From: Nitriliruptoraceae bacterium
GTDB taxonomy: Bacteria; Actinomycetota; Nitriliruptoria; Nitriliruptorales; Nitriliruptoraceae
Reading direction: 5' to 3'
NCBI GenBank assembly: GCA_007120465.1
Contig: SKNO01000216.1
Coordinates: 1 to 43,496, forward strand
Length of the DNA stretch: 43,496 bases
The notes beneath the pieces are model-generated. The model ran no database searches, was not told the DNA's origin, and was given only the letters and a program-made list of their open reading frames with translations. Both the position numbers and the translations under genes were made by a program. Of the stretch, positions 1 to 43,496 are shown piece by piece; position 1 is the first letter of the stretch, and each line of letters starts with the position of its first letter.

Positions 1-649
1 GGTGGATGCATCGCGAGGCGGGCCGAGGGAGCATGCCTGGAAGGCATGTGACCGAGGATCAACGAAGCGAGGCGCCGCCTGGGCGACGCGACCCGGGCCA
101 CCTACTGTCGGGGCCACTAAGCAGGACACAACCGGATCCCACATCGTCTCTACGGACGGCCGAGAGGCCGCCAGGGCTCGACGGCATCCGCTCCATCCGG
201 GTCTCCGCGCTGGGCTGGTGCCCTCCTCCCGCCGCCCATCACGGCCCTTGGCCCGAGAAGGACCGCAGTCTCACGCGGGCCCTCGAGGACTGGGACCTGG
301 CGTCTGATTGCCCTTCCGAGTGGCGATGGTCATGGGCGCTCAACCGCGCTCGCGACGACGATCGATGGCAATCACGGTTCCCGAGCGCCCCGGACCGCTC
401 ACGGATCCGCGGAGGCCGGGAGGGCGCGTTCCACCCACCACTCCCGGTACGACGCGGGCTCGAGGCCACCCCTGTGAGACGGTCGTTCGCTGATAGTGCG
501 CACCTTGGGAGCCAGTTCCAGCTTCCGACGTCCTGAGACCGTCCGGCGAGGGCGGACGCTGGTCTGGGCAAGGTGCTTCCGCCACCGAGCGGCAGACCCT
601 CAGCGATCGGTGCGACTCGTCGTTCCACGAAGGTCGCTCCTCTCGAACA
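1..649. other. Leading stretch with no recognisable gene
   Basis: Open frames exist on both strands, but their translations are rich in Arg/Ser/Pro with no domain, membrane segment or ribosome-binding site that I recognise, so I read them as GC-rich chance frames. A small hairpin (CATGCC/GGCATG, positions 32-48) is visible. I see no tRNA or rRNA. The region ends in the promoter-like element of the gene at 702. Confidence 0.5.
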
Positions 650-681
650 GTAACGTTCTCGGAACGGGCTGCGGTCACACT
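650..681 (+). promoter_or_regulatory. Candidate activator-type promoter, GTAACG/GGAACG repeats (site A)
   Basis: GTAACG at 650-655 and GGAACG at 661-666 form a direct repeat with 11-bp period. A -10-like CACACT lies 9 bp further on (676-681), placing transcription start just before the membrane sensor gene at 702. The same arrangement recurs at 7358, 11326, 12040 and 16480. Direct repeats of 11-bp period near the -35 region are the known binding mode of SARP/OmpR-type winged helices; that the regulator at 12206 binds here is inference. Confidence 0.55.
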
Positions 682-701
682 GGCGGCATGAAGGCATCGA
701 G

Positions 702-1895
702 GTGAGCGGTGCACTGATGGTTCGCCGAACCCGGCAGATGCCCACGTTGGCGTGGGTCTACGTCGTCGCGGTGGCGGTGCTCACCATCACAACGCTACGC
801 GGAGCGCCTGCCGACGAGGTCGTCTGGAAGACCCTCGTGGTGGCCTACACCGTGGTGGGCGCGTTCATCGTCCACCGGCAACCGGGGCACGCGATCGGTT
901 GGCTCCTGCTCGTGCCCGGGCTGGCGGTGATCAGCGACTTCGGAACCCGCAGCCTCGCCCAACCTGCGGACGAGTTCACCGTACGGTTGCTGGTCGACAT
1001 CTGGGTGGACAACTACGCCTGGCTGCTGGTGATCTTCCCCATCATCCTGCTGCTGGCGCTGTTCCCGACCGGCCGCCCGCTCAGCCCGCGGTGGCGCTGG
1101 CACACGCGGATCGTCATCGGGATGACGCTCCTTCTGGTCGTGTGGGGAAGTCTCATGCGGGAGATCGGCCCGCTCGAAGGGCACTGGACGATCGACAATC
1201 CGATCGGGGTGCTGCCGAACCCGGCCGACCTCGCCTGGTTCATGCCCCTGTGGGCGCTGGGGCTGATCGCGATCACGATCGGGGCGCTCGTGTCCATGGT
1301 CCTGCGGTTCCGGCGCGGGGACCGTGTGGAGCGCACCCAGGTCAAGTGGCTGTTGTATGCCGCCTCGTTCTTCGCTGCCGTGTACGTCCCCTTTGCGATC
1401 TTCCACGAGGTGATGCCCGGCCTGTTGTTCGAGCTGCTTCTCGCGGGGTCGCTGCTGTTCGTCCCCGTCGCCATGGCGATCGCGATCCTGCGGTATCAGG
1501 TGTTCGACATCGACGTGGTGATCCGGCGGACCGTGGTCTACGTGGTGGTCGCCGGGGTGCTGGTCGCCACGTACACGGCGTCGGTGGTGCTCCTCCAGTC
1601 GATGGTGGGCGAGGCCCTCGGACTCGACTCGTCGCTCGGCGTTGCCGGGTCGACGCTGATCGTGGTCGCGCTCTTCCACCCCGTGCGGAGGCAGGTCCAC
1701 CGGGTCGTCAGCCGGCGCTTCTTCCGGCTGCCGTACGACACCAACGCCATCGTCACGGGCTTCGGCGCCACCGTCCGCGACCAGACCGACCCTGACCGAG
1801 TGCAAGCAGAGCTCGCGGAGACCGTCACGTCGACGCTCCATCCGAGCACGATCGGCTTGTGGCTGCCCGCTCCCTGGACGACATCCCCCGACTGA
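702..1895 (+). CDS. Kinase-less multi-transmembrane sensor-like protein
   Basis: A 397-residue membrane protein of the type that forms the N-terminal sensory half of many actinobacterial histidine kinases. About eight hydrophobic segments fill residues 10-330. The hallmark block RYQVFDIDVVIRRTVVY lies near residue 263. A soluble tail (FFRLPYDTN...TVTSTLHPSTIGLWLP) ends where a kinase protein would continue into GAF and kinase domains. No H-box or ATPase is present, so it cannot signal as a kinase alone. It is a paralogue of the genes at 8718-9932 and 9929-11098. The GTG at 702 is used here; the ATG at 717 is a real alternative, because GAGGTG lies 12 bases upstream of it. Site A precedes the gene. 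The biochemical role is unknown. Confidence 0.8.
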   Translation: MSGALMVRRTRQMPTLAWVYVVAVAVLTITTLRGAPADEVVWKTLVVAYTVVGAFIVHRQPGHAIGWLLLVPGLAVISDFGTRSLAQPADEFTVRLLVDIWVDNYAWLLVIFPIILLLALFPTGRPLSPRWRWHTRIVIGMTLLLVVWGSLMREIGPLEGHWTIDNPIGVLPNPADLAWFMPLWALGLIAITIGALVSMVLRFRRGDRVERTQVKWLLYAASFFAAVYVPFAIFHEVMPGLLFELLLAGSLLFVPVAMAIAILRYQVFDIDVVIRRTVVYVVVAGVLVATYTASVVLLQSMVGEALGLDSSLGVAGSTLIVVALFHPVRRQVHRVVSRRFFRLPYDTNAIVTGFGATVRDQTDPDRVQAELAETVTSTLHPSTIGLWLPAPWTTSPD

Positions 1896-1970
1896 TCCGG
1901 TGGCTCGTGTGCAGGTAGCGGCGACCGCGTCGCGAAGCTCGCTCATGCTGGGCTCCCGGTGTGTCCACTC

Positions 1971-2220
1971 CTCGCCGTGCACGGGACGGACTACGGGCTT
2001 CGCAGCGCCAGTTGGACCTCCAGGTTCACTGGTATGACGCGCGCGAATCCCCTCCAACCGTCACGGCCGTGTCCTGCTCGCTGAGGACGCCGCACACGTG
2101 CACCCCCCAGACGGCGGCCGGGGCTTCGATGTCGGCGTGCAGGGTGCCGTGAACCTGGGCTGGAAGCTGGCCCAGGTGGTCAACAAGACATGGCCCGAGA
2201 GCCCCTTGGACACCTACTGA
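1971..2220 (+). pseudogene. Relic of an FAD-dependent aromatic monooxygenase
   Basis: Two adjacent frames together spell the conserved middle of PheA/TfdB/PgaE-type FAD hydroxylases. The frame at 1977-2052 reads VHGTDYGLRSASWTSRFTGM. After a frame change near 2050 the second frame reads RHGRVLLAEDAAHVHPP, then GWKLAQVV and PESPLDTY, and stops at 2218-2220. In intact proteins the second block is GRVLLAGDAAH (FAD-binding GD motif); here the Gly is Glu. The catalytic start and the roughly 100-150 residues after DTY are missing. I therefore read it as a decayed, truncated fragment. It lies convergent to the methyltransferase gene at 2240. Confidence 0.75.
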
Positions 2221-2227
2221 ACCGACT

Positions 2228-2250
2228 GCCGGCGCCTACTCAGCGCCGGC
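2228..2250. terminator. Bidirectional terminator-like hairpin
   Basis: A perfect 8-bp stem, GCCGGCGC (2228-2235) and GCGCCGGC (2243-2250), encloses a 7-base loop that contains the stop codon of the minus-strand methyltransferase. It sits between convergent units. There is no T-tract, so efficiency as an intrinsic terminator is uncertain. Confidence 0.5.
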
Positions 2251-2863
2251 GCTGCCACAGTCTGGGCAGCAACCGGCCGGTGCGTTCGCTGTAGGCGCGG
2301 TAGGCGTCGCCGAGCCCCTCGGGGGACGCGAGCAGGGACTCCTCCTCCACCGACCACCACATCGCAGCCGCCAGCCACACCGCCGCCACCACCGCCAGCA
2401 GGTAGCTGCGGAACACCAGGCCGAGCCCCGCCGCGATCGCCGTGAACGAGCCGTAGACAGGGTGGCGGACGTAGCGGTACGGGCCCGAAGCCACCAGCTC
2501 GTGATCCTCGGTCACCCCGTCCACATCCAGGTAGCGCCCAAGGACCCGAGCCGCCCAGACCAGCACGACCACGCCCGCGGCCCACAGCCCCAGGCCGGCC
2601 CTCTGGAGCACCACATCGATCCGTGACGACCAGCTCAACGGCCCCTCGTACCCCCACCGCGGGGCGACCACCACGACGGCCGGGTACAGCAGCGGGACCA
2701 GCAGCAACACGTAGCCTCCCCGAACGGCCAGCGGTGGTGGGCGCAGGCGCGCGCGGAGTCGAACCGAGCGGCCAGGGCGTGCCCACCGTGACCCGAGCAC
2801 CCACACCACGCCGTGGGCGGCGACCATCAGCACCGCCAGCAGCCGAACGGTGGCCACCTGCAC
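2240..2863 (-). CDS. Isoprenylcysteine carboxyl methyltransferase-family membrane protein
   Basis: A 207-residue integral membrane protein with about four hydrophobic segments. It carries the ICMT/PEMT signature GPYRYVRHPVYGSF near residue 126, which forms the SAM-binding turn, and a following EEESLL motif near residue 172. Members of this family methylate small lipidic or thiol/carboxyl substrates in the membrane; in bacteria the substrates are mostly unknown. The GTG start is supported by GGTGAGGAGG seven bases upstream. It is single and convergent with the relic to its left. Length is normal for the family. Confidence 0.82.
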   Translation of the reverse strand: MQVATVRLLAVLMVAAHGVVWVLGSRWARPGRSVRLRARLRPPPLAVRGGYVLLLVPLLYPAVVVVAPRWGYEGPLSWSSRIDVVLQRAGLGLWAAGVVVLVWAARVLGRYLDVDGVTEDHELVASGPYRYVRHPVYGSFTAIAAGLGLVFRSYLLAVVAAVWLAAAMWWSVEEESLLASPEGLGDAYRAYSERTGRLLPRLWQRRR

Positions 2864-3263
2864 GTCACGGCCTCCTCACCCGGTGAGCGGGGACCCCTGC
2901 CGGTGGACCCGGTCGCACCCGACATCGTCAAGGAACGCGGATCGGATCTCGAGCTGCCCATCGAAGTCGCTGAGATCCACGAGCGGCAGCGGCGCCGCGC
3001 ACCTGTTCACCACGTTGCTGGGCGGACATCCCCACCTCGAACGCGTGGCACTGTCCGGAGTCGAGGAACGCGCATCGGTCGCGACGCGGATGTCTGCGGT
3101 AGCTGGTGACGCCTTGAGAAGGTGTCCTGGCTTCCCGCGGCGCCTCTCTGCCATGACCGCGCGGTGGCGCGCCGCAGTCTTCCGGGTCCGTTGACCGGAC
3201 CGTCGCGTCGTGTTCAGCGGTGGGTGGCAGCGGTGCCGCGGGGCCATGTCGACCTCAACGGCC
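2864..3263. other. 400-bp stretch without a confident gene
   Basis: Short open frames occur on both strands. Plus-strand translations around 2900-3110 (containing DLELPIEVAEIHERQ in one frame and LERVALSGVEERASV in another) look faintly protein-like and could be the remains of a frameshifted gene, but I cannot assign a family. No RNA gene or repeat is seen. Confidence 0.35.
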
Positions 3264-4097
3264 TCATGCGGTCGGCTCGTCGTCTGCCGCCGGCCCATCG
3301 TGTGCTGCTGGTTCGTCCTCGCGTGTCGGTCGGTCGCCTGTCATCGGTTCACGTGTGGCTGCCTGGCCGGTGACCGTCGTCCTGCGCCGGAACGGGCGGG
3401 TCACCGGGTACAGCGCGGAGCTCTTGCGCCAGTTGCGGAAGTGCTTCCACTGTCGCTTCTTGTCCACGCAGACGATCTGCTTGGCGACCTCCGGCTCGGC
3501 GACGCCGAAGTGATCCGCGACGGCTCGGAGAGTGTGGAGCCACATGTTGTCCTCGGCCCGGTGGCCGAACAGCGGCATGCCGATCTCGGTCAGCGGGTCG
3601 TAGGACCGGATGAACAGCTGCACCTGGGCGACCGTGACCCCGTCGTCCTCCCGGGCGGAGAAGGTGATCATCCCCGCCCAGGGGTGCCCCTCGGGGTTCA
3701 TGTACGAGAACGACACGTCGTCGGAGTAGATGACGTACACGCCCGTGGACAGGGTCACCCCTCCGGGCAGCCTCCCGGAGATGAGCGCGACCTCGCCGGG
3801 TGTGATCCCCGCGAGCGGTGCGTGGAAGCGGCTGCGCGTCGGCCAGAAGCTCCCGAAGTCGGACTTCCACGCCTGGATGACCCGGGCCGGCGTGACGGTC
3901 GCCCCCTCGAGCCGTACCCGGTAGGTCTTCTGCCACAGCTGGCCGAACCCCTGCAGGGGCCCGACCAGCTGTCGGCCCTCGACCGCACGGATGTCGCCGC
4001 CAGCGCCGTCCCCGGTCACGTGGAACTCACGGATCGTGTCGGCCCACTGGCCCTCCGGGCGTGAGGACGGAGGGATGGGATCGGGGGTCTCGCTCAT
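3264..4097 (-). CDS. START-like (DUF1990-resembling) protein of unknown function
   Basis: A soluble 277-residue protein. The core (residues 30-235) has an alternating beta pattern, with GVYVIYSDDVSFSYMNPEGHPWAG followed by a strand-rich segment FSAREDDGVTVAQVQLFIRS. This resembles DUF1990/START-like lipid- or small-ligand-binding folds; the assignment is tentative. The last 40 residues are a charged, low-complexity tail (TGDRPTREDEPAAHDG). The ATG at 4097 is fixed by AGGAGGTGA seven bases upstream; the longer open frame into the STAS gene is rejected. It is the last gene of the phosphatase/STAS unit, 26 bp after the upstream STAS gene, so it may be an effector or accessory of that switch. Confidence 0.7.
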   Translation of the reverse strand: MSETPDPIPPSSRPEGQWADTIREFHVTGDGAGGDIRAVEGRQLVGPLQGFGQLWQKTYRVRLEGATVTPARVIQAWKSDFGSFWPTRSRFHAPLAGITPGEVALISGRLPGGVTLSTGVYVIYSDDVSFSYMNPEGHPWAGMITFSAREDDGVTVAQVQLFIRSYDPLTEIGMPLFGHRAEDNMWLHTLRAVADHFGVAEPEVAKQIVCVDKKRQWKHFRNWRKSSALYPVTRPFRRRTTVTGQAATREPMTGDRPTREDEPAAHDGPAADDEPTA

Positions 4098-4123
4098 CGA
4101 ACTCACCTCCTCGGGTTGCGGCG

Positions 4124-4474
4124 CTAGCCGCTCGCCGCTTTCACTGCGGCGCTCTCGTCGTCGTGGATGGTGATCGCGTCGTCGAGCCGAGTGAGCTCGA
4201 AGATCTGCCGGTAGTGGTCGGTCAGGCCGTAGGCCAGCAGGCGCTGCTTCTGCCGTTGCGCACGGACGAGCAGCATCACGAGCAGCCCGATGCCGCCACT
4301 GTTCATGTAGTCGAGGCCGCCGAAGTTCAACACCACGGTGTTCGCGCCGTTGATCTGTGCGTACGCGTCCATCAGCGCGTCCTCCGCAGCCGGGGTCATG
4401 TCGCCGTGGATGTCGATCACGGTGATGCCGGGCTGCGCCTCGCGGATACCCAGGCTGACAGGTGACTCGGACAT
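4124..4474 (-). CDS. STAS-domain anti-sigma factor antagonist (second copy)
   Basis: A 116-residue single STAS domain of the SpoIIAA/RsbV type. The core LDYMNSGGIGLLVML (from about residue 54) aligns with the phosphorylation loop D-S-[ST]-G of these proteins: the Ser is present, the preceding Asp is Asn, and the residue after Ser is Gly. Such proteins bind a partner-switching kinase when dephosphorylated. The gene lies 60 bp downstream of another STAS gene and shares with it the unusual helix motif LTDHYRQIFELTRLDD (LSDHYRHIFEITRLAD in the other), so the two arose by duplication. The ligand or target sigma factor is not in the unit. Confidence 0.88.
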   Translation of the reverse strand: MSESPVSLGIREAQPGITVIDIHGDMTPAAEDALMDAYAQINGANTVVLNFGGLDYMNSGGIGLLVMLLVRAQRQKQRLLAYGLTDHYRQIFELTRLDDAITIHDDESAAVKAASG

Positions 4475-4534
4475 CGCTCCTCCCTCCCTGCCGACGGCTG
4501 CGGTTGCGCCGTCGCGTCATCGCGGCGTCCCGGC

Positions 4535-4891
4535 TTACGCCGGAGCCGTCATCCCGTTCCCGATCGCCTCGTCCTCGCTTCCCAAGAAGGTCATGAAGTC
4601 GGCGAGCCGGGTGATCTCGAAGATGTGGCGGTAGTGATCGGAGAGCCCCACGACCCCGACCTGGATCGCTTGCCTTCGGGCGTCCGCAAGCATCCCGACG
4701 ATGAGCGCGATGCCGCTGGAGTTGATGTAGCCGACCTCGGCGAAGTTGAGGACGATCGCCTGGCGGTCGCTGCGCACCGCCTCGGCGCAGGCGGCGTCGA
4801 CCGCTGTTCCGGCGCGGCCGTCGAGGTCGCCCCGCAGGTCGACGACCGCTGTGCCGGCGCGGTCGCGTATCTCCACGCTGAACTCAGCCAT
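4535..4891 (-). CDS. STAS-domain anti-sigma factor antagonist (first copy)
   Basis: A 118-residue STAS protein. The phospho-acceptor loop reads VGYINSSGIALIVGM (from about residue 52), retaining both Ser positions but with Asn in place of the usual Asp. The start overlaps the end of the phosphatase/ATPase gene by eight bases, implying translational coupling. The immediate neighbour supplies both a PP2C phosphatase and an RsbW-like ATPase domain, so phosphorylation and dephosphorylation of this protein by the same neighbour is the likely logic (inference). It is paralogous to the STAS gene at 4124. Confidence 0.9.
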   Translation of the reverse strand: MAEFSVEIRDRAGTAVVDLRGDLDGRAGTAVDAACAEAVRSDRQAIVLNFAEVGYINSSGIALIVGMLADARRQAIQVGVVGLSDHYRHIFEITRLADFMTFLGSEDEAIGNGMTAPA

Positions 4892-6521
4892 GTGCGTCTC
4901 CGTCCATCCGCAGGATCAGGTCGACGGTGTGATGGTCCTCGTCGTCGAAGACGTTCATGTCGTCGACCATGTTCTTGATCAGGAACAGGCCCCAGCCGCG
5001 TGGGCTCTGCTCGCCCCGCAACTTCGCTTCGAGGTCGGGATCACCGATCGAGTCGGGGACCGATCCGCCAGCACCCTGGTCGGTGATGCGGACCAGCAGC
5101 GCCTGCTCGGAGGCGAAGACGCGGACCTCCACCAGCAGGTCGGAGCGGTTCTGGTTGCCGTGTTCGATCGCGTTCATCGTCGCTTCCGACACCGCGGTCT
5201 TGAGGCGATCGAGCCGGTCCGCGTCGATCGGTAGCCCGCTCACGACATCGGCCACCCGCTCCATCACTTCGCGCTCGTTGCCGGGTGCGCTCGGGATCGT
5301 GAAGGCGGCCAGGGGCCGGCCGGGATCGTCACCGGTACTCGCGAACGCGTCCTGCGCCATCGCCGCCCGGGTCAGCGACACGAGCGTGATGTCGTCCTCC
5401 TGCTCCCAGCCGGGACCGGTGAAACGGTCCAGTTCGGTGAGGAGCTCGTCGATGACATCGTCGCCGCTGACTCCTGCGACCTCGACGAGCTTCGGGAACC
5501 CGAACATGTCCCCCTCCGGCCCATGCGCCTCGGGGAGCGCGTCGCTGTAGAGCAGCAACGTCCGGCCGGGTTCGACGACAACCTCGTTCTCCTCGTAGAT
5601 CATCCCGGGCAACAGCCCCAGCGGCATGCCGGTCGCCCGCACCTCCACGGCTCCGTCCTCGGTCTGCACGCACGGCAGGTTGTGACCGGCGTTGGCGAAA
5701 CGGAAGTGGCCGGTGGAGGGCTCGAGGACGCCGTAGAGGCAGGTGACGAACATGTTGGGCGGCATGTCCTGCGAGATCATCTCGTTGACCCGCTCCAACA
5801 CCTGCCCCGGTTCGACCAGACGTTGCGCGGACGAGCGCAGCACGCTGCGGGTGGAGGCCATCACCAGCGCCGCAGGCACCCCCTTGTCGGTCACGTCGCC
5901 GACCACGATCCCGAGCCGGCCGTCGGGCAGGTCGATGAAGTCGTAGAAGTCGCCACCAACCTCACGGGCGGGACGGTAGAAGGCCGCGACCTCCCAGCCC
6001 GAGGTCGCCGGCAGCTGCTTCGGCAGGAAGTTCTGCTGGATCAACTGGGCGACCCGCATCTCCTGCTCGTAGCGCTCACGACGCCGGACCTCCGCCTCCT
6101 GCTCGCGCACCAGCTGAGCCACTCGCAGCGCCGGAGCGGCCTGGCCGGCGAGGTTCTCCAACAGCTTGCGGTCATCGGCCGAGTACTCCTGCTCGGACAG
6201 GCGCTCGCCGAGATTGAGCAGACCGATCAGCTCCCCCTGTGTCACGAGCGGCACGACCAGCGTGACGCCGGCGTCGCGCAGCGCCTGCACCCCCGGCGAC
6301 TCGATCCTGAGCTGGTCGACCAGGACCGGCTCCGGCGAACCCTGGAAGTAGGCCAGCACCGGGTCGTGGGGGGCGATGTCGATCGACGGTGTCTCGCTCT
6401 CGACGGCTGCGAGCTCGCGGTCGAGCTCGGCCTGGCGGTCCACACGACGTGTCCGCCGCTCGTCGCCTCTCGGTAGGCGGAGCCACGGGATACGCCTGGA
6501 GCTGCCGGTCGTCGCCGTCAT
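4884..6521 (-). CDS. GAF / PP2C phosphatase / HATPase fusion, RsbU-RsbW-like switch protein
   Basis: A 545-residue cytosolic signalling protein. Residues about 30-135 are GAF-like (LVVPLVTQGELIGLLNLG). A charged coiled coil spans 135-160. A SpoIIE/PP2C domain follows at about 165-375, with metal ligands in GGDFYDF, GDVTDKG and the terminal EDDITLV. The C-terminal HATPase of the RsbW/SpoIIAB type (about 395-540) shows N-box SEATMNAIEHGN, G1 DQGAGG and G2 RGWGLFLI. The phosphatase would activate, and the kinase-like domain would phosphorylate or sequester, a STAS antagonist; two STAS genes follow at once. Fusion of both opposing activities in one chain is known in actinobacteria. It begins four bases after the cupredoxin gene, so the two are co-transcribed, presumably from site B. 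Confidence 0.9.
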   Translation of the reverse strand: MTATTGSSRRIPWLRLPRGDERRTRRVDRQAELDRELAAVESETPSIDIAPHDPVLAYFQGSPEPVLVDQLRIESPGVQALRDAGVTLVVPLVTQGELIGLLNLGERLSEQEYSADDRKLLENLAGQAAPALRVAQLVREQEAEVRRRERYEQEMRVAQLIQQNFLPKQLPATSGWEVAAFYRPAREVGGDFYDFIDLPDGRLGIVVGDVTDKGVPAALVMASTRSVLRSSAQRLVEPGQVLERVNEMISQDMPPNMFVTCLYGVLEPSTGHFRFANAGHNLPCVQTEDGAVEVRATGMPLGLLPGMIYEENEVVVEPGRTLLLYSDALPEAHGPEGDMFGFPKLVEVAGVSGDDVIDELLTELDRFTGPGWEQEDDITLVSLTRAAMAQDAFASTGDDPGRPLAAFTIPSAPGNEREVMERVADVVSGLPIDADRLDRLKTAVSEATMNAIEHGNQNRSDLLVEVRVFASEQALLVRITDQGAGGSVPDSIGDPDLEAKLRGEQSPRGWGLFLIKNMVDDMNVFDDEDHHTVDLILRMDGDAHG

Positions 6522-6525
6522 GCCA

Positions 6526-7299
6526 TCATCCTCCGGCCACCGTGAGCGTCCCGATCATGCCTGCGGTCTGGTGGCCCGGGATCGCACACACGATCTCGTA
6601 GCTGCCGGCGGGTGCCTCGAAGCTGACCCGTCCGGACCCGCCGACGGGGACACGCACATGGACCCCCAACTCGTGGACGGTGAACGTGTGCCAGAAGTAG
6701 TCACGGTTCTCGACGTAGATGCCGACCGTGCCTGCCTCGACGTCGAGGTAGCGTGGGGAGAACGCGGTCGCGTCGGTCATGACCACATGATCGCCGGGCT
6801 CGGGCCCGACCGCGGCACCTCCGGGGAGCACGGCGACAGCGAGGACGATCAGGATGCCGACGCCGGCGGTGGCGGCGACCTTGGCGCTACCAGCTACGCC
6901 GGCGATCCCGTGCCGTGATCGCAGGAGCGAAGCCACCGACGCCACGAGCCCCGCGATCGACAGCACGGCCATCACGCCGGGGACAGCCACCGCCGCGAAC
7001 CCCGGTCGTCCCATCATGTTGGTCATCGTCGCCGGAACGGTCCAGAAGGTCACATTCCCGAAGGCGAGGGCCAGGATGATGATGCCGACCGTCCCTCGCC
7101 GCACCCGCGTGAGGGCGAGTCCCAGGACGAAGCTGACCGCGACCGCGACCGCATCGCCGTCGCGATAGAGGGCACCGATCCCGAGGTGTCCCGTGGCCAC
7201 GACCACGCCGAGCCCGGCGGCCAGTCGTCGCCAGGCGGCGGCCGCCTCACGGCCGGCTGCGTTCCCGCGACCCACGGCGGCGACGGTCCTCGTGCTCAT
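6526..7299 (-). CDS. Membrane-anchored cupredoxin (plastocyanin-like) protein
   Basis: A 257-residue protein. Four hydrophobic segments in residues 20-165 precede an extracytoplasmic cupredoxin domain (about 172-257). Likely type-1 copper ligands are visible: His in YFWHTFTVHELG, and Cys, His and Met in CAIPGHQTAGM. The fold and ligand order match plastocyanin/nitrosocyanin-like domains, which carry electrons or sense copper. Start ATG has GAGGTGA upstream, and the GTAACG/GGAACA promoter (site B) lies about 30 bp before it. It leads the unit containing the phosphatase and STAS genes, which suggests a redox or copper input to the switch (inference). Confidence 0.82.
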   Translation of the reverse strand: MSTRTVAAVGRGNAAGREAAAAWRRLAAGLGVVVATGHLGIGALYRDGDAVAVAVSFVLGLALTRVRRGTVGIIILALAFGNVTFWTVPATMTNMMGRPGFAAVAVPGVMAVLSIAGLVASVASLLRSRHGIAGVAGSAKVAATAGVGILIVLAVAVLPGGAAVGPEPGDHVVMTDATAFSPRYLDVEAGTVGIYVENRDYFWHTFTVHELGVHVRVPVGGSGRVSFEAPAGSYEIVCAIPGHQTAGMIGTLTVAGG

Positions 7300-7326
7300 G
7301 GTTCACCTCATCGGTCGGACGGGAGG

Positions 7327-7358
7327 AGCATGGCCGGTGGGTGTTCCCGAATCGTTAC
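7327..7358 (-). promoter_or_regulatory. Candidate activator-type promoter, GTAACG/GGAACA repeats (site B)
   Basis: On the minus strand GTAACG (7358-7353), N5, GGAACA (7347-7342), N9, then the -10-like CATGCT (7332-7327). Transcription would start about 20 bp before the cupredoxin ATG at 7299. Spacing is identical to sites A, C, D and E. Confidence 0.55.
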
Positions 7359-7446
7359 GGCACGTCGGGACGTCGCAGCGAGCCGGGTTCGTGCGCCGCC
7401 GATGGCTGCCGACGCCGACCCCGTCGGGCTTCCCGCGGTGGGCCGG

Positions 7447-8721
7447 TCAGTCCGGGAGGTAGAAGGTGTGCAGATCGGCGGTACGCGGCGGGAACAGTGC
7501 GGTCATGAGGTCACGTTGCTGCCCGAGGAGGCAGTCGGGGAGGCGTTCCTCGAGACCGGCGGCGCCGTAGGGGCCGAGTACGAGCGAGGCGAGCGCATCC
7601 GGAGGCACGCCGCTCCCCCCCTTGCTGATGGGTGCCTGCTCGGCGCCACCTTGGCCGAGGACCCGGAACCCCGATGGTCCGATCGTGAAGCGGATATGCG
7701 ACCGCCACGACGAGAGCAGCACCTCATGCTCGCGATCGCCGAGTCCGGCCGCGCGAAGCCGAGCCTGCAGCGCGGGGGCCAGGTGCCCGAGCAGCGATGC
7801 CATGTCCGGGACGCGCGCGTAGTACCAGTCAGGCTGCTCGGTGGGCGCGCCCAGGAACGACTCGAGGGCGGAGCCCACACCCGTGCGCTGCTGCACCGCG
7901 ATCTTCTCATCAGCGTGCTCCGCGGCGTGGGCGACCAGGGCAAGGAGCACCTCATCTGCCGGGGCCGCCAACTCCCCGACGGCGTCACCTTCCGTGCGCG
8001 ACATCCCGACGACCGCACCGTCGTCCTCGGCGACCCACAAGGTGGGCCCGCCGCGCTCGATCAGCCAGCGCCAGCATCGCGGCCGGTGGCCCATGCGCAC
8101 GTCGGCGGAGGCCTGCGCCTGTTCCTGGAGCGCCTGGAGTACTGGGATGTCCTCCAGTACGGCGGGGCGCACGACCACGCCGTCGCTGGTCGGGGGCACC
8201 GCCACGAGTGGACGCCAGGGTGGCATCGGGATCGCGTACTCGTAGCCGAACTGGCGGTAGAAGTAGGGGATGCCGACCATCACCTGCAGCAGGTGGCCGG
8301 TATCGCGGGACCTCCCGTGTGCCCAGTCCATCAGTGCTCGCACCAGCCCGCGTCCCTCGAAGTCGCGGTCGGTCGCGACCAGGTCCACCTGGCCGGTCGG
8401 CACCGGGACGCCGTCGACGTGCACGACCTCGTCGAGCAGGGTCAGGGTCGATACGACGCGGTCGCCCTGGAGCACGACCGCGACACCCTCGCAGCCTTCG
8501 GTACCGACGATCAGCTCGAGATCGCCAGCGTCGCTCGGTTCACCGCGGTCCCCGAGCAGGCGTGCTGCGTCGATGATGTCGGCGGGTGTGGCCGTGCGCA
8601 GCATGAGACCATCAGGCAGCGGTGCGTCCACCGTGGCACCGTGGGACAGATCTGGCAGCGCATCCGTGGAGGGTGCGGACCGGTGGGGCAGGCCGGATGC
8701 GGATGGAGGGTGGGGCCTCAT
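7447..8721 (-). CDS. GNAT acetyltransferase, Eis-like with SCP2-type C-terminus
   Basis: A 424-residue protein. The first GNAT domain (about 40-165) includes the acetyl-CoA loop region TDRDFEGRGLVRALMDWA and the YFYRQFGYEYAIPMPP segment typical of Eis-family enzymes. A second degenerate GNAT domain follows, then a sterol-carrier-like C-terminal domain (about 310-424). Eis proteins acetylate amines, including aminoglycosides and protein lysines; the substrate here is unknown. The ATG overlaps the upstream sensor gene's stop (ATGA), indicating coupling. An internal start near residue 40 (MLRTATPADI) would still give a complete domain. It is the last gene of the unit starting at 11262. Confidence 0.85.
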   Translation of the reverse strand: MRPHPPSASGLPHRSAPSTDALPDLSHGATVDAPLPDGLMLRTATPADIIDAARLLGDRGEPSDAGDLELIVGTEGCEGVAVVLQGDRVVSTLTLLDEVVHVDGVPVPTGQVDLVATDRDFEGRGLVRALMDWAHGRSRDTGHLLQVMVGIPYFYRQFGYEYAIPMPPWRPLVAVPPTSDGVVVRPAVLEDIPVLQALQEQAQASADVRMGHRPRCWRWLIERGGPTLWVAEDDGAVVGMSRTEGDAVGELAAPADEVLLALVAHAAEHADEKIAVQQRTGVGSALESFLGAPTEQPDWYYARVPDMASLLGHLAPALQARLRAAGLGDREHEVLLSSWRSHIRFTIGPSGFRVLGQGGAEQAPISKGGSGVPPDALASLVLGPYGAAGLEERLPDCLLGQQRDLMTALFPPRTADLHTFYLPD

Positions 8722-9932
8722 GGGCGTTCACCGCGGATCCACAAGGTGGCGGTGTTGGGCTGCATGGTGGTGGTCACGACAGCGAGCAGGCCGGCCGTCA
8801 GCTCGTCGAGGTCAACCTCGCTGCGCAGCTGTTCGGCGTAGCGCGCCACCTCGCGGTCTGCGTCGTAGCGGGCGCGGTTGAAGCGGTGGTCGACGCGAGC
8901 CTGGACGCGGCGTCGGAGCGGGTTGAACCCGGCCGCGACGGTCAGCGTTGCGGCGGCGACCGCCACCTCGCTGTCGGTGGGCAGCAGCCATCCGGCCAGC
9001 AGCACCCCGCCGGCGAAGACGCCGGTCAGCATCGTCAGCACCAGGCCGTAGGTGACCGTGCGGCTGATCAGCCGGTCGATCTCGTACAGCCGGTACCGCG
9101 TCACCGAGAAGCCGATCGCGACCGGGACCAGTACGAACGAGGTCGTGGCGATCAGGGCCGCCTCGTAGCCCAACCATGGCTCCAGGACGAACACCGCCAT
9201 CAGCCAGATGACGATCGTCGCCACACCGGCAGCACGCAACCAACGGAACTGCAGCCGTTCGATCCCGCTCGATCGCCGGTAGCGGCGAACGAGCGCGACC
9301 AGCGACGCGGCGACGCACACGAACAGCACGACGACGATCGGTTCCAGCACGTCGAACGCGTCGACAGCGATGGGGTTGTCCACCGTGGGGCGCCCCCAAC
9401 CCGAGGACGTGTCCGGGGCGACCAGTCCGAGGAGGTAGATACCGGCGATGCTGACCACCGACAGCCAGACGAGCCACCGCCACCGGGGGGAGGGGAGGTG
9501 ACCGTCGGGGAACAGCAGCACCAGGAGCGTAGCGATCAGGAAGATGCCAGGCAGCGGGAGAGGGTCGGCGATGACCGCCAGGAGCTCCGGTCGGCGGACC
9601 GCTCCGGGATGGGCGAAGCCATACAGGGCCGCTCCCCACAGCGCGGTCTCGAGCGCGAACAGCGACCCGATCAGCAGGCACAACCAGGCGATGCGGTTGC
9701 GCGGGCGGCGCAAGGCGATCAGCGTGCCAACGGTGGGGAAGGCGAAGAACGCCAGGCCGGTCGCGGTGTTCGGCCAGTCGGGCTGGCCGGTGCGGACGGT
9801 GAGCGTCACCCCGGCCAGATACAACCCGGTGATGCTGGCGAGGACGAGCACGGCCACGATCCGTTCGACCCCGCCGGTCGCGTGTCGGTCCCCGGCATCC
9901 TGCCGGCTCCTTGGGGGACGCGTGTCGCTCAT
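8718..9932 (-). CDS. Kinase-less multi-transmembrane sensor-like protein (tandem copy 2)
   Basis: A 404-residue membrane protein with about eight to nine hydrophobic segments. It has the family block TRYRLYEIDRLISRTVTYG near residue 270 and a soluble tail FNRARYDADREVARYAEQLRSEVDLDEL ending in MQPNTATLWIRG. This is the N-terminal module of actinobacterial sensor kinases without kinase domains. It overlaps both neighbours by four bases (ATGA) and is a close paralogue of the adjacent upstream gene, including 59 identical consecutive bases. Possible roles are a membrane receptor that signals through a separate partner, or a decoy; neither can be decided from sequence. Confidence 0.85.
   Translation of the reverse strand: MSDTRPPRSRQDAGDRHATGGVERIVAVLVLASITGLYLAGVTLTVRTGQPDWPNTATGLAFFAFPTVGTLIALRRPRNRIAWLCLLIGSLFALETALWGAALYGFAHPGAVRRPELLAVIADPLPLPGIFLIATLLVLLFPDGHLPSPRWRWLVWLSVVSIAGIYLLGLVAPDTSSGWGRPTVDNPIAVDAFDVLEPIVVVLFVCVAASLVALVRRYRRSSGIERLQFRWLRAAGVATIVIWLMAVFVLEPWLGYEAALIATTSFVLVPVAIGFSVTRYRLYEIDRLISRTVTYGLVLTMLTGVFAGGVLLAGWLLPTDSEVAVAAATLTVAAGFNPLRRRVQARVDHRFNRARYDADREVARYAEQLRSEVDLDELTAGLLAVVTTTMQPNTATLWIRGERP
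9013..9071. repeat. 59-bp exact direct repeat inside sensor paralogue (copy 2)
   Basis: Identical base for base to 10224-10282. It encodes the stretch around LISRTVTYGLVLTMLTGVFA in both tandem paralogues, while flanking sequence has diverged. This fits recent duplication with local gene conversion or strong constraint on the block. Confidence 0.85.
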
Positions 9933-11098
9933 CGGTGATCGCCGACGACCCAGAGGCTGACCGTCGACGGCTGCATGGTGGTGGTGACGACGTCGAGCAG
10001 GTCGGTCGACAGCTGCTCGAGGTCGACGGCGTCGCGCAGGCGCGTCCCGAACGCGTCGATGACCCGGGCGGTGTCGTAGCGCGCCCGGTTGAACCGGCGA
10101 TCGACCCGGGCCTGGACACCGCGTCGGAGTGGGTTGAACAGGGCCGCAGCAGTCAGTGTGGAGGCGGCGACGGCGACCTCGCTGTCGGTGGGCAGCAACC
10201 AGCCGGCGAGCAGTACCCCGCTGGCGAAGACGCCGGTCAGCATCGTCAGCACCAGGCCGTAGGTGACCGTGCGGCTGATCAGGCGGTCGATCTCGTAGAG
10301 CCGGTAGCGGGTCACCGCGATCAACACCGCACCAGGAAGCGCCCAGAACAGCGCGAGGGTGACCAGCACGCCGAGCACGAGCTCAGCCAGGCGGGCGTCG
10401 GGGAGGGCTGTCTCGATCGTGTCGAGCACGGCGACCGTGGCCAGGGTCAACACGGCGGCCGCGACGAACCAGTGCAGTTGTGCCCGCTCGACGGCGCCAG
10501 CGCGTCGCCAGCGTCCGACGAGCGATGCCATGCCCGGGACCGCGAAGGCGACCAGGAGGAGCCCCCACAGCGGGTCGGCGACCGACCGCGTCCATGCCGG
10601 AAGCACGCCCGCGGGGTTCGCCCGTCCGGTGAGAGGGAGCGGTCCGGGGGAGAGCAGCCACAGCAGTGTCGTGCCGGCGAGAAGCGACCCGAACACCGTC
10701 AAGATCGCGCGATAGCCCCGATTGCGAGGCCGGCCCGTGGGGAAGACGTAGAGCAGGGCGACCATCGCACCGAACTGGGGGATCACGGCGATCGCGTTGA
10801 GCACCTCGGCCGCGGCAGCCAGCGGTGCATCCGGCTGGTGCCCGATGTACCACCAGGTGCCGAAGATCGCGAGGGAGGCCAGCGCGACCACGCCCAGGGT
10901 GCGCCCGACGCCGTTGCCGGGGCGCTTGATCAGGATGAGGGCGGCAGCGACGGGGTAGGCCACCAGGCCGACCGCCCACGGCCAGTAATCCACCTCTCCC
11001 GCGCCCACCTGGCCCGGCTGAGGTGAGATGACGTGCAGGGCGAGCACGCCGACGGTCACTGCGGCCAGACCGACGACGACCCAACGACGTGTGTTCAT
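9929..11098 (-). CDS. Kinase-less multi-transmembrane sensor-like protein (tandem copy 1)
   Basis: A 389-residue membrane protein. Hydrophobic segments fill residues 5-310. The family block TRYRLYEIDRLISRTVTYG is followed by a soluble tail FNRARYDTARVIDAFGTRLRDAVDLEQL, ending MQPSTVSLWVVGDHR with no kinase domain. I start it at ATG 11098 (MNTRRWVVVGL) rather than at the longer frame, because this ATG overlaps the stop of a small membrane ORF (ATGA) and the upstream extension is not hydrophobic. It is co-transcribed with copy 2 and the acetyltransferase. Compared with the sensor at 702 it is closer to copy 2. Confidence 0.85.
   Translation of the reverse strand: MNTRRWVVVGLAAVTVGVLALHVISPQPGQVGAGEVDYWPWAVGLVAYPVAAALILIKRPGNGVGRTLGVVALASLAIFGTWWYIGHQPDAPLAAAAEVLNAIAVIPQFGAMVALLYVFPTGRPRNRGYRAILTVFGSLLAGTTLLWLLSPGPLPLTGRANPAGVLPAWTRSVADPLWGLLLVAFAVPGMASLVGRWRRAGAVERAQLHWFVAAAVLTLATVAVLDTIETALPDARLAELVLGVLVTLALFWALPGAVLIAVTRYRLYEIDRLISRTVTYGLVLTMLTGVFASGVLLAGWLLPTDSEVAVAASTLTAAALFNPLRRGVQARVDRRFNRARYDTARVIDAFGTRLRDAVDLEQLSTDLLDVVTTTMQPSTVSLWVVGDHR
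10224..10282. repeat. 59-bp exact direct repeat inside sensor paralogue (copy 1)
   Basis: The partner of 9013-9071; the distance between copies is 1,211 bp. See that entry. Confidence 0.85.
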
Positions 11099-11262
11099 CT
11101 CGGCCTGCCGTCCATCACCGTGCCGAGGCGACCAGCATCGTCGCCCGGCCTCACGAGGTCGAGCAACGTCGCTCGCGACGATGCCCCCAAGGCGATCGCG
11201 AGCACGGCCGAGATGCACCACAGCAGCCAGGCCAGCCAGGCCCGGGTGAAGATGCCGGCCAC
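11095..11262 (-). CDS. Small single-pass membrane protein
   Basis: A 55-codon ORF starting at GTG 11262. Its product begins VAGIFTRAWLAWLLWCISAV, a clear membrane segment (residues 8-27), followed by a short polar tail. Support comes from a purine-rich RBS (GAGGGAGACC) just upstream, a GTAACG/GTCACG promoter (site C) whose predicted start is about 25 bp upstream, and an ATGA overlap with the downstream sensor gene. Such tiny leading genes can be regulators or subunits of the sensor that follows. No family is recognised. It overlaps, in another frame, the 3' end of the ORF at 11151-11804. Confidence 0.6.
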   Translation of the reverse strand: MAGIFTRAWLAWLLWCISAVLAIALGASSRATLLDLVRPGDDAGRLGTVMDGRPR

Positions 11263-11804
11263 CGGTCTCCCTCACACCACGACGTGCGGCCCTCAGTGTC
11301 GTTCGGCGGCGTGACGAGCCCGTTACGGACCGGTTCGCAGCCGGTGCCGTGCCGCAGAGCCGATCCGTGCGACGGCCCACCCCGCCCTGCACCGTTCCGC
11401 GGGCAGCCGGTCACGCCGGCCTGCGATCCAGCATCGGTGACAGCACGGTGCGGGATGGCACACGCGAGCCCGAGGACCGCCAGGAACGACCAGTAGTACC
11501 GGGCCACCCACAGGCCTCGAGGCGTGGCCACGGCCAGGCCGGGGCCGCCGAACCCCGTCACCGTCATCGCCCACAGCGGGATCGCCGTCATCGCGAGCGT
11601 CCCGCACACGAGGCGTCCCCATAGCCGGCCACGTCCCGACAGGGCGTAGCCGGCCGCCCAGGCCAGCCCGCACACGCCTCCGATCGCCAGCAGCGGTGCC
11701 AGACTCGACGTCCCTCGGGCCGACCCACCATCACGTGTCCTTCGCCGAACGGTTCTATCTGCCGCGACCGTCCGGCCATGCCCTCCGAGGTTGTCGTTGC
11801 TCAT
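11151..11804 (-). CDS. Putative three-helix membrane protein; 3' end uncertain
   Basis: ATG 11804 has an excellent AGGAGG five bases upstream. Residues about 30-125 contain three hydrophobic segments (LAPLLAIGGVCGLAWAAGYA, LVCGTLAMTAIPLWAMTV, WVARYYWSFLAVLGLACAI). After about residue 130 the translation turns into Arg/Pro/Gly/Cys-rich sequence without hydrophobicity, runs through the site C promoter and overlaps the small ORF at 11095. The real protein therefore probably ended earlier in another frame, and a frameshift is likely. No family is recognised. Site E lies 205 bp upstream on the same strand. Confidence 0.5.
   Translation of the reverse strand: MSNDNLGGHGRTVAADRTVRRRTRDGGSARGTSSLAPLLAIGGVCGLAWAAGYALSGRGRLWGRLVCGTLAMTAIPLWAMTVTGFGGPGLAVATPRGLWVARYYWSFLAVLGLACAIPHRAVTDAGSQAGVTGCPRNGAGRGGPSHGSALRHGTGCEPVRNGLVTPPNDTEGRTSWCEGDRWPASSPGPGWPGCCGASRPCSRSPWGHRRERRCSTS
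11295..11326 (-). promoter_or_regulatory. Candidate activator-type promoter, GTAACG/GTCACG repeats (site C)
   Basis: On the minus strand GTAACG (11326-11321), N5, GTCACG (11315-11310), N9, -10-like GACACT (11300-11295). It drives the 11262-to-7447 unit (small protein, two sensors, acetyltransferase) if the spacing rule is real. Confidence 0.55.
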
Positions 11805-12008
11805 CGCGGCCTCCTGTCGGGCGATCCGGGCGAAAGCTGTCGCGCCGGCCACACCCGTCCGCGGGATCACCCATGCGGCGGTCATCGGCCCTCCCCGAAC
11901 CACACGTTTGCGCTGCTCGGCGTTGCGACGCGCAGGGGTCGCTCCGACAAGGCCTGCACGGCCCCGTCACCGTGCCTCCCTCCCGGATCGGCCTCCGGTC
12001 GCTCTCCG

Positions 12009-12040
12009 CTCGTATCTCACCGTCGTTCCGGCAGCGTTAC
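12009..12040 (-). promoter_or_regulatory. Candidate activator-type promoter, GTAACG/GGAACG repeats (site E)
   Basis: On the minus strand GTAACG (12040-12035), N5, GGAACG (12029-12024), N9, weak -10 TACGAG (12014-12009). It lies in the divergent region between the membrane protein at 11804 and the regulator at 12206. Confidence 0.5.
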
Positions 12041-12100
12041 GGTCGGCGACCCCCGGGTCCCTGCCGTCATCGGGGGACGCTCGACGGGATCGCCTCGGAG

Positions 12101-12158
12101 CGTTACGGTCCTCAGGCTGTCCGGCCGTAACGGGCGCCATCTAGGCTCACGCCGTTAC
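12101..12158. promoter_or_regulatory. Half-site cluster and probable promoter of the BTAD regulator
   Basis: CGTTACGG (12101-12108) and CCGTAACG (12125-12132) form an 8-bp inverted repeat, and a further CGTTAC lies at 12153-12158. The plus-strand GTAACG at 12127-12132 is followed after 9 bp by a good -10, TAGGCT (12142-12147), about 60 bp before the ATG at 12206. Its distal half-site is poor (GCTGTC at 12116). The clustering suggests autoregulation; binding is inferred. Confidence 0.5.
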
Positions 12159-12205
12159 CGCCGGTCGGTCCCGGTGCTCGGCCGTGACGTCCCAGGAGAC
12201 GGCGG

Positions 12206-15085
12206 ATGGGCGGACTGGTTCTCCACCTGCTCGGTCCCGTCAGGGTCGAGATCGACGGTGAGCCTGCAACCTTCGACACGCGGAAGGCCGTCGCCGTTCT
12301 CGCCCGTCTGGCCGTCGACGGGTCGCAACGTCGCGACACCCTCGCGACGTTGCTCTGGCCAGCGAGCGACAGCGCTCGCGCCCGCGGTGCGCTCCGCCGG
12401 ACCCTCTCGGTCCTCAAGGCGGGCATCGGCGAAGTGGCGTTGCGCATCGACCGCGATGAGGTGCGGCTCGAAGCCGGCACCTTCCGATGTGACGTCAGCA
12501 CCTTCCAGGAGGAGCTCTCACAGGCACGTACACACGACGACGGCCCTCCGTGCGCAACCTGTGTCGACCTGCTGCGCGACGCTGTAGCACTCCATCGCGG
12601 CGACTTCCTGCACGGACTCGCGCTCCGTGACAGCCCAGGCTTCGACGACTGGCAGTACCTCCAGGCCGAAGCGCTTCATGGCGAACTGGCGGCTGCGCTC
12701 GACCTGCTCATCAAGTCCCTGGTGCACCGCGGCGAACTGGAGGACGCATCCGCGCTCGCGCGACGTCGATTGGGCATGGATCCCCTCCATGAGCCGACCC
12801 ATCGCCGGCTCATGCTCCTTCACGCGTGGATGGGCCACCGCGGCGAGGCCGTCCGCCAGTACCGCGAGTGCGTCGCCACCCTGGAGCGCGAGCTCGGGGT
12901 TCCGCCGCTGGAGGAGACGACGAGCCTGTACCAGGAGATCCTGGCTGGGCGTGCACCCGCCGCGCCGCCGCTCTCGCTCCCGCCGACACGTGAACGGCAA
13001 CGCGGCCCTGAGCAGGGAGCCCCCACCGCCTCGCAGGCGCGAGGTGCCTCCGGGTCTCTGCCGATGGTGGGGCGCGACGACGACCTCGAGCAACTGGCCC
13101 GGATCCACCGGTCGGCGAGCGGACACGGGAAGCTGGTCATGGTCGAGGGGGAGGCCGGCGTCGGGAAGTCCCGCCTCCTCCAGGAGCTGGCCGCACGGGT
13201 CGACCGCGACGGTGCCGTCTCCGTGCTGGTCCGTTGCTACCCGGGGGAGAAGACCGTCGCCTACGGCCCGATCGCCGACGCGCTCCGTGCGACGGCGCCG
13301 CAGGACGCGGGGCGCGCCATCGCCCGTGCCTGGCTCACCGAGGTCGCGCGGCTCGTCCCCGAGCTGCTCGACCGGGACAGCGCTCTGCCGCGGCCCGCGC
13401 CGCTGGGCAGCCGTGAAGCGGATCGTCGGTTCTACGAAGGCGTCCGCCAGGCGTTGGCAGCATCCGGCGCACCCGCTCGTCCAGCCCTGGTCGTGTTCGA
13501 GGATCTGCACTGGGTCGACGCTGCCTCGCAGGACCTGCTCACCTACCTGGCGCATCGGTTGGCGGGGATGTCACTGTGCCTGGTGCTGTCGTGGCGGTCC
13601 GAGGAGGTCGCCCGCGATCATCCCTTGCGGCGACTCACCGCGGAGGATTCGGCGACGCACCTTCGTATCGAGCGCCTCGACCGCCACGAGGTCGCCGAGC
13701 TGGCACGACACGCGGGAACCGGCGACGACCACCTCGCCATCCGGCTGTTCGAGGAGACCGAGGGTCTGCCCCTGTTCGTTGCCGAGTACCTCGCCATCCT
13801 CAGCGACACCACCGACGACGACACCTGGTCCGTGCCCGCAGGGGTGCGTGACCTGCTCACACAGCGTCTGCTGGGGCTGTCCGAGACCGCACGGCAGGTG
13901 CTGACGGCAGCCGCGGTGATCGGACGCTCCTTCGACCTCGATGCCCTCCTCCATGCCAGCGGGCGGTCCGACGAGGAGACCGTCGAGGCGCTCGAGGAGC
14001 TGCTCGCTGCCGACGTCATCACCGAGGTCGCCGGCACGATCGCCCCGGCGCGCTACGACTTCCGCCACCACGCCTTGCGAACGATCGTGTACGAGCAGGC
14101 CAGCATCGCCCGCCGGCGTCTGCTCCATGCACGTGCCGCGGCTTCGCTCCAGCGACGCGGACGTAGCACCGAGGGACAGGTGCCCTTCTCGGTCGTCGCA
14201 CAGCACCTGCGGTTGGCCGGTCACGATGCGGAGGCGGCGCGGTTGTTCGTCCGGGCCGGCGACGAGGCCCGGGCGCTCGCTGCCAACGCCGACGCCGTGG
14301 AGCACTACCGCGCCGCATTGGCACTCGGCCACCCCGACGAGCCGCGGCTCCACGAGGCGATCGGCGACGTGTTGAGCCTGCTCGGCGACTACCGGGGCGC
14401 GGTGAACAGCTACCAGGGAGCCGCCGCGATCAGCGACGATCGGCTCGATCTCGCGCGTCTCGAGCAGCGCATCGCCGGCGTTCACGAGCGTCGCGGCGAC
14501 TGGGCCGCCGCGGAGGTCCACCTCGAGGCGGCCCTGACCGCGCTCGCAGCCGACGAGGCGTCCCCGCTGCGGGCCGGACTTGAGAGCGAGCTCAGCCTCG
14601 CGGCACACCGGCGCGGTGCGACGCCAGAAGCGCGCGAGCGGGCGGAGCGCAGCCTGCGGCTGGCTGAGTCGTCGGGCGATGCACTCGCCACGGCACAGGC
14701 GCACAACATCCTCGGCATCATCAACCGGTCCGATGGTGCGCCGGGCGTCGCGGTCTCCCACCTCGCGCGCAGCCTGGAACTCGCTGAGTCGGCGCGCGAC
14801 CCGGCGTCGACCGTCGCAGCGATGAACAACCTGGCGCTCGCCTGCGCCGACGAGGGGGATGTCCCCGTCGCCCTCGAACTGGCCAAGACCGCGCTCGCGC
14901 GCTGCCGGGAACAGGGCGACCGTCACCGCGAGGCAGCGATCCTCAACAACCTCGCTGACCTGCTCCGGGCCAGCGGTCAGGGGGACGAAGCCATGCGGTA
15001 CCTCAAGAGGGCGGTGGCGACCTTCGCCGACATCGGCGAGCCGGAGACCCTCGAGCCGGAGATCTGGAAGCTTGTCGACTGGTAG
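12206..15085 (+). CDS. SARP-like transcriptional regulator: winged helix, BTAD, AAA ATPase, TPR
   Basis: A 959-residue regulator. Residues 1-95 form an OmpR-type winged helix (LHLLGPVRVEIDGEPATFDTRKA opens it, LLWPASDSARARGALRRTLS follows). The bacterial transcriptional activation domain spans about 110-250. A STAND/AAA ATPase follows, with MVGRDDDLEQL, Walker A EGEAGVGKS (about 313-321) and Walker B ALVVFEDLHWVD (about 427-438). About 650-955 are TPR-like helical repeats (AHNILGIINRS, MNNLALACADEG, LNNLADLLRASG). Large proteins of this layout activate secondary-metabolite or stress clusters and bind direct repeats of 11-bp period. AGGAGA precedes the ATG. It is followed after 6 bp by an amidohydrolase gene. 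It is the best candidate to bind sites A-E. Confidence 0.9.
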   Translation: MGGLVLHLLGPVRVEIDGEPATFDTRKAVAVLARLAVDGSQRRDTLATLLWPASDSARARGALRRTLSVLKAGIGEVALRIDRDEVRLEAGTFRCDVSTFQEELSQARTHDDGPPCATCVDLLRDAVALHRGDFLHGLALRDSPGFDDWQYLQAEALHGELAAALDLLIKSLVHRGELEDASALARRRLGMDPLHEPTHRRLMLLHAWMGHRGEAVRQYRECVATLERELGVPPLEETTSLYQEILAGRAPAAPPLSLPPTRERQRGPEQGAPTASQARGASGSLPMVGRDDDLEQLARIHRSASGHGKLVMVEGEAGVGKSRLLQELAARVDRDGAVSVLVRCYPGEKTVAYGPIADALRATAPQDAGRAIARAWLTEVARLVPELLDRDSALPRPAPLGSREADRRFYEGVRQALAASGAPARPALVVFEDLHWVDAASQDLLTYLAHRLAGMSLCLVLSWRSEEVARDHPLRRLTAEDSATHLRIERLDRHEVAELARHAGTGDDHLAIRLFEETEGLPLFVAEYLAILSDTTDDDTWSVPAGVRDLLTQRLLGLSETARQVLTAAAVIGRSFDLDALLHASGRSDEETVEALEELLAADVITEVAGTIAPARYDFRHHALRTIVYEQASIARRRLLHARAAASLQRRGRSTEGQVPFSVVAQHLRLAGHDAEAARLFVRAGDEARALAANADAVEHYRAALALGHPDEPRLHEAIGDVLSLLGDYRGAVNSYQGAAAISDDRLDLARLEQRIAGVHERRGDWAAAEVHLEAALTALAADEASPLRAGLESELSLAAHRRGATPEARERAERSLRLAESSGDALATAQAHNILGIINRSDGAPGVAVSHLARSLELAESARDPASTVAAMNNLALACADEGDVPVALELAKTALARCREQGDRHREAAILNNLADLLRASGQGDEAMRYLKRAVATFADIGEPETLEPEIWKLVDW

Positions 15086-15091
15086 CCGCCC

Positions 15092-16327
15092 ATGAGCGAC
15101 CGTGTCACCACCCTGCTCCAGGGCGGCTCACCGAGGATGTTCCTCACCGCACGGCGACTGTTCGACGGCCGGACGCCGCAGGCGTTCGACGACTGGGCCA
15201 TCGCCGTCGAAGGGGGCCGGATCGTCGATCTAGGGCGGCGGACGGCGTCGCTGTCGCCGGCAGCCGTCGTCGATCTGGGAGATGCCACGCTGCTACCCGG
15301 CCTGATCGACGTGCACCAGCATCTGGCCTTCGACGCATCGCACGACCCGGTCGCGTCTCTGCAGTCGCTCGATGACACCGCTCTGCTGCGACGGATGCGG
15401 CTGGCTGCGCAGCGGGCCCTCGCCGTGGGGATCACCACGATCCGGGATCTCGGTGATCGCGGCTACCTCGGCTTGGCCCTGCGCGACTCGTTCCGGTCCG
15501 GCCCCGAGGTCGGCCCTCGCATCCTTGCTGCCGGCCCACCCCTGACGGTCCCCGGCGGGCACTGCTGGTTCCTCGGCGGGGAGGCCGAGGGGCCCGATGG
15601 CGTCCGCCAGGCGGTCCGGGACCGGGTGGCGCACGGTGTCGACGTGATCAAGATCATGGCCACCGGCGGGGTACTGACGACCAGATACGGACCCCACGAG
15701 TCGCAGTACACCCGTGCGGAGCTCGCCGCTGCGGTGGACGAGGCCCATGCCCACGGCCTGAAACTCGCCGCGCACGCGCACGGCAGCCGGGGGATCGCCG
15801 ATGCGCTGGCTGCAGGAGCGGACTCGATCGAGCACTGCACGTTCTTCACCGCGGAGGGTGTCGACGCTGACCCCGAGCTACTCGAACGGCTCGCTCGCAG
15901 CGACGTGGCGATCTGCGTGGACGGTGCCTTCCTGCCGGGCGCCGATGCGCCACCTGCGGACATCCGCCAGCGGGTCGACGCCATCATCAACAACCACAGG
16001 ACCCTCTTCCGAGCGGGGGGCCGGATCGTGTGCAGCAGCGATGCCGGCGTCGGACCGAGCAAGCCTCACCACGTGCTACCCCACGGTGTCGTCGCTTTCC
16101 TTCCGACCATCGGGATGACCAACGCACAGGCCATCACCGCCACGACGGCTGTCGCGGCCGAGGTGTGCGGGATCGCCGACACCGTCGGCACCCTCGAGCC
16201 CGGCAAGGACGCCGACATCCTGGCTGTCGCCGGTAACCCGCTCGAGGACCTCACCGCCATCCACGACGTCATCGCGGTCTACACCCGAGGCAGGCAAGCA
16301 CGACCGGACGCGTCCTCGCCCCGATGA
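15092..16327 (+). CDS. Amidohydrolase, imidazolonepropionase/prolidase-like
   Basis: A 411-residue metal-dependent hydrolase of the amidohydrolase superfamily. The metal-site residues are all visible: HxH in LIDVHQHLAF (about residue 72), the probable carboxylated Lys in DVIKIMATGG (about 186), His in KLAAHAHG and SIEHCTFF, and Asp in CSSDAGVG (about 314). The C-terminal beta strand GTLEPGKDADILAVAGNPL is typical. Close relatives hydrolyse cyclic amides, dipeptides or organophosphates; the substrate is not deducible. It starts 6 bp after the BTAD regulator stop, so the two form an operon. Confidence 0.88.
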   Translation: MSDRVTTLLQGGSPRMFLTARRLFDGRTPQAFDDWAIAVEGGRIVDLGRRTASLSPAAVVDLGDATLLPGLIDVHQHLAFDASHDPVASLQSLDDTALLRRMRLAAQRALAVGITTIRDLGDRGYLGLALRDSFRSGPEVGPRILAAGPPLTVPGGHCWFLGGEAEGPDGVRQAVRDRVAHGVDVIKIMATGGVLTTRYGPHESQYTRAELAAAVDEAHAHGLKLAAHAHGSRGIADALAAGADSIEHCTFFTAEGVDADPELLERLARSDVAICVDGAFLPGADAPPADIRQRVDAIINNHRTLFRAGGRIVCSSDAGVGPSKPHHVLPHGVVAFLPTIGMTNAQAITATTAVAAEVCGIADTVGTLEPGKDADILAVAGNPLEDLTAIHDVIAVYTRGRQARPDASSPR

Positions 16328-16479
16328 CCGCCCGCCAGGGACGTGACTCCGGTTCCCGCGACCGAGGTACGACGCGGACCTCGGCGACGGCGGTGCGCGG
16401 TCTGCGGCCGGAGTGTCCACGAGGGCTCGGCAGCGTCACGTGACCGTTGCGGGCGGACGGATCCCCGGTCGTCGCGACG

Positions 16480-16511
16480 GTAACGGAGCCGTAACGAGCG
16501 GAGCGGAGCGT
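16480..16511 (+). promoter_or_regulatory. Candidate activator-type promoter, perfect GTAACG repeat (site D)
   Basis: GTAACG at 16480-16485 and again at 16491-16496 is the only perfect 11-bp-period repeat of the set. A weak -10 (GAGCGT, 16506-16511) follows after 9 bp. It lies 79 bp before the secreted protein gene at 16590. Confidence 0.5.
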
Positions 16512-16589
16512 CACGGTGCCGCGCGCCGACCGGTGCGGGGACCTGGAGCGTCAGCATCGACGCTGGCGCCCGAGCGACAAGGAACTGCG

Positions 16590-16949
16590 ATGAAGCGAAC
16601 GGTCATCCTGGTGCTCAGCGTCGCTTTGCTGGCGACGGTGGCCGTCGGGGCGAGTGTGGCCGGGGAGCACGAGCTGCCGGACCACCCGCACATGATGGTC
16701 CACCAGCCGGAGTTCGAGGTCGTCGACGGGAACCTCTTCGTCGTCGGGTGGAGGCGGTGCGTGGACCTGGCCGCCGGCCGGAGTGTCCCGCTGCACTCCC
16801 ACCACGCGCACCTCCACGTGGGCACCGCCGGTGGCGCATTGACGCACAACGCCGGCATCGACGTCGTACCCGGGGCACCGCTCACACCCTGGTTGAACTG
16901 CGCTGAGCTCGCCGCCGCCCTCCCGATCTTCCTCGGACCTGCAGACTGA
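16590..16949 (+). CDS. Small secreted His-rich protein, unknown function
   Basis: A 119-residue protein with a Sec signal peptide (MKRT, hydrophobic core to about residue 20, cleavage probably near ASVAG). The mature part is His-rich (DHPHMMVHQ, SVPLHSHHAHLHVG) and has two cysteines at residues 57 and 104 that could form a disulfide. The clustered histidines suggest metal binding; this is inference and no family is recognised. AAGGA lies just before the ATG; longer upstream frames lack a signal peptide and are rejected. It is monocistronic, with site D upstream and a strong hairpin downstream. Confidence 0.75.
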   Translation: MKRTVILVLSVALLATVAVGASVAGEHELPDHPHMMVHQPEFEVVDGNLFVVGWRRCVDLAAGRSVPLHSHHAHLHVGTAGGALTHNAGIDVVPGAPLTPWLNCAELAAALPIFLGPAD

Positions 16950-16976
16950 GCAGACAGGCGAACGGAGCTACTGACT

Positions 16977-17004
16977 CGGGCCTCGGCTGGTCGGCCGAGG
17001 CCCG
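16977..17004. terminator. Strong terminator-like hairpin after the secreted protein gene
   Basis: A perfect 11-bp stem (CGGGCCTCGGC at 16977-16987, GCCGAGGCCCG at 16994-17004) with a 6-base loop lies 28 bp after the stop codon. It has no T-tract, as is common in high-GC actinobacteria. Confidence 0.65.
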
Positions 17005-17190
17005 ACGATCTCACCGGAGGCGAGGAGAGCCCGCAAGGACCGGCGGCTGCGGCAGGTCGAGTTCCACAGCATCGACAGGGATGGCGTGCAACACGAACGC
17101 GAGACAGGTCATGCCGAACCACCAGGTGGGCCGACACCGTGGCCTCACACCTCGCCGAGGTCTCCAGTCCACCGCCCTCGGCCATCGGTG
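17005..17190. other. Part of an 845-bp gene-poor stretch (16950-17794)
   Basis: Apart from the hairpin at 16977 and the hydrolase relic at 17191-17466, the stretch from 16950 to the tRNA holds no gene I can support. A lone GTAACG at 17692-17697 lacks the second repeat. Confidence 0.4.
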
Positions 17191-17466
17191 TCACCTGTCG
17201 ATCAGGTGTCCAACGAAACCGGGAGCGGTGGACCGGCCGTCTGCCTCATCACGTGGGATCGAACGGGGACCGTCGACCGGCGAGCTGCCGGCGTCGCCAC
17301 GACGCTGGTGGACGATCCTCCGGAAGCCGTCCGCGAGCGCCAACTCGCTCGCCAACCGCAACAGCTCGTCGACGATCAACGCGGTCTGGGTGAACACCAC
17401 CGGCTCACCTGAGCCCCGGTCACCGACCTCCAGCGTCACGTCGCGAAACAAGCTCGAGATGCCGAA
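17191..17466 (-). pseudogene. Relic of an alpha/beta hydrolase N-terminus
   Basis: The minus-strand translation reads LEVGDRGSGEPVVF, then TALIVDELLRLASELALADGF, then RRIVHQRRGDAGSSPVDGP. This tracks the opening strands of alpha/beta hydrolases (…GSGEPVVLIHG…, …YHRRGYGGSSP…). Gln-Thr replaces the His-Gly oxyanion motif, and the sequence stops at 17191 before the nucleophile elbow GxSxG. The upstream part is unrelated low-complexity translation and there is no start. I read it as a decayed fragment. Confidence 0.6.
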
Positions 17467-17794
17467 TGGCCATCTCCAGCCTCCCTCGCCGATGGCACGA
17501 CCAGTCCATCGTGCGCGACGACCCATCGAACGTTGAGAACGCCGGGCGGCTGCGACTCTTCCCTCAAGATGGTCGCGGATGTCGTCGAGCAGCCGGCGGT
17601 GATGTGGCGCTCGACACCGTTGACCTGGCCGGCCTGACGAAGCTGCCGATCGCGACACCTGGCACGAGGTGACGGCGACCCTGGGTGGGCCGTAACGTGA
17701 CTCGTCGAGCGCCCGTGTCCAGGTTCACCCCCATCGAGGAGCGCGGGATATCCGTTCGGCGTTGCCGCAGGCCAGCGGTAGGTTCTCCTCGCTC

Positions 17795-17880
17795 GCGAGC
17801 GTGGCGGAACTGGCAGACGCGCTGGGTTTAGGTCCCGGTGGGCTTCACGGCCTGTGGGGGTTCGAGTCCCCCCGCTCGCA
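17795..17880 (+). tRNA. tRNA-Leu (anticodon UAG)
   Basis: An 86-nt cloverleaf. The acceptor stem GCGAGCG pairs with CGCTCGC (17873-17879), with discriminator A. The D-arm contains GGCAGACGC, the anticodon loop TTTAGGT gives UAG, the long type-II variable arm is GTGGGCTTCACGGCC, and the T-arm is GGGGGTTCGAGTCCCCC. CCA is not encoded (ACCC follows). Confidence 0.95.
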
Positions 17881-17896
17881 CCCGTGCGCCGGCGCC

Positions 17897-17925
17897 TTGA
17901 CGGATATACATCGGACTCCTATGGT
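17897..17925 (+). promoter_or_regulatory. Housekeeping-type promoter giving a leaderless redoxin mRNA
   Basis: TTGACG (17897-17902), 17-bp spacer, TATGGT (17920-17925). The ATG of the redoxin gene is at 17932, seven bases after the -10, which is the expected transcription start; no RBS is present. The mRNA is therefore probably leaderless. Confidence 0.7.
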
Positions 17926-17931
17926 TCCGCC

Positions 17932-18474
17932 ATGCGGACAGGAAGCACGGCACCGGAACTCGACGTGAGCGGATGGCTCCAGGGCCTCCCCGTCACGTTG
18001 GCCGAGCTGCGCGGTCGCGTCGTGATGCTCGAGACGTTCCAGATGCTCTGCCCCGGGTGCGTGGCCTACGGCCTGCCCTTGGCGCAACGCGTCCACCGGT
18101 CGTTCCCATCGACCGACGTCACGGTGATCGGCCTGCACACCGTCTTCGAGCATCACGACGTCATGGGGCGCGACGCTCTGGCGGCGTTCGTGTCGGAGTA
18201 CCAGCTCGAGTTCCCGATCGCGATCGACCGGCACGAGAACGATCCGGTCCCCGTGACGATGCAGCGCTACCAGCTGCGGGGCACGCCGTCCACGGTGCTG
18301 ATCGATCGTGACGGGCGTATCGCCCACTCGGCCTTCGGTGCGTTCGACGAGCTCGCGCTCGGTGCGCAGATCGGGCGCCTGCTGACCGAGCACCCGACCC
18401 CCGGTGCTGCGCCAACCCAGCCGGCACCTCACGATGCACCGGTCTGCGAACCGGGGCGTCCATGCGTCGGGTGA
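17932..18474 (+). CDS. TlpA/AhpC-like redoxin
   Basis: A 180-residue thioredoxin-fold protein. The active site MLCPGC (Cys40, Cys43) follows the strand GRVVMLETFQ. The cis-Pro loop RGTPSTVLIDRDG lies near residue 118, and the C-terminus is disordered, ending in PVCEPGRPCVG with two extra cysteines that could act as resolving or metal-binding residues. There is no signal peptide, so it is cytosolic. It is likely a thiol-disulfide reductase or peroxidase. The promoter at 17897 makes it leaderless. The MarR gene starts 19 bp downstream, so the pair are probably co-transcribed. Confidence 0.87.
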   Translation: MRTGSTAPELDVSGWLQGLPVTLAELRGRVVMLETFQMLCPGCVAYGLPLAQRVHRSFPSTDVTVIGLHTVFEHHDVMGRDALAAFVSEYQLEFPIAIDRHENDPVPVTMQRYQLRGTPSTVLIDRDGRIAHSAFGAFDELALGAQIGRLLTEHPTPGAAPTQPAPHDAPVCEPGRPCVG

Positions 18475-18493
18475 GACCGGACCGTGCTGCACC

Positions 18494-19129
18494 GTGGTGA
18501 CCGACCCGGCGGTAACCGACGTGGATGACCGGAACGACCGAGTGGCGGTCAAGATCGTGGCGGCCATGGATCGACTTGCCCGCGGACGACGATCGCACCG
18601 TCAGGCGATCGCCTCCCACCACGGGCTCACCCCCCTCCAGCTCGACCTGCTGACCACGCTCGCCGACGGTCCTCCCCCCGAACCGCTGGTGGGTCGTCTC
18701 GCCCGCGAACTGGGGGTGTCGCAACCGACGATCACCGACTCCCTCGGGGCGCTGGAGCACAAGGAGCTCGTGACGCGCGACCGTGACGATGCCGACCGCC
18801 GACGCACCGCCGTCGCGCTCACCGCCGTGGGGAGCGACCTCGTCGACCGCTTGCGGGCAGCCGAGCGCGAGCTCGTCCACCGTGTCGGTGCGCTGCACCA
18901 CAGCGACCAGGAAGCGATCCTCGAAGGCCTGCTGACCCTCATCGCACGACACGTCGACGCCGGACACATCGCGGTCGCCCGCACCTGCATGACCTGCCAC
19001 TTCCACCAACCGACGCCGACCGGTGGACACCGATGCACGCTGCTCGAGCTCGACCTCCCTCCAGCCGATCTTCGCGTCAACTGCCCGGAGCATGAGCCCG
19101 CCCACGCCGCGACCGACACGTCGGCCTAG
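18494..19129 (+). CDS. MarR-family regulator with Cys/His-rich C-terminus
   Basis: About 211 residues. A MarR winged helix (about 40-140) is visible: LTPLQLDLLTTLADGP, then LARELGVSQPTITDSLGALEHKELV, with the wing DRDDADRRRTAVALT. The last 50 residues carry CMTCHFH, HRC and NCPEHEP, a pattern seen in a MarR subgroup and plausibly binding a metal or sensing thiol oxidation. Starts are tandem GTG codons at 18494/18497 without a clear RBS; GTG 18521 is possible. It follows the redoxin gene directly, so it may regulate that redox function. Confidence 0.85.
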   Translation: MVTDPAVTDVDDRNDRVAVKIVAAMDRLARGRRSHRQAIASHHGLTPLQLDLLTTLADGPPPEPLVGRLARELGVSQPTITDSLGALEHKELVTRDRDDADRRRTAVALTAVGSDLVDRLRAAERELVHRVGALHHSDQEAILEGLLTLIARHVDAGHIAVARTCMTCHFHQPTPTGGHRCTLLELDLPPADLRVNCPEHEPAHAATDTSA

Positions 19130-19164
19130 CGATCGGCGCGACGCCCACCCGGACCCCGGAGGGG

Positions 19165-19464
19165 TCAGCCACCTGCAGGTGGCCCGCTCGGGGGACCGCC
19201 TCGGGTGAGGCGCTCGACGTACCCGGTGAGCCGTTCGACCGGACCAGGATCGAGGTCAGGCCGTTGCTGCCTGATCGCGTCGATGACCCGTTCCACGGTG
19301 GTCGCCTCGATCGAGCATCGATCGCAGTGCCGGAGGTGCTCGGTGACGAGTTCGGCGTCCTCGGGCCCGAGTTCGCCGTCGAGGTAGCCCTGCAGCACCG
19401 CGCCGACCTCGTGGCAGTCGGGCTCCGGTGGCAGCGGCAAGGGTTGTCTACGACGGATCCTCAT
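19165..19464 (-). CDS. Zinc anti-sigma factor, RsrA-like
   Basis: A 99-residue zf-HC2 protein. It has CHEVGAVLQGYLDGEL (about residue 17) followed by HLRHCDRC (about 44-51), which is the HxxxCxxC zinc-binding pattern of the RsrA/ChrR-like anti-sigma (ZAS) family. The remaining residues form a helical tail with a Pro/Gly-rich end. The ATG overlaps the sigma factor stop (ATGA), as expected for a sigma/anti-sigma pair. Redox-sensitive release is typical of RsrA and is inferred here. Confidence 0.9.
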   Translation of the reverse strand: MRIRRRQPLPLPPEPDCHEVGAVLQGYLDGELGPEDAELVTEHLRHCDRCSIEATTVERVIDAIRQQRPDLDPGPVERLTGYVERLTRGGPPSGPPAGG

Positions 19465-20021
19465 CGGTCTGACTCCATGAAGCCGGACTGCTCCAGGTGA
19501 GCGCGAACCTTGCGTCGGGCGCGGTGGAGGCGACTCATCACGGTCCCGACCGGGACCTCGAGCAGATCCGCGGCCTCCTGGTAGCTCAGCCCGTCCAGAT
19601 CGACGAGCGCGACGACCGCCCGATGGTTGGCCGACAGCGCCGCGATCGCGTCGCGGACGAGCGGGTCGAACTGGTCGTGCAGGGCCCGCTCGGACGTCCC
19701 GTCCTGGCGACCGTCCACTCCCTGGTCGGGGAGCCGTTGTGCCACCTCGTCGTCGAGCAGGTCCGGACGACGCTTGCGTAGCCGGTTGTAGTGGGTGTTA
19801 CGGAGGATCGTCAGCAGCCATGCTCGCGGGTAGCGACCGTCGAACCCGTCGAACCCACGGTAGGCGCGCAGCAGCGCGTCCTGGACCAGATCCTCCGCCT
19901 CGGTCGTGCTGCGCGTCAACCGTCGCGCCACCCGGTAGAGCACCTCGAGCTCCGAGAGCACCTGCTCCCGGAACCGGTCCTCGCGCGTCTCGTTCGCCAC
20001 CTCACACACGCTACCGCTCAC
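19461..20021 (-). CDS. ECF sigma factor, SigR-like
   Basis: About 186 residues. Sigma region 2 is visible (LYRVARRLTRSTTEAEDLVQDALLRAYRGFDGFDG, with RAWLLTILRNTHYNRLRKRRP). Region 4 (AIAALSANHRAVVALVDLDGLSYQEAADLLEVPVGTVMSRLHRARRKVR) is a complete sigma-70 r4 helix-turn-helix. This fits the SigR/ECF12 group, partnered with a zinc anti-sigma. In-frame GTG starts at 20021, 20009 and 20000 all keep the domains intact; I use 20021. It is divergent from the ynj-like operon, and a GGAAG-N18-GTT element lies upstream. Confidence 0.9.
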   Translation of the reverse strand: MSGSVCEVANETREDRFREQVLSELEVLYRVARRLTRSTTEAEDLVQDALLRAYRGFDGFDGRYPRAWLLTILRNTHYNRLRKRRPDLLDDEVAQRLPDQGVDGRQDGTSERALHDQFDPLVRDAIAALSANHRAVVALVDLDGLSYQEAADLLEVPVGTVMSRLHRARRKVRAHLEQSGFMESDR

Positions 20022-20051
20022 CGAACCATCCTGGTCGCTCGTGGTCCGGGT

Positions 20052-20078
20052 CAACACGCTGAGGACGAGGAGCCTTCC
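20052..20078 (-). promoter_or_regulatory. Possible SigR-type autoregulatory promoter
   Basis: On the minus strand GGAAG (20078-20074), an 18-bp gap and GTTG (20055-20052) resemble the GGAAT-N18-GTT consensus of SigR-type sigma factors, about 30 bp before the sigma gene. The match is imperfect (G for T). Confidence 0.4.
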
Positions 20079-20181
20079 GTCCTGGTCGGGTGGAAGCATC
20101 CGTCGTCGAACCGGGTTGGGTGGCTCGGGGGCCACGCCCAGCGTGAGGCCCCACCGTTCCCGTCGTCGGAGGGTCTCCGCC

Positions 20182-21459
20182 GTGCACACCCGCATCCGGG
20201 GGGCGATCCCCCTGCTGCTCCTCGCCCTCGTCTCGACGGCCTGCGGCGCCGCCGATGCGACCGGCGACGTCACCCGAGAGGGGTCCTCCATCGATCCCGG
20301 TGACTGGGAGGACGTCCTCGCCGCGGCCGACGGCACGACGCTGGACCTGTACATGTGGGGTGGCAGCGCCGAGATCAACCGGTTCGTCGACGAGGTGTAC
20401 GGGCCGCGACTGTCGGGGTTCGGGATCACGCTCAATCGGGTCCCGCTCGCCGACACCGCCGACGCCGTCAACGCGGTGCTCGCCGAACTCGAGGCCGGAC
20501 GGACCTCCGGCGGTGCGGTCGATCTCATCTGGATCAACGGCGAGAACTTCGCCACGATGCGCCAAGCGGACGCGCTGCTGTCCGGATGGGCCGAACAGCT
20601 ACCGAACGCCGCCTTGGTGGACTGGACCGACCCCGCCATCGCGTTCGATGCCGGCCGGCCCGTCGACGGCGCCGAGTCGCCGTGGGGCAGCGCTCAGTTC
20701 CAGTTCGTCTACGACACGGCACGCACGGACCCGACGCAGCTCCCCCGCTCCTACGCCGAACTCGCCGACTGGATCGTGGACAACCCGGGCCGGTTCACCT
20801 ACCCGGCACCACCAGCCTTCCACGGCACACGGTTCGTCAAGCAGTGGTTCTACGAGCTCGCCGGTGGCCCGGACCCGTGGGTCGACGGGTTCGACGAGGA
20901 CGCCTACGTGCAGGCCGCTGCACCCCTGTGGGACCTGCTCGACGATCTGCGACCCCACCTGTGGCGTGGCGGGGAGACCTACCCCAACGACATCGCCGAT
21001 CTCGACCGGCTGTTCGCCAACGGCGAGGTCGACCTCACCTTCACGCAACTGCCAGCCGGGATCGGCGCCAACGTCGACGCCGGCACCCTGCCCCCGACGG
21101 CACGACCTTTCGTGTTCGACACCGGCGCGATCGCCGACCACCACTACCTCGCCATCCCCGTCAACGCCGGCGACCCCGCCGCAGCGATGGTCTTCGCCGA
21201 CCTCGTCCTCGAACCGGAGCTCCAGGCGGCGAAGCTCGATCCCGCGAACGGCTGGGGTGACGGACTCGCGATCGCGATCGACCGCCTCGACGACGGCCAG
21301 GCAACCACGCTGGACACGATCGTGCGCGGCCTGGGCGACACCGCCGTGGACCAGGACCGACTCGCGGAGGTTCGGCTGCCCGACTCGCTGGGCGAGCACA
21401 CCCAGGCCCTCGAGCACGACTGGAACCGGTTCATCCGTCAACGCCGTCCGCGGTCCTGA
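20182..21459 (+). CDS. ynjB: YnjB-like ABC transporter substrate-binding lipoprotein
   Basis: A 425-residue lipoprotein. The GTG start has GGAGGG eight bases upstream, and a lipobox LVSTAC places the lipidated Cys at residue 21. The mature part is a periplasmic-type binding protein of the YnjB family (LDLYMWGGSAEINRFVDEVYG, VDLIWINGENFATMRQADAL). The neighbours match the E. coli order ynjB-ynjC-ynjD with ynjF. The substrate of YnjBCD is not known. Longer upstream frames lack an RBS and are Arg-rich, so they are rejected. It heads an operon in which all genes overlap by one to four bases, divergent from the ECF sigma factor. Confidence 0.87.
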   Translation: MHTRIRGAIPLLLLALVSTACGAADATGDVTREGSSIDPGDWEDVLAAADGTTLDLYMWGGSAEINRFVDEVYGPRLSGFGITLNRVPLADTADAVNAVLAELEAGRTSGGAVDLIWINGENFATMRQADALLSGWAEQLPNAALVDWTDPAIAFDAGRPVDGAESPWGSAQFQFVYDTARTDPTQLPRSYAELADWIVDNPGRFTYPAPPAFHGTRFVKQWFYELAGGPDPWVDGFDEDAYVQAAAPLWDLLDDLRPHLWRGGETYPNDIADLDRLFANGEVDLTFTQLPAGIGANVDAGTLPPTARPFVFDTGAIADHHYLAIPVNAGDPAAAMVFADLVLEPELQAAKLDPANGWGDGLAIAIDRLDDGQATTLDTIVRGLGDTAVDQDRLAEVRLPDSLGEHTQALEHDWNRFIRQRRPRS

Positions 21460-22370
21460 TGGGCGACCGATCGGTGCTCCACACCCGCGCTCGGCGAGCG
21501 CTGCGGCACGAGAGCGTCCGGACCTGGGCGGCGCTGACGCCAGCGGTCACGCTCGTGTTGACGCTCTTCGGGGGCGCGGTGGTGCTGGCGCTGGTCCGAT
21601 CCTTCGGCCTGCTCGGGACCGACCCCTCCGCACGCCCGTCGCTCGACGCGTACCGGCGACTACTCGTCGACCCGGAGGTCGGCCGGTCCCTGCTCCTGAC
21701 GCTCCACGTCGCGGTCGTCTCCTCGACGCTCGCGGTCGTCCTCGGCATCGGGGCCGCCCTCCTCCTGCGTGGCCTGGGACGTGGGCGACGCCTCACCACG
21801 ACCCTCTTCCAGCTCAACCTGCCCGTCCCCCACGTCATCGGGGCGGTGGCGATCCTCTCCCTGCTCGGCCAGAGCGGCCTGCTGTCGCGGGCCGCCACCC
21901 GCATCGGGATGATCGACGAGCCAGCCAGCTTCCCGGCGCTCGTCTTCGATCCCTACGCGATCGGGATCATCGTCCAGTACGTCTGGAAGGAGGTGCCCTT
22001 CGTCGGCATCGTGGCCCTCGCGATCCTGCACTCGACCGGGGATGACCTTGAGGAGGCGGCGCGGACCCTCGGCGCCACGTCCTGGCAACGACTGCGCCAC
22101 GTGACGTTGCCCCTACTCCTGCCAGGGGTCCTCTCGGCCGCGGTGATCGTGTTCGCCTTCACCTTCGGGACCTTCGAGGTCCCCCTCCTGCTCGGCAGCA
22201 GCTTCCCCGCCGTGCTGCCCGTGCTCGCCCACCAGCGCTACACCGACGTCGATCTCGCCTCCCGACCCGAGGCGATGGCGATCAGCGCCGTGATCACGCT
22301 GCTCGTCCTGGCCGTGGTCGTGGCCGGGACCACCCTGGCGCGTCGGACGGTCCGGCAGGACGCCGCGTGA
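21459..22370 (+). CDS. YnjC-like ABC permease, N-terminal half homologue
   Basis: A 303-residue membrane protein with six to seven helices and the binding-protein-dependent transport signature EEAARTLGATSWQRLRHVTLP (about residue 200), which contacts the ATPase. E. coli YnjC is one long chain with two permease halves; here the halves are separate genes, this one corresponding to the first. Its ATG overlaps the ynjB stop by one base. Confidence 0.88.
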   Translation: MGDRSVLHTRARRALRHESVRTWAALTPAVTLVLTLFGGAVVLALVRSFGLLGTDPSARPSLDAYRRLLVDPEVGRSLLLTLHVAVVSSTLAVVLGIGAALLLRGLGRGRRLTTTLFQLNLPVPHVIGAVAILSLLGQSGLLSRAATRIGMIDEPASFPALVFDPYAIGIIVQYVWKEVPFVGIVALAILHSTGDDLEEAARTLGATSWQRLRHVTLPLLLPGVLSAAVIVFAFTFGTFEVPLLLGSSFPAVLPVLAHQRYTDVDLASRPEAMAISAVITLLVLAVVVAGTTLARRTVRQDAA

Positions 22371-23230
22371 CCGCGATCGACTCCCGTCCCACGAGCTCGC
22401 CCGCCGAGGTGCAAGGCGTCGGGTCCGGCCGGAGAGGGTCGGTCCGATCCGTGGTGGTCGGCACGATGCTCACGCTGCTGCTGCTGCCGTTCGTCCCGCT
22501 CGTGTTGGCCAGCCTCGCGGACGGCTACTTCTACCCGCAGGTGGTCCCGGAGCGGTGGAGCACGCGCGCGTGGGCGATCGTGCTCGATCCCGACGGTCGA
22601 ACCTGGGCCGCCCTGCGAGACACGGTCGGCATCGCCGTGGTCGTCATGATCGTCTCTCTCGTCGTGGCGGTACCGGCGGGACGGGTGCTCGGGACACGAC
22701 GCTTCCGAGGCAAGCGGGTCATCGAACTGCTCCTGCTCTCGCCGGTGCTGGTGCCCACGATCGCCGTCGCCCTCGGCATCCACGTGGTGTTCCTGCGGCT
22801 CGGGCTCGCTGGTGGCGTCGCAGGCGTCGTGCTCGTCCACCTGATCCCGGCGACGCCGTACGTGGTCCTGCTCAGCGCCGGGGTGTTCGCGAACGCCGAA
22901 CTCGAGCTCGAGGCCCAGGCGCGCGCCCTCGGTGCCAGCTGGTGGCAGGCGCGGCGGCACGTCACCCTCCGCCTCATCGCACCCGGGCTGGCCGTGGCCG
23001 CGCTGTTCGGGTTCCTGATCTCGTGGGGGCAGTACGTGCTGACGCTCGTGATCGGTGGCGGGCGCGTCGTGACCCTCCCGATCCTGCTGTTCGCGACCGC
23101 CTCGGGTGGTGATGCGGCGGTCACCGCCGCGACCGCGTTGTTCCACGGCTTGCCCGCGATCGTGCTGCTGGTGGCCACCACGCGCGTGCTCGGTGGCGCC
23201 GGTCTCGCGACCTTCGGAGGTGCCCGGTGA
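22367..23230 (+). CDS. YnjC-like ABC permease, C-terminal half homologue
   Basis: A 287-residue membrane protein with about six helices and the EAA loop LEAQARALGASWWQARRHVTL (about residue 182). GTGA overlap with the preceding permease. With that protein it should form the heterodimeric membrane channel served by the ATPase that follows. Confidence 0.88.
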   Translation: MTAIDSRPTSSPAEVQGVGSGRRGSVRSVVVGTMLTLLLLPFVPLVLASLADGYFYPQVVPERWSTRAWAIVLDPDGRTWAALRDTVGIAVVVMIVSLVVAVPAGRVLGTRRFRGKRVIELLLLSPVLVPTIAVALGIHVVFLRLGLAGGVAGVVLVHLIPATPYVVLLSAGVFANAELELEAQARALGASWWQARRHVTLRLIAPGLAVAALFGFLISWGQYVLTLVIGGGRVVTLPILLFATASGGDAAVTAATALFHGLPAIVLLVATTRVLGGAGLATFGGAR

Positions 23231-24369
23231 TCGATCTCCACCTGGAGGGACTCACCCACCGCTACGGCTCCGTCGTGGCGCTCGACCGACTCACGCTCGA
23301 CATCGGCGGCGGGGCGGTGACCGCGCTGCTCGGCCCGTCCGGGTGCGGTAAGACCACCGCGCTCAAGCTCATCGCGGGCCTGCTGAGCCCCACCTCCGGG
23401 CGCGTGCGCTTCGGTGGCCGTGACGTCACCGACGTGCCGGCTGATCGCCGTGGCGCGGTGATGGTCTTCCAGGATCACCGGCTGTTCCCGTACCTGTCCG
23501 CAGGCGACAACGTCGCGTTCGGGCTGCGGATGCGCGGCGTACCCCGCCGGGAGCGCCGACGCGAAGCGGAGGCGGTGCTCGACCGGGTCGGACTCCACGG
23601 GTTGGCGAGCCGCCGCCCGGCGGAGCTCTCGGGTGGGCAACGACAACGGGTCGCGCTCGCACGTGCGCTGATCCTCGAGCCCGAGGTGCTGCTGCTCGAC
23701 GAACCCCTCGCGAACCTCGACGCGCACCTGCGCGACGGCATGCGCGAGCTGATCCTCGACGTGCAGCGCGAGCGGGAACTCACCACGGTGGTGGTCACTC
23801 ACGACCAGGAGGAGGCCGTGGTGCTCGCCGAGGACATCGCGCTGCTCTTCGACGGCCGGCTCCACCAGCACGGTGCGCCGCGCACGTTCTTCGAGCGCCC
23901 TGCCACCGAACGGACCGCCCGGTTCTTCGGGAGCACGAACCTGGTGCCCGGACACCGGCACGGCGAGGTCGTCGACACCCCGCTCGGACGGCTGCACGTC
24001 CCCGACGGTGCGCCAGGTGGGCCCGAGGTCTGGGTGACGGTCCGCCCGGAGCGGCTCACGGTCGCAGACCCGCGTGCGGGACAGCAGGTCCAGGGGCGGG
24101 TGACCTCGTCGTCGTTCCTCGGCACCCGCAGCCGCGCGGTCGTCGAGGTGGCGGGGATCCGGTTGACGGTCGATGTCGCCGACGACGCGCTGGTCGACGT
24201 CGGCCCCGGCACGGCCCTCACGCTCGGCCTGCCGGCGGAAGCGCTGTGGACGGTCCCCCGCGAGAGGCGTGAGGGGACACCCACGTCACCCGACCACGAG
24301 CCCGCAACGCCCGGCTGGGGCGACGATGCCCGCACGGCAGCGGACCCGGACGTCGAGGTCCGATCGTGA
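23227..24369 (+). CDS. ynjD: YnjD-like ABC transporter ATP-binding protein
   Basis: A 380-residue ATPase. Walker A GPSGCGKTT (about 37-45), Q-loop VFQDHRLFPY, signature LSGGQRQRVALARAL (about 135), Walker B LLLDEPLANLDAHLR and the switch His in VVVTHDQEEA are all present. A C-terminal TOBE-like domain (about 240-345, TVRPERLTV, SFLGTRSRAVVEV) is characteristic of the CUT1/sulfate/polyamine importers and is longer than in E. coli YnjD. GTGA overlap with the upstream permease and four-base overlap with the ynjF-like gene. Confidence 0.9.
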   Translation: MIDLHLEGLTHRYGSVVALDRLTLDIGGGAVTALLGPSGCGKTTALKLIAGLLSPTSGRVRFGGRDVTDVPADRRGAVMVFQDHRLFPYLSAGDNVAFGLRMRGVPRRERRREAEAVLDRVGLHGLASRRPAELSGGQRQRVALARALILEPEVLLLDEPLANLDAHLRDGMRELILDVQRERELTTVVVTHDQEEAVVLAEDIALLFDGRLHQHGAPRTFFERPATERTARFFGSTNLVPGHRHGEVVDTPLGRLHVPDGAPGGPEVWVTVRPERLTVADPRAGQQVQGRVTSSSFLGTRSRAVVEVAGIRLTVDVADDALVDVGPGTALTLGLPAEALWTVPRERREGTPTSPDHEPATPGWGDDARTAADPDVEVRS

Positions 24370-24965
24370 TCGACGCCGAGGTCCGCGCAGCACTGGCCCC
24401 CACGCTCGATCGACTGGCCCGCAGGCTCGCACGCCACGGGGTCCCGCCACTGGTGATGACCCTGACGGGACTCCTGCTCGCACTGGCGGCCGCGACGGCG
24501 GCGGCACTCGCGCTGTGGTGGGCCGCGTTGGCCCTCTGGCTGGTCTCGCGCCTCCCCGATGGGGTCGACGGCCCGCTCGCCCGCGCGACGGGAGGCAGCA
24601 CGCCGCTGGGCGGCTGGGCGGACATCTCGGCCGATCTCGCCGCCTACGGCAGCTTCGTCGTGGGCTGCGCGATCGGGAACCCCGACGCACGCGTGGCCTG
24701 CCTGGTGCTCCTCCTCACCTACTACGTCAACGGGGGCTCGCTCCTGGCACTGTCCGCCGCCGCCACCGAGCGAGGGGTCGAGCGACCCGATGAGCGGACC
24801 TTCCACTTCGGCCGGAGCCTCGCCGAGGGCACCGAGACCATCGTGGTCCACAGCCTGATGGTGCTGGTTCCGGGGTGGATGCCCGGGCTCGCGTGGGGCT
24901 TCGCCGCAATGGTCCTGGTCACCATCGGGCAACGGATCCGGCGCGCGGGCCGCATCCTGGCGTGA
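24366..24965 (+). CDS. ynjF: YnjF-like CDP-alcohol phosphatidyltransferase-family protein
   Basis: A 199-residue membrane protein. The CDP-alcohol phosphatidyltransferase motif D-G-x2-A-R-x8-G-x3-D-x3-D is visible as DGVDGPLARATGGSTPLGGWADISAD split around residues 62-87, with the catalytic Asp residues present. Four to five hydrophobic segments follow. E. coli ynjF sits in the same ynjBCD context; its alcohol acceptor is unknown. It is the last gene of the operon, and a minus-strand gene converges on it. Confidence 0.85.
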   Translation: MIDAEVRAALAPTLDRLARRLARHGVPPLVMTLTGLLLALAAATAAALALWWAALALWLVSRLPDGVDGPLARATGGSTPLGGWADISADLAAYGSFVVGCAIGNPDARVACLVLLLTYYVNGGSLLALSAAATERGVERPDERTFHFGRSLAEGTETIVVHSLMVLVPGWMPGLAWGFAAMVLVTIGQRIRRAGRILA

Positions 24966-24969
24966 GCCC

Positions 24970-26409
24970 TCACCGCCGCGGGGTGCGCCCCCGTCGGAGC
25001 CGCAGCAGTGCCCCGGTGATGGGCCGGTAGCGGTGGAGACGCGCCCGCAGCTCCTCCAGCGATGCCGCCGTGAGGTCCTCGTTCCAGGTCGGGTAGGCGT
25101 GAGGTGAGCGCACGATCGTCGACAGCTTCGCGCCACCGGCCATCCAGGCCACGACCTCCCCGATCGTCTCCCCGGCCCGCGGGCCGACCACGGTTGCGCC
25201 CACGATCCGACCCCTCGGATCGCCGACCAGGGTGGCGAAGCCGTCGGTCTCGCCGCTGGCCACCGCACGGTCGAGGTGCGCGTGGGATGGGGTCCGGACC
25301 CGCGCTCGGTCGCCGAACCGCTCACGCGCCTCGGCGACGCTCAGGCCGACGCGGGCGACCTCCGGTGAGGTGAAGGTCACCCAGGGGATCCGCTCGTGAT
25401 CCACCGACCGGCGCAGACCGAACAGGGCGTTCTGGACGACCGTCGCACCGTGGGTGCTGGCGGTGTGGGTGAACGGCAGCAACATCGTGACGTCCCCGCC
25501 GGCGTAGATCCGCGGGTTGCTGGTCCGCAGCCGCCCATCGACCGCCACGGCACCGCGGTGGTCCACCGCCACACCGGCTGACGCGAGCCCGAGCCCGTCG
25601 ATGACCGGCCGGCGTCCGAGGGCGGCGAGCACCTGGTCGAAGGGCACGGCCTGCTCCGTCCCGTCGCACTCGACCACCAGCTGCGCCGTGTCGGCGTGCT
25701 GCTCGACCCGCACCGCCCTGGTGCGAACCCGCACGTCCACCCCGTCGGCGGCCAGCGCGTCAGCCACGAGCTCGCGGGCCGCAGGTTCCTCGCGCGGGAG
25801 CAGCCCGTCCGCCATCTCGACCACGGTGACCTGCGAACCGAGCCGGGCGAAGGCCTGGCCCAGCTCGGCGCCGATCGGTCCACCGCCGAGGACCACCAGC
25901 CGACGGGGCAGCTCGGTGAGATCCCACACCGTGTCGGAGGTGAGCGGCTCCATCTCCCGGAGTCCGGGGATCGGTGGCACCAGCGGCGCAGCCCCGGTCG
26001 CGACCATCGCACGGGCGAACCGCACGGTGCGTCCGCCGACCTCGATCCGATCGGGTGCCGTGAACCTGCCGGTGCCGCGGACGACCTCGACGCCCTCGCT
26101 GCGCAGACGCTCGGGCGAGTCGTGCGGCGCGATGGTCGCGATCGCCTGCTTGACGTGGGCCATCGCGGCCGCGAGATCCACGGTCACCGCGCCGGCATGG
26201 ACACCGAACGTCCCGGCGGTCCGAACCGCCGAAACCCGCTCGGCGACCGTGAGGAGCGCCTTCGACGGGACGCATCCGGTCCACAGGCAGTCTCCACCGG
26301 TGCGATCACGTTCCACGAGCAGGGTCCGCGCGCCCTGGCTGGCGGCCCCGATCGCCGCGGTGAGCCCAGCGGTCCCGCCACCGAGCACGACGAGGTCGTA
26401 GGTGCCCAC
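24970..26409 (-). CDS. FAD-dependent disulfide oxidoreductase, mercuric-reductase-like
   Basis: A 479-residue class-I pyridine nucleotide-disulfide oxidoreductase. FAD site VVLGGGTAGLTAAIGAASQG, redox motif GGDCLWTGCVPSKALL (CxxxxC, about 42-47), NAD site VVLGGGPIGAELGQAFARLG (about 175), FAD-2 motif RIYAGGDVTML and C-terminal dimerisation domain with HAYPTWNE. The last is typical of the mercuric-reductase-like subgroup lacking the His-x4-Glu lipoamide pattern; no HMA domain or C-terminal CC is present, so Hg(II) reduction is not indicated. The GTG at 26409 has AAGGAG upstream. Convergent with the ynj-like operon. Confidence 0.87.
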   Translation of the reverse strand: MGTYDLVVLGGGTAGLTAAIGAASQGARTLLVERDRTGGDCLWTGCVPSKALLTVAERVSAVRTAGTFGVHAGAVTVDLAAAMAHVKQAIATIAPHDSPERLRSEGVEVVRGTGRFTAPDRIEVGGRTVRFARAMVATGAAPLVPPIPGLREMEPLTSDTVWDLTELPRRLVVLGGGPIGAELGQAFARLGSQVTVVEMADGLLPREEPAARELVADALAADGVDVRVRTRAVRVEQHADTAQLVVECDGTEQAVPFDQVLAALGRRPVIDGLGLASAGVAVDHRGAVAVDGRLRTSNPRIYAGGDVTMLLPFTHTASTHGATVVQNALFGLRRSVDHERIPWVTFTSPEVARVGLSVAEARERFGDRARVRTPSHAHLDRAVASGETDGFATLVGDPRGRIVGATVVGPRAGETIGEVVAWMAGGAKLSTIVRSPHAYPTWNEDLTAASLEELRARLHRYRPITGALLRLRRGRTPRR

Positions 26410-26649
26410 GAGGCTCCTTCCGGTCGATCGACGGTGTCGCCAACGCGGACGGCGGCGTCGCGGCCCGCGTCGTCGGGAACACGGCGGCCGAGATCGCACT
26501 TCCATCGCCGGCCGCGGACGGCGGCGACGGAACACGTGCGACGGGACGCGGGTTCGCTCCCGTACCGACATCCGATCGGTGGGCACGATCCGGGAGGTGC
26601 GACGTATGCGCCGAGCAGGCGGCAACGGTGTGGCCACGGCGGTCGCGCC

Positions 26650-26910
26650 TTGAGCCGACGCCTCGGGTGCCGACAGGTACGACACACGCTGCAATCCTTC
26701 CTCGACGGCGAGGTGGATCCACGGCAGGCCGAGCGGGTCGCCGCCCACCTCGAGAGCTGCTCACGCTGCCACGTCGAAGCCGAGGTGCTGTCGCGGGTCA
26801 TCGAGGCCCTGCAGCGGCTGCGGCCCGACCTGGATCTCGCGGCGTACACACGGCTGGTTGCCGCCGTCGAGGAACCGACCGGCGACGACCCCTCCTCGGG
26901 CCCGTCGTGA
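26650..26910 (+). CDS. Orphan zf-HC2 anti-sigma-like protein; start or frame uncertain
   Basis: 86 residues from a TTG codon. The zinc-finger region CRQVRHTLQSFLDGEVDPRQAERVAAHLESCSRC matches the anti-sigma at 19165 (split: CRQV/FLDGEV and HLESCSRC). A tail LRPDLDLAAYTRLVAAVEEP also aligns with that paralogue. The only good RBS (GGGAGG) precedes an ATG at 26606 in another frame that runs 15 codons and ends in a TGA overlapping this TTG. Either the gene is frameshifted near 26650 or the short frame is a leader. No sigma factor is adjacent; it may modulate the SigR-like factor at 19461. Confidence 0.65.
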   Translation: MSRRLGCRQVRHTLQSFLDGEVDPRQAERVAAHLESCSRCHVEAEVLSRVIEALQRLRPDLDLAAYTRLVAAVEEPTGDDPSSGPS

Positions 26911-26987
26911 CACGACGGGCCACTCGGTTCGCGCTCCCGCAGGATGGTCGGGCTAGCGTCACCGCCGGCCCGCCCGCCGCTGCGGTG

Positions 26988-27016
26988 CGGGTCACCCGCT
27001 TGGTGACGGTGACCCG
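26988..27016. repeat. Inverted repeat upstream of the first selenoprotein gene
   Basis: CGGGTCACC (26988-26996) and GGTGACCCG (27008-27016) form a 9-bp perfect inverted repeat with an 11-base loop, ending 47 bp before the GTG at 27064. It could be an operator or a terminator of the zf-HC2 gene. Confidence 0.55.
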
Positions 27017-27063
27017 GAGCGCTTCGCGATGACCCTCACCCGATCCGCCGGAAGGGACACCTC

Positions 27064-27774
27064 GTGACGACCTACAACTACGAGACGTTCGACGGCTACG
27101 TCGCGTCCGGCGCAGAGCAACGGGAGTTCGCCGCCTGGCCCGACCTGCTCCACGCTGGGGAGCCGGCACCGGCGATCATCGGCACCCTGCTCGAGGACGG
27201 GAGCCAGGTGGCGTTGTCCTCGGTGTGGCAGCGACGCACCGTGGTCGTAGAGTTCGGATCGTTCACCTGACCGTACTGCTCAGCAGAGGGTCCTCTGCTC
27301 GACGCTGCGGCTGACCGCCACCCCGACGTGGCGTGGTACTTCGTCTACACACGTGAGGCACATCCTGGCGAACACGTCCCACACCACGACTCGATCCACA
27401 CCAAGCTCGCCAACGCTCGGCGGCTCCGCGACGAGGTCGGGATCCGACGTCCGATCCTGGTCGACGACCTCGACGGCACCGCCCACCATGCCTACGGCCT
27501 GCTCCCGAACATGACGTTCGTGATCGGCCGTGGCGGTCGGATCCTCTCCCGGGCCGACTGGACGTCGGCCGCCAACGTCGAAGCCTTCCTCGAACGGTAC
27601 GAAGCCGGCCGTCGGCGTCGCCCGCCGGGCGGCGCGGTCTCGCCCTACCTCACCGAGCAGATCGAGTTCCGCGACGTCGACCGTGAGGCGTTCTACGACC
27701 GGCTGCGGCGCAACGGACCGCGCAGCTACGAGGAGTTCAAGCACGCCGAACGGATGTGGGCCGAGCGCGAGTGA
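27064..27774 (+). CDS. Deiodinase-like selenoprotein, thioredoxin fold (in-frame UGA = Sec)
   Basis: A 236-residue protein if TGA 27268-27270 is read as selenocysteine. The frame continues without another stop to 27774. The block around the TGA, TVVVEFGSFT-U-PYC, then FVYTREAHPGE and later ILVDDLDGTAHHAYGLLP, tracks iodothyronine deiodinases (NFGSxTUPPF, VYIxEAHPSD, MDNNANIAYG). Sec69 and Cys72 form a UxxC pair. Immediately after the TGA is a SECIS-type hairpin with GGUC loop (27282-27299). GTG 27064 has GGAAGGGA upstream. Bacterial family members are thiol/selenol oxidoreductases of unknown substrate; thyroid-hormone chemistry is not implied. Cytosolic (no signal peptide). A conventional call would give two fragments (27064-27270 and 27328-27774). 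Confidence 0.88.
27268..27299 (+). promoter_or_regulatory. Sec codon and bacterial SECIS-like hairpin 1
   Basis: TGA at 27268-27270 is followed 18 bases later by apical loop GGTC (27289-27292), closed by a perfect 7-bp stem AGCAGAG/CTCTGCT. In E. coli fdhF the SelB-binding loop is also GGUC and also starts 18 bases after the UGA (from memory of that sequence). Confidence 0.85.
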
Positions 27775-27843
27775 GGGAACTCATCGGTGCCGAACACCAG
27801 GGATGCCCGTGCGTAGGATGCCGGAGACCGAGGAGGAGCTGAC

Positions 27844-28806
27844 GTGACCGACGAGGCCAGGCCGGACAGCGGATCGTTCGAGGAGTTCCGCCGGTCGTTC
27901 TACTACGGCGATCACGCGGACATGCAGTTCAAGTTCCTGGCGCGGATGCCCGATGCGGTCGCCGCCGACGTGATCGCCGAGGTGCTGGCTGCGGTCGGTG
28001 AGACCCTGGACACCGGTGATCTCGACGGCCTCCGTGACGTCGTCTACCGGGCACAGGTCGCGGGCTACCTGCCCGAGGAGCCGGTCACGCCCCCATCCGA
28101 GATCCCCTTCACGCCGCCCCCCGCCCCGCTGGAGGAGTGCACGCTCGCTCTGATCTCCGCGGGCGGGGTCTTCGTCGTCGGTGACGACCCGATGGGCCCC
28201 GACGGACCGTCGCAGCAGGACTCGCTCGTGCTGATCAACGAGTTCCTGCGCGGCACCCCGACGCTCTCCACCATCCCGGTCGACACCACCAACGAGCGGC
28301 TGACGGCCAGGCATCCGGGCTACGACGCTCGCAGCGCGCAACGTGACCCGTCGGCGGTGTTCCCGCTCGATCACCTGCGCGATCTGGCCGCTGATGGACG
28401 GATCCGGCTGGCTGACGAGCACTACGGGTTCACCGGTGCGACCTCCCAGCGCCGACTGCAGAAGGAGGTGGCGCCCCGCTGGGCCGAGCACCTGGCCGAC
28501 CGCGCGGTCGATGCGGCCCTGCTCGTCGCGACCTGACCGGTCTGTCACGGGTCGGTCGGACTCGTCGCACGGGCCTTCGAGGCCGCAGGGATCCCCACCG
28601 TGTGTGTCGCGATCGAAGCCTTCCGCCACCGGATGGAGGGACTGGGCGTGCCGCGGACGCTCATCACGCCACACCTGATGGGCCGCACCATCGGCCCGGT
28701 CGGTGATCGTCGCCGTCAGCGGGCCGTGGTCAGCGCTGCCCTCGATCTGCTCGGATCGGCCACCGGACCGGGCACGCTCACCGCCTTCGAGGACCGGACC
28801 ACGTGA
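27844..28806 (+). CDS. Selenoprotein B-like reductase subunit, glycine/betaine/sarcosine/D-proline reductase family (in-frame UGA = Sec)
   Basis: A 320-residue protein when TGA 28534-28536 is read through. The frame is open from GTG 27844 (GAGGAGG upstream) to 28806. The N-terminal part contains ECTLALISAGGVFVVGDDP (about 98), typical of the GrdB-like fold. The C-terminal part reads VDAALLVAT-U-PVCHGSVGLVARAFEAAGIPT; in many homologues the Sec position is Cys within CPVCHxSVGLVAR. Sec231 and Cys234 form UxxC. A SECIS-type hairpin with GGUC loop follows (28547-28565). Classical GrdB releases amine from glycine-type substrates via a Sec-bound intermediate with Grd A and C; those partners are absent here, so the physiological reaction is unknown. 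It lies 69 bp after the deiodinase-like gene, probably co-transcribed. Confidence 0.87.
28534..28565 (+). promoter_or_regulatory. Sec codon and bacterial SECIS-like hairpin 2
   Basis: TGA 28534-28536. Stem ACGGGTC (28547-28553) pairs with GACTCGT (28559-28565) including one G-U, with loop GGTCG (28554-28558). The loop starts 17 bases after the UGA, versus 18 in the neighbouring gene. Confidence 0.8.
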
Positions 28807-28808
28807 GG

Positions 28809-29621
28809 TCAGCCTGCGGGCCCACCCAGCTCCTCCCGGCCGCGGAGCCGACGTGAAGCCACAGCGGCGGCGACGGTGACGAGGGCGAAGATGGAGATCG
28901 CCGCGAGGAAGGCCGGCGAGGTCGGGTCGTCGAGGGTCCCACCCAGGGCGGCGTAGGCGACCGTCCCGGGGATGATGCCCACGGCCGTCGCGAGGACGAA
29001 GTCGCGCATCGCCATGCCGGTCACCCCCGAGACCACGTTGACGAGGTTGAAGGGGAAGAGCGGGACCAGTCGGACCAGCAGCAGCGACAGGAAGCCGCGC
29101 CGAGCGAGGTATCGGTCCAGTGCGGCGACGCGCCGGCCCCCGTACCGCTCCACGGCGCCGCGACCGAGCAGCCGTCCGAGCAGGAACGCCCCGCTCGCGC
29201 CGAGGGTGGCGCCGACCAGGGCGGTCGCGGTCCCGACGACGGGGCCGAACAGCACCCCGGCACCGATCGTGAAGGGGGCCGCCGGCAGCATCGCCGTCGA
29301 GGCCAACGCGTAGACGGCCGCGAAGACGAACGGTCCCGCGACCCCGATCCCGTCGATGCTCTCCTGCAGGGCCGCCACCCCGAGACCGCCGTCGCGCACC
29401 GCGAGCACCACAGCAGCGAGGACGAGCGGGAGGAGGATCGCCAGTCGGAAGCCGGGGCTCGTCAGCGCCGCGAGGATGCCCACACCGCGACCGACCCCCG
29501 GCCGATCGGGCGATCTGCCGGTCGACGGTCCGCTCGTCCGGATGTCGCGATCCACGGGGGGACTCCGATCGCTGACCTCCACCGGTGCGTCGGAGCGGTT
29601 CGCGGGCTGTCTGGTGTGCAC
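28809..29621 (-). CDS. TVP38/TMEM64 (VTT-domain) membrane protein
   Basis: A 270-residue DedA-superfamily protein. The VTT core (about 85-210) contains FAAVYALASTAMLPAAPFTIGAG, GATLGASGAFLLGRLLGRG and LLLVRLVPLFPFNLVNVVSG, the hallmark F/P-rich re-entrant motif. E. coli relatives YdjX/YdjZ are encoded just before ynjABCDEF, making its presence here, near a ynjBCD-F set, notable. Function is unsettled in the family (lipid or small-ion transport). The start is uncertain: GTG 29621 lacks good spacing to an RBS, and the first 40 residues are low complexity. Convergent with selenoprotein B. Confidence 0.85.
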   Translation of the reverse strand: MHTRQPANRSDAPVEVSDRSPPVDRDIRTSGPSTGRSPDRPGVGRGVGILAALTSPGFRLAILLPLVLAAVVLAVRDGGLGVAALQESIDGIGVAGPFVFAAVYALASTAMLPAAPFTIGAGVLFGPVVGTATALVGATLGASGAFLLGRLLGRGAVERYGGRRVAALDRYLARRGFLSLLLVRLVPLFPFNLVNVVSGVTGMAMRDFVLATAVGIIPGTVAYAALGGTLDDPTSPAFLAAISIFALVTVAAAVASRRLRGREELGGPAG

Positions 29622-29752
29622 CCTCAGCCTCGGGGTGGTCTCGGTCAGGCGCGGGGGACAACACGATCAGCGCACCTCCCATTCCTCGGACGGCGCACCG
29701 ACACCACACGCAACCGCGGCATGACGCACACTGTGGCGTCGACCCGGAGCAG

Positions 29753-30475
29753 ATGATGACCACCCCACCGGCACCCGAGCTCGGACTCGACGTGCCGATC
29801 CGGCGTGATCTCGAGTTCATCTACGTGGGCGATCCGATGTGCAGCTGGTGCTGGGGGTTCGCCCCGGCGCTCGAGCAGCTTGACAACCGCTACGGCATCC
29901 CGTTGCGGACGGTGCTGGGCGGATTGCGCACCGGACCGGCCGCCGACGAGATGGACCAGGCAGCCCGGCATCGGCTGGCCGCCTACTGGGACGGGGTCGC
30001 CGAGCGCACCGGGCAGCCCTTCACCCACGCATCGTTACACCGGGCCGGGTGGCGCTACGACACCGAACCCTCCTGCCGAGCGGTGGTCGCCATGCGTCGG
30101 CTCGCACCTGAGGCGGCGGTCCGCTGGATGGCGCGTCTGCACCGGGCGTTCTACGTCGATGGCGTCGACATCACCGACCTCGAGGTGTTCCCCACCCTCC
30201 TCGACGGGTTCGAGGTGGACCCCCGCCGGTACCGGGAGGTGCTGGCCGACCCGCAGACCCTCACGCTGACGCGCCAGGACTTCGCGGAGGCACGGCGTTA
30301 CGGAGCCACCGGATTCCCGACCGTGCTGTTCCGAGATGGCGAGCAGCACGGCATCGTCACCCGTGGGTTCGTCGCGTGGGACCAGCTCGAACCGGCCCTG
30401 ACCCGATGGCTGGAGGACCGCTACGGCGACCTGGGCTCGGGTCTCGTCTGTGACCCGTCCGAAGGCGTGTGCTGA
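29753..30475 (+). CDS. DsbA-family (FrnE-like) thioredoxin-fold protein
   Basis: A 240-residue protein. The active site CSWCWGFAPAL (CxxC) follows strand DLEFIYVGDPM near residue 35. A helical insertion spans about 60-170, and the cis-Pro loop GATGFPTVLFRDG lies near residue 182. The C-terminus ends LVCDPSEGVC with two further cysteines. No signal peptide, so probably cytosolic, like FrnE/YwbO-type DsbA proteins that catalyse thiol oxidation or isomerisation. Tandem ATG codons at 29753 and 29756 follow GGAGC. It is flanked by other thiol/selenol redox genes. Confidence 0.88.
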   Translation: MMTTPPAPELGLDVPIRRDLEFIYVGDPMCSWCWGFAPALEQLDNRYGIPLRTVLGGLRTGPAADEMDQAARHRLAAYWDGVAERTGQPFTHASLHRAGWRYDTEPSCRAVVAMRRLAPEAAVRWMARLHRAFYVDGVDITDLEVFPTLLDGFEVDPRRYREVLADPQTLTLTRQDFAEARRYGATGFPTVLFRDGEQHGIVTRGFVAWDQLEPALTRWLEDRYGDLGSGLVCDPSEGVC

Positions 30476-30595
30476 TGCTGACGGCGGCGCAGGGGCCCTT
30501 CACCTCCTGCCTCGCGATCTCAGCGGCCACCCTGCTCCCGCCACACCGTGCCGGCCGCCGGTCGACGGATCGGCCGGGGGACCCCAGGTCGGTGA

Positions 30596-31993
30596 TCACG
30601 AGATCCCACGATCGGCCTCGAGCAGCCGGAGCCACACCTCGCTGATCGTGGGGAACGCCGGGATGGCGTGCCAGAGCTCGTCGAGGGTGACGCCCGACAC
30701 GATGGCGATCGTGGCCGCGTGGATCATCTCGCCGACGCCCGGGCCCGTGAACGTGGCGCCGACGACGGTGCGCCGCTGGCGGTCCACGACCAGCTGGGCG
30801 GTGCCGGAGACGCCCTTGCCGAGCAGTGCGCCACCGGCGACGTCCCCGACGCCGTGGCTCAGGACCTCGACATCGAGTCCCTGCTCGCGGGCAGCGGCGA
30901 GGGTCGGACCGACGGCCGCCACCTGCGGGTCGGTGAACACGACCCGGACCAGGGCCTGGTGATCGGCCCGGGCCTCGACCTCGGTACCGGCGAGGTGGTC
31001 ACCCACGAGGCGAGCCTGGTACTTCCCGTGGTGGGTGAGCAGTGCCCGGCCGTTGACGTCCCCGATGGCGTACAGCCAGCCACCGTCGACACCGATCGCG
31101 CGCAGCTGATCGTCGGTCTCGATGGAGCGGCCGGGCTCGAGGCCGACAACCTCGAGGCCGAGATCACCGGTGTTGGGACGTCGTCCGGTCGCGACGACGA
31201 TCTCGTCGGCGGTCAGTTGCCTGCCATCGTCCAGGGTGAGTGTGACCGGACCGTCGCCCTGACGCTCGGCGCGGACCGCCGTGGCGCCGACGTGGACCGT
31301 GATGCCCTCCGCCTCGAAGGCCTCGCGCAGCTCGGCGCCGACGAAGGGTTCCTCGGTCGCCAGGAGCCGGTCGGCCATCTCGACGATGGTGACCTCCTCG
31401 GCACCGAGACGTCGGTACGCCTGGGCCATCTCGACCCCGACGACGCCACCTCCGAGCACGAGCAGCCGCCGTGGGATCTCCTTGGCGGTCGTGACGTCGC
31501 GGCTGTCCCACACCTGGATGTCGCGCAGCCCCTCGACCGGGGGGATCGCCGCCGAGGTGCCCGTGGCGATGACCACGCCCCGGCGAGCGGTGAGGGTGCG
31601 GCTCGTCCCGTCCTCCGTCGTCACCTCGACCGCGCGCTCGCCGGAGAGCCGACCGTGGCCGCGGAGGAGGGTGGTACCGGTGCTCTCCACCCACTGCACC
31701 TGGTACTTGTCGTCCCAGTTGGAGGCGAAGGCGTCGCGGGTCCTGAGCGTCGCCTCGGCATCCACCTGCCCGGTGACAGCGCGTTCGGCGCCGGGGACCC
31801 GGCGGGCCGCAGCCAGTGCTTCGCCCGGGCGCAGCAGCGCCTTCGAGGGCATGCACGCCCAGTAGGAGCACTCGCCTCCCACGAGCTCACGCTCGATCAG
31901 CGCGACCTCCAGGCCGTTGTCGCGGGCGTACGCGGCAGCGTTCTCCCCAGCAGGCCCGCCACCGATCACGATCACGTCGAACACGTCGGTCAT
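30596..31993 (-). CDS. Dihydrolipoamide dehydrogenase-like flavoprotein
   Basis: A 465-residue class-I disulfide oxidoreductase. FAD site DVIVIGGGPAGENAAAYARD, redox motif GGECSYWACMPSKALLRP (CxxxxC), NAD site LLVLGGGVVGVEMAQAYRRLG, and WLYAIGDVNG for the second FAD contact. The C-terminal motif HAIPAFPTISEVWLRL aligns with the HxxxxE active-site region, with His then Glu retained (HAIPAFPTISE). Lipoamide, mycothiol or another disulfide could be the substrate; no 2-oxoacid dehydrogenase genes are near. The ATG at 31993 has AAGGAG. Only distantly similar to the paralogue at 24970. Confidence 0.87.
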   Translation of the reverse strand: MTDVFDVIVIGGGPAGENAAAYARDNGLEVALIERELVGGECSYWACMPSKALLRPGEALAAARRVPGAERAVTGQVDAEATLRTRDAFASNWDDKYQVQWVESTGTTLLRGHGRLSGERAVEVTTEDGTSRTLTARRGVVIATGTSAAIPPVEGLRDIQVWDSRDVTTAKEIPRRLLVLGGGVVGVEMAQAYRRLGAEEVTIVEMADRLLATEEPFVGAELREAFEAEGITVHVGATAVRAERQGDGPVTLTLDDGRQLTADEIVVATGRRPNTGDLGLEVVGLEPGRSIETDDQLRAIGVDGGWLYAIGDVNGRALLTHHGKYQARLVGDHLAGTEVEARADHQALVRVVFTDPQVAAVGPTLAAAREQGLDVEVLSHGVGDVAGGALLGKGVSGTAQLVVDRQRRTVVGATFTGPGVGEMIHAATIAIVSGVTLDELWHAIPAFPTISEVWLRLLEADRGIS

Positions 31994-32107
31994 CTTCGCT
32001 CCTTGGGATGGTCTGCTGAGGTAACCCGGAGCGGCGCGTCCGCCATCCCTCCGAGCGCGCGTCCGCACGACCCTTCACGGTGACCGAGCCGTCGTGTCAG
32101 GGTTCCG

Positions 32108-32932
32108 TCAGGCGTCCCGCGTCCGGGCCGGCCCCCGATGCGCACCGTCCACCTCGACGTCGACCTGCTCGTCATCGAAGGCGATCAAGCCCGCGATGCC
32201 GGCGACCTCCGCATGGGGGTCGTCGTAGACCCATGCCACGTCCTGCGGCAGACCGCCGTCGGCGTCCACCGTGTAGTAGCGGCTGGTCGTGCCCTTGTAG
32301 GGGCAGGAGGTTTCGCGTTCGCTCCGCCCGAGGAGCGCCACCTCGACGTCGTCCTGGGGGAGGTAGAACCTCGGCGAGAGACCGGTCTCGAACAGCACGG
32401 TCGGTCGGTGGCTCTCGGCGATGACCCGGCCGCCGGCTCGAACGACGACGTGCCGATCCGAGCGCACGACGTCGCAACGGTGGTAGGGATCGCGCGGGTG
32501 TACCCGGACCCGCTCGGCTTCCTCCCACCACTCGTCGACCGCGCCCCACTCGAACGCGAGGTAGCCACCGAGCGGCGGAGCGTCGGCGACGGGATCGGGG
32601 TAGCTCCAGACCGCATCCTCACGGACCTCGTCGCCGACCCGGATCGTCCAGTACGACGCATCTCCCTTGAAGGGGCAGTGGGTGGTGCGATCGGCGCGTT
32701 CGAGCAGGTCGTGCCGGACGTCGGCCTCAGGGAAGTAGTAGACGGGCACCAGCCCGGTCTCATGCAGCAGCTTGACCCGACTGCTGGCTGCCACCGTCTG
32801 ACCGGCGACCACGACGCGCACCCGACGCGGGCTGTCCTCGAGGTACAGGACGCGGGCGGGAGCCTCGTACGTGAAGTTGAAGGTGCCCGCGGGGCGCGGA
32901 CCGAACGGGCCGGTGCCGGCGGTGAGTGCCAT
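32108..32932 (-). CDS. Tandem DUF427-domain protein
   Basis: A 274-residue soluble protein made of two DUF427 repeats. Each contains the pattern LxETGLxPxxYxPxxDV (residues about 56-72 and about 180-196) followed by CPFKGDASYW or CPYKGTTSRYYTV and WxYxDP. The family is widespread in actinobacteria, with a beta-rich fold and no established reaction. The ATG has GAGGAGG upstream. No operon partner. The 320-bp stretch that follows to 33254 holds no gene I can support. Confidence 0.88.
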   Translation of the reverse strand: MALTAGTGPFGPRPAGTFNFTYEAPARVLYLEDSPRRVRVVVAGQTVAASSRVKLLHETGLVPVYYFPEADVRHDLLERADRTTHCPFKGDASYWTIRVGDEVREDAVWSYPDPVADAPPLGGYLAFEWGAVDEWWEEAERVRVHPRDPYHRCDVVRSDRHVVVRAGGRVIAESHRPTVLFETGLSPRFYLPQDDVEVALLGRSERETSCPYKGTTSRYYTVDADGGLPQDVAWVYDDPHAEVAGIAGLIAFDDEQVDVEVDGAHRGPARTRDA

Positions 32933-33254
32933 CCTCGTGCCTCCTCTGTGCCGGAACCGACCGGCTGGACCTGCGTCGACGACAACCGTGGCCGACGCAT
33001 CGATCTTCCGTCTGGTCCGCCACGGTGGTCCGACGACGATCGCTCACGAGCACGAGCGATGCCGCGCGCCGAAGGCGTCACCCCGAGGGTGCAGGAGGGA
33101 CGGCCCGTCCACGTTCCCCGCCGCCAGCAGCGGCTCCCGTGACGCGGCGGGCACCGCCGAAGGACCCTGGCGCGATCCCTGAAGGAGGGCACGATAGTGG
33201 TGGACGCTCGCCCGTCCGTTCGCCCCTGGTCGAGGTCGCTCGACCGGGGGGGTG

Positions 33255-33651
33255 ATGAAGATGCGCGCCTCGGATGGATCTCTCGCCACCCGATACGGGT
33301 GGCTCGTCGTTGCACTGAACGTCGGGCTGCTCTTCGCCTTCCTGGACGAGGACCGTGGCGCGTGGCTGCCGTGGCCCGGAGCTGACGACCCCACCTCGAC
33401 CGCCCGGCTCCGGGTGTTGCCACGCACACGCCGCGACCGGGCGACGGTGCCAGGACCTGCTGTCCGGCGGGGCCCGGTGCCCGTTCAACGGCTCCCGCCC
33501 ACGGCCCGAGGAGGCCGAGTTCTCGTCGGTCCTCTACTGGAACCTGGAGGGGCAACCGGCATGGATGGACGCCGATGGCGACGGCATCCCGTGCGAGACC
33601 CTGCATGACCCCACCGTGATCTCGGCCGTGCTGCACGAGATCGCGCCGTGA
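33255..33651 (+). pseudogene. Excalibur-domain secreted/anchored protein, apparently frameshifted
   Basis: The frame from ATG 33255 (with GGGGGGG upstream) gives a membrane anchor RYGWLVVALNVGLLFAF and a short linker, then degenerates into Arg-rich sequence. From about 33400 a different frame (+1) gives CQDLLSGGARCPFNG, YWNLEGQPAWMDADGDGIPCETL and a stop at 33651. The latter is an excalibur Ca-binding domain with its DxDxDGxxCE signature, whose homologues have an N-terminal signal or anchor. One frame change near 33400 would unite both halves. Alternatives are a sequencing error, or a separate start at GTG 33355 with an unrelated upstream frame. Confidence 0.6.
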
Positions 33652-33690
33652 ACACCCGCAGCACCCTCGGAACGGACCGAGGTGAGCAGC

Positions 33691-35007
33691 ATGCGCGAAC
33701 GAGCACGACATCCCGCCACCGGTCTTCGATGGCTCATCGTCCCTCTGATCCTCGGGCTGCTTGCCGGCGCGTGTGGTGAGCCGGAGCCAGCCGACCAACC
33801 CGCCGCGCCCGACGAACCCGAACCGCAGGCGCAGACGGTCGAGGTCGAGGTGTACTTCACCAACGACAGCGACACGTTCCGAGGTGACCCCTGCCTCGAC
33901 GTCTTCCCCGTCACCCGCACCGTGCCGGCTGACGACCCGGTCACCGGCGCGCTCGACGCGTTGCTCGCCGGCCCCACGGCGGCCGAGCGCGCCCAGGGCT
34001 ACTGGGCCTGGTTCTCCGAGTACGCCGAGGGAGCGCTGGTCGCGGTCGAGGTGATCGACGGCACCGCGCAGGTCACCTTCACCGATCTGCGCGACGTGTA
34101 CACGCACGGCTACTGGTGCACCGCAGCTGAACTGCTCACCTCGCTGAACCGGACGCTGCTCGCGTTCGATCACATCGAGGCGACGCGGTACACCTTCGCC
34201 GGCGCGGAGACCGATGCCTTCTACCGCTGGCTCCACCTCGCCGCACCTGATGCGGTTCCGCCGGAGCCGGCCACCCCACCGAGCGACGGCACCCTCGATG
34301 CCGACGCCGGCTGGTCGACGATCGACCCGTCCTTGCCCGTCGAGCTCGGCTGCTGCGGGCTGGAGACCACGGGCCCCGTCTCGCCCGAGGGCCCGCTGCC
34401 GCACGACGGCTGGCCCGACGACGGCTTCTACGACGTCCACGTCTACCGCCCGATCGATGATCCGACGATGCTGGAGCTCACGATCCGTCGCTGGGTCGCG
34501 TGCAGCGACCTCCCGGACGATCCCTGCGCCCCCGACCCGGCCCCGGGCCCGGGCGAGCCCGACGTCCGCATCACCCCAGACCCTGCCGGTGCAGCCGTCC
34601 GACGGGTCCAGGTTGCCGACCTGGAGGTCATCCTCTTCCCGATCGGGGAGCCCGAGGTGCTCGGCACGTCGCCCCTCAAGGGTGAAGCCCCCGCCTTCGC
34701 GACGCTGCTCTCCGCCGGTCTGGATCCCGCCGTCCGGCAGTGGATCGTGGAGCCGGTCCTCGCGGGCGGGTCCGCCGCAGAGATCGAGGACGACCTGCGT
34801 CGCCTGAGCGCGGATCCGACGTTCCCGTTCGACTCCGCCTACCGCTACCGCGGCCCGCTGGGCAGCCGGCTGGTGCTGTACCCGAGCTGGGAGGTGTTCG
34901 ACCTCTGGCCGCACGGCTGGGACGGGCTCTACGACTGGCACGCCACGCTGGAGATCCGCGACGGTGCGCCGCTGCTCTACGTCTTCGCCGGGCAGGTCGC
35001 CGGCTGA
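33691..35007 (+). CDS. Lipoprotein with GerMN domain and C-terminal duplicated domain
   Basis: A 438-residue lipoprotein. Signal peptide with lipobox LLAGAC, and a Pro/Glu/Asp linker. A GerMN domain (about 45-175, VEVEVYFTNDSDTFRGD, then DPVTGALDALLAGPTAAE and TAQVTFTDL) is as found in spore-germination GerM and actinobacterial LpqB-like envelope proteins. Residues about 205-438 form a second domain shared with the next gene (TGPVSPEGPLPHDGWPDDGFYDV and the ending LEIRDGAPLLYVFAGQVAG). Its role is unknown. ATG 33691 is chosen over GTG 33682, because GAGGTG lies six bases before it. Confidence 0.82.
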   Translation: MRERARHPATGLRWLIVPLILGLLAGACGEPEPADQPAAPDEPEPQAQTVEVEVYFTNDSDTFRGDPCLDVFPVTRTVPADDPVTGALDALLAGPTAAERAQGYWAWFSEYAEGALVAVEVIDGTAQVTFTDLRDVYTHGYWCTAAELLTSLNRTLLAFDHIEATRYTFAGAETDAFYRWLHLAAPDAVPPEPATPPSDGTLDADAGWSTIDPSLPVELGCCGLETTGPVSPEGPLPHDGWPDDGFYDVHVYRPIDDPTMLELTIRRWVACSDLPDDPCAPDPAPGPGEPDVRITPDPAGAAVRRVQVADLEVILFPIGEPEVLGTSPLKGEAPAFATLLSAGLDPAVRQWIVEPVLAGGSAAEIEDDLRRLSADPTFPFDSAYRYRGPLGSRLVLYPSWEVFDLWPHGWDGLYDWHATLEIRDGAPLLYVFAGQVAG

Positions 35008-35058
35008 CGATCGGTCGGTGGCCGGCGCGCTGCGCGGGTCACCGGGGAGGTGATCGAG

Positions 35059-35940
35059 ATGCGCACGTGGACCTGGCATCGCTCCACCCGCCGTCGGATC
35101 GTGCCCGTCGCCCTCGCCCTCGCGCTCGCGATGGTCGTCGTCGCCTGTGGCGCACCCGACCCCGGCGACGAGCCCGGACCCGGCCCGGCCGACGAACCCG
35201 ACGACGCGGTCGACCTCGACGCCGGGTGGAGCGCGCTCGCGGACTTCACCTTCCCGGTCCAGCCGGCCACCGGTGATCAGCCGACGACCGGACCGGTCTC
35301 ACCCGCAGGACCACTCCCGGAGGAAGGCTGGCCCGCCGACGGCTTCTACGACGTCGAGGTGACCCGCACCGCCGACCCCGGGTCGGCGCTCCAACTGCGG
35401 ATCCGGCGCTGGGTCGAGATCGAGGACCTGCCGGAGTTCCTGGAGGACGTCACCGACGCGATCCAGGGCGACGACACCGAGGAGATCGTACGGCGGATCC
35501 CCCTTGACGAGCCGGCCGTGGTGCTCGTCCCGATCTACGAGGGCGCCGGCGAACCGCAGGCGGCACTGTCCGGGCGTCCCGGCGCCTTCGCGACGCTGCT
35601 GGCCGACGGCATCGACCCGGCCTACCGCGAGTGGGTGTACGAGCCCTACCTCGCAGGCAGGAGCCCTGACACGATCCGGCAGGAGCTCGGGGTGCGCAGC
35701 CAGGATCCGGCCTTCCCCTTCGGCCTGGATCACTGCGGCGGCGCGATCGGCTGCGGCCCCTTCGCCTACCGCGGCCCCCTCGGCACCTCGCTCGTCGCCG
35801 ACCCGGGCTGGATCTCCTGGGAGGTCCGTGGCAGCTGGCCGCCGGGGACCAACGGGCTGTACGGCTGGAACGCGGTGACGCTCGAGATCCGTGACCGCGA
35901 GCCGATCCTCTACCTCTGGGCCGGCCAGATCGCCGGGTAG
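35059..35940 (+). CDS. Lipoprotein homologous to the second domain of its neighbour
   Basis: A 293-residue lipoprotein. Signal peptide with lipobox MVVVAC, and a Pro/Asp linker. The body aligns with the C-terminal half of the upstream lipoprotein over TTGPVSPAGPLPEEGWPADGFYDVEV, LRIRRWVEIEDL, AFATLLADGIDP and the end LEIRDREPILYLWAGQIAG (segments quoted separately, each partly matching). It lacks the GerMN domain, consistent with duplication and domain loss. A cysteine-bearing insertion (HCGGAIGCGPF) replaces part of the neighbour's sequence. No known family is recognised. GGGGAGG precedes ATG 35059; 51 bp after the upstream stop. Confidence 0.78.
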   Translation: MRTWTWHRSTRRRIVPVALALALAMVVVACGAPDPGDEPGPGPADEPDDAVDLDAGWSALADFTFPVQPATGDQPTTGPVSPAGPLPEEGWPADGFYDVEVTRTADPGSALQLRIRRWVEIEDLPEFLEDVTDAIQGDDTEEIVRRIPLDEPAVVLVPIYEGAGEPQAALSGRPGAFATLLADGIDPAYREWVYEPYLAGRSPDTIRQELGVRSQDPAFPFGLDHCGGAIGCGPFAYRGPLGTSLVADPGWISWEVRGSWPPGTNGLYGWNAVTLEIRDREPILYLWAGQIAG

Positions 35941-35958
35941 CAGGCCGCCTGGACCGCT

Positions 35959-37581
35959 TCAGGGCCGGTTGGCGCGGGCGATGTGCAGCTCACCCCGCTC
36001 GTAGGAGTGGCGGAGGCGCTTCTTGTCGTACTTGCCGACCGAGGTCTTCGGAACCTCGTCGATGAAGGACCACCGTTCGGGCACCCACCAGCGCGCGACC
36101 CGCTCCTGCAGGAACGCCGACAGGACATCGGGGGTGAGTTCGGCGCCCTCGCGGACGACCACGACCGCCATCGGTCGTTCGTCCCACCGCTCGTCGGGAA
36201 CACCGATCACCGCCGCCTCGACCACGTCAGGGTGGGCGAAGATCGCGTCCTCCAGCTCGACGCTGGAGATCCACTCGCCCCCCGACTTGATCACGTCCTT
36301 GACCCGGTCGACGATCTGGAGGTAGCCCTTCGGGTCGATCACGCCGACGTCGCCGGTGCGCAGCCACCCGTCGTGGAACCGCTCCGGGGTCTCGACGTTG
36401 TGGTAGCCGGCGGTGATCCAGGGCCCGCGGACCTCGACCTCGCCGATCGCCTTGCCGTCCCAGGGCTGCTCGGTGCCGTCCTCGCCGACGATGCGCATGT
36501 CGACGCCCGCGACGATCCGGCCGGTCTTGGCGCGCCAATCGACCTGCTCGTCCCAGGGCAACCCGGGCGGCGGGATCGCGAGCGCGCCGAGCGGCGACAT
36601 CTCGGTCATCCCCCAGCCCTGGACGATCTCGATGCCGTACTCGTCGTGGAACCGCTCGATCATCGAACGGGGCACCGCGGCACCGCCGACGACGACGCGC
36701 TCGAGGGAGGACAGGTCGAGCCGCGTGCGCTGCCCGAGGGACAGCACGCCGTTCCACACGGTGGGGACAGCCGCGGAGAGGTTGGGACGCTCGGCCGCGA
36801 TGAACTCGGTCAGCGGCTCGGGCTGGAGGAACCGCTCCGGCTGCAGGATGTCGGCGCCGACGATCCAGCAGGAGTAGATGAGCCCCCACGCGTTCGCGTG
36901 GAACTGGGGGACGACCACGAGCATCCGGTCCCCGTCGGCGATCCGCAGGCCACCGGCGGTCCCGCCGAAGGTGTGCGTCCACTGGGATCGGTGGCTGTAG
37001 ACGACCCCCTTGGGTTCGCCCGTCGTCCCGGACGAGTAGCACATCATCGCCGCGTCGTTCTCGTCCAGGTCGGGCCAGGCGTAGCCCGGCGTCTGGGCGT
37101 CGAGCAGTTCGTCGTACCGCAGGACGTCGCGGCCGAGGGCGGACGCGTCCCCGTCCCCGATGACGATGAGGTGGTCAACCGCCTCCAGCGCCTCGGGCAC
37201 CTGGGCGAGCAGCCCGACGAGCGAGTCGTCGAGGATGATCACCTTGTCGCCTGCGTCGCGGATCACCAGGTCGAGCTGGTCGGGGAACAGGCGGATGTTG
37301 AGCGTGTGGAGCACGGCGCCCATGCAGGGCACGGCGAAGTAGGCCTCGACGTGCTCCTGGTGGTTCCAGCAGAAGGTGCCGACCACGTCACCGTGACCGA
37401 CGCCGAGTTCCGTCAGTGCCTTGGCCAGGCGCTCCATCCGCTCGGCGGCGTCACCGAACGTGACCCGCCGAGCTGCGTCCCCCTGCCAGGTCACCACCTC
37501 CCGTTCGGCGTGGAGCCGGGCCCCGTGCCGGAGCAGCTGGGTCACCGTCAGCGGGTACTCCATCATGGTGCTGTCGACCAT
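35959..37581 (-). CDS. Medium/long-chain acyl-CoA synthetase (AlkK/FadD-like)
   Basis: A 540-residue adenylate-forming enzyme. AMP-binding P-loop MCYSSGTTGEPKGVVYSHRS (about 176-195), A5 motif QGWGMTEMSPLG, A7/A8 WLRTGDVGVIDPKGYLQIVDR and A10 catalytic Lys in TSVGKYDKKRLR near the C-terminus are intact. The length and NHQEHVEAYFAVPCMGAVLHTLN are typical of AlkK/medium-chain ligases. It activates fatty or aromatic acids to CoA thioesters; specificity is not deducible. The ATG at 37581 has GGAGGAG upstream. Monocistronic, convergent with the lipoprotein pair. Confidence 0.9.
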   Translation of the reverse strand: MVDSTMMEYPLTVTQLLRHGARLHAEREVVTWQGDAARRVTFGDAAERMERLAKALTELGVGHGDVVGTFCWNHQEHVEAYFAVPCMGAVLHTLNIRLFPDQLDLVIRDAGDKVIILDDSLVGLLAQVPEALEAVDHLIVIGDGDASALGRDVLRYDELLDAQTPGYAWPDLDENDAAMMCYSSGTTGEPKGVVYSHRSQWTHTFGGTAGGLRIADGDRMLVVVPQFHANAWGLIYSCWIVGADILQPERFLQPEPLTEFIAAERPNLSAAVPTVWNGVLSLGQRTRLDLSSLERVVVGGAAVPRSMIERFHDEYGIEIVQGWGMTEMSPLGALAIPPPGLPWDEQVDWRAKTGRIVAGVDMRIVGEDGTEQPWDGKAIGEVEVRGPWITAGYHNVETPERFHDGWLRTGDVGVIDPKGYLQIVDRVKDVIKSGGEWISSVELEDAIFAHPDVVEAAVIGVPDERWDERPMAVVVVREGAELTPDVLSAFLQERVARWWVPERWSFIDEVPKTSVGKYDKKRLRHSYERGELHIARANRP

Positions 37582-37776
37582 GGGGCGCTCCTCCCTCTCG
37601 CGACCCGACCGTGACCGCACCGCGGACGAGCACGTGACCGCCGGCAGCCGCATCACCGAAGCGCCGTCACCGTAGCTGCCAGGGGCGACCGGCGGCCGTG
37701 CCATCGCCCCGTGTCCTGTCAGCAGCGCATGGTCACCACCGCTGCCGTATCAGCGAACGAGCAGACACCGCCGTAC

Positions 37777-37788
37777 GCAAACGTTTGC
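37777..37788. promoter_or_regulatory. LacI/GalR-type operator palindrome
   Basis: GCAAACGTTTGC is a perfect 12-bp palindrome with the central CG and AAACG/CGTTT half-sites characteristic of LacI-family operators. It overlaps the -35 of the promoter at 37785-37813, a repressing position. No LacI-family gene is in the window. Confidence 0.7.
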
Positions 37789-37813
37789 TTTCCGCTCCTT
37801 GCCCCTCTAGTCT
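37785..37813 (+). promoter_or_regulatory. Promoter of the amidohydrolase/ABC transporter operon
   Basis: TTGCTT (37785-37790), 17-bp spacer, TAGTCT (37808-37813). It is oriented toward the amidohydrolase at 37967, leaving a leader of about 150 nt in which GGTGTCGCCG occurs twice (about 37862 and 37912). The -35 lies within the palindrome. Confidence 0.65.
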
Positions 37814-37966
37814 GCAGCCGCGCGCCCCAGCGGGAGTCGGTGTGCGTGGGTGACACCCGACGGTGTCGCCGGGTTGGTTCCAGGATCGAGATGGTTCCGG
37901 GATCCGGGATGCGGTGTCGCCGATCGGCGATCGCCCGGACCGGGACACGGAGCGGGAAGTCGAGCC

Positions 37967-39301
37967 GTGGGTCGGGTGCTGCTGCAGGGTGGCTGCGTCC
38001 TCAGCCTCGACAAGCACGTCGGCAACCTCCGGGATGCGGACGTGCTGATCGACGGCGACCGGGTCGCCGAGGTCGGCCGCGGTCTCAAGGTGCGAGATGC
38101 CGAGGTCATCGAGGTCACCGACGCCATCGTCATGCCAGGGTTCGTCGACACCCACCGACACGCCTGGAAGACGCTGCTCCGCAACGCGGGCGGTGCCGAC
38201 CCCGGTCCCGGGCGCGCGATCGCGGAGGCGTACGGACCCCACCTCGCACCCGACGACGTGTACGCCGCCACCCTGGTCGGCCTCCTCGGCGCCATCGAGA
38301 CGGGGATCACGACCGTGGTCGACTGGGCCGACATCCCGCCCGGCGAGCGCTTCCGCGAAGCGAGCCTGCAGGCACACGCCGACGCGGGGCTGCGGACGGT
38401 GTTCATCCACGCCGTGCCCGACTGGGCGCGCGACGCGGTGGACGCCGACGCTGCGCTCCGCCGGCTGGCCGCCGACGCGGACGCGCTCGTCGGACCAGCG
38501 GTCAGCGTCGGGTTCGGGCCGGCGGACCCGACGGTCGGTGCCATCGACCGGGTGGGGCGCGAGTGGTCGCTCGCCCGCGACCTCGGGCTGCGGATCCACA
38601 CCCACGTCGGCACCGATCGATCGGGCCGCGGGATCGTGGCCGAGCTCGCAGGCCGCGGTCTGCTCGGCGACGACGTCACCCTCGTGCACGGCACCCACCT
38701 CGCCGACGACGACCTCGACGCGATCGCCTCGCACGGAGCGGGGGTGTCCCTCGCACCGACGAACGAGATGACCGCTGGCCTCGGCCCGCCACCCCTGCAG
38801 CGGCTCATCGACCGGGACATCCGCCCGGGGCTCGGGGTCGACGATGAGGTGGTCACCCCCGGGGACCTGTTCGCCCAGATGCGGGCGACCCAGTCCGTGC
38901 AGCACGCCACCGTCTTCGACCGCAAACTCGCCGGCAAGGCCGGGCTGCCTCACCTGCTCAGCACCCGCGAGGTGATCCGCTACGCCACCGTGGACGGCGC
39001 CCGGGTCGCGGGGCTCACCGAGGTGACCGGCTCCCTGCGGCCCGGGAAGCAGGCCGACCTGGTCGTCCTGCGGACCGACCGACCGAACATCGCCCCGGTC
39101 AACGACCCGATCGGCGCGGTCGTGTGGGGCATGGACGCATCCAACGTCTCCTGGGTGTTCGTGGGCGGACGACCGCTGCTGCGAGACGGGGTCCTCGAAG
39201 CCGACGTGGCACGGGCCCGGACGCTGGCGCTCACCGCCCGGGACCGGGTGGCCACGGCGGTCGGCGACCTCGTCGAGACCGGCGACGGAGGACCACGATG
39301 A
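37967..39301 (+). CDS. Amidohydrolase, ATZ/TRZ-cytosine deaminase-like
   Basis: A 444-residue hydrolase. Metal ligands HxH in GFVDTHRHAWKTL (about residue 62), His in LRIHTHVG (about 210), His in TLVHGTHLADDD (about 240) and Asp in GLGVDDEV (about 288), with VVDWADI as a TIM-barrel strand. The C-terminal GSLRPGKQADLVVLRTD is typical of the family, which deaminates or dechlorinates purine, pyrimidine, triazine or guanine-like rings. The GTG at 37967 gives the usual N-terminus; an upstream GTG 37850 adds 39 atypical residues. Its stop overlaps the permease ATG, so uptake and hydrolysis of one substrate are likely coupled (inference). Confidence 0.87.
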   Translation: MGRVLLQGGCVLSLDKHVGNLRDADVLIDGDRVAEVGRGLKVRDAEVIEVTDAIVMPGFVDTHRHAWKTLLRNAGGADPGPGRAIAEAYGPHLAPDDVYAATLVGLLGAIETGITTVVDWADIPPGERFREASLQAHADAGLRTVFIHAVPDWARDAVDADAALRRLAADADALVGPAVSVGFGPADPTVGAIDRVGREWSLARDLGLRIHTHVGTDRSGRGIVAELAGRGLLGDDVTLVHGTHLADDDLDAIASHGAGVSLAPTNEMTAGLGPPPLQRLIDRDIRPGLGVDDEVVTPGDLFAQMRATQSVQHATVFDRKLAGKAGLPHLLSTREVIRYATVDGARVAGLTEVTGSLRPGKQADLVVLRTDRPNIAPVNDPIGAVVWGMDASNVSWVFVGGRPLLRDGVLEADVARARTLALTARDRVATAVGDLVETGDGGPR

Positions 39302-40416
39302 CCGCGACGCGTCCTCCCTCGTCCGCGCTGACGTCCTTCGTGGTGGCATCGCGGTACCTGCCCGTGTACGTCGCCCTCCTGCTGCTGGTCCTCGTCGCCT
39401 GGCTCTGGGCACCGGCCACGCTGACGAGCGCAGCGATGGGTGCCATCGCCCCGTACGGCACGTTCCTCGCGATCGCCGCCCTCGGGCAGATGCTCGTCAT
39501 CATGACCGGGGGGATCGATCTCAGCGTCCCGGGGACCTTCAGCCTCGCCGGCATCATCGTCGTCGGCGTCGGGCAGGTGTCGGACGACCGGCTCGGTATC
39601 GCGATCCTGACGGCGCTCGGGGCCGCAGCCCTGATCGGACTGGTCAACGGGATCCTGATCGGTGGTCTCAACCTCAACGCGCTGATCGTGACCCTGGCGG
39701 TCGGTCAGATCGTGACCGGGGTACTCAACCGCTACTACACCACGATCGCGGTGCAGTCCTCGGTGCCGCCGGCGCTGTCCGCCTGGACCTCGACGCGGTT
39801 CCTCGGCATGTCCAACATCTTCTGGCTCGGCGTCGGCCTGACGATCGTGACGATGGTGGTGTTCCGGTACACCTCGATCGGGCGACGCTTCCAGGTGGTG
39901 GGTGCCAACCCCGCCGCCGCGACGGTCAGCGGGCTGCGCGTCAACCTCTACCAGGTGGGGGCCTACGTCGTCGCCGCGGTGCTCTACGCGATCGCCGGGA
40001 TCCTGCTGGCCGCGTTCCTCCGCAGTCCCGGCGTGAACTACGGCGTGCCGTACCTGCTCGGACCGATCGCGGCGGTGGTCATCGGCGGTGCGTCGCTGAC
40101 CGGTGGGCTGGCCAGTCCGCTGTCGACCTGGGCCGCGGCGTTCTTCCTCGCCGCCCTCAACCAGATGATGCGGGTCATGGGCCTGCCGACCGCGCTGCAG
40201 TTCGTGGTGTTCGGACTGGTGATCATCGGCGGGATGCTGGTCTCGGGCGACCGGATCATCAAGGCCGTGGAGCGCGTGATCCGGACTCGCGGCACCCCCC
40301 GGCGCGACGACCTTGAGGGGATGACGGTCGGCGTACACGGGCCGGACCCGCCGGACGACGAGCACCCAGGACCCCGGGGCGCAGGGGGCGCGGGGGGAGG
40401 AGGGAGCGAGCGCTGA
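39298..40416 (+). CDS. Sugar-type ABC transporter permease (RbsC/BPD_transp_2 family)
   Basis: A 372-residue membrane protein with about nine to ten helices and the family motif MLVIMTGGIDLSVPGTFSLAG (first part, about residue 64), plus LGPIAAVVIGGASLTGG near residue 250. The last 50 residues are a polar Gly/Pro-rich tail. RbsC-type permeases import sugars, nucleosides and AI-2. Only one permease gene is present, implying a homodimer. ATGA overlap with the amidohydrolase. Confidence 0.9.
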   Translation: MTATRPPSSALTSFVVASRYLPVYVALLLLVLVAWLWAPATLTSAAMGAIAPYGTFLAIAALGQMLVIMTGGIDLSVPGTFSLAGIIVVGVGQVSDDRLGIAILTALGAAALIGLVNGILIGGLNLNALIVTLAVGQIVTGVLNRYYTTIAVQSSVPPALSAWTSTRFLGMSNIFWLGVGLTIVTMVVFRYTSIGRRFQVVGANPAAATVSGLRVNLYQVGAYVVAAVLYAIAGILLAAFLRSPGVNYGVPYLLGPIAAVVIGGASLTGGLASPLSTWAAAFFLAALNQMMRVMGLPTALQFVVFGLVIIGGMLVSGDRIIKAVERVIRTRGTPRRDDLEGMTVGVHGPDPPDDEHPGPRGAGGAGGGGSER

Positions 40417-40472
40417 ACGGCACGACCGACATCGACCACGACAGATCGAACACGACTTCGGGAGGGAAGTGG

Positions 40473-41816
40473 ATGAGACGCTTCAGCACGTACATCTCGC
40501 TGCTCGCCGTGATGGCCCTGATCCTCGCGGCCTGCGGCGACGACGGAGAACCAGAGGGAGCGGCGGTGGACGTCCAGGAGGACGCGCCCGCCGAGGAACC
40601 CGCCGAGGAGCCGGCCGAGGAGCCGAGCGAGGAACCGACCGACACCGACGAGGATGAGGGGCTCGCCCGGTACGGGGAGTCCACCGACGCCGACCCGGCC
40701 CTGGTGGAGCGGGCGCTCGGGCCCGTCAGCGACGTGCCCGACATCGTCCTGGCGTCCATCGCCCGGGCACACCAGGATCTCGACGAGGACACCATCGCCA
40801 CGGCACTCGAGTGCTGGAACTCGGTCGAGTGCGACACCGGGAGCGGTGGAGACCTCGTGATGGGCGTCGCGGACGGCGGACGCTTGAACGTCTGGCGGCA
40901 GGTGACGCACATGGAGGCGATCCTCCAGGCCCTCACCTACCCCGAGATCGGCACGATCGTCTCCCGTGACGCGCAGTGGAACCAGGACCCTGCGGTCGCC
41001 GCCGGCGACATCCGGTTCCTGATCCAGCGCGGCGTCGACTTCATCATCGGCTACCCGGACCACGGGGTGGCGATCGCCGACGCGATCCTCGAGGCCGAAG
41101 CGGCCGGGATCCCCTACATCCCGTACTCGGCCGGGTGGGTCGGCCTGCCCGACCAGGACGGCGCACTGATCCCGGGGGAGGACTACCTCACGATCGTGGG
41201 TGAGGACCTCTGCGCCCTCGGTGAGAGCTTCGCCGAGATCATCAACCGCGAGGTCGGCGAGGGCACGATCGGCATCATGGGTGGGACCCCGGGGAACGCG
41301 TTGTCAGCCGGCTGGCAGCGGTGCCAGATCGACGCACTCGACAGCGGCATCAACCTCGTGTCCGAGCCCGCGGACACCTTCTGGGTGAACGACGTCGCCC
41401 TGCAGACCGTCCTCGGGTGGCTGTCGAGCACGCCGGACATCGCCGGATACAGCTACGAGTACGCCGACGGGCTCTACACCGCGCTGGACGCGTACGAGAC
41501 GGTGGGTGTACCGCTGGACGAGCTCGTGATCACGGTGCGGACCGACGAGCAGACCCTGTTCTGCGACTGGGCGGAACGGGGCAACCCGGAGTACCAGATC
41601 TGGTACTCGGCGGGCGGCAACTTCCAGTCACGGATCGCGGTGACCGCGGGGATGCTGCACCTGCAGGGTGCCGACATCCCGGCCGAGATCGTGGTCCCGC
41701 ACGTCATGCGCCAGGTCAGTGAGGACGACTGCGACCCCGACCGGGTGACGCCGACGGTGTCCAACACCTCGCTGGTCCCGGCCGAGGTCCTCGCCCGGAT
41801 GTACGGGGGCTCGTGA
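40473..41816 (+). CDS. Sugar-type ABC transporter substrate-binding lipoprotein
   Basis: A 447-residue lipoprotein. Lipobox LILAAC with Cys near residue 21, then an acidic repeat linker (EEPAEEPAEEPSEEPTDTDED, near residues 35-56). The periplasmic-binding domain is of the Peripla_BP_4/RbsB type (IQRGVDFIIGYPDHGVAIADA, EAAGIPYIPYSAGWVG, GEGTIGIMGGTPGNALSAGW). The ligand is unknown; proximity to the ring-hydrolysing amidohydrolase suggests a nucleobase-, nucleoside- or triazine-like compound rather than a sugar. GGAGGG precedes ATG 40473. Confidence 0.88.
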   Translation: MRRFSTYISLLAVMALILAACGDDGEPEGAAVDVQEDAPAEEPAEEPAEEPSEEPTDTDEDEGLARYGESTDADPALVERALGPVSDVPDIVLASIARAHQDLDEDTIATALECWNSVECDTGSGGDLVMGVADGGRLNVWRQVTHMEAILQALTYPEIGTIVSRDAQWNQDPAVAAGDIRFLIQRGVDFIIGYPDHGVAIADAILEAEAAGIPYIPYSAGWVGLPDQDGALIPGEDYLTIVGEDLCALGESFAEIINREVGEGTIGIMGGTPGNALSAGWQRCQIDALDSGINLVSEPADTFWVNDVALQTVLGWLSSTPDIAGYSYEYADGLYTALDAYETVGVPLDELVITVRTDEQTLFCDWAERGNPEYQIWYSAGGNFQSRIAVTAGMLHLQGADIPAEIVVPHVMRQVSEDDCDPDRVTPTVSNTSLVPAEVLARMYGGS

Positions 41817-43405
41817 TGACCCGCGATCCCGCAGGAGGGGCGACCACCGGAGACGTGGTCCTCGAGATGCGTGGCGTGTCCCGGCAGTTCGGGGCGGTCA
41901 GAGCGCTGACGGACGTCAGCTTCGACTGCCGTGCCGGGGAGGTTCACGCGCTCGTGGGCGAGAACGGCTCCGGGAAGTCGACCCTCCTCGGGATCGCGAG
42001 CGGCTTCGTGGACCCCGACCGGGGCACGATCCTGATCGGGGGACGCCGCCTGCGCCGGGACTCCCCGGCGCAGGCACGCCGGCTCGGTCTGGCGACCGCC
42101 TACCAGGACACGTCGTTGGTCCTGGCCGAGCCGGTCAAGAACAACCTGTACCTGGCAGCGCCGCCCGATCAGCGTCCGCCCTACTGGCGACGCAAGCGCT
42201 GGGCACGCCGCCTGCTCTCCGAACTCGACCTCGACATGGAGCTGTTCCCCGACGCTCCGGCCGGCACGCTCACCCTGGCCGAGCGCCAGCTGTTCGAGGT
42301 GGCCAAGGCACTCGCCTCCGACCCGAAGGTGCTGCTGCTCGACGAACCGACCACGGCCCTCGGCCCCCACGAGGTGGAGGCGCTCCACCGGGCCGTGGAC
42401 GCGTGCCGGCGACGCGGGGTCGGGGTGGTCTACGTCAGCCACCGGCTCCCCGAGGTCCTCGAGATCGCCGACCGGATCACCGTGCTTCGGGACGGCTTCT
42501 CGCAGGGGACCCACGACGCCGCGACGACCTCCGAGGAGGCGCTCGTCGAGCTGATCGTCGGCCGCCCGTTCGACGCCGCGTTCCCGCCCCCGACGCCGAC
42601 GTCGGGCGAACCGGAGGAGGTGCTCGTCGTCGACGCGCTCCAGGGCCAATCGTTCGGCCCGGCGAGCTTCAGACTCGACCGAGGGGAGACGGTCGGGATC
42701 GCTGGCGCCGAGGGCAACGGCCAGCCCCAGCTGTTCGACTGCCTGGCGGGCCGGGTGCCCCCGAAGGCGGGGCGTGTGGTCTGCAACGGCAAGGAGCTGA
42801 GCCTCGTGTCGACGCGGGAGGCGGTCCGCGCCGGACTCGTGCTGCTGCCCGGCGACCGGAAGGGGGAAGCGCTGATGCCGGTGTTGGGGGTGCGGGTCAA
42901 CTCGACGATCCAGTCCCTCGGCCGCTTCAGTCTCCTCGGGTTCCTCCGCAGACGGGCCGAACGTCGGGCCGTGCGCGATCTCGTCGAGCGCCTGCGGACC
43001 CGGACCCCGTCGCTCGAGCAGCCGGTCGAGTTCCTGTCCGGGGGCAACCAGCAGAAGGTCTCGATCTCCCGGACCTTCCTGCGCGAGCCGTCGGTCATCC
43101 TGGCCTACGAACCGACCCAGGGGGTGGACGTCGGTTCGCGCTTCGACATCTACGAGGCGCTCCGGGCCAGGGCGGACCAGGGAGCGGCCATCCTGGTCAA
43201 GTCGAGCGACCCCATCGAGCTCTCCGGGATGTGCGACCGCGTGCTGGTGATGTCCCGTGGACAGTTCATCGAGGAGATCCCGGGCGACGAGCTGGACGAG
43301 CTGCGGATCGTCGAGGCGATCGTCCGCGGTCCCGGGTTGTCGAGGGACGGCCGCTCCCCACTCGGCGTCGCGATGCCCAAGGCCACCCAGCAGGTGTCCC
43401 TATGA
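41816..43405 (+). CDS. Sugar-type ABC transporter double ATPase (RbsA/MglA-like)
   Basis: A 529-residue protein with two ABC domains. In the first, Walker A GENGSGKST (about 45) and Walker B VLLLDEPTTALG are intact but the signature is divergent (LTLAERQLFEVAKAL). In the second, the P-loop is degenerate (GAEGNGQPQ) while the signature LSGGNQQKVSISRTFL is canonical. This asymmetry is normal for RbsA/MglA proteins. The ATG at 41816 overlaps the lipoprotein's stop; GTG 41813 is equally possible. It is the last gene before the palindromic repeat, so the transporter set (permease, lipoprotein, ATPase) is complete. Confidence 0.9.
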   Translation: MTRDPAGGATTGDVVLEMRGVSRQFGAVRALTDVSFDCRAGEVHALVGENGSGKSTLLGIASGFVDPDRGTILIGGRRLRRDSPAQARRLGLATAYQDTSLVLAEPVKNNLYLAAPPDQRPPYWRRKRWARRLLSELDLDMELFPDAPAGTLTLAERQLFEVAKALASDPKVLLLDEPTTALGPHEVEALHRAVDACRRRGVGVVYVSHRLPEVLEIADRITVLRDGFSQGTHDAATTSEEALVELIVGRPFDAAFPPPTPTSGEPEEVLVVDALQGQSFGPASFRLDRGETVGIAGAEGNGQPQLFDCLAGRVPPKAGRVVCNGKELSLVSTREAVRAGLVLLPGDRKGEALMPVLGVRVNSTIQSLGRFSLLGFLRRRAERRAVRDLVERLRTRTPSLEQPVEFLSGGNQQKVSISRTFLREPSVILAYEPTQGVDVGSRFDIYEALRARADQGAAILVKSSDPIELSGMCDRVLVMSRGQFIEEIPGDELDELRIVEAIVRGPGLSRDGRSPLGVAMPKATQQVSL

Positions 43406-43496
43406 GCTCCCCCCTAGGAGAGGGGGGAGCGAAGCCGCCCGAGCACGAGCGGGCGGCCGATGGGGGGTTGCCAGACGAGCGCTCCCCCCTAGGAGA
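43406..43496. repeat. Palindromic repeat recurring after 75 bp, cut by window end
   Basis: GCTCCCCCC (43406-43414), TAGGAGA, GGGGGGAGC (43422-43430) form a perfect 9-bp hairpin right after the ATPase stop. A second hairpin GCCGCCCG/CGGGCGGC (43434-43457) follows. The 16 bases at 43406-43421 recur exactly at 43481-43496, where the window ends. It may terminate the operon, or be the start of a repeat array or REP-like element. Confidence 0.75.

Follow-up and report, generated by a model that had tools for sequence, protein, structure and literature searches.

Evidence for a deiodinase-like selenoprotein gene hidden by an in-frame UGA, next to a PrdB/GrdB-like gene, in a Nitriliruptoraceae bacterium

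Introduction

Deiodinase-like selenoproteins have been reported in bacteria from the Sargasso Sea (PMC1088965) and from the GOS data (PMC2398784), and reviews list them under PF00837 with a UxxC motif (PMC9312934, PMC13188914). The described bacterial members have in common the Pfam family, the UxxC motif, the occurrence of both Sec and Cys forms, and a SECIS element just 3' of the UGA codon (PMC1088965, PMC2398784, PMC9312934, PMC13188914). PrdB-like selenoproteins are already known as well (PMC2398784). The deiodinase-like family has been known in bacteria since 2005, and therefore what a new member adds is detail and not kind.

Here we describe a deiodinase-like gene in a stretch of 43,496 nucleotides from a Nitriliruptoraceae bacterium (assembly GCA_007120465.1, contig SKNO01000216.1, positions 1 to 43,496), which we call the window. 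This member differs from those described in its host, a nitriliruptorial actinobacterium, and in being paired with a PrdB/GrdB-like gene. The 2026 review does not list this pairing in its section on operons, and our searches of open-licence papers did not find it. The in-frame UGAs hide two adjacent full genes that plain ORF calling splits, and the conserved two-selenoprotein pair could be tested as a functional unit. The many Sec-type relatives across several phyla, with their covarying SECIS, should be useful for the question of where the animal deiodinases came from.

Results

One reading frame on the forward strand of the window runs from a GTG at 27064 to the TGA at 27772-27774, and its sole interruption is the TGA at 27268-27270. 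A first-pass annotation, made from the DNA letters, had claimed that two apparent ORFs, one ending at 27270 and the other starting at 27328, are a single frame split by this TGA, and we verified these positions. The gene is hidden because this UGA codon evidently stands for selenocysteine and not for a stop. The features of the gene are as follows.

27064..27774, + strand: deiodinase-like selenoprotein gene (GTG start, 236 aa, terminal TGA 27772-27774)
27050..27057, + strand: likely ribosome-binding site GGAAGGGA, 6 nt 5' of the GTG at 27064, predicted from the sequence
27268..27270, + strand: UGA predicted to be read as selenocysteine, residue 69, in the UPYC motif (evidence: UGA/Cys conservation and downstream dN/dS)
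27282..27299, + strand: predicted bacterial SECIS hairpin with a 7-bp stem and a GGUC loop at 27289-27292 (evidence: conservation and covariation)

The read-through protein contains ...EFGSFT-U-PYCSAEGPLLD...YTREAHPGEH...DDLDGTAHHAYGLLPNM..., and the segments that had been taken as signs of the deiodinase family (EFGSFT-U-PYC, TREAHPGE and DDLDGTAHHAYG) are all present. When the UGA was translated as U, as had been proposed for a check, PF00837 scored 33.3 bits against a Pfam cut-off of 27, while the Redoxin and AhpC-TSA models scored slightly under their respective cut-offs. The NCBIfam model NF038285 (deiodinase family protein) gave 49.6 bits, below its curated cut-off of 250; by its sequence the read-through protein is related to NF038285 and lies outside that subfamily.

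We compared the gene across 66 genomes of the class Nitriliruptoria. UGA occupies the same codon in 12 genomes besides the window's own (G037, G054, G055, G036, G063, G005, G062, G015, G061, G044, G045 and G047), and the orthologue of G037 is 86% identical to the window gene. The UGA homologues of G045 and G047 are distant, at about 32-36% identity. Class homologues with TGC at the site occur in G025, G027 and G050, in copies 2 and 3 of G036, and in copy 2 of G062. In a wider scan of genome contigs, which yielded 80 loci from Actinobacteria, Chloroflexi, Acidobacteria, several classes of Proteobacteria and others, the site held TGA in 74, TGC in four and TGT in two; the relatives that bear names are mostly Nitriliruptoraceae MAGs, and one cultured carrier is Haloechinothrix aidingensis (L178). 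Close homologues with some other sense codon, together with a hairpin that is not conserved, had been named beforehand as evidence that would speak against a selenoprotein. The homologues have a Sec or a Cys codon there and no other, this is the one codon at which UGA and Cys exchange, and the hairpin has been retained.

The dN/dS ratio 3' of the UGA was 0.09-0.26 in seven pairwise comparisons, similar to that of the short stretch before the UGA, and it was 0.09 in the comparison with the nearest congener. Judged by these ratios, the sequence downstream of 27268-27270 is under purifying selection.

Some copies of the gene depart from this pattern. Copies in G002 (L028), G007 (L036) and G001 (L037) are broken and have the appearance of decaying genes or assembly errors, and the L203 homologue has a non-TGA stop inside the matched stretch. 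The G044 orthologue (L033 / L239) retains the UGA and the hairpin and shows large internal deletions in the protein.

The 7-bp hairpin with a GGUC loop that the first-pass annotation had placed after the UGA, at a distance it likened to that of fdhF, is present at 27282-27299 (AGCAGAG-GGUC-CUCUGCU), with its stem starting 11 nt and its loop 18 nt past the UGA. In the bacterial SECIS model the loop has 3-9 nt, carries a G as its first or second nucleotide and lies at a distance of 16-37 nt from the UGA (PMC13188914). The hairpin agrees with this model in its GGUC loop and its 18-nt distance, and its stem covaries. The hairpin codons GGU and CCU are invariant in 19/19 orthologues; elsewhere in the same genes they make up 12% of Gly and 3% of Pro codons. 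In the orthologue alignment base pairing holds in 95.5% of the cells of the stem, and slid versions of it are far poorer. Compensatory changes were found in L173 (C-G to U-A) and in L239 (A-U to U-A, which alters Leu to Gln), and A-U to G-U changes also occur among the orthologues. The distant UGA homologues of G045 and G047 have another stem (GCGCC/GGCGC) at the same loop offset.

Across the 74 UGA loci of the scan, the best hairpin averaged -13.3 kcal/mol. Five of the six Cys loci had hairpins weaker than -3 kcal/mol, the sixth (L240) reaching -8.1, and the Cys homologue of G050 folds stably over 45 nt but not as a hairpin of the 27282-27299 type. When synonymous codons were drawn at local usage, the same 7-bp stem arose in 0.33% of draws, and the total fold energy was borderline, at the 6.5% level. 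Because the fold energy is only borderline, the case for the hairpin rests on conservation and covariation and not on stability. RNAalifold on a 48-nt alignment favors a different fold that lacks covariation, whereas the hairpin named here does covary. Scanned against Rfam, the region yielded no match above the cut-off.

These data bear on whether the UGA could be a true stop, and the locus a pseudogene, the result of a sequencing error or a pair of separate genes. The fragmented copies in G001, G002 and G007, which seem to be decaying, would fit such a view, as would the lack of sel genes in the window's bin (see below). Against it stand the same UGA in 12 further genomes of the class and in 74/80 loci, a frame free of any other lesion, a dN/dS well under 1 after the UGA, and the conserved hairpin; moreover, errors do not turn up repeatedly at a single codon, and on this view the neighboring gene would not share the feature. 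We regard a true stop as extremely improbable. The first-pass claims of selenoprotein identity, deiodinase kinship, Sec position and hairpin all withstood testing, and we are highly confident that 27064-27774 is a functional bacterial selenoprotein gene of the deiodinase family, the product of which would be a soluble, cytosolic thioredoxin-fold protein. As far as sequence allows, this selenoprotein reading is shown.

We then asked whether the genome encodes the machinery for selenocysteine, a search that the first-pass annotation had proposed for selA, selB, selC and selD and whose failure it would have counted against the gene. The window's bin comprises 294 contigs and is 80.5% complete. 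In this bin we found no selA, no selB above the cut-off, no tRNA-Sec (selC), and for selD only weak matches, all under the cut-off. The best two selB-like matches of the bin proved to be IF2 and LepA, and the tRNA-Sec-like matches proved to be Ser, Leu, Cys, Arg and Gly tRNAs. In contrast to the bin, the genes are present in the congeners: all three (G036, G037 and G038) carry selB, selA, selD and tRNA-Sec on one contig within about 5 kb, in the order selB-selA-selD-selC. The absence of sel genes from the bin counts against the selenoprotein reading but does not amount to a refutation, because the bin is 80.5% complete and the four genes of the congeners lie in a single cluster of about 5 kb. 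In addition, tRNA-Sec scored above the cut-off in 12/12 other carriers of the UGA gene in the class (chance 0.023, with relatedness ignored).

The genes that flank the congeners' sel cluster do occur in the window's bin, where the cluster is absent and the gene order is different. A search of contigs C155 and C64 did not reveal where the missing cluster would border; C155 runs on into a gene that by eye resembles cofD, with no SelB match. Because the order of the flanking genes differs, we could not trace the absence to one particular assembly gap.

One could suppose, from the lack of all four sel genes in an 80.5% complete bin and from the rearranged flanks, that the gene was inherited as a selenoprotein gene and that the window's lineage has just lost its Sec machinery, so that the UGA is no longer decoded. 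We consider this very unlikely: with about 20% of the bin missing, the lack of one 5-kb cluster is unremarkable, both UGA genes are intact, and the comparison with the nearest congener gave a dN/dS of 0.09 after the UGA. The reading that we prefer remains that of a gene still decoded with selenocysteine.

Two further observations concern other candidate selenoproteins. The formate dehydrogenase of the bin was considered as a third UGA gene and rejected, since its frame runs through with no UGA in it. At L143, L146, L149 and L150 in G005, G015, G054 and G055, the SelD gene contains a TGA in frame and its product is probably a Sec-containing SelD; the SelD genes of the congeners have no such codon.

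A second gene split by a UGA, absent from the first-pass annotation, adjoins the deiodinase-like gene on its 3' side, with the residues ATUPVCHGSVGL around the UGA. Its features are as follows.

27844..28806, + strand: second hidden selenoprotein gene, PrdB/GrdB-like (GTG start, 320 aa, terminal TGA 28804-28806)
28534..28536, + strand: UGA predicted to be read as selenocysteine, residue 231, in a UPVCHGS motif (evidence: UGA conserved in relatives)
28547..28565, + strand: candidate SECIS hairpin ACGGGUC-GGUCG-GACUCGU, loop 17 nt past the UGA at 28534-28536

The gene shares with the PrdB / GrdB selenoprotein B family the domain PF07355 (GRDB, 47.5 bits against a cut-off of 22) and a UxxCH motif at the expected place. 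It differs from PrdB in its score with the PrdB model TIGR04483, 105 bits against an equivalog cut-off of 300, and therefore it is probably not D-proline reductase itself. Its UGA is kept in G005, G036, G054, G055, G062 and G063 and in a gammaproteobacterial MAG. The tandem pair of deiodinase-like and PrdB-like genes recurs in five relatives (G054, G055, G062, G063 and G005). On one contig of G063 (L138, G063:C73, 965-7659), the PrdB-like and deiodinase-like genes come directly after selC-selD-selA-selB, and in G036 the PrdB-like gene adjoins selC. The gammaproteobacterial MAG (L193) has both selenoprotein genes in convergent orientation within 1 kb.

A structure model of the read-through protein, built from a 38-sequence alignment, had a pLDDT of 95.7 and a pTM of 0.92 and showed a thioredoxin fold with extra terminal helices. 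The closest solved structures by profile were mouse deiodinases 3 and 2 (DIO3, 4TR3, E 9.7e-18; DIO2, 9H48, 3.9e-13), which fold comparison also ranked closest, and behind them in both came ResA-type thiol oxidoreductases and peroxiredoxins. Alignments and model agree that the deiodinase fold and the REAHP...H active-site segment are present. The roles of the deiodinase active-site residues have been described (PMC7506546). The alignments equate Ser167, Thr169, Sec170 and Tyr197 of DIO3 with S66, T68, U69 and Y95, and Glu200, His202 and His219 with E98, H100 and H108; Arg225 is replaced by K114. The protein thus shares with DIO3 and DIO2 the thioredoxin fold, the Sec site and the active-site Ser, Thr, Tyr, Glu and two His.

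In other respects it differs from these enzymes. Cys168 of DIO3 is replaced by Phe67 and Phe258 by Pro148, and a shorter loop follows REAHPG, so that the hallmarks of a thyroid-hormone deiodinase (Cys168, Phe258 and the long substrate loop) are absent in the alignments. The protein has a Cys three residues past the Sec (Cys72 of UPYC), which is nearly invariant in the family, and its gene has a bacterial SECIS. We detected no hydrophobic segment for export or membrane anchoring in the read-through protein, which distinguishes it from the anchored deiodinases and also from ResA/TlpA-type oxidoreductases and peroxiredoxins. With the latter two groups it shares the fold, a redox pair opening the first helix and a Pro at the cis-Pro position of thioredoxin, and it departs from them in having the REAHPG...H segment specific to deiodinases and a helical extension at its C terminus.

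Discussion

The name deiodinase-like, given in the first-pass annotation, is sound as to family membership and should not be taken to imply thyroid-hormone deiodination. From the residues compared above, the product is most likely a cytosolic Sec/Cys thiol oxidoreductase and not a thyroid-hormone deiodinase. Alternatively, the protein might be a true dehalogenase or deiodinase whose substrates are small organohalides. Such an enzyme would account for the conserved Ser/Thr/Tyr/Glu/His/His set of the deiodinases (roles: PMC7506546), and the PrdB/GrdB-like neighbor has its place in a family whose enzymes cleave C-N bonds reductively (PMC13188914). Nonetheless, UPYC and Pro148 are thioredoxin-like, the thyroxine-binding Cys168, Phe258 and long loop are missing, and the next matches by profile and fold are ResA-type thiol oxidoreductases and peroxiredoxins. 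We think a dehalogenase unlikely and favor the thiol oxidoreductase.

We propose the following scheme. Judged by conservation, SelB and Sec-tRNA would read the UGA at 27268-27270 as selenocysteine, guided by the hairpin at 27282-27299. The product would most likely be a thiol oxidoreductase or peroxidase of the Sec/Cys type. Its selenolate may attack the substrate, after which Cys72 may resolve the product to a selenenylsulfide; a reductase system based on thiols or flavin would then reduce this bond again. This redox mechanism, with its substrate, partner and reductant, is inferred. The functional partner is probably the adjacent PrdB/GrdB-like selenoprotein. We raise as a tentative idea, which we would not yet favor, that the two work together as a system of two selenoproteins, tied to the sel operon in this lineage, and carry out an undescribed reductive reaction, in which the deiodinase-like protein reduces the Sec of the PrdB-like protein or shares its substrate.

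A possible electron donor lies upstream in the window.

24970..26397, - strand: MerA/dihydrolipoyl-dehydrogenase-like flavin disulfide reductase, possible electron donor

In 6/80 scanned loci the deiodinase-like gene has a relative of this reductase gene within 4 kb, which no more than suggests a role of 24970-26397 as electron donor to the deiodinase-like protein.
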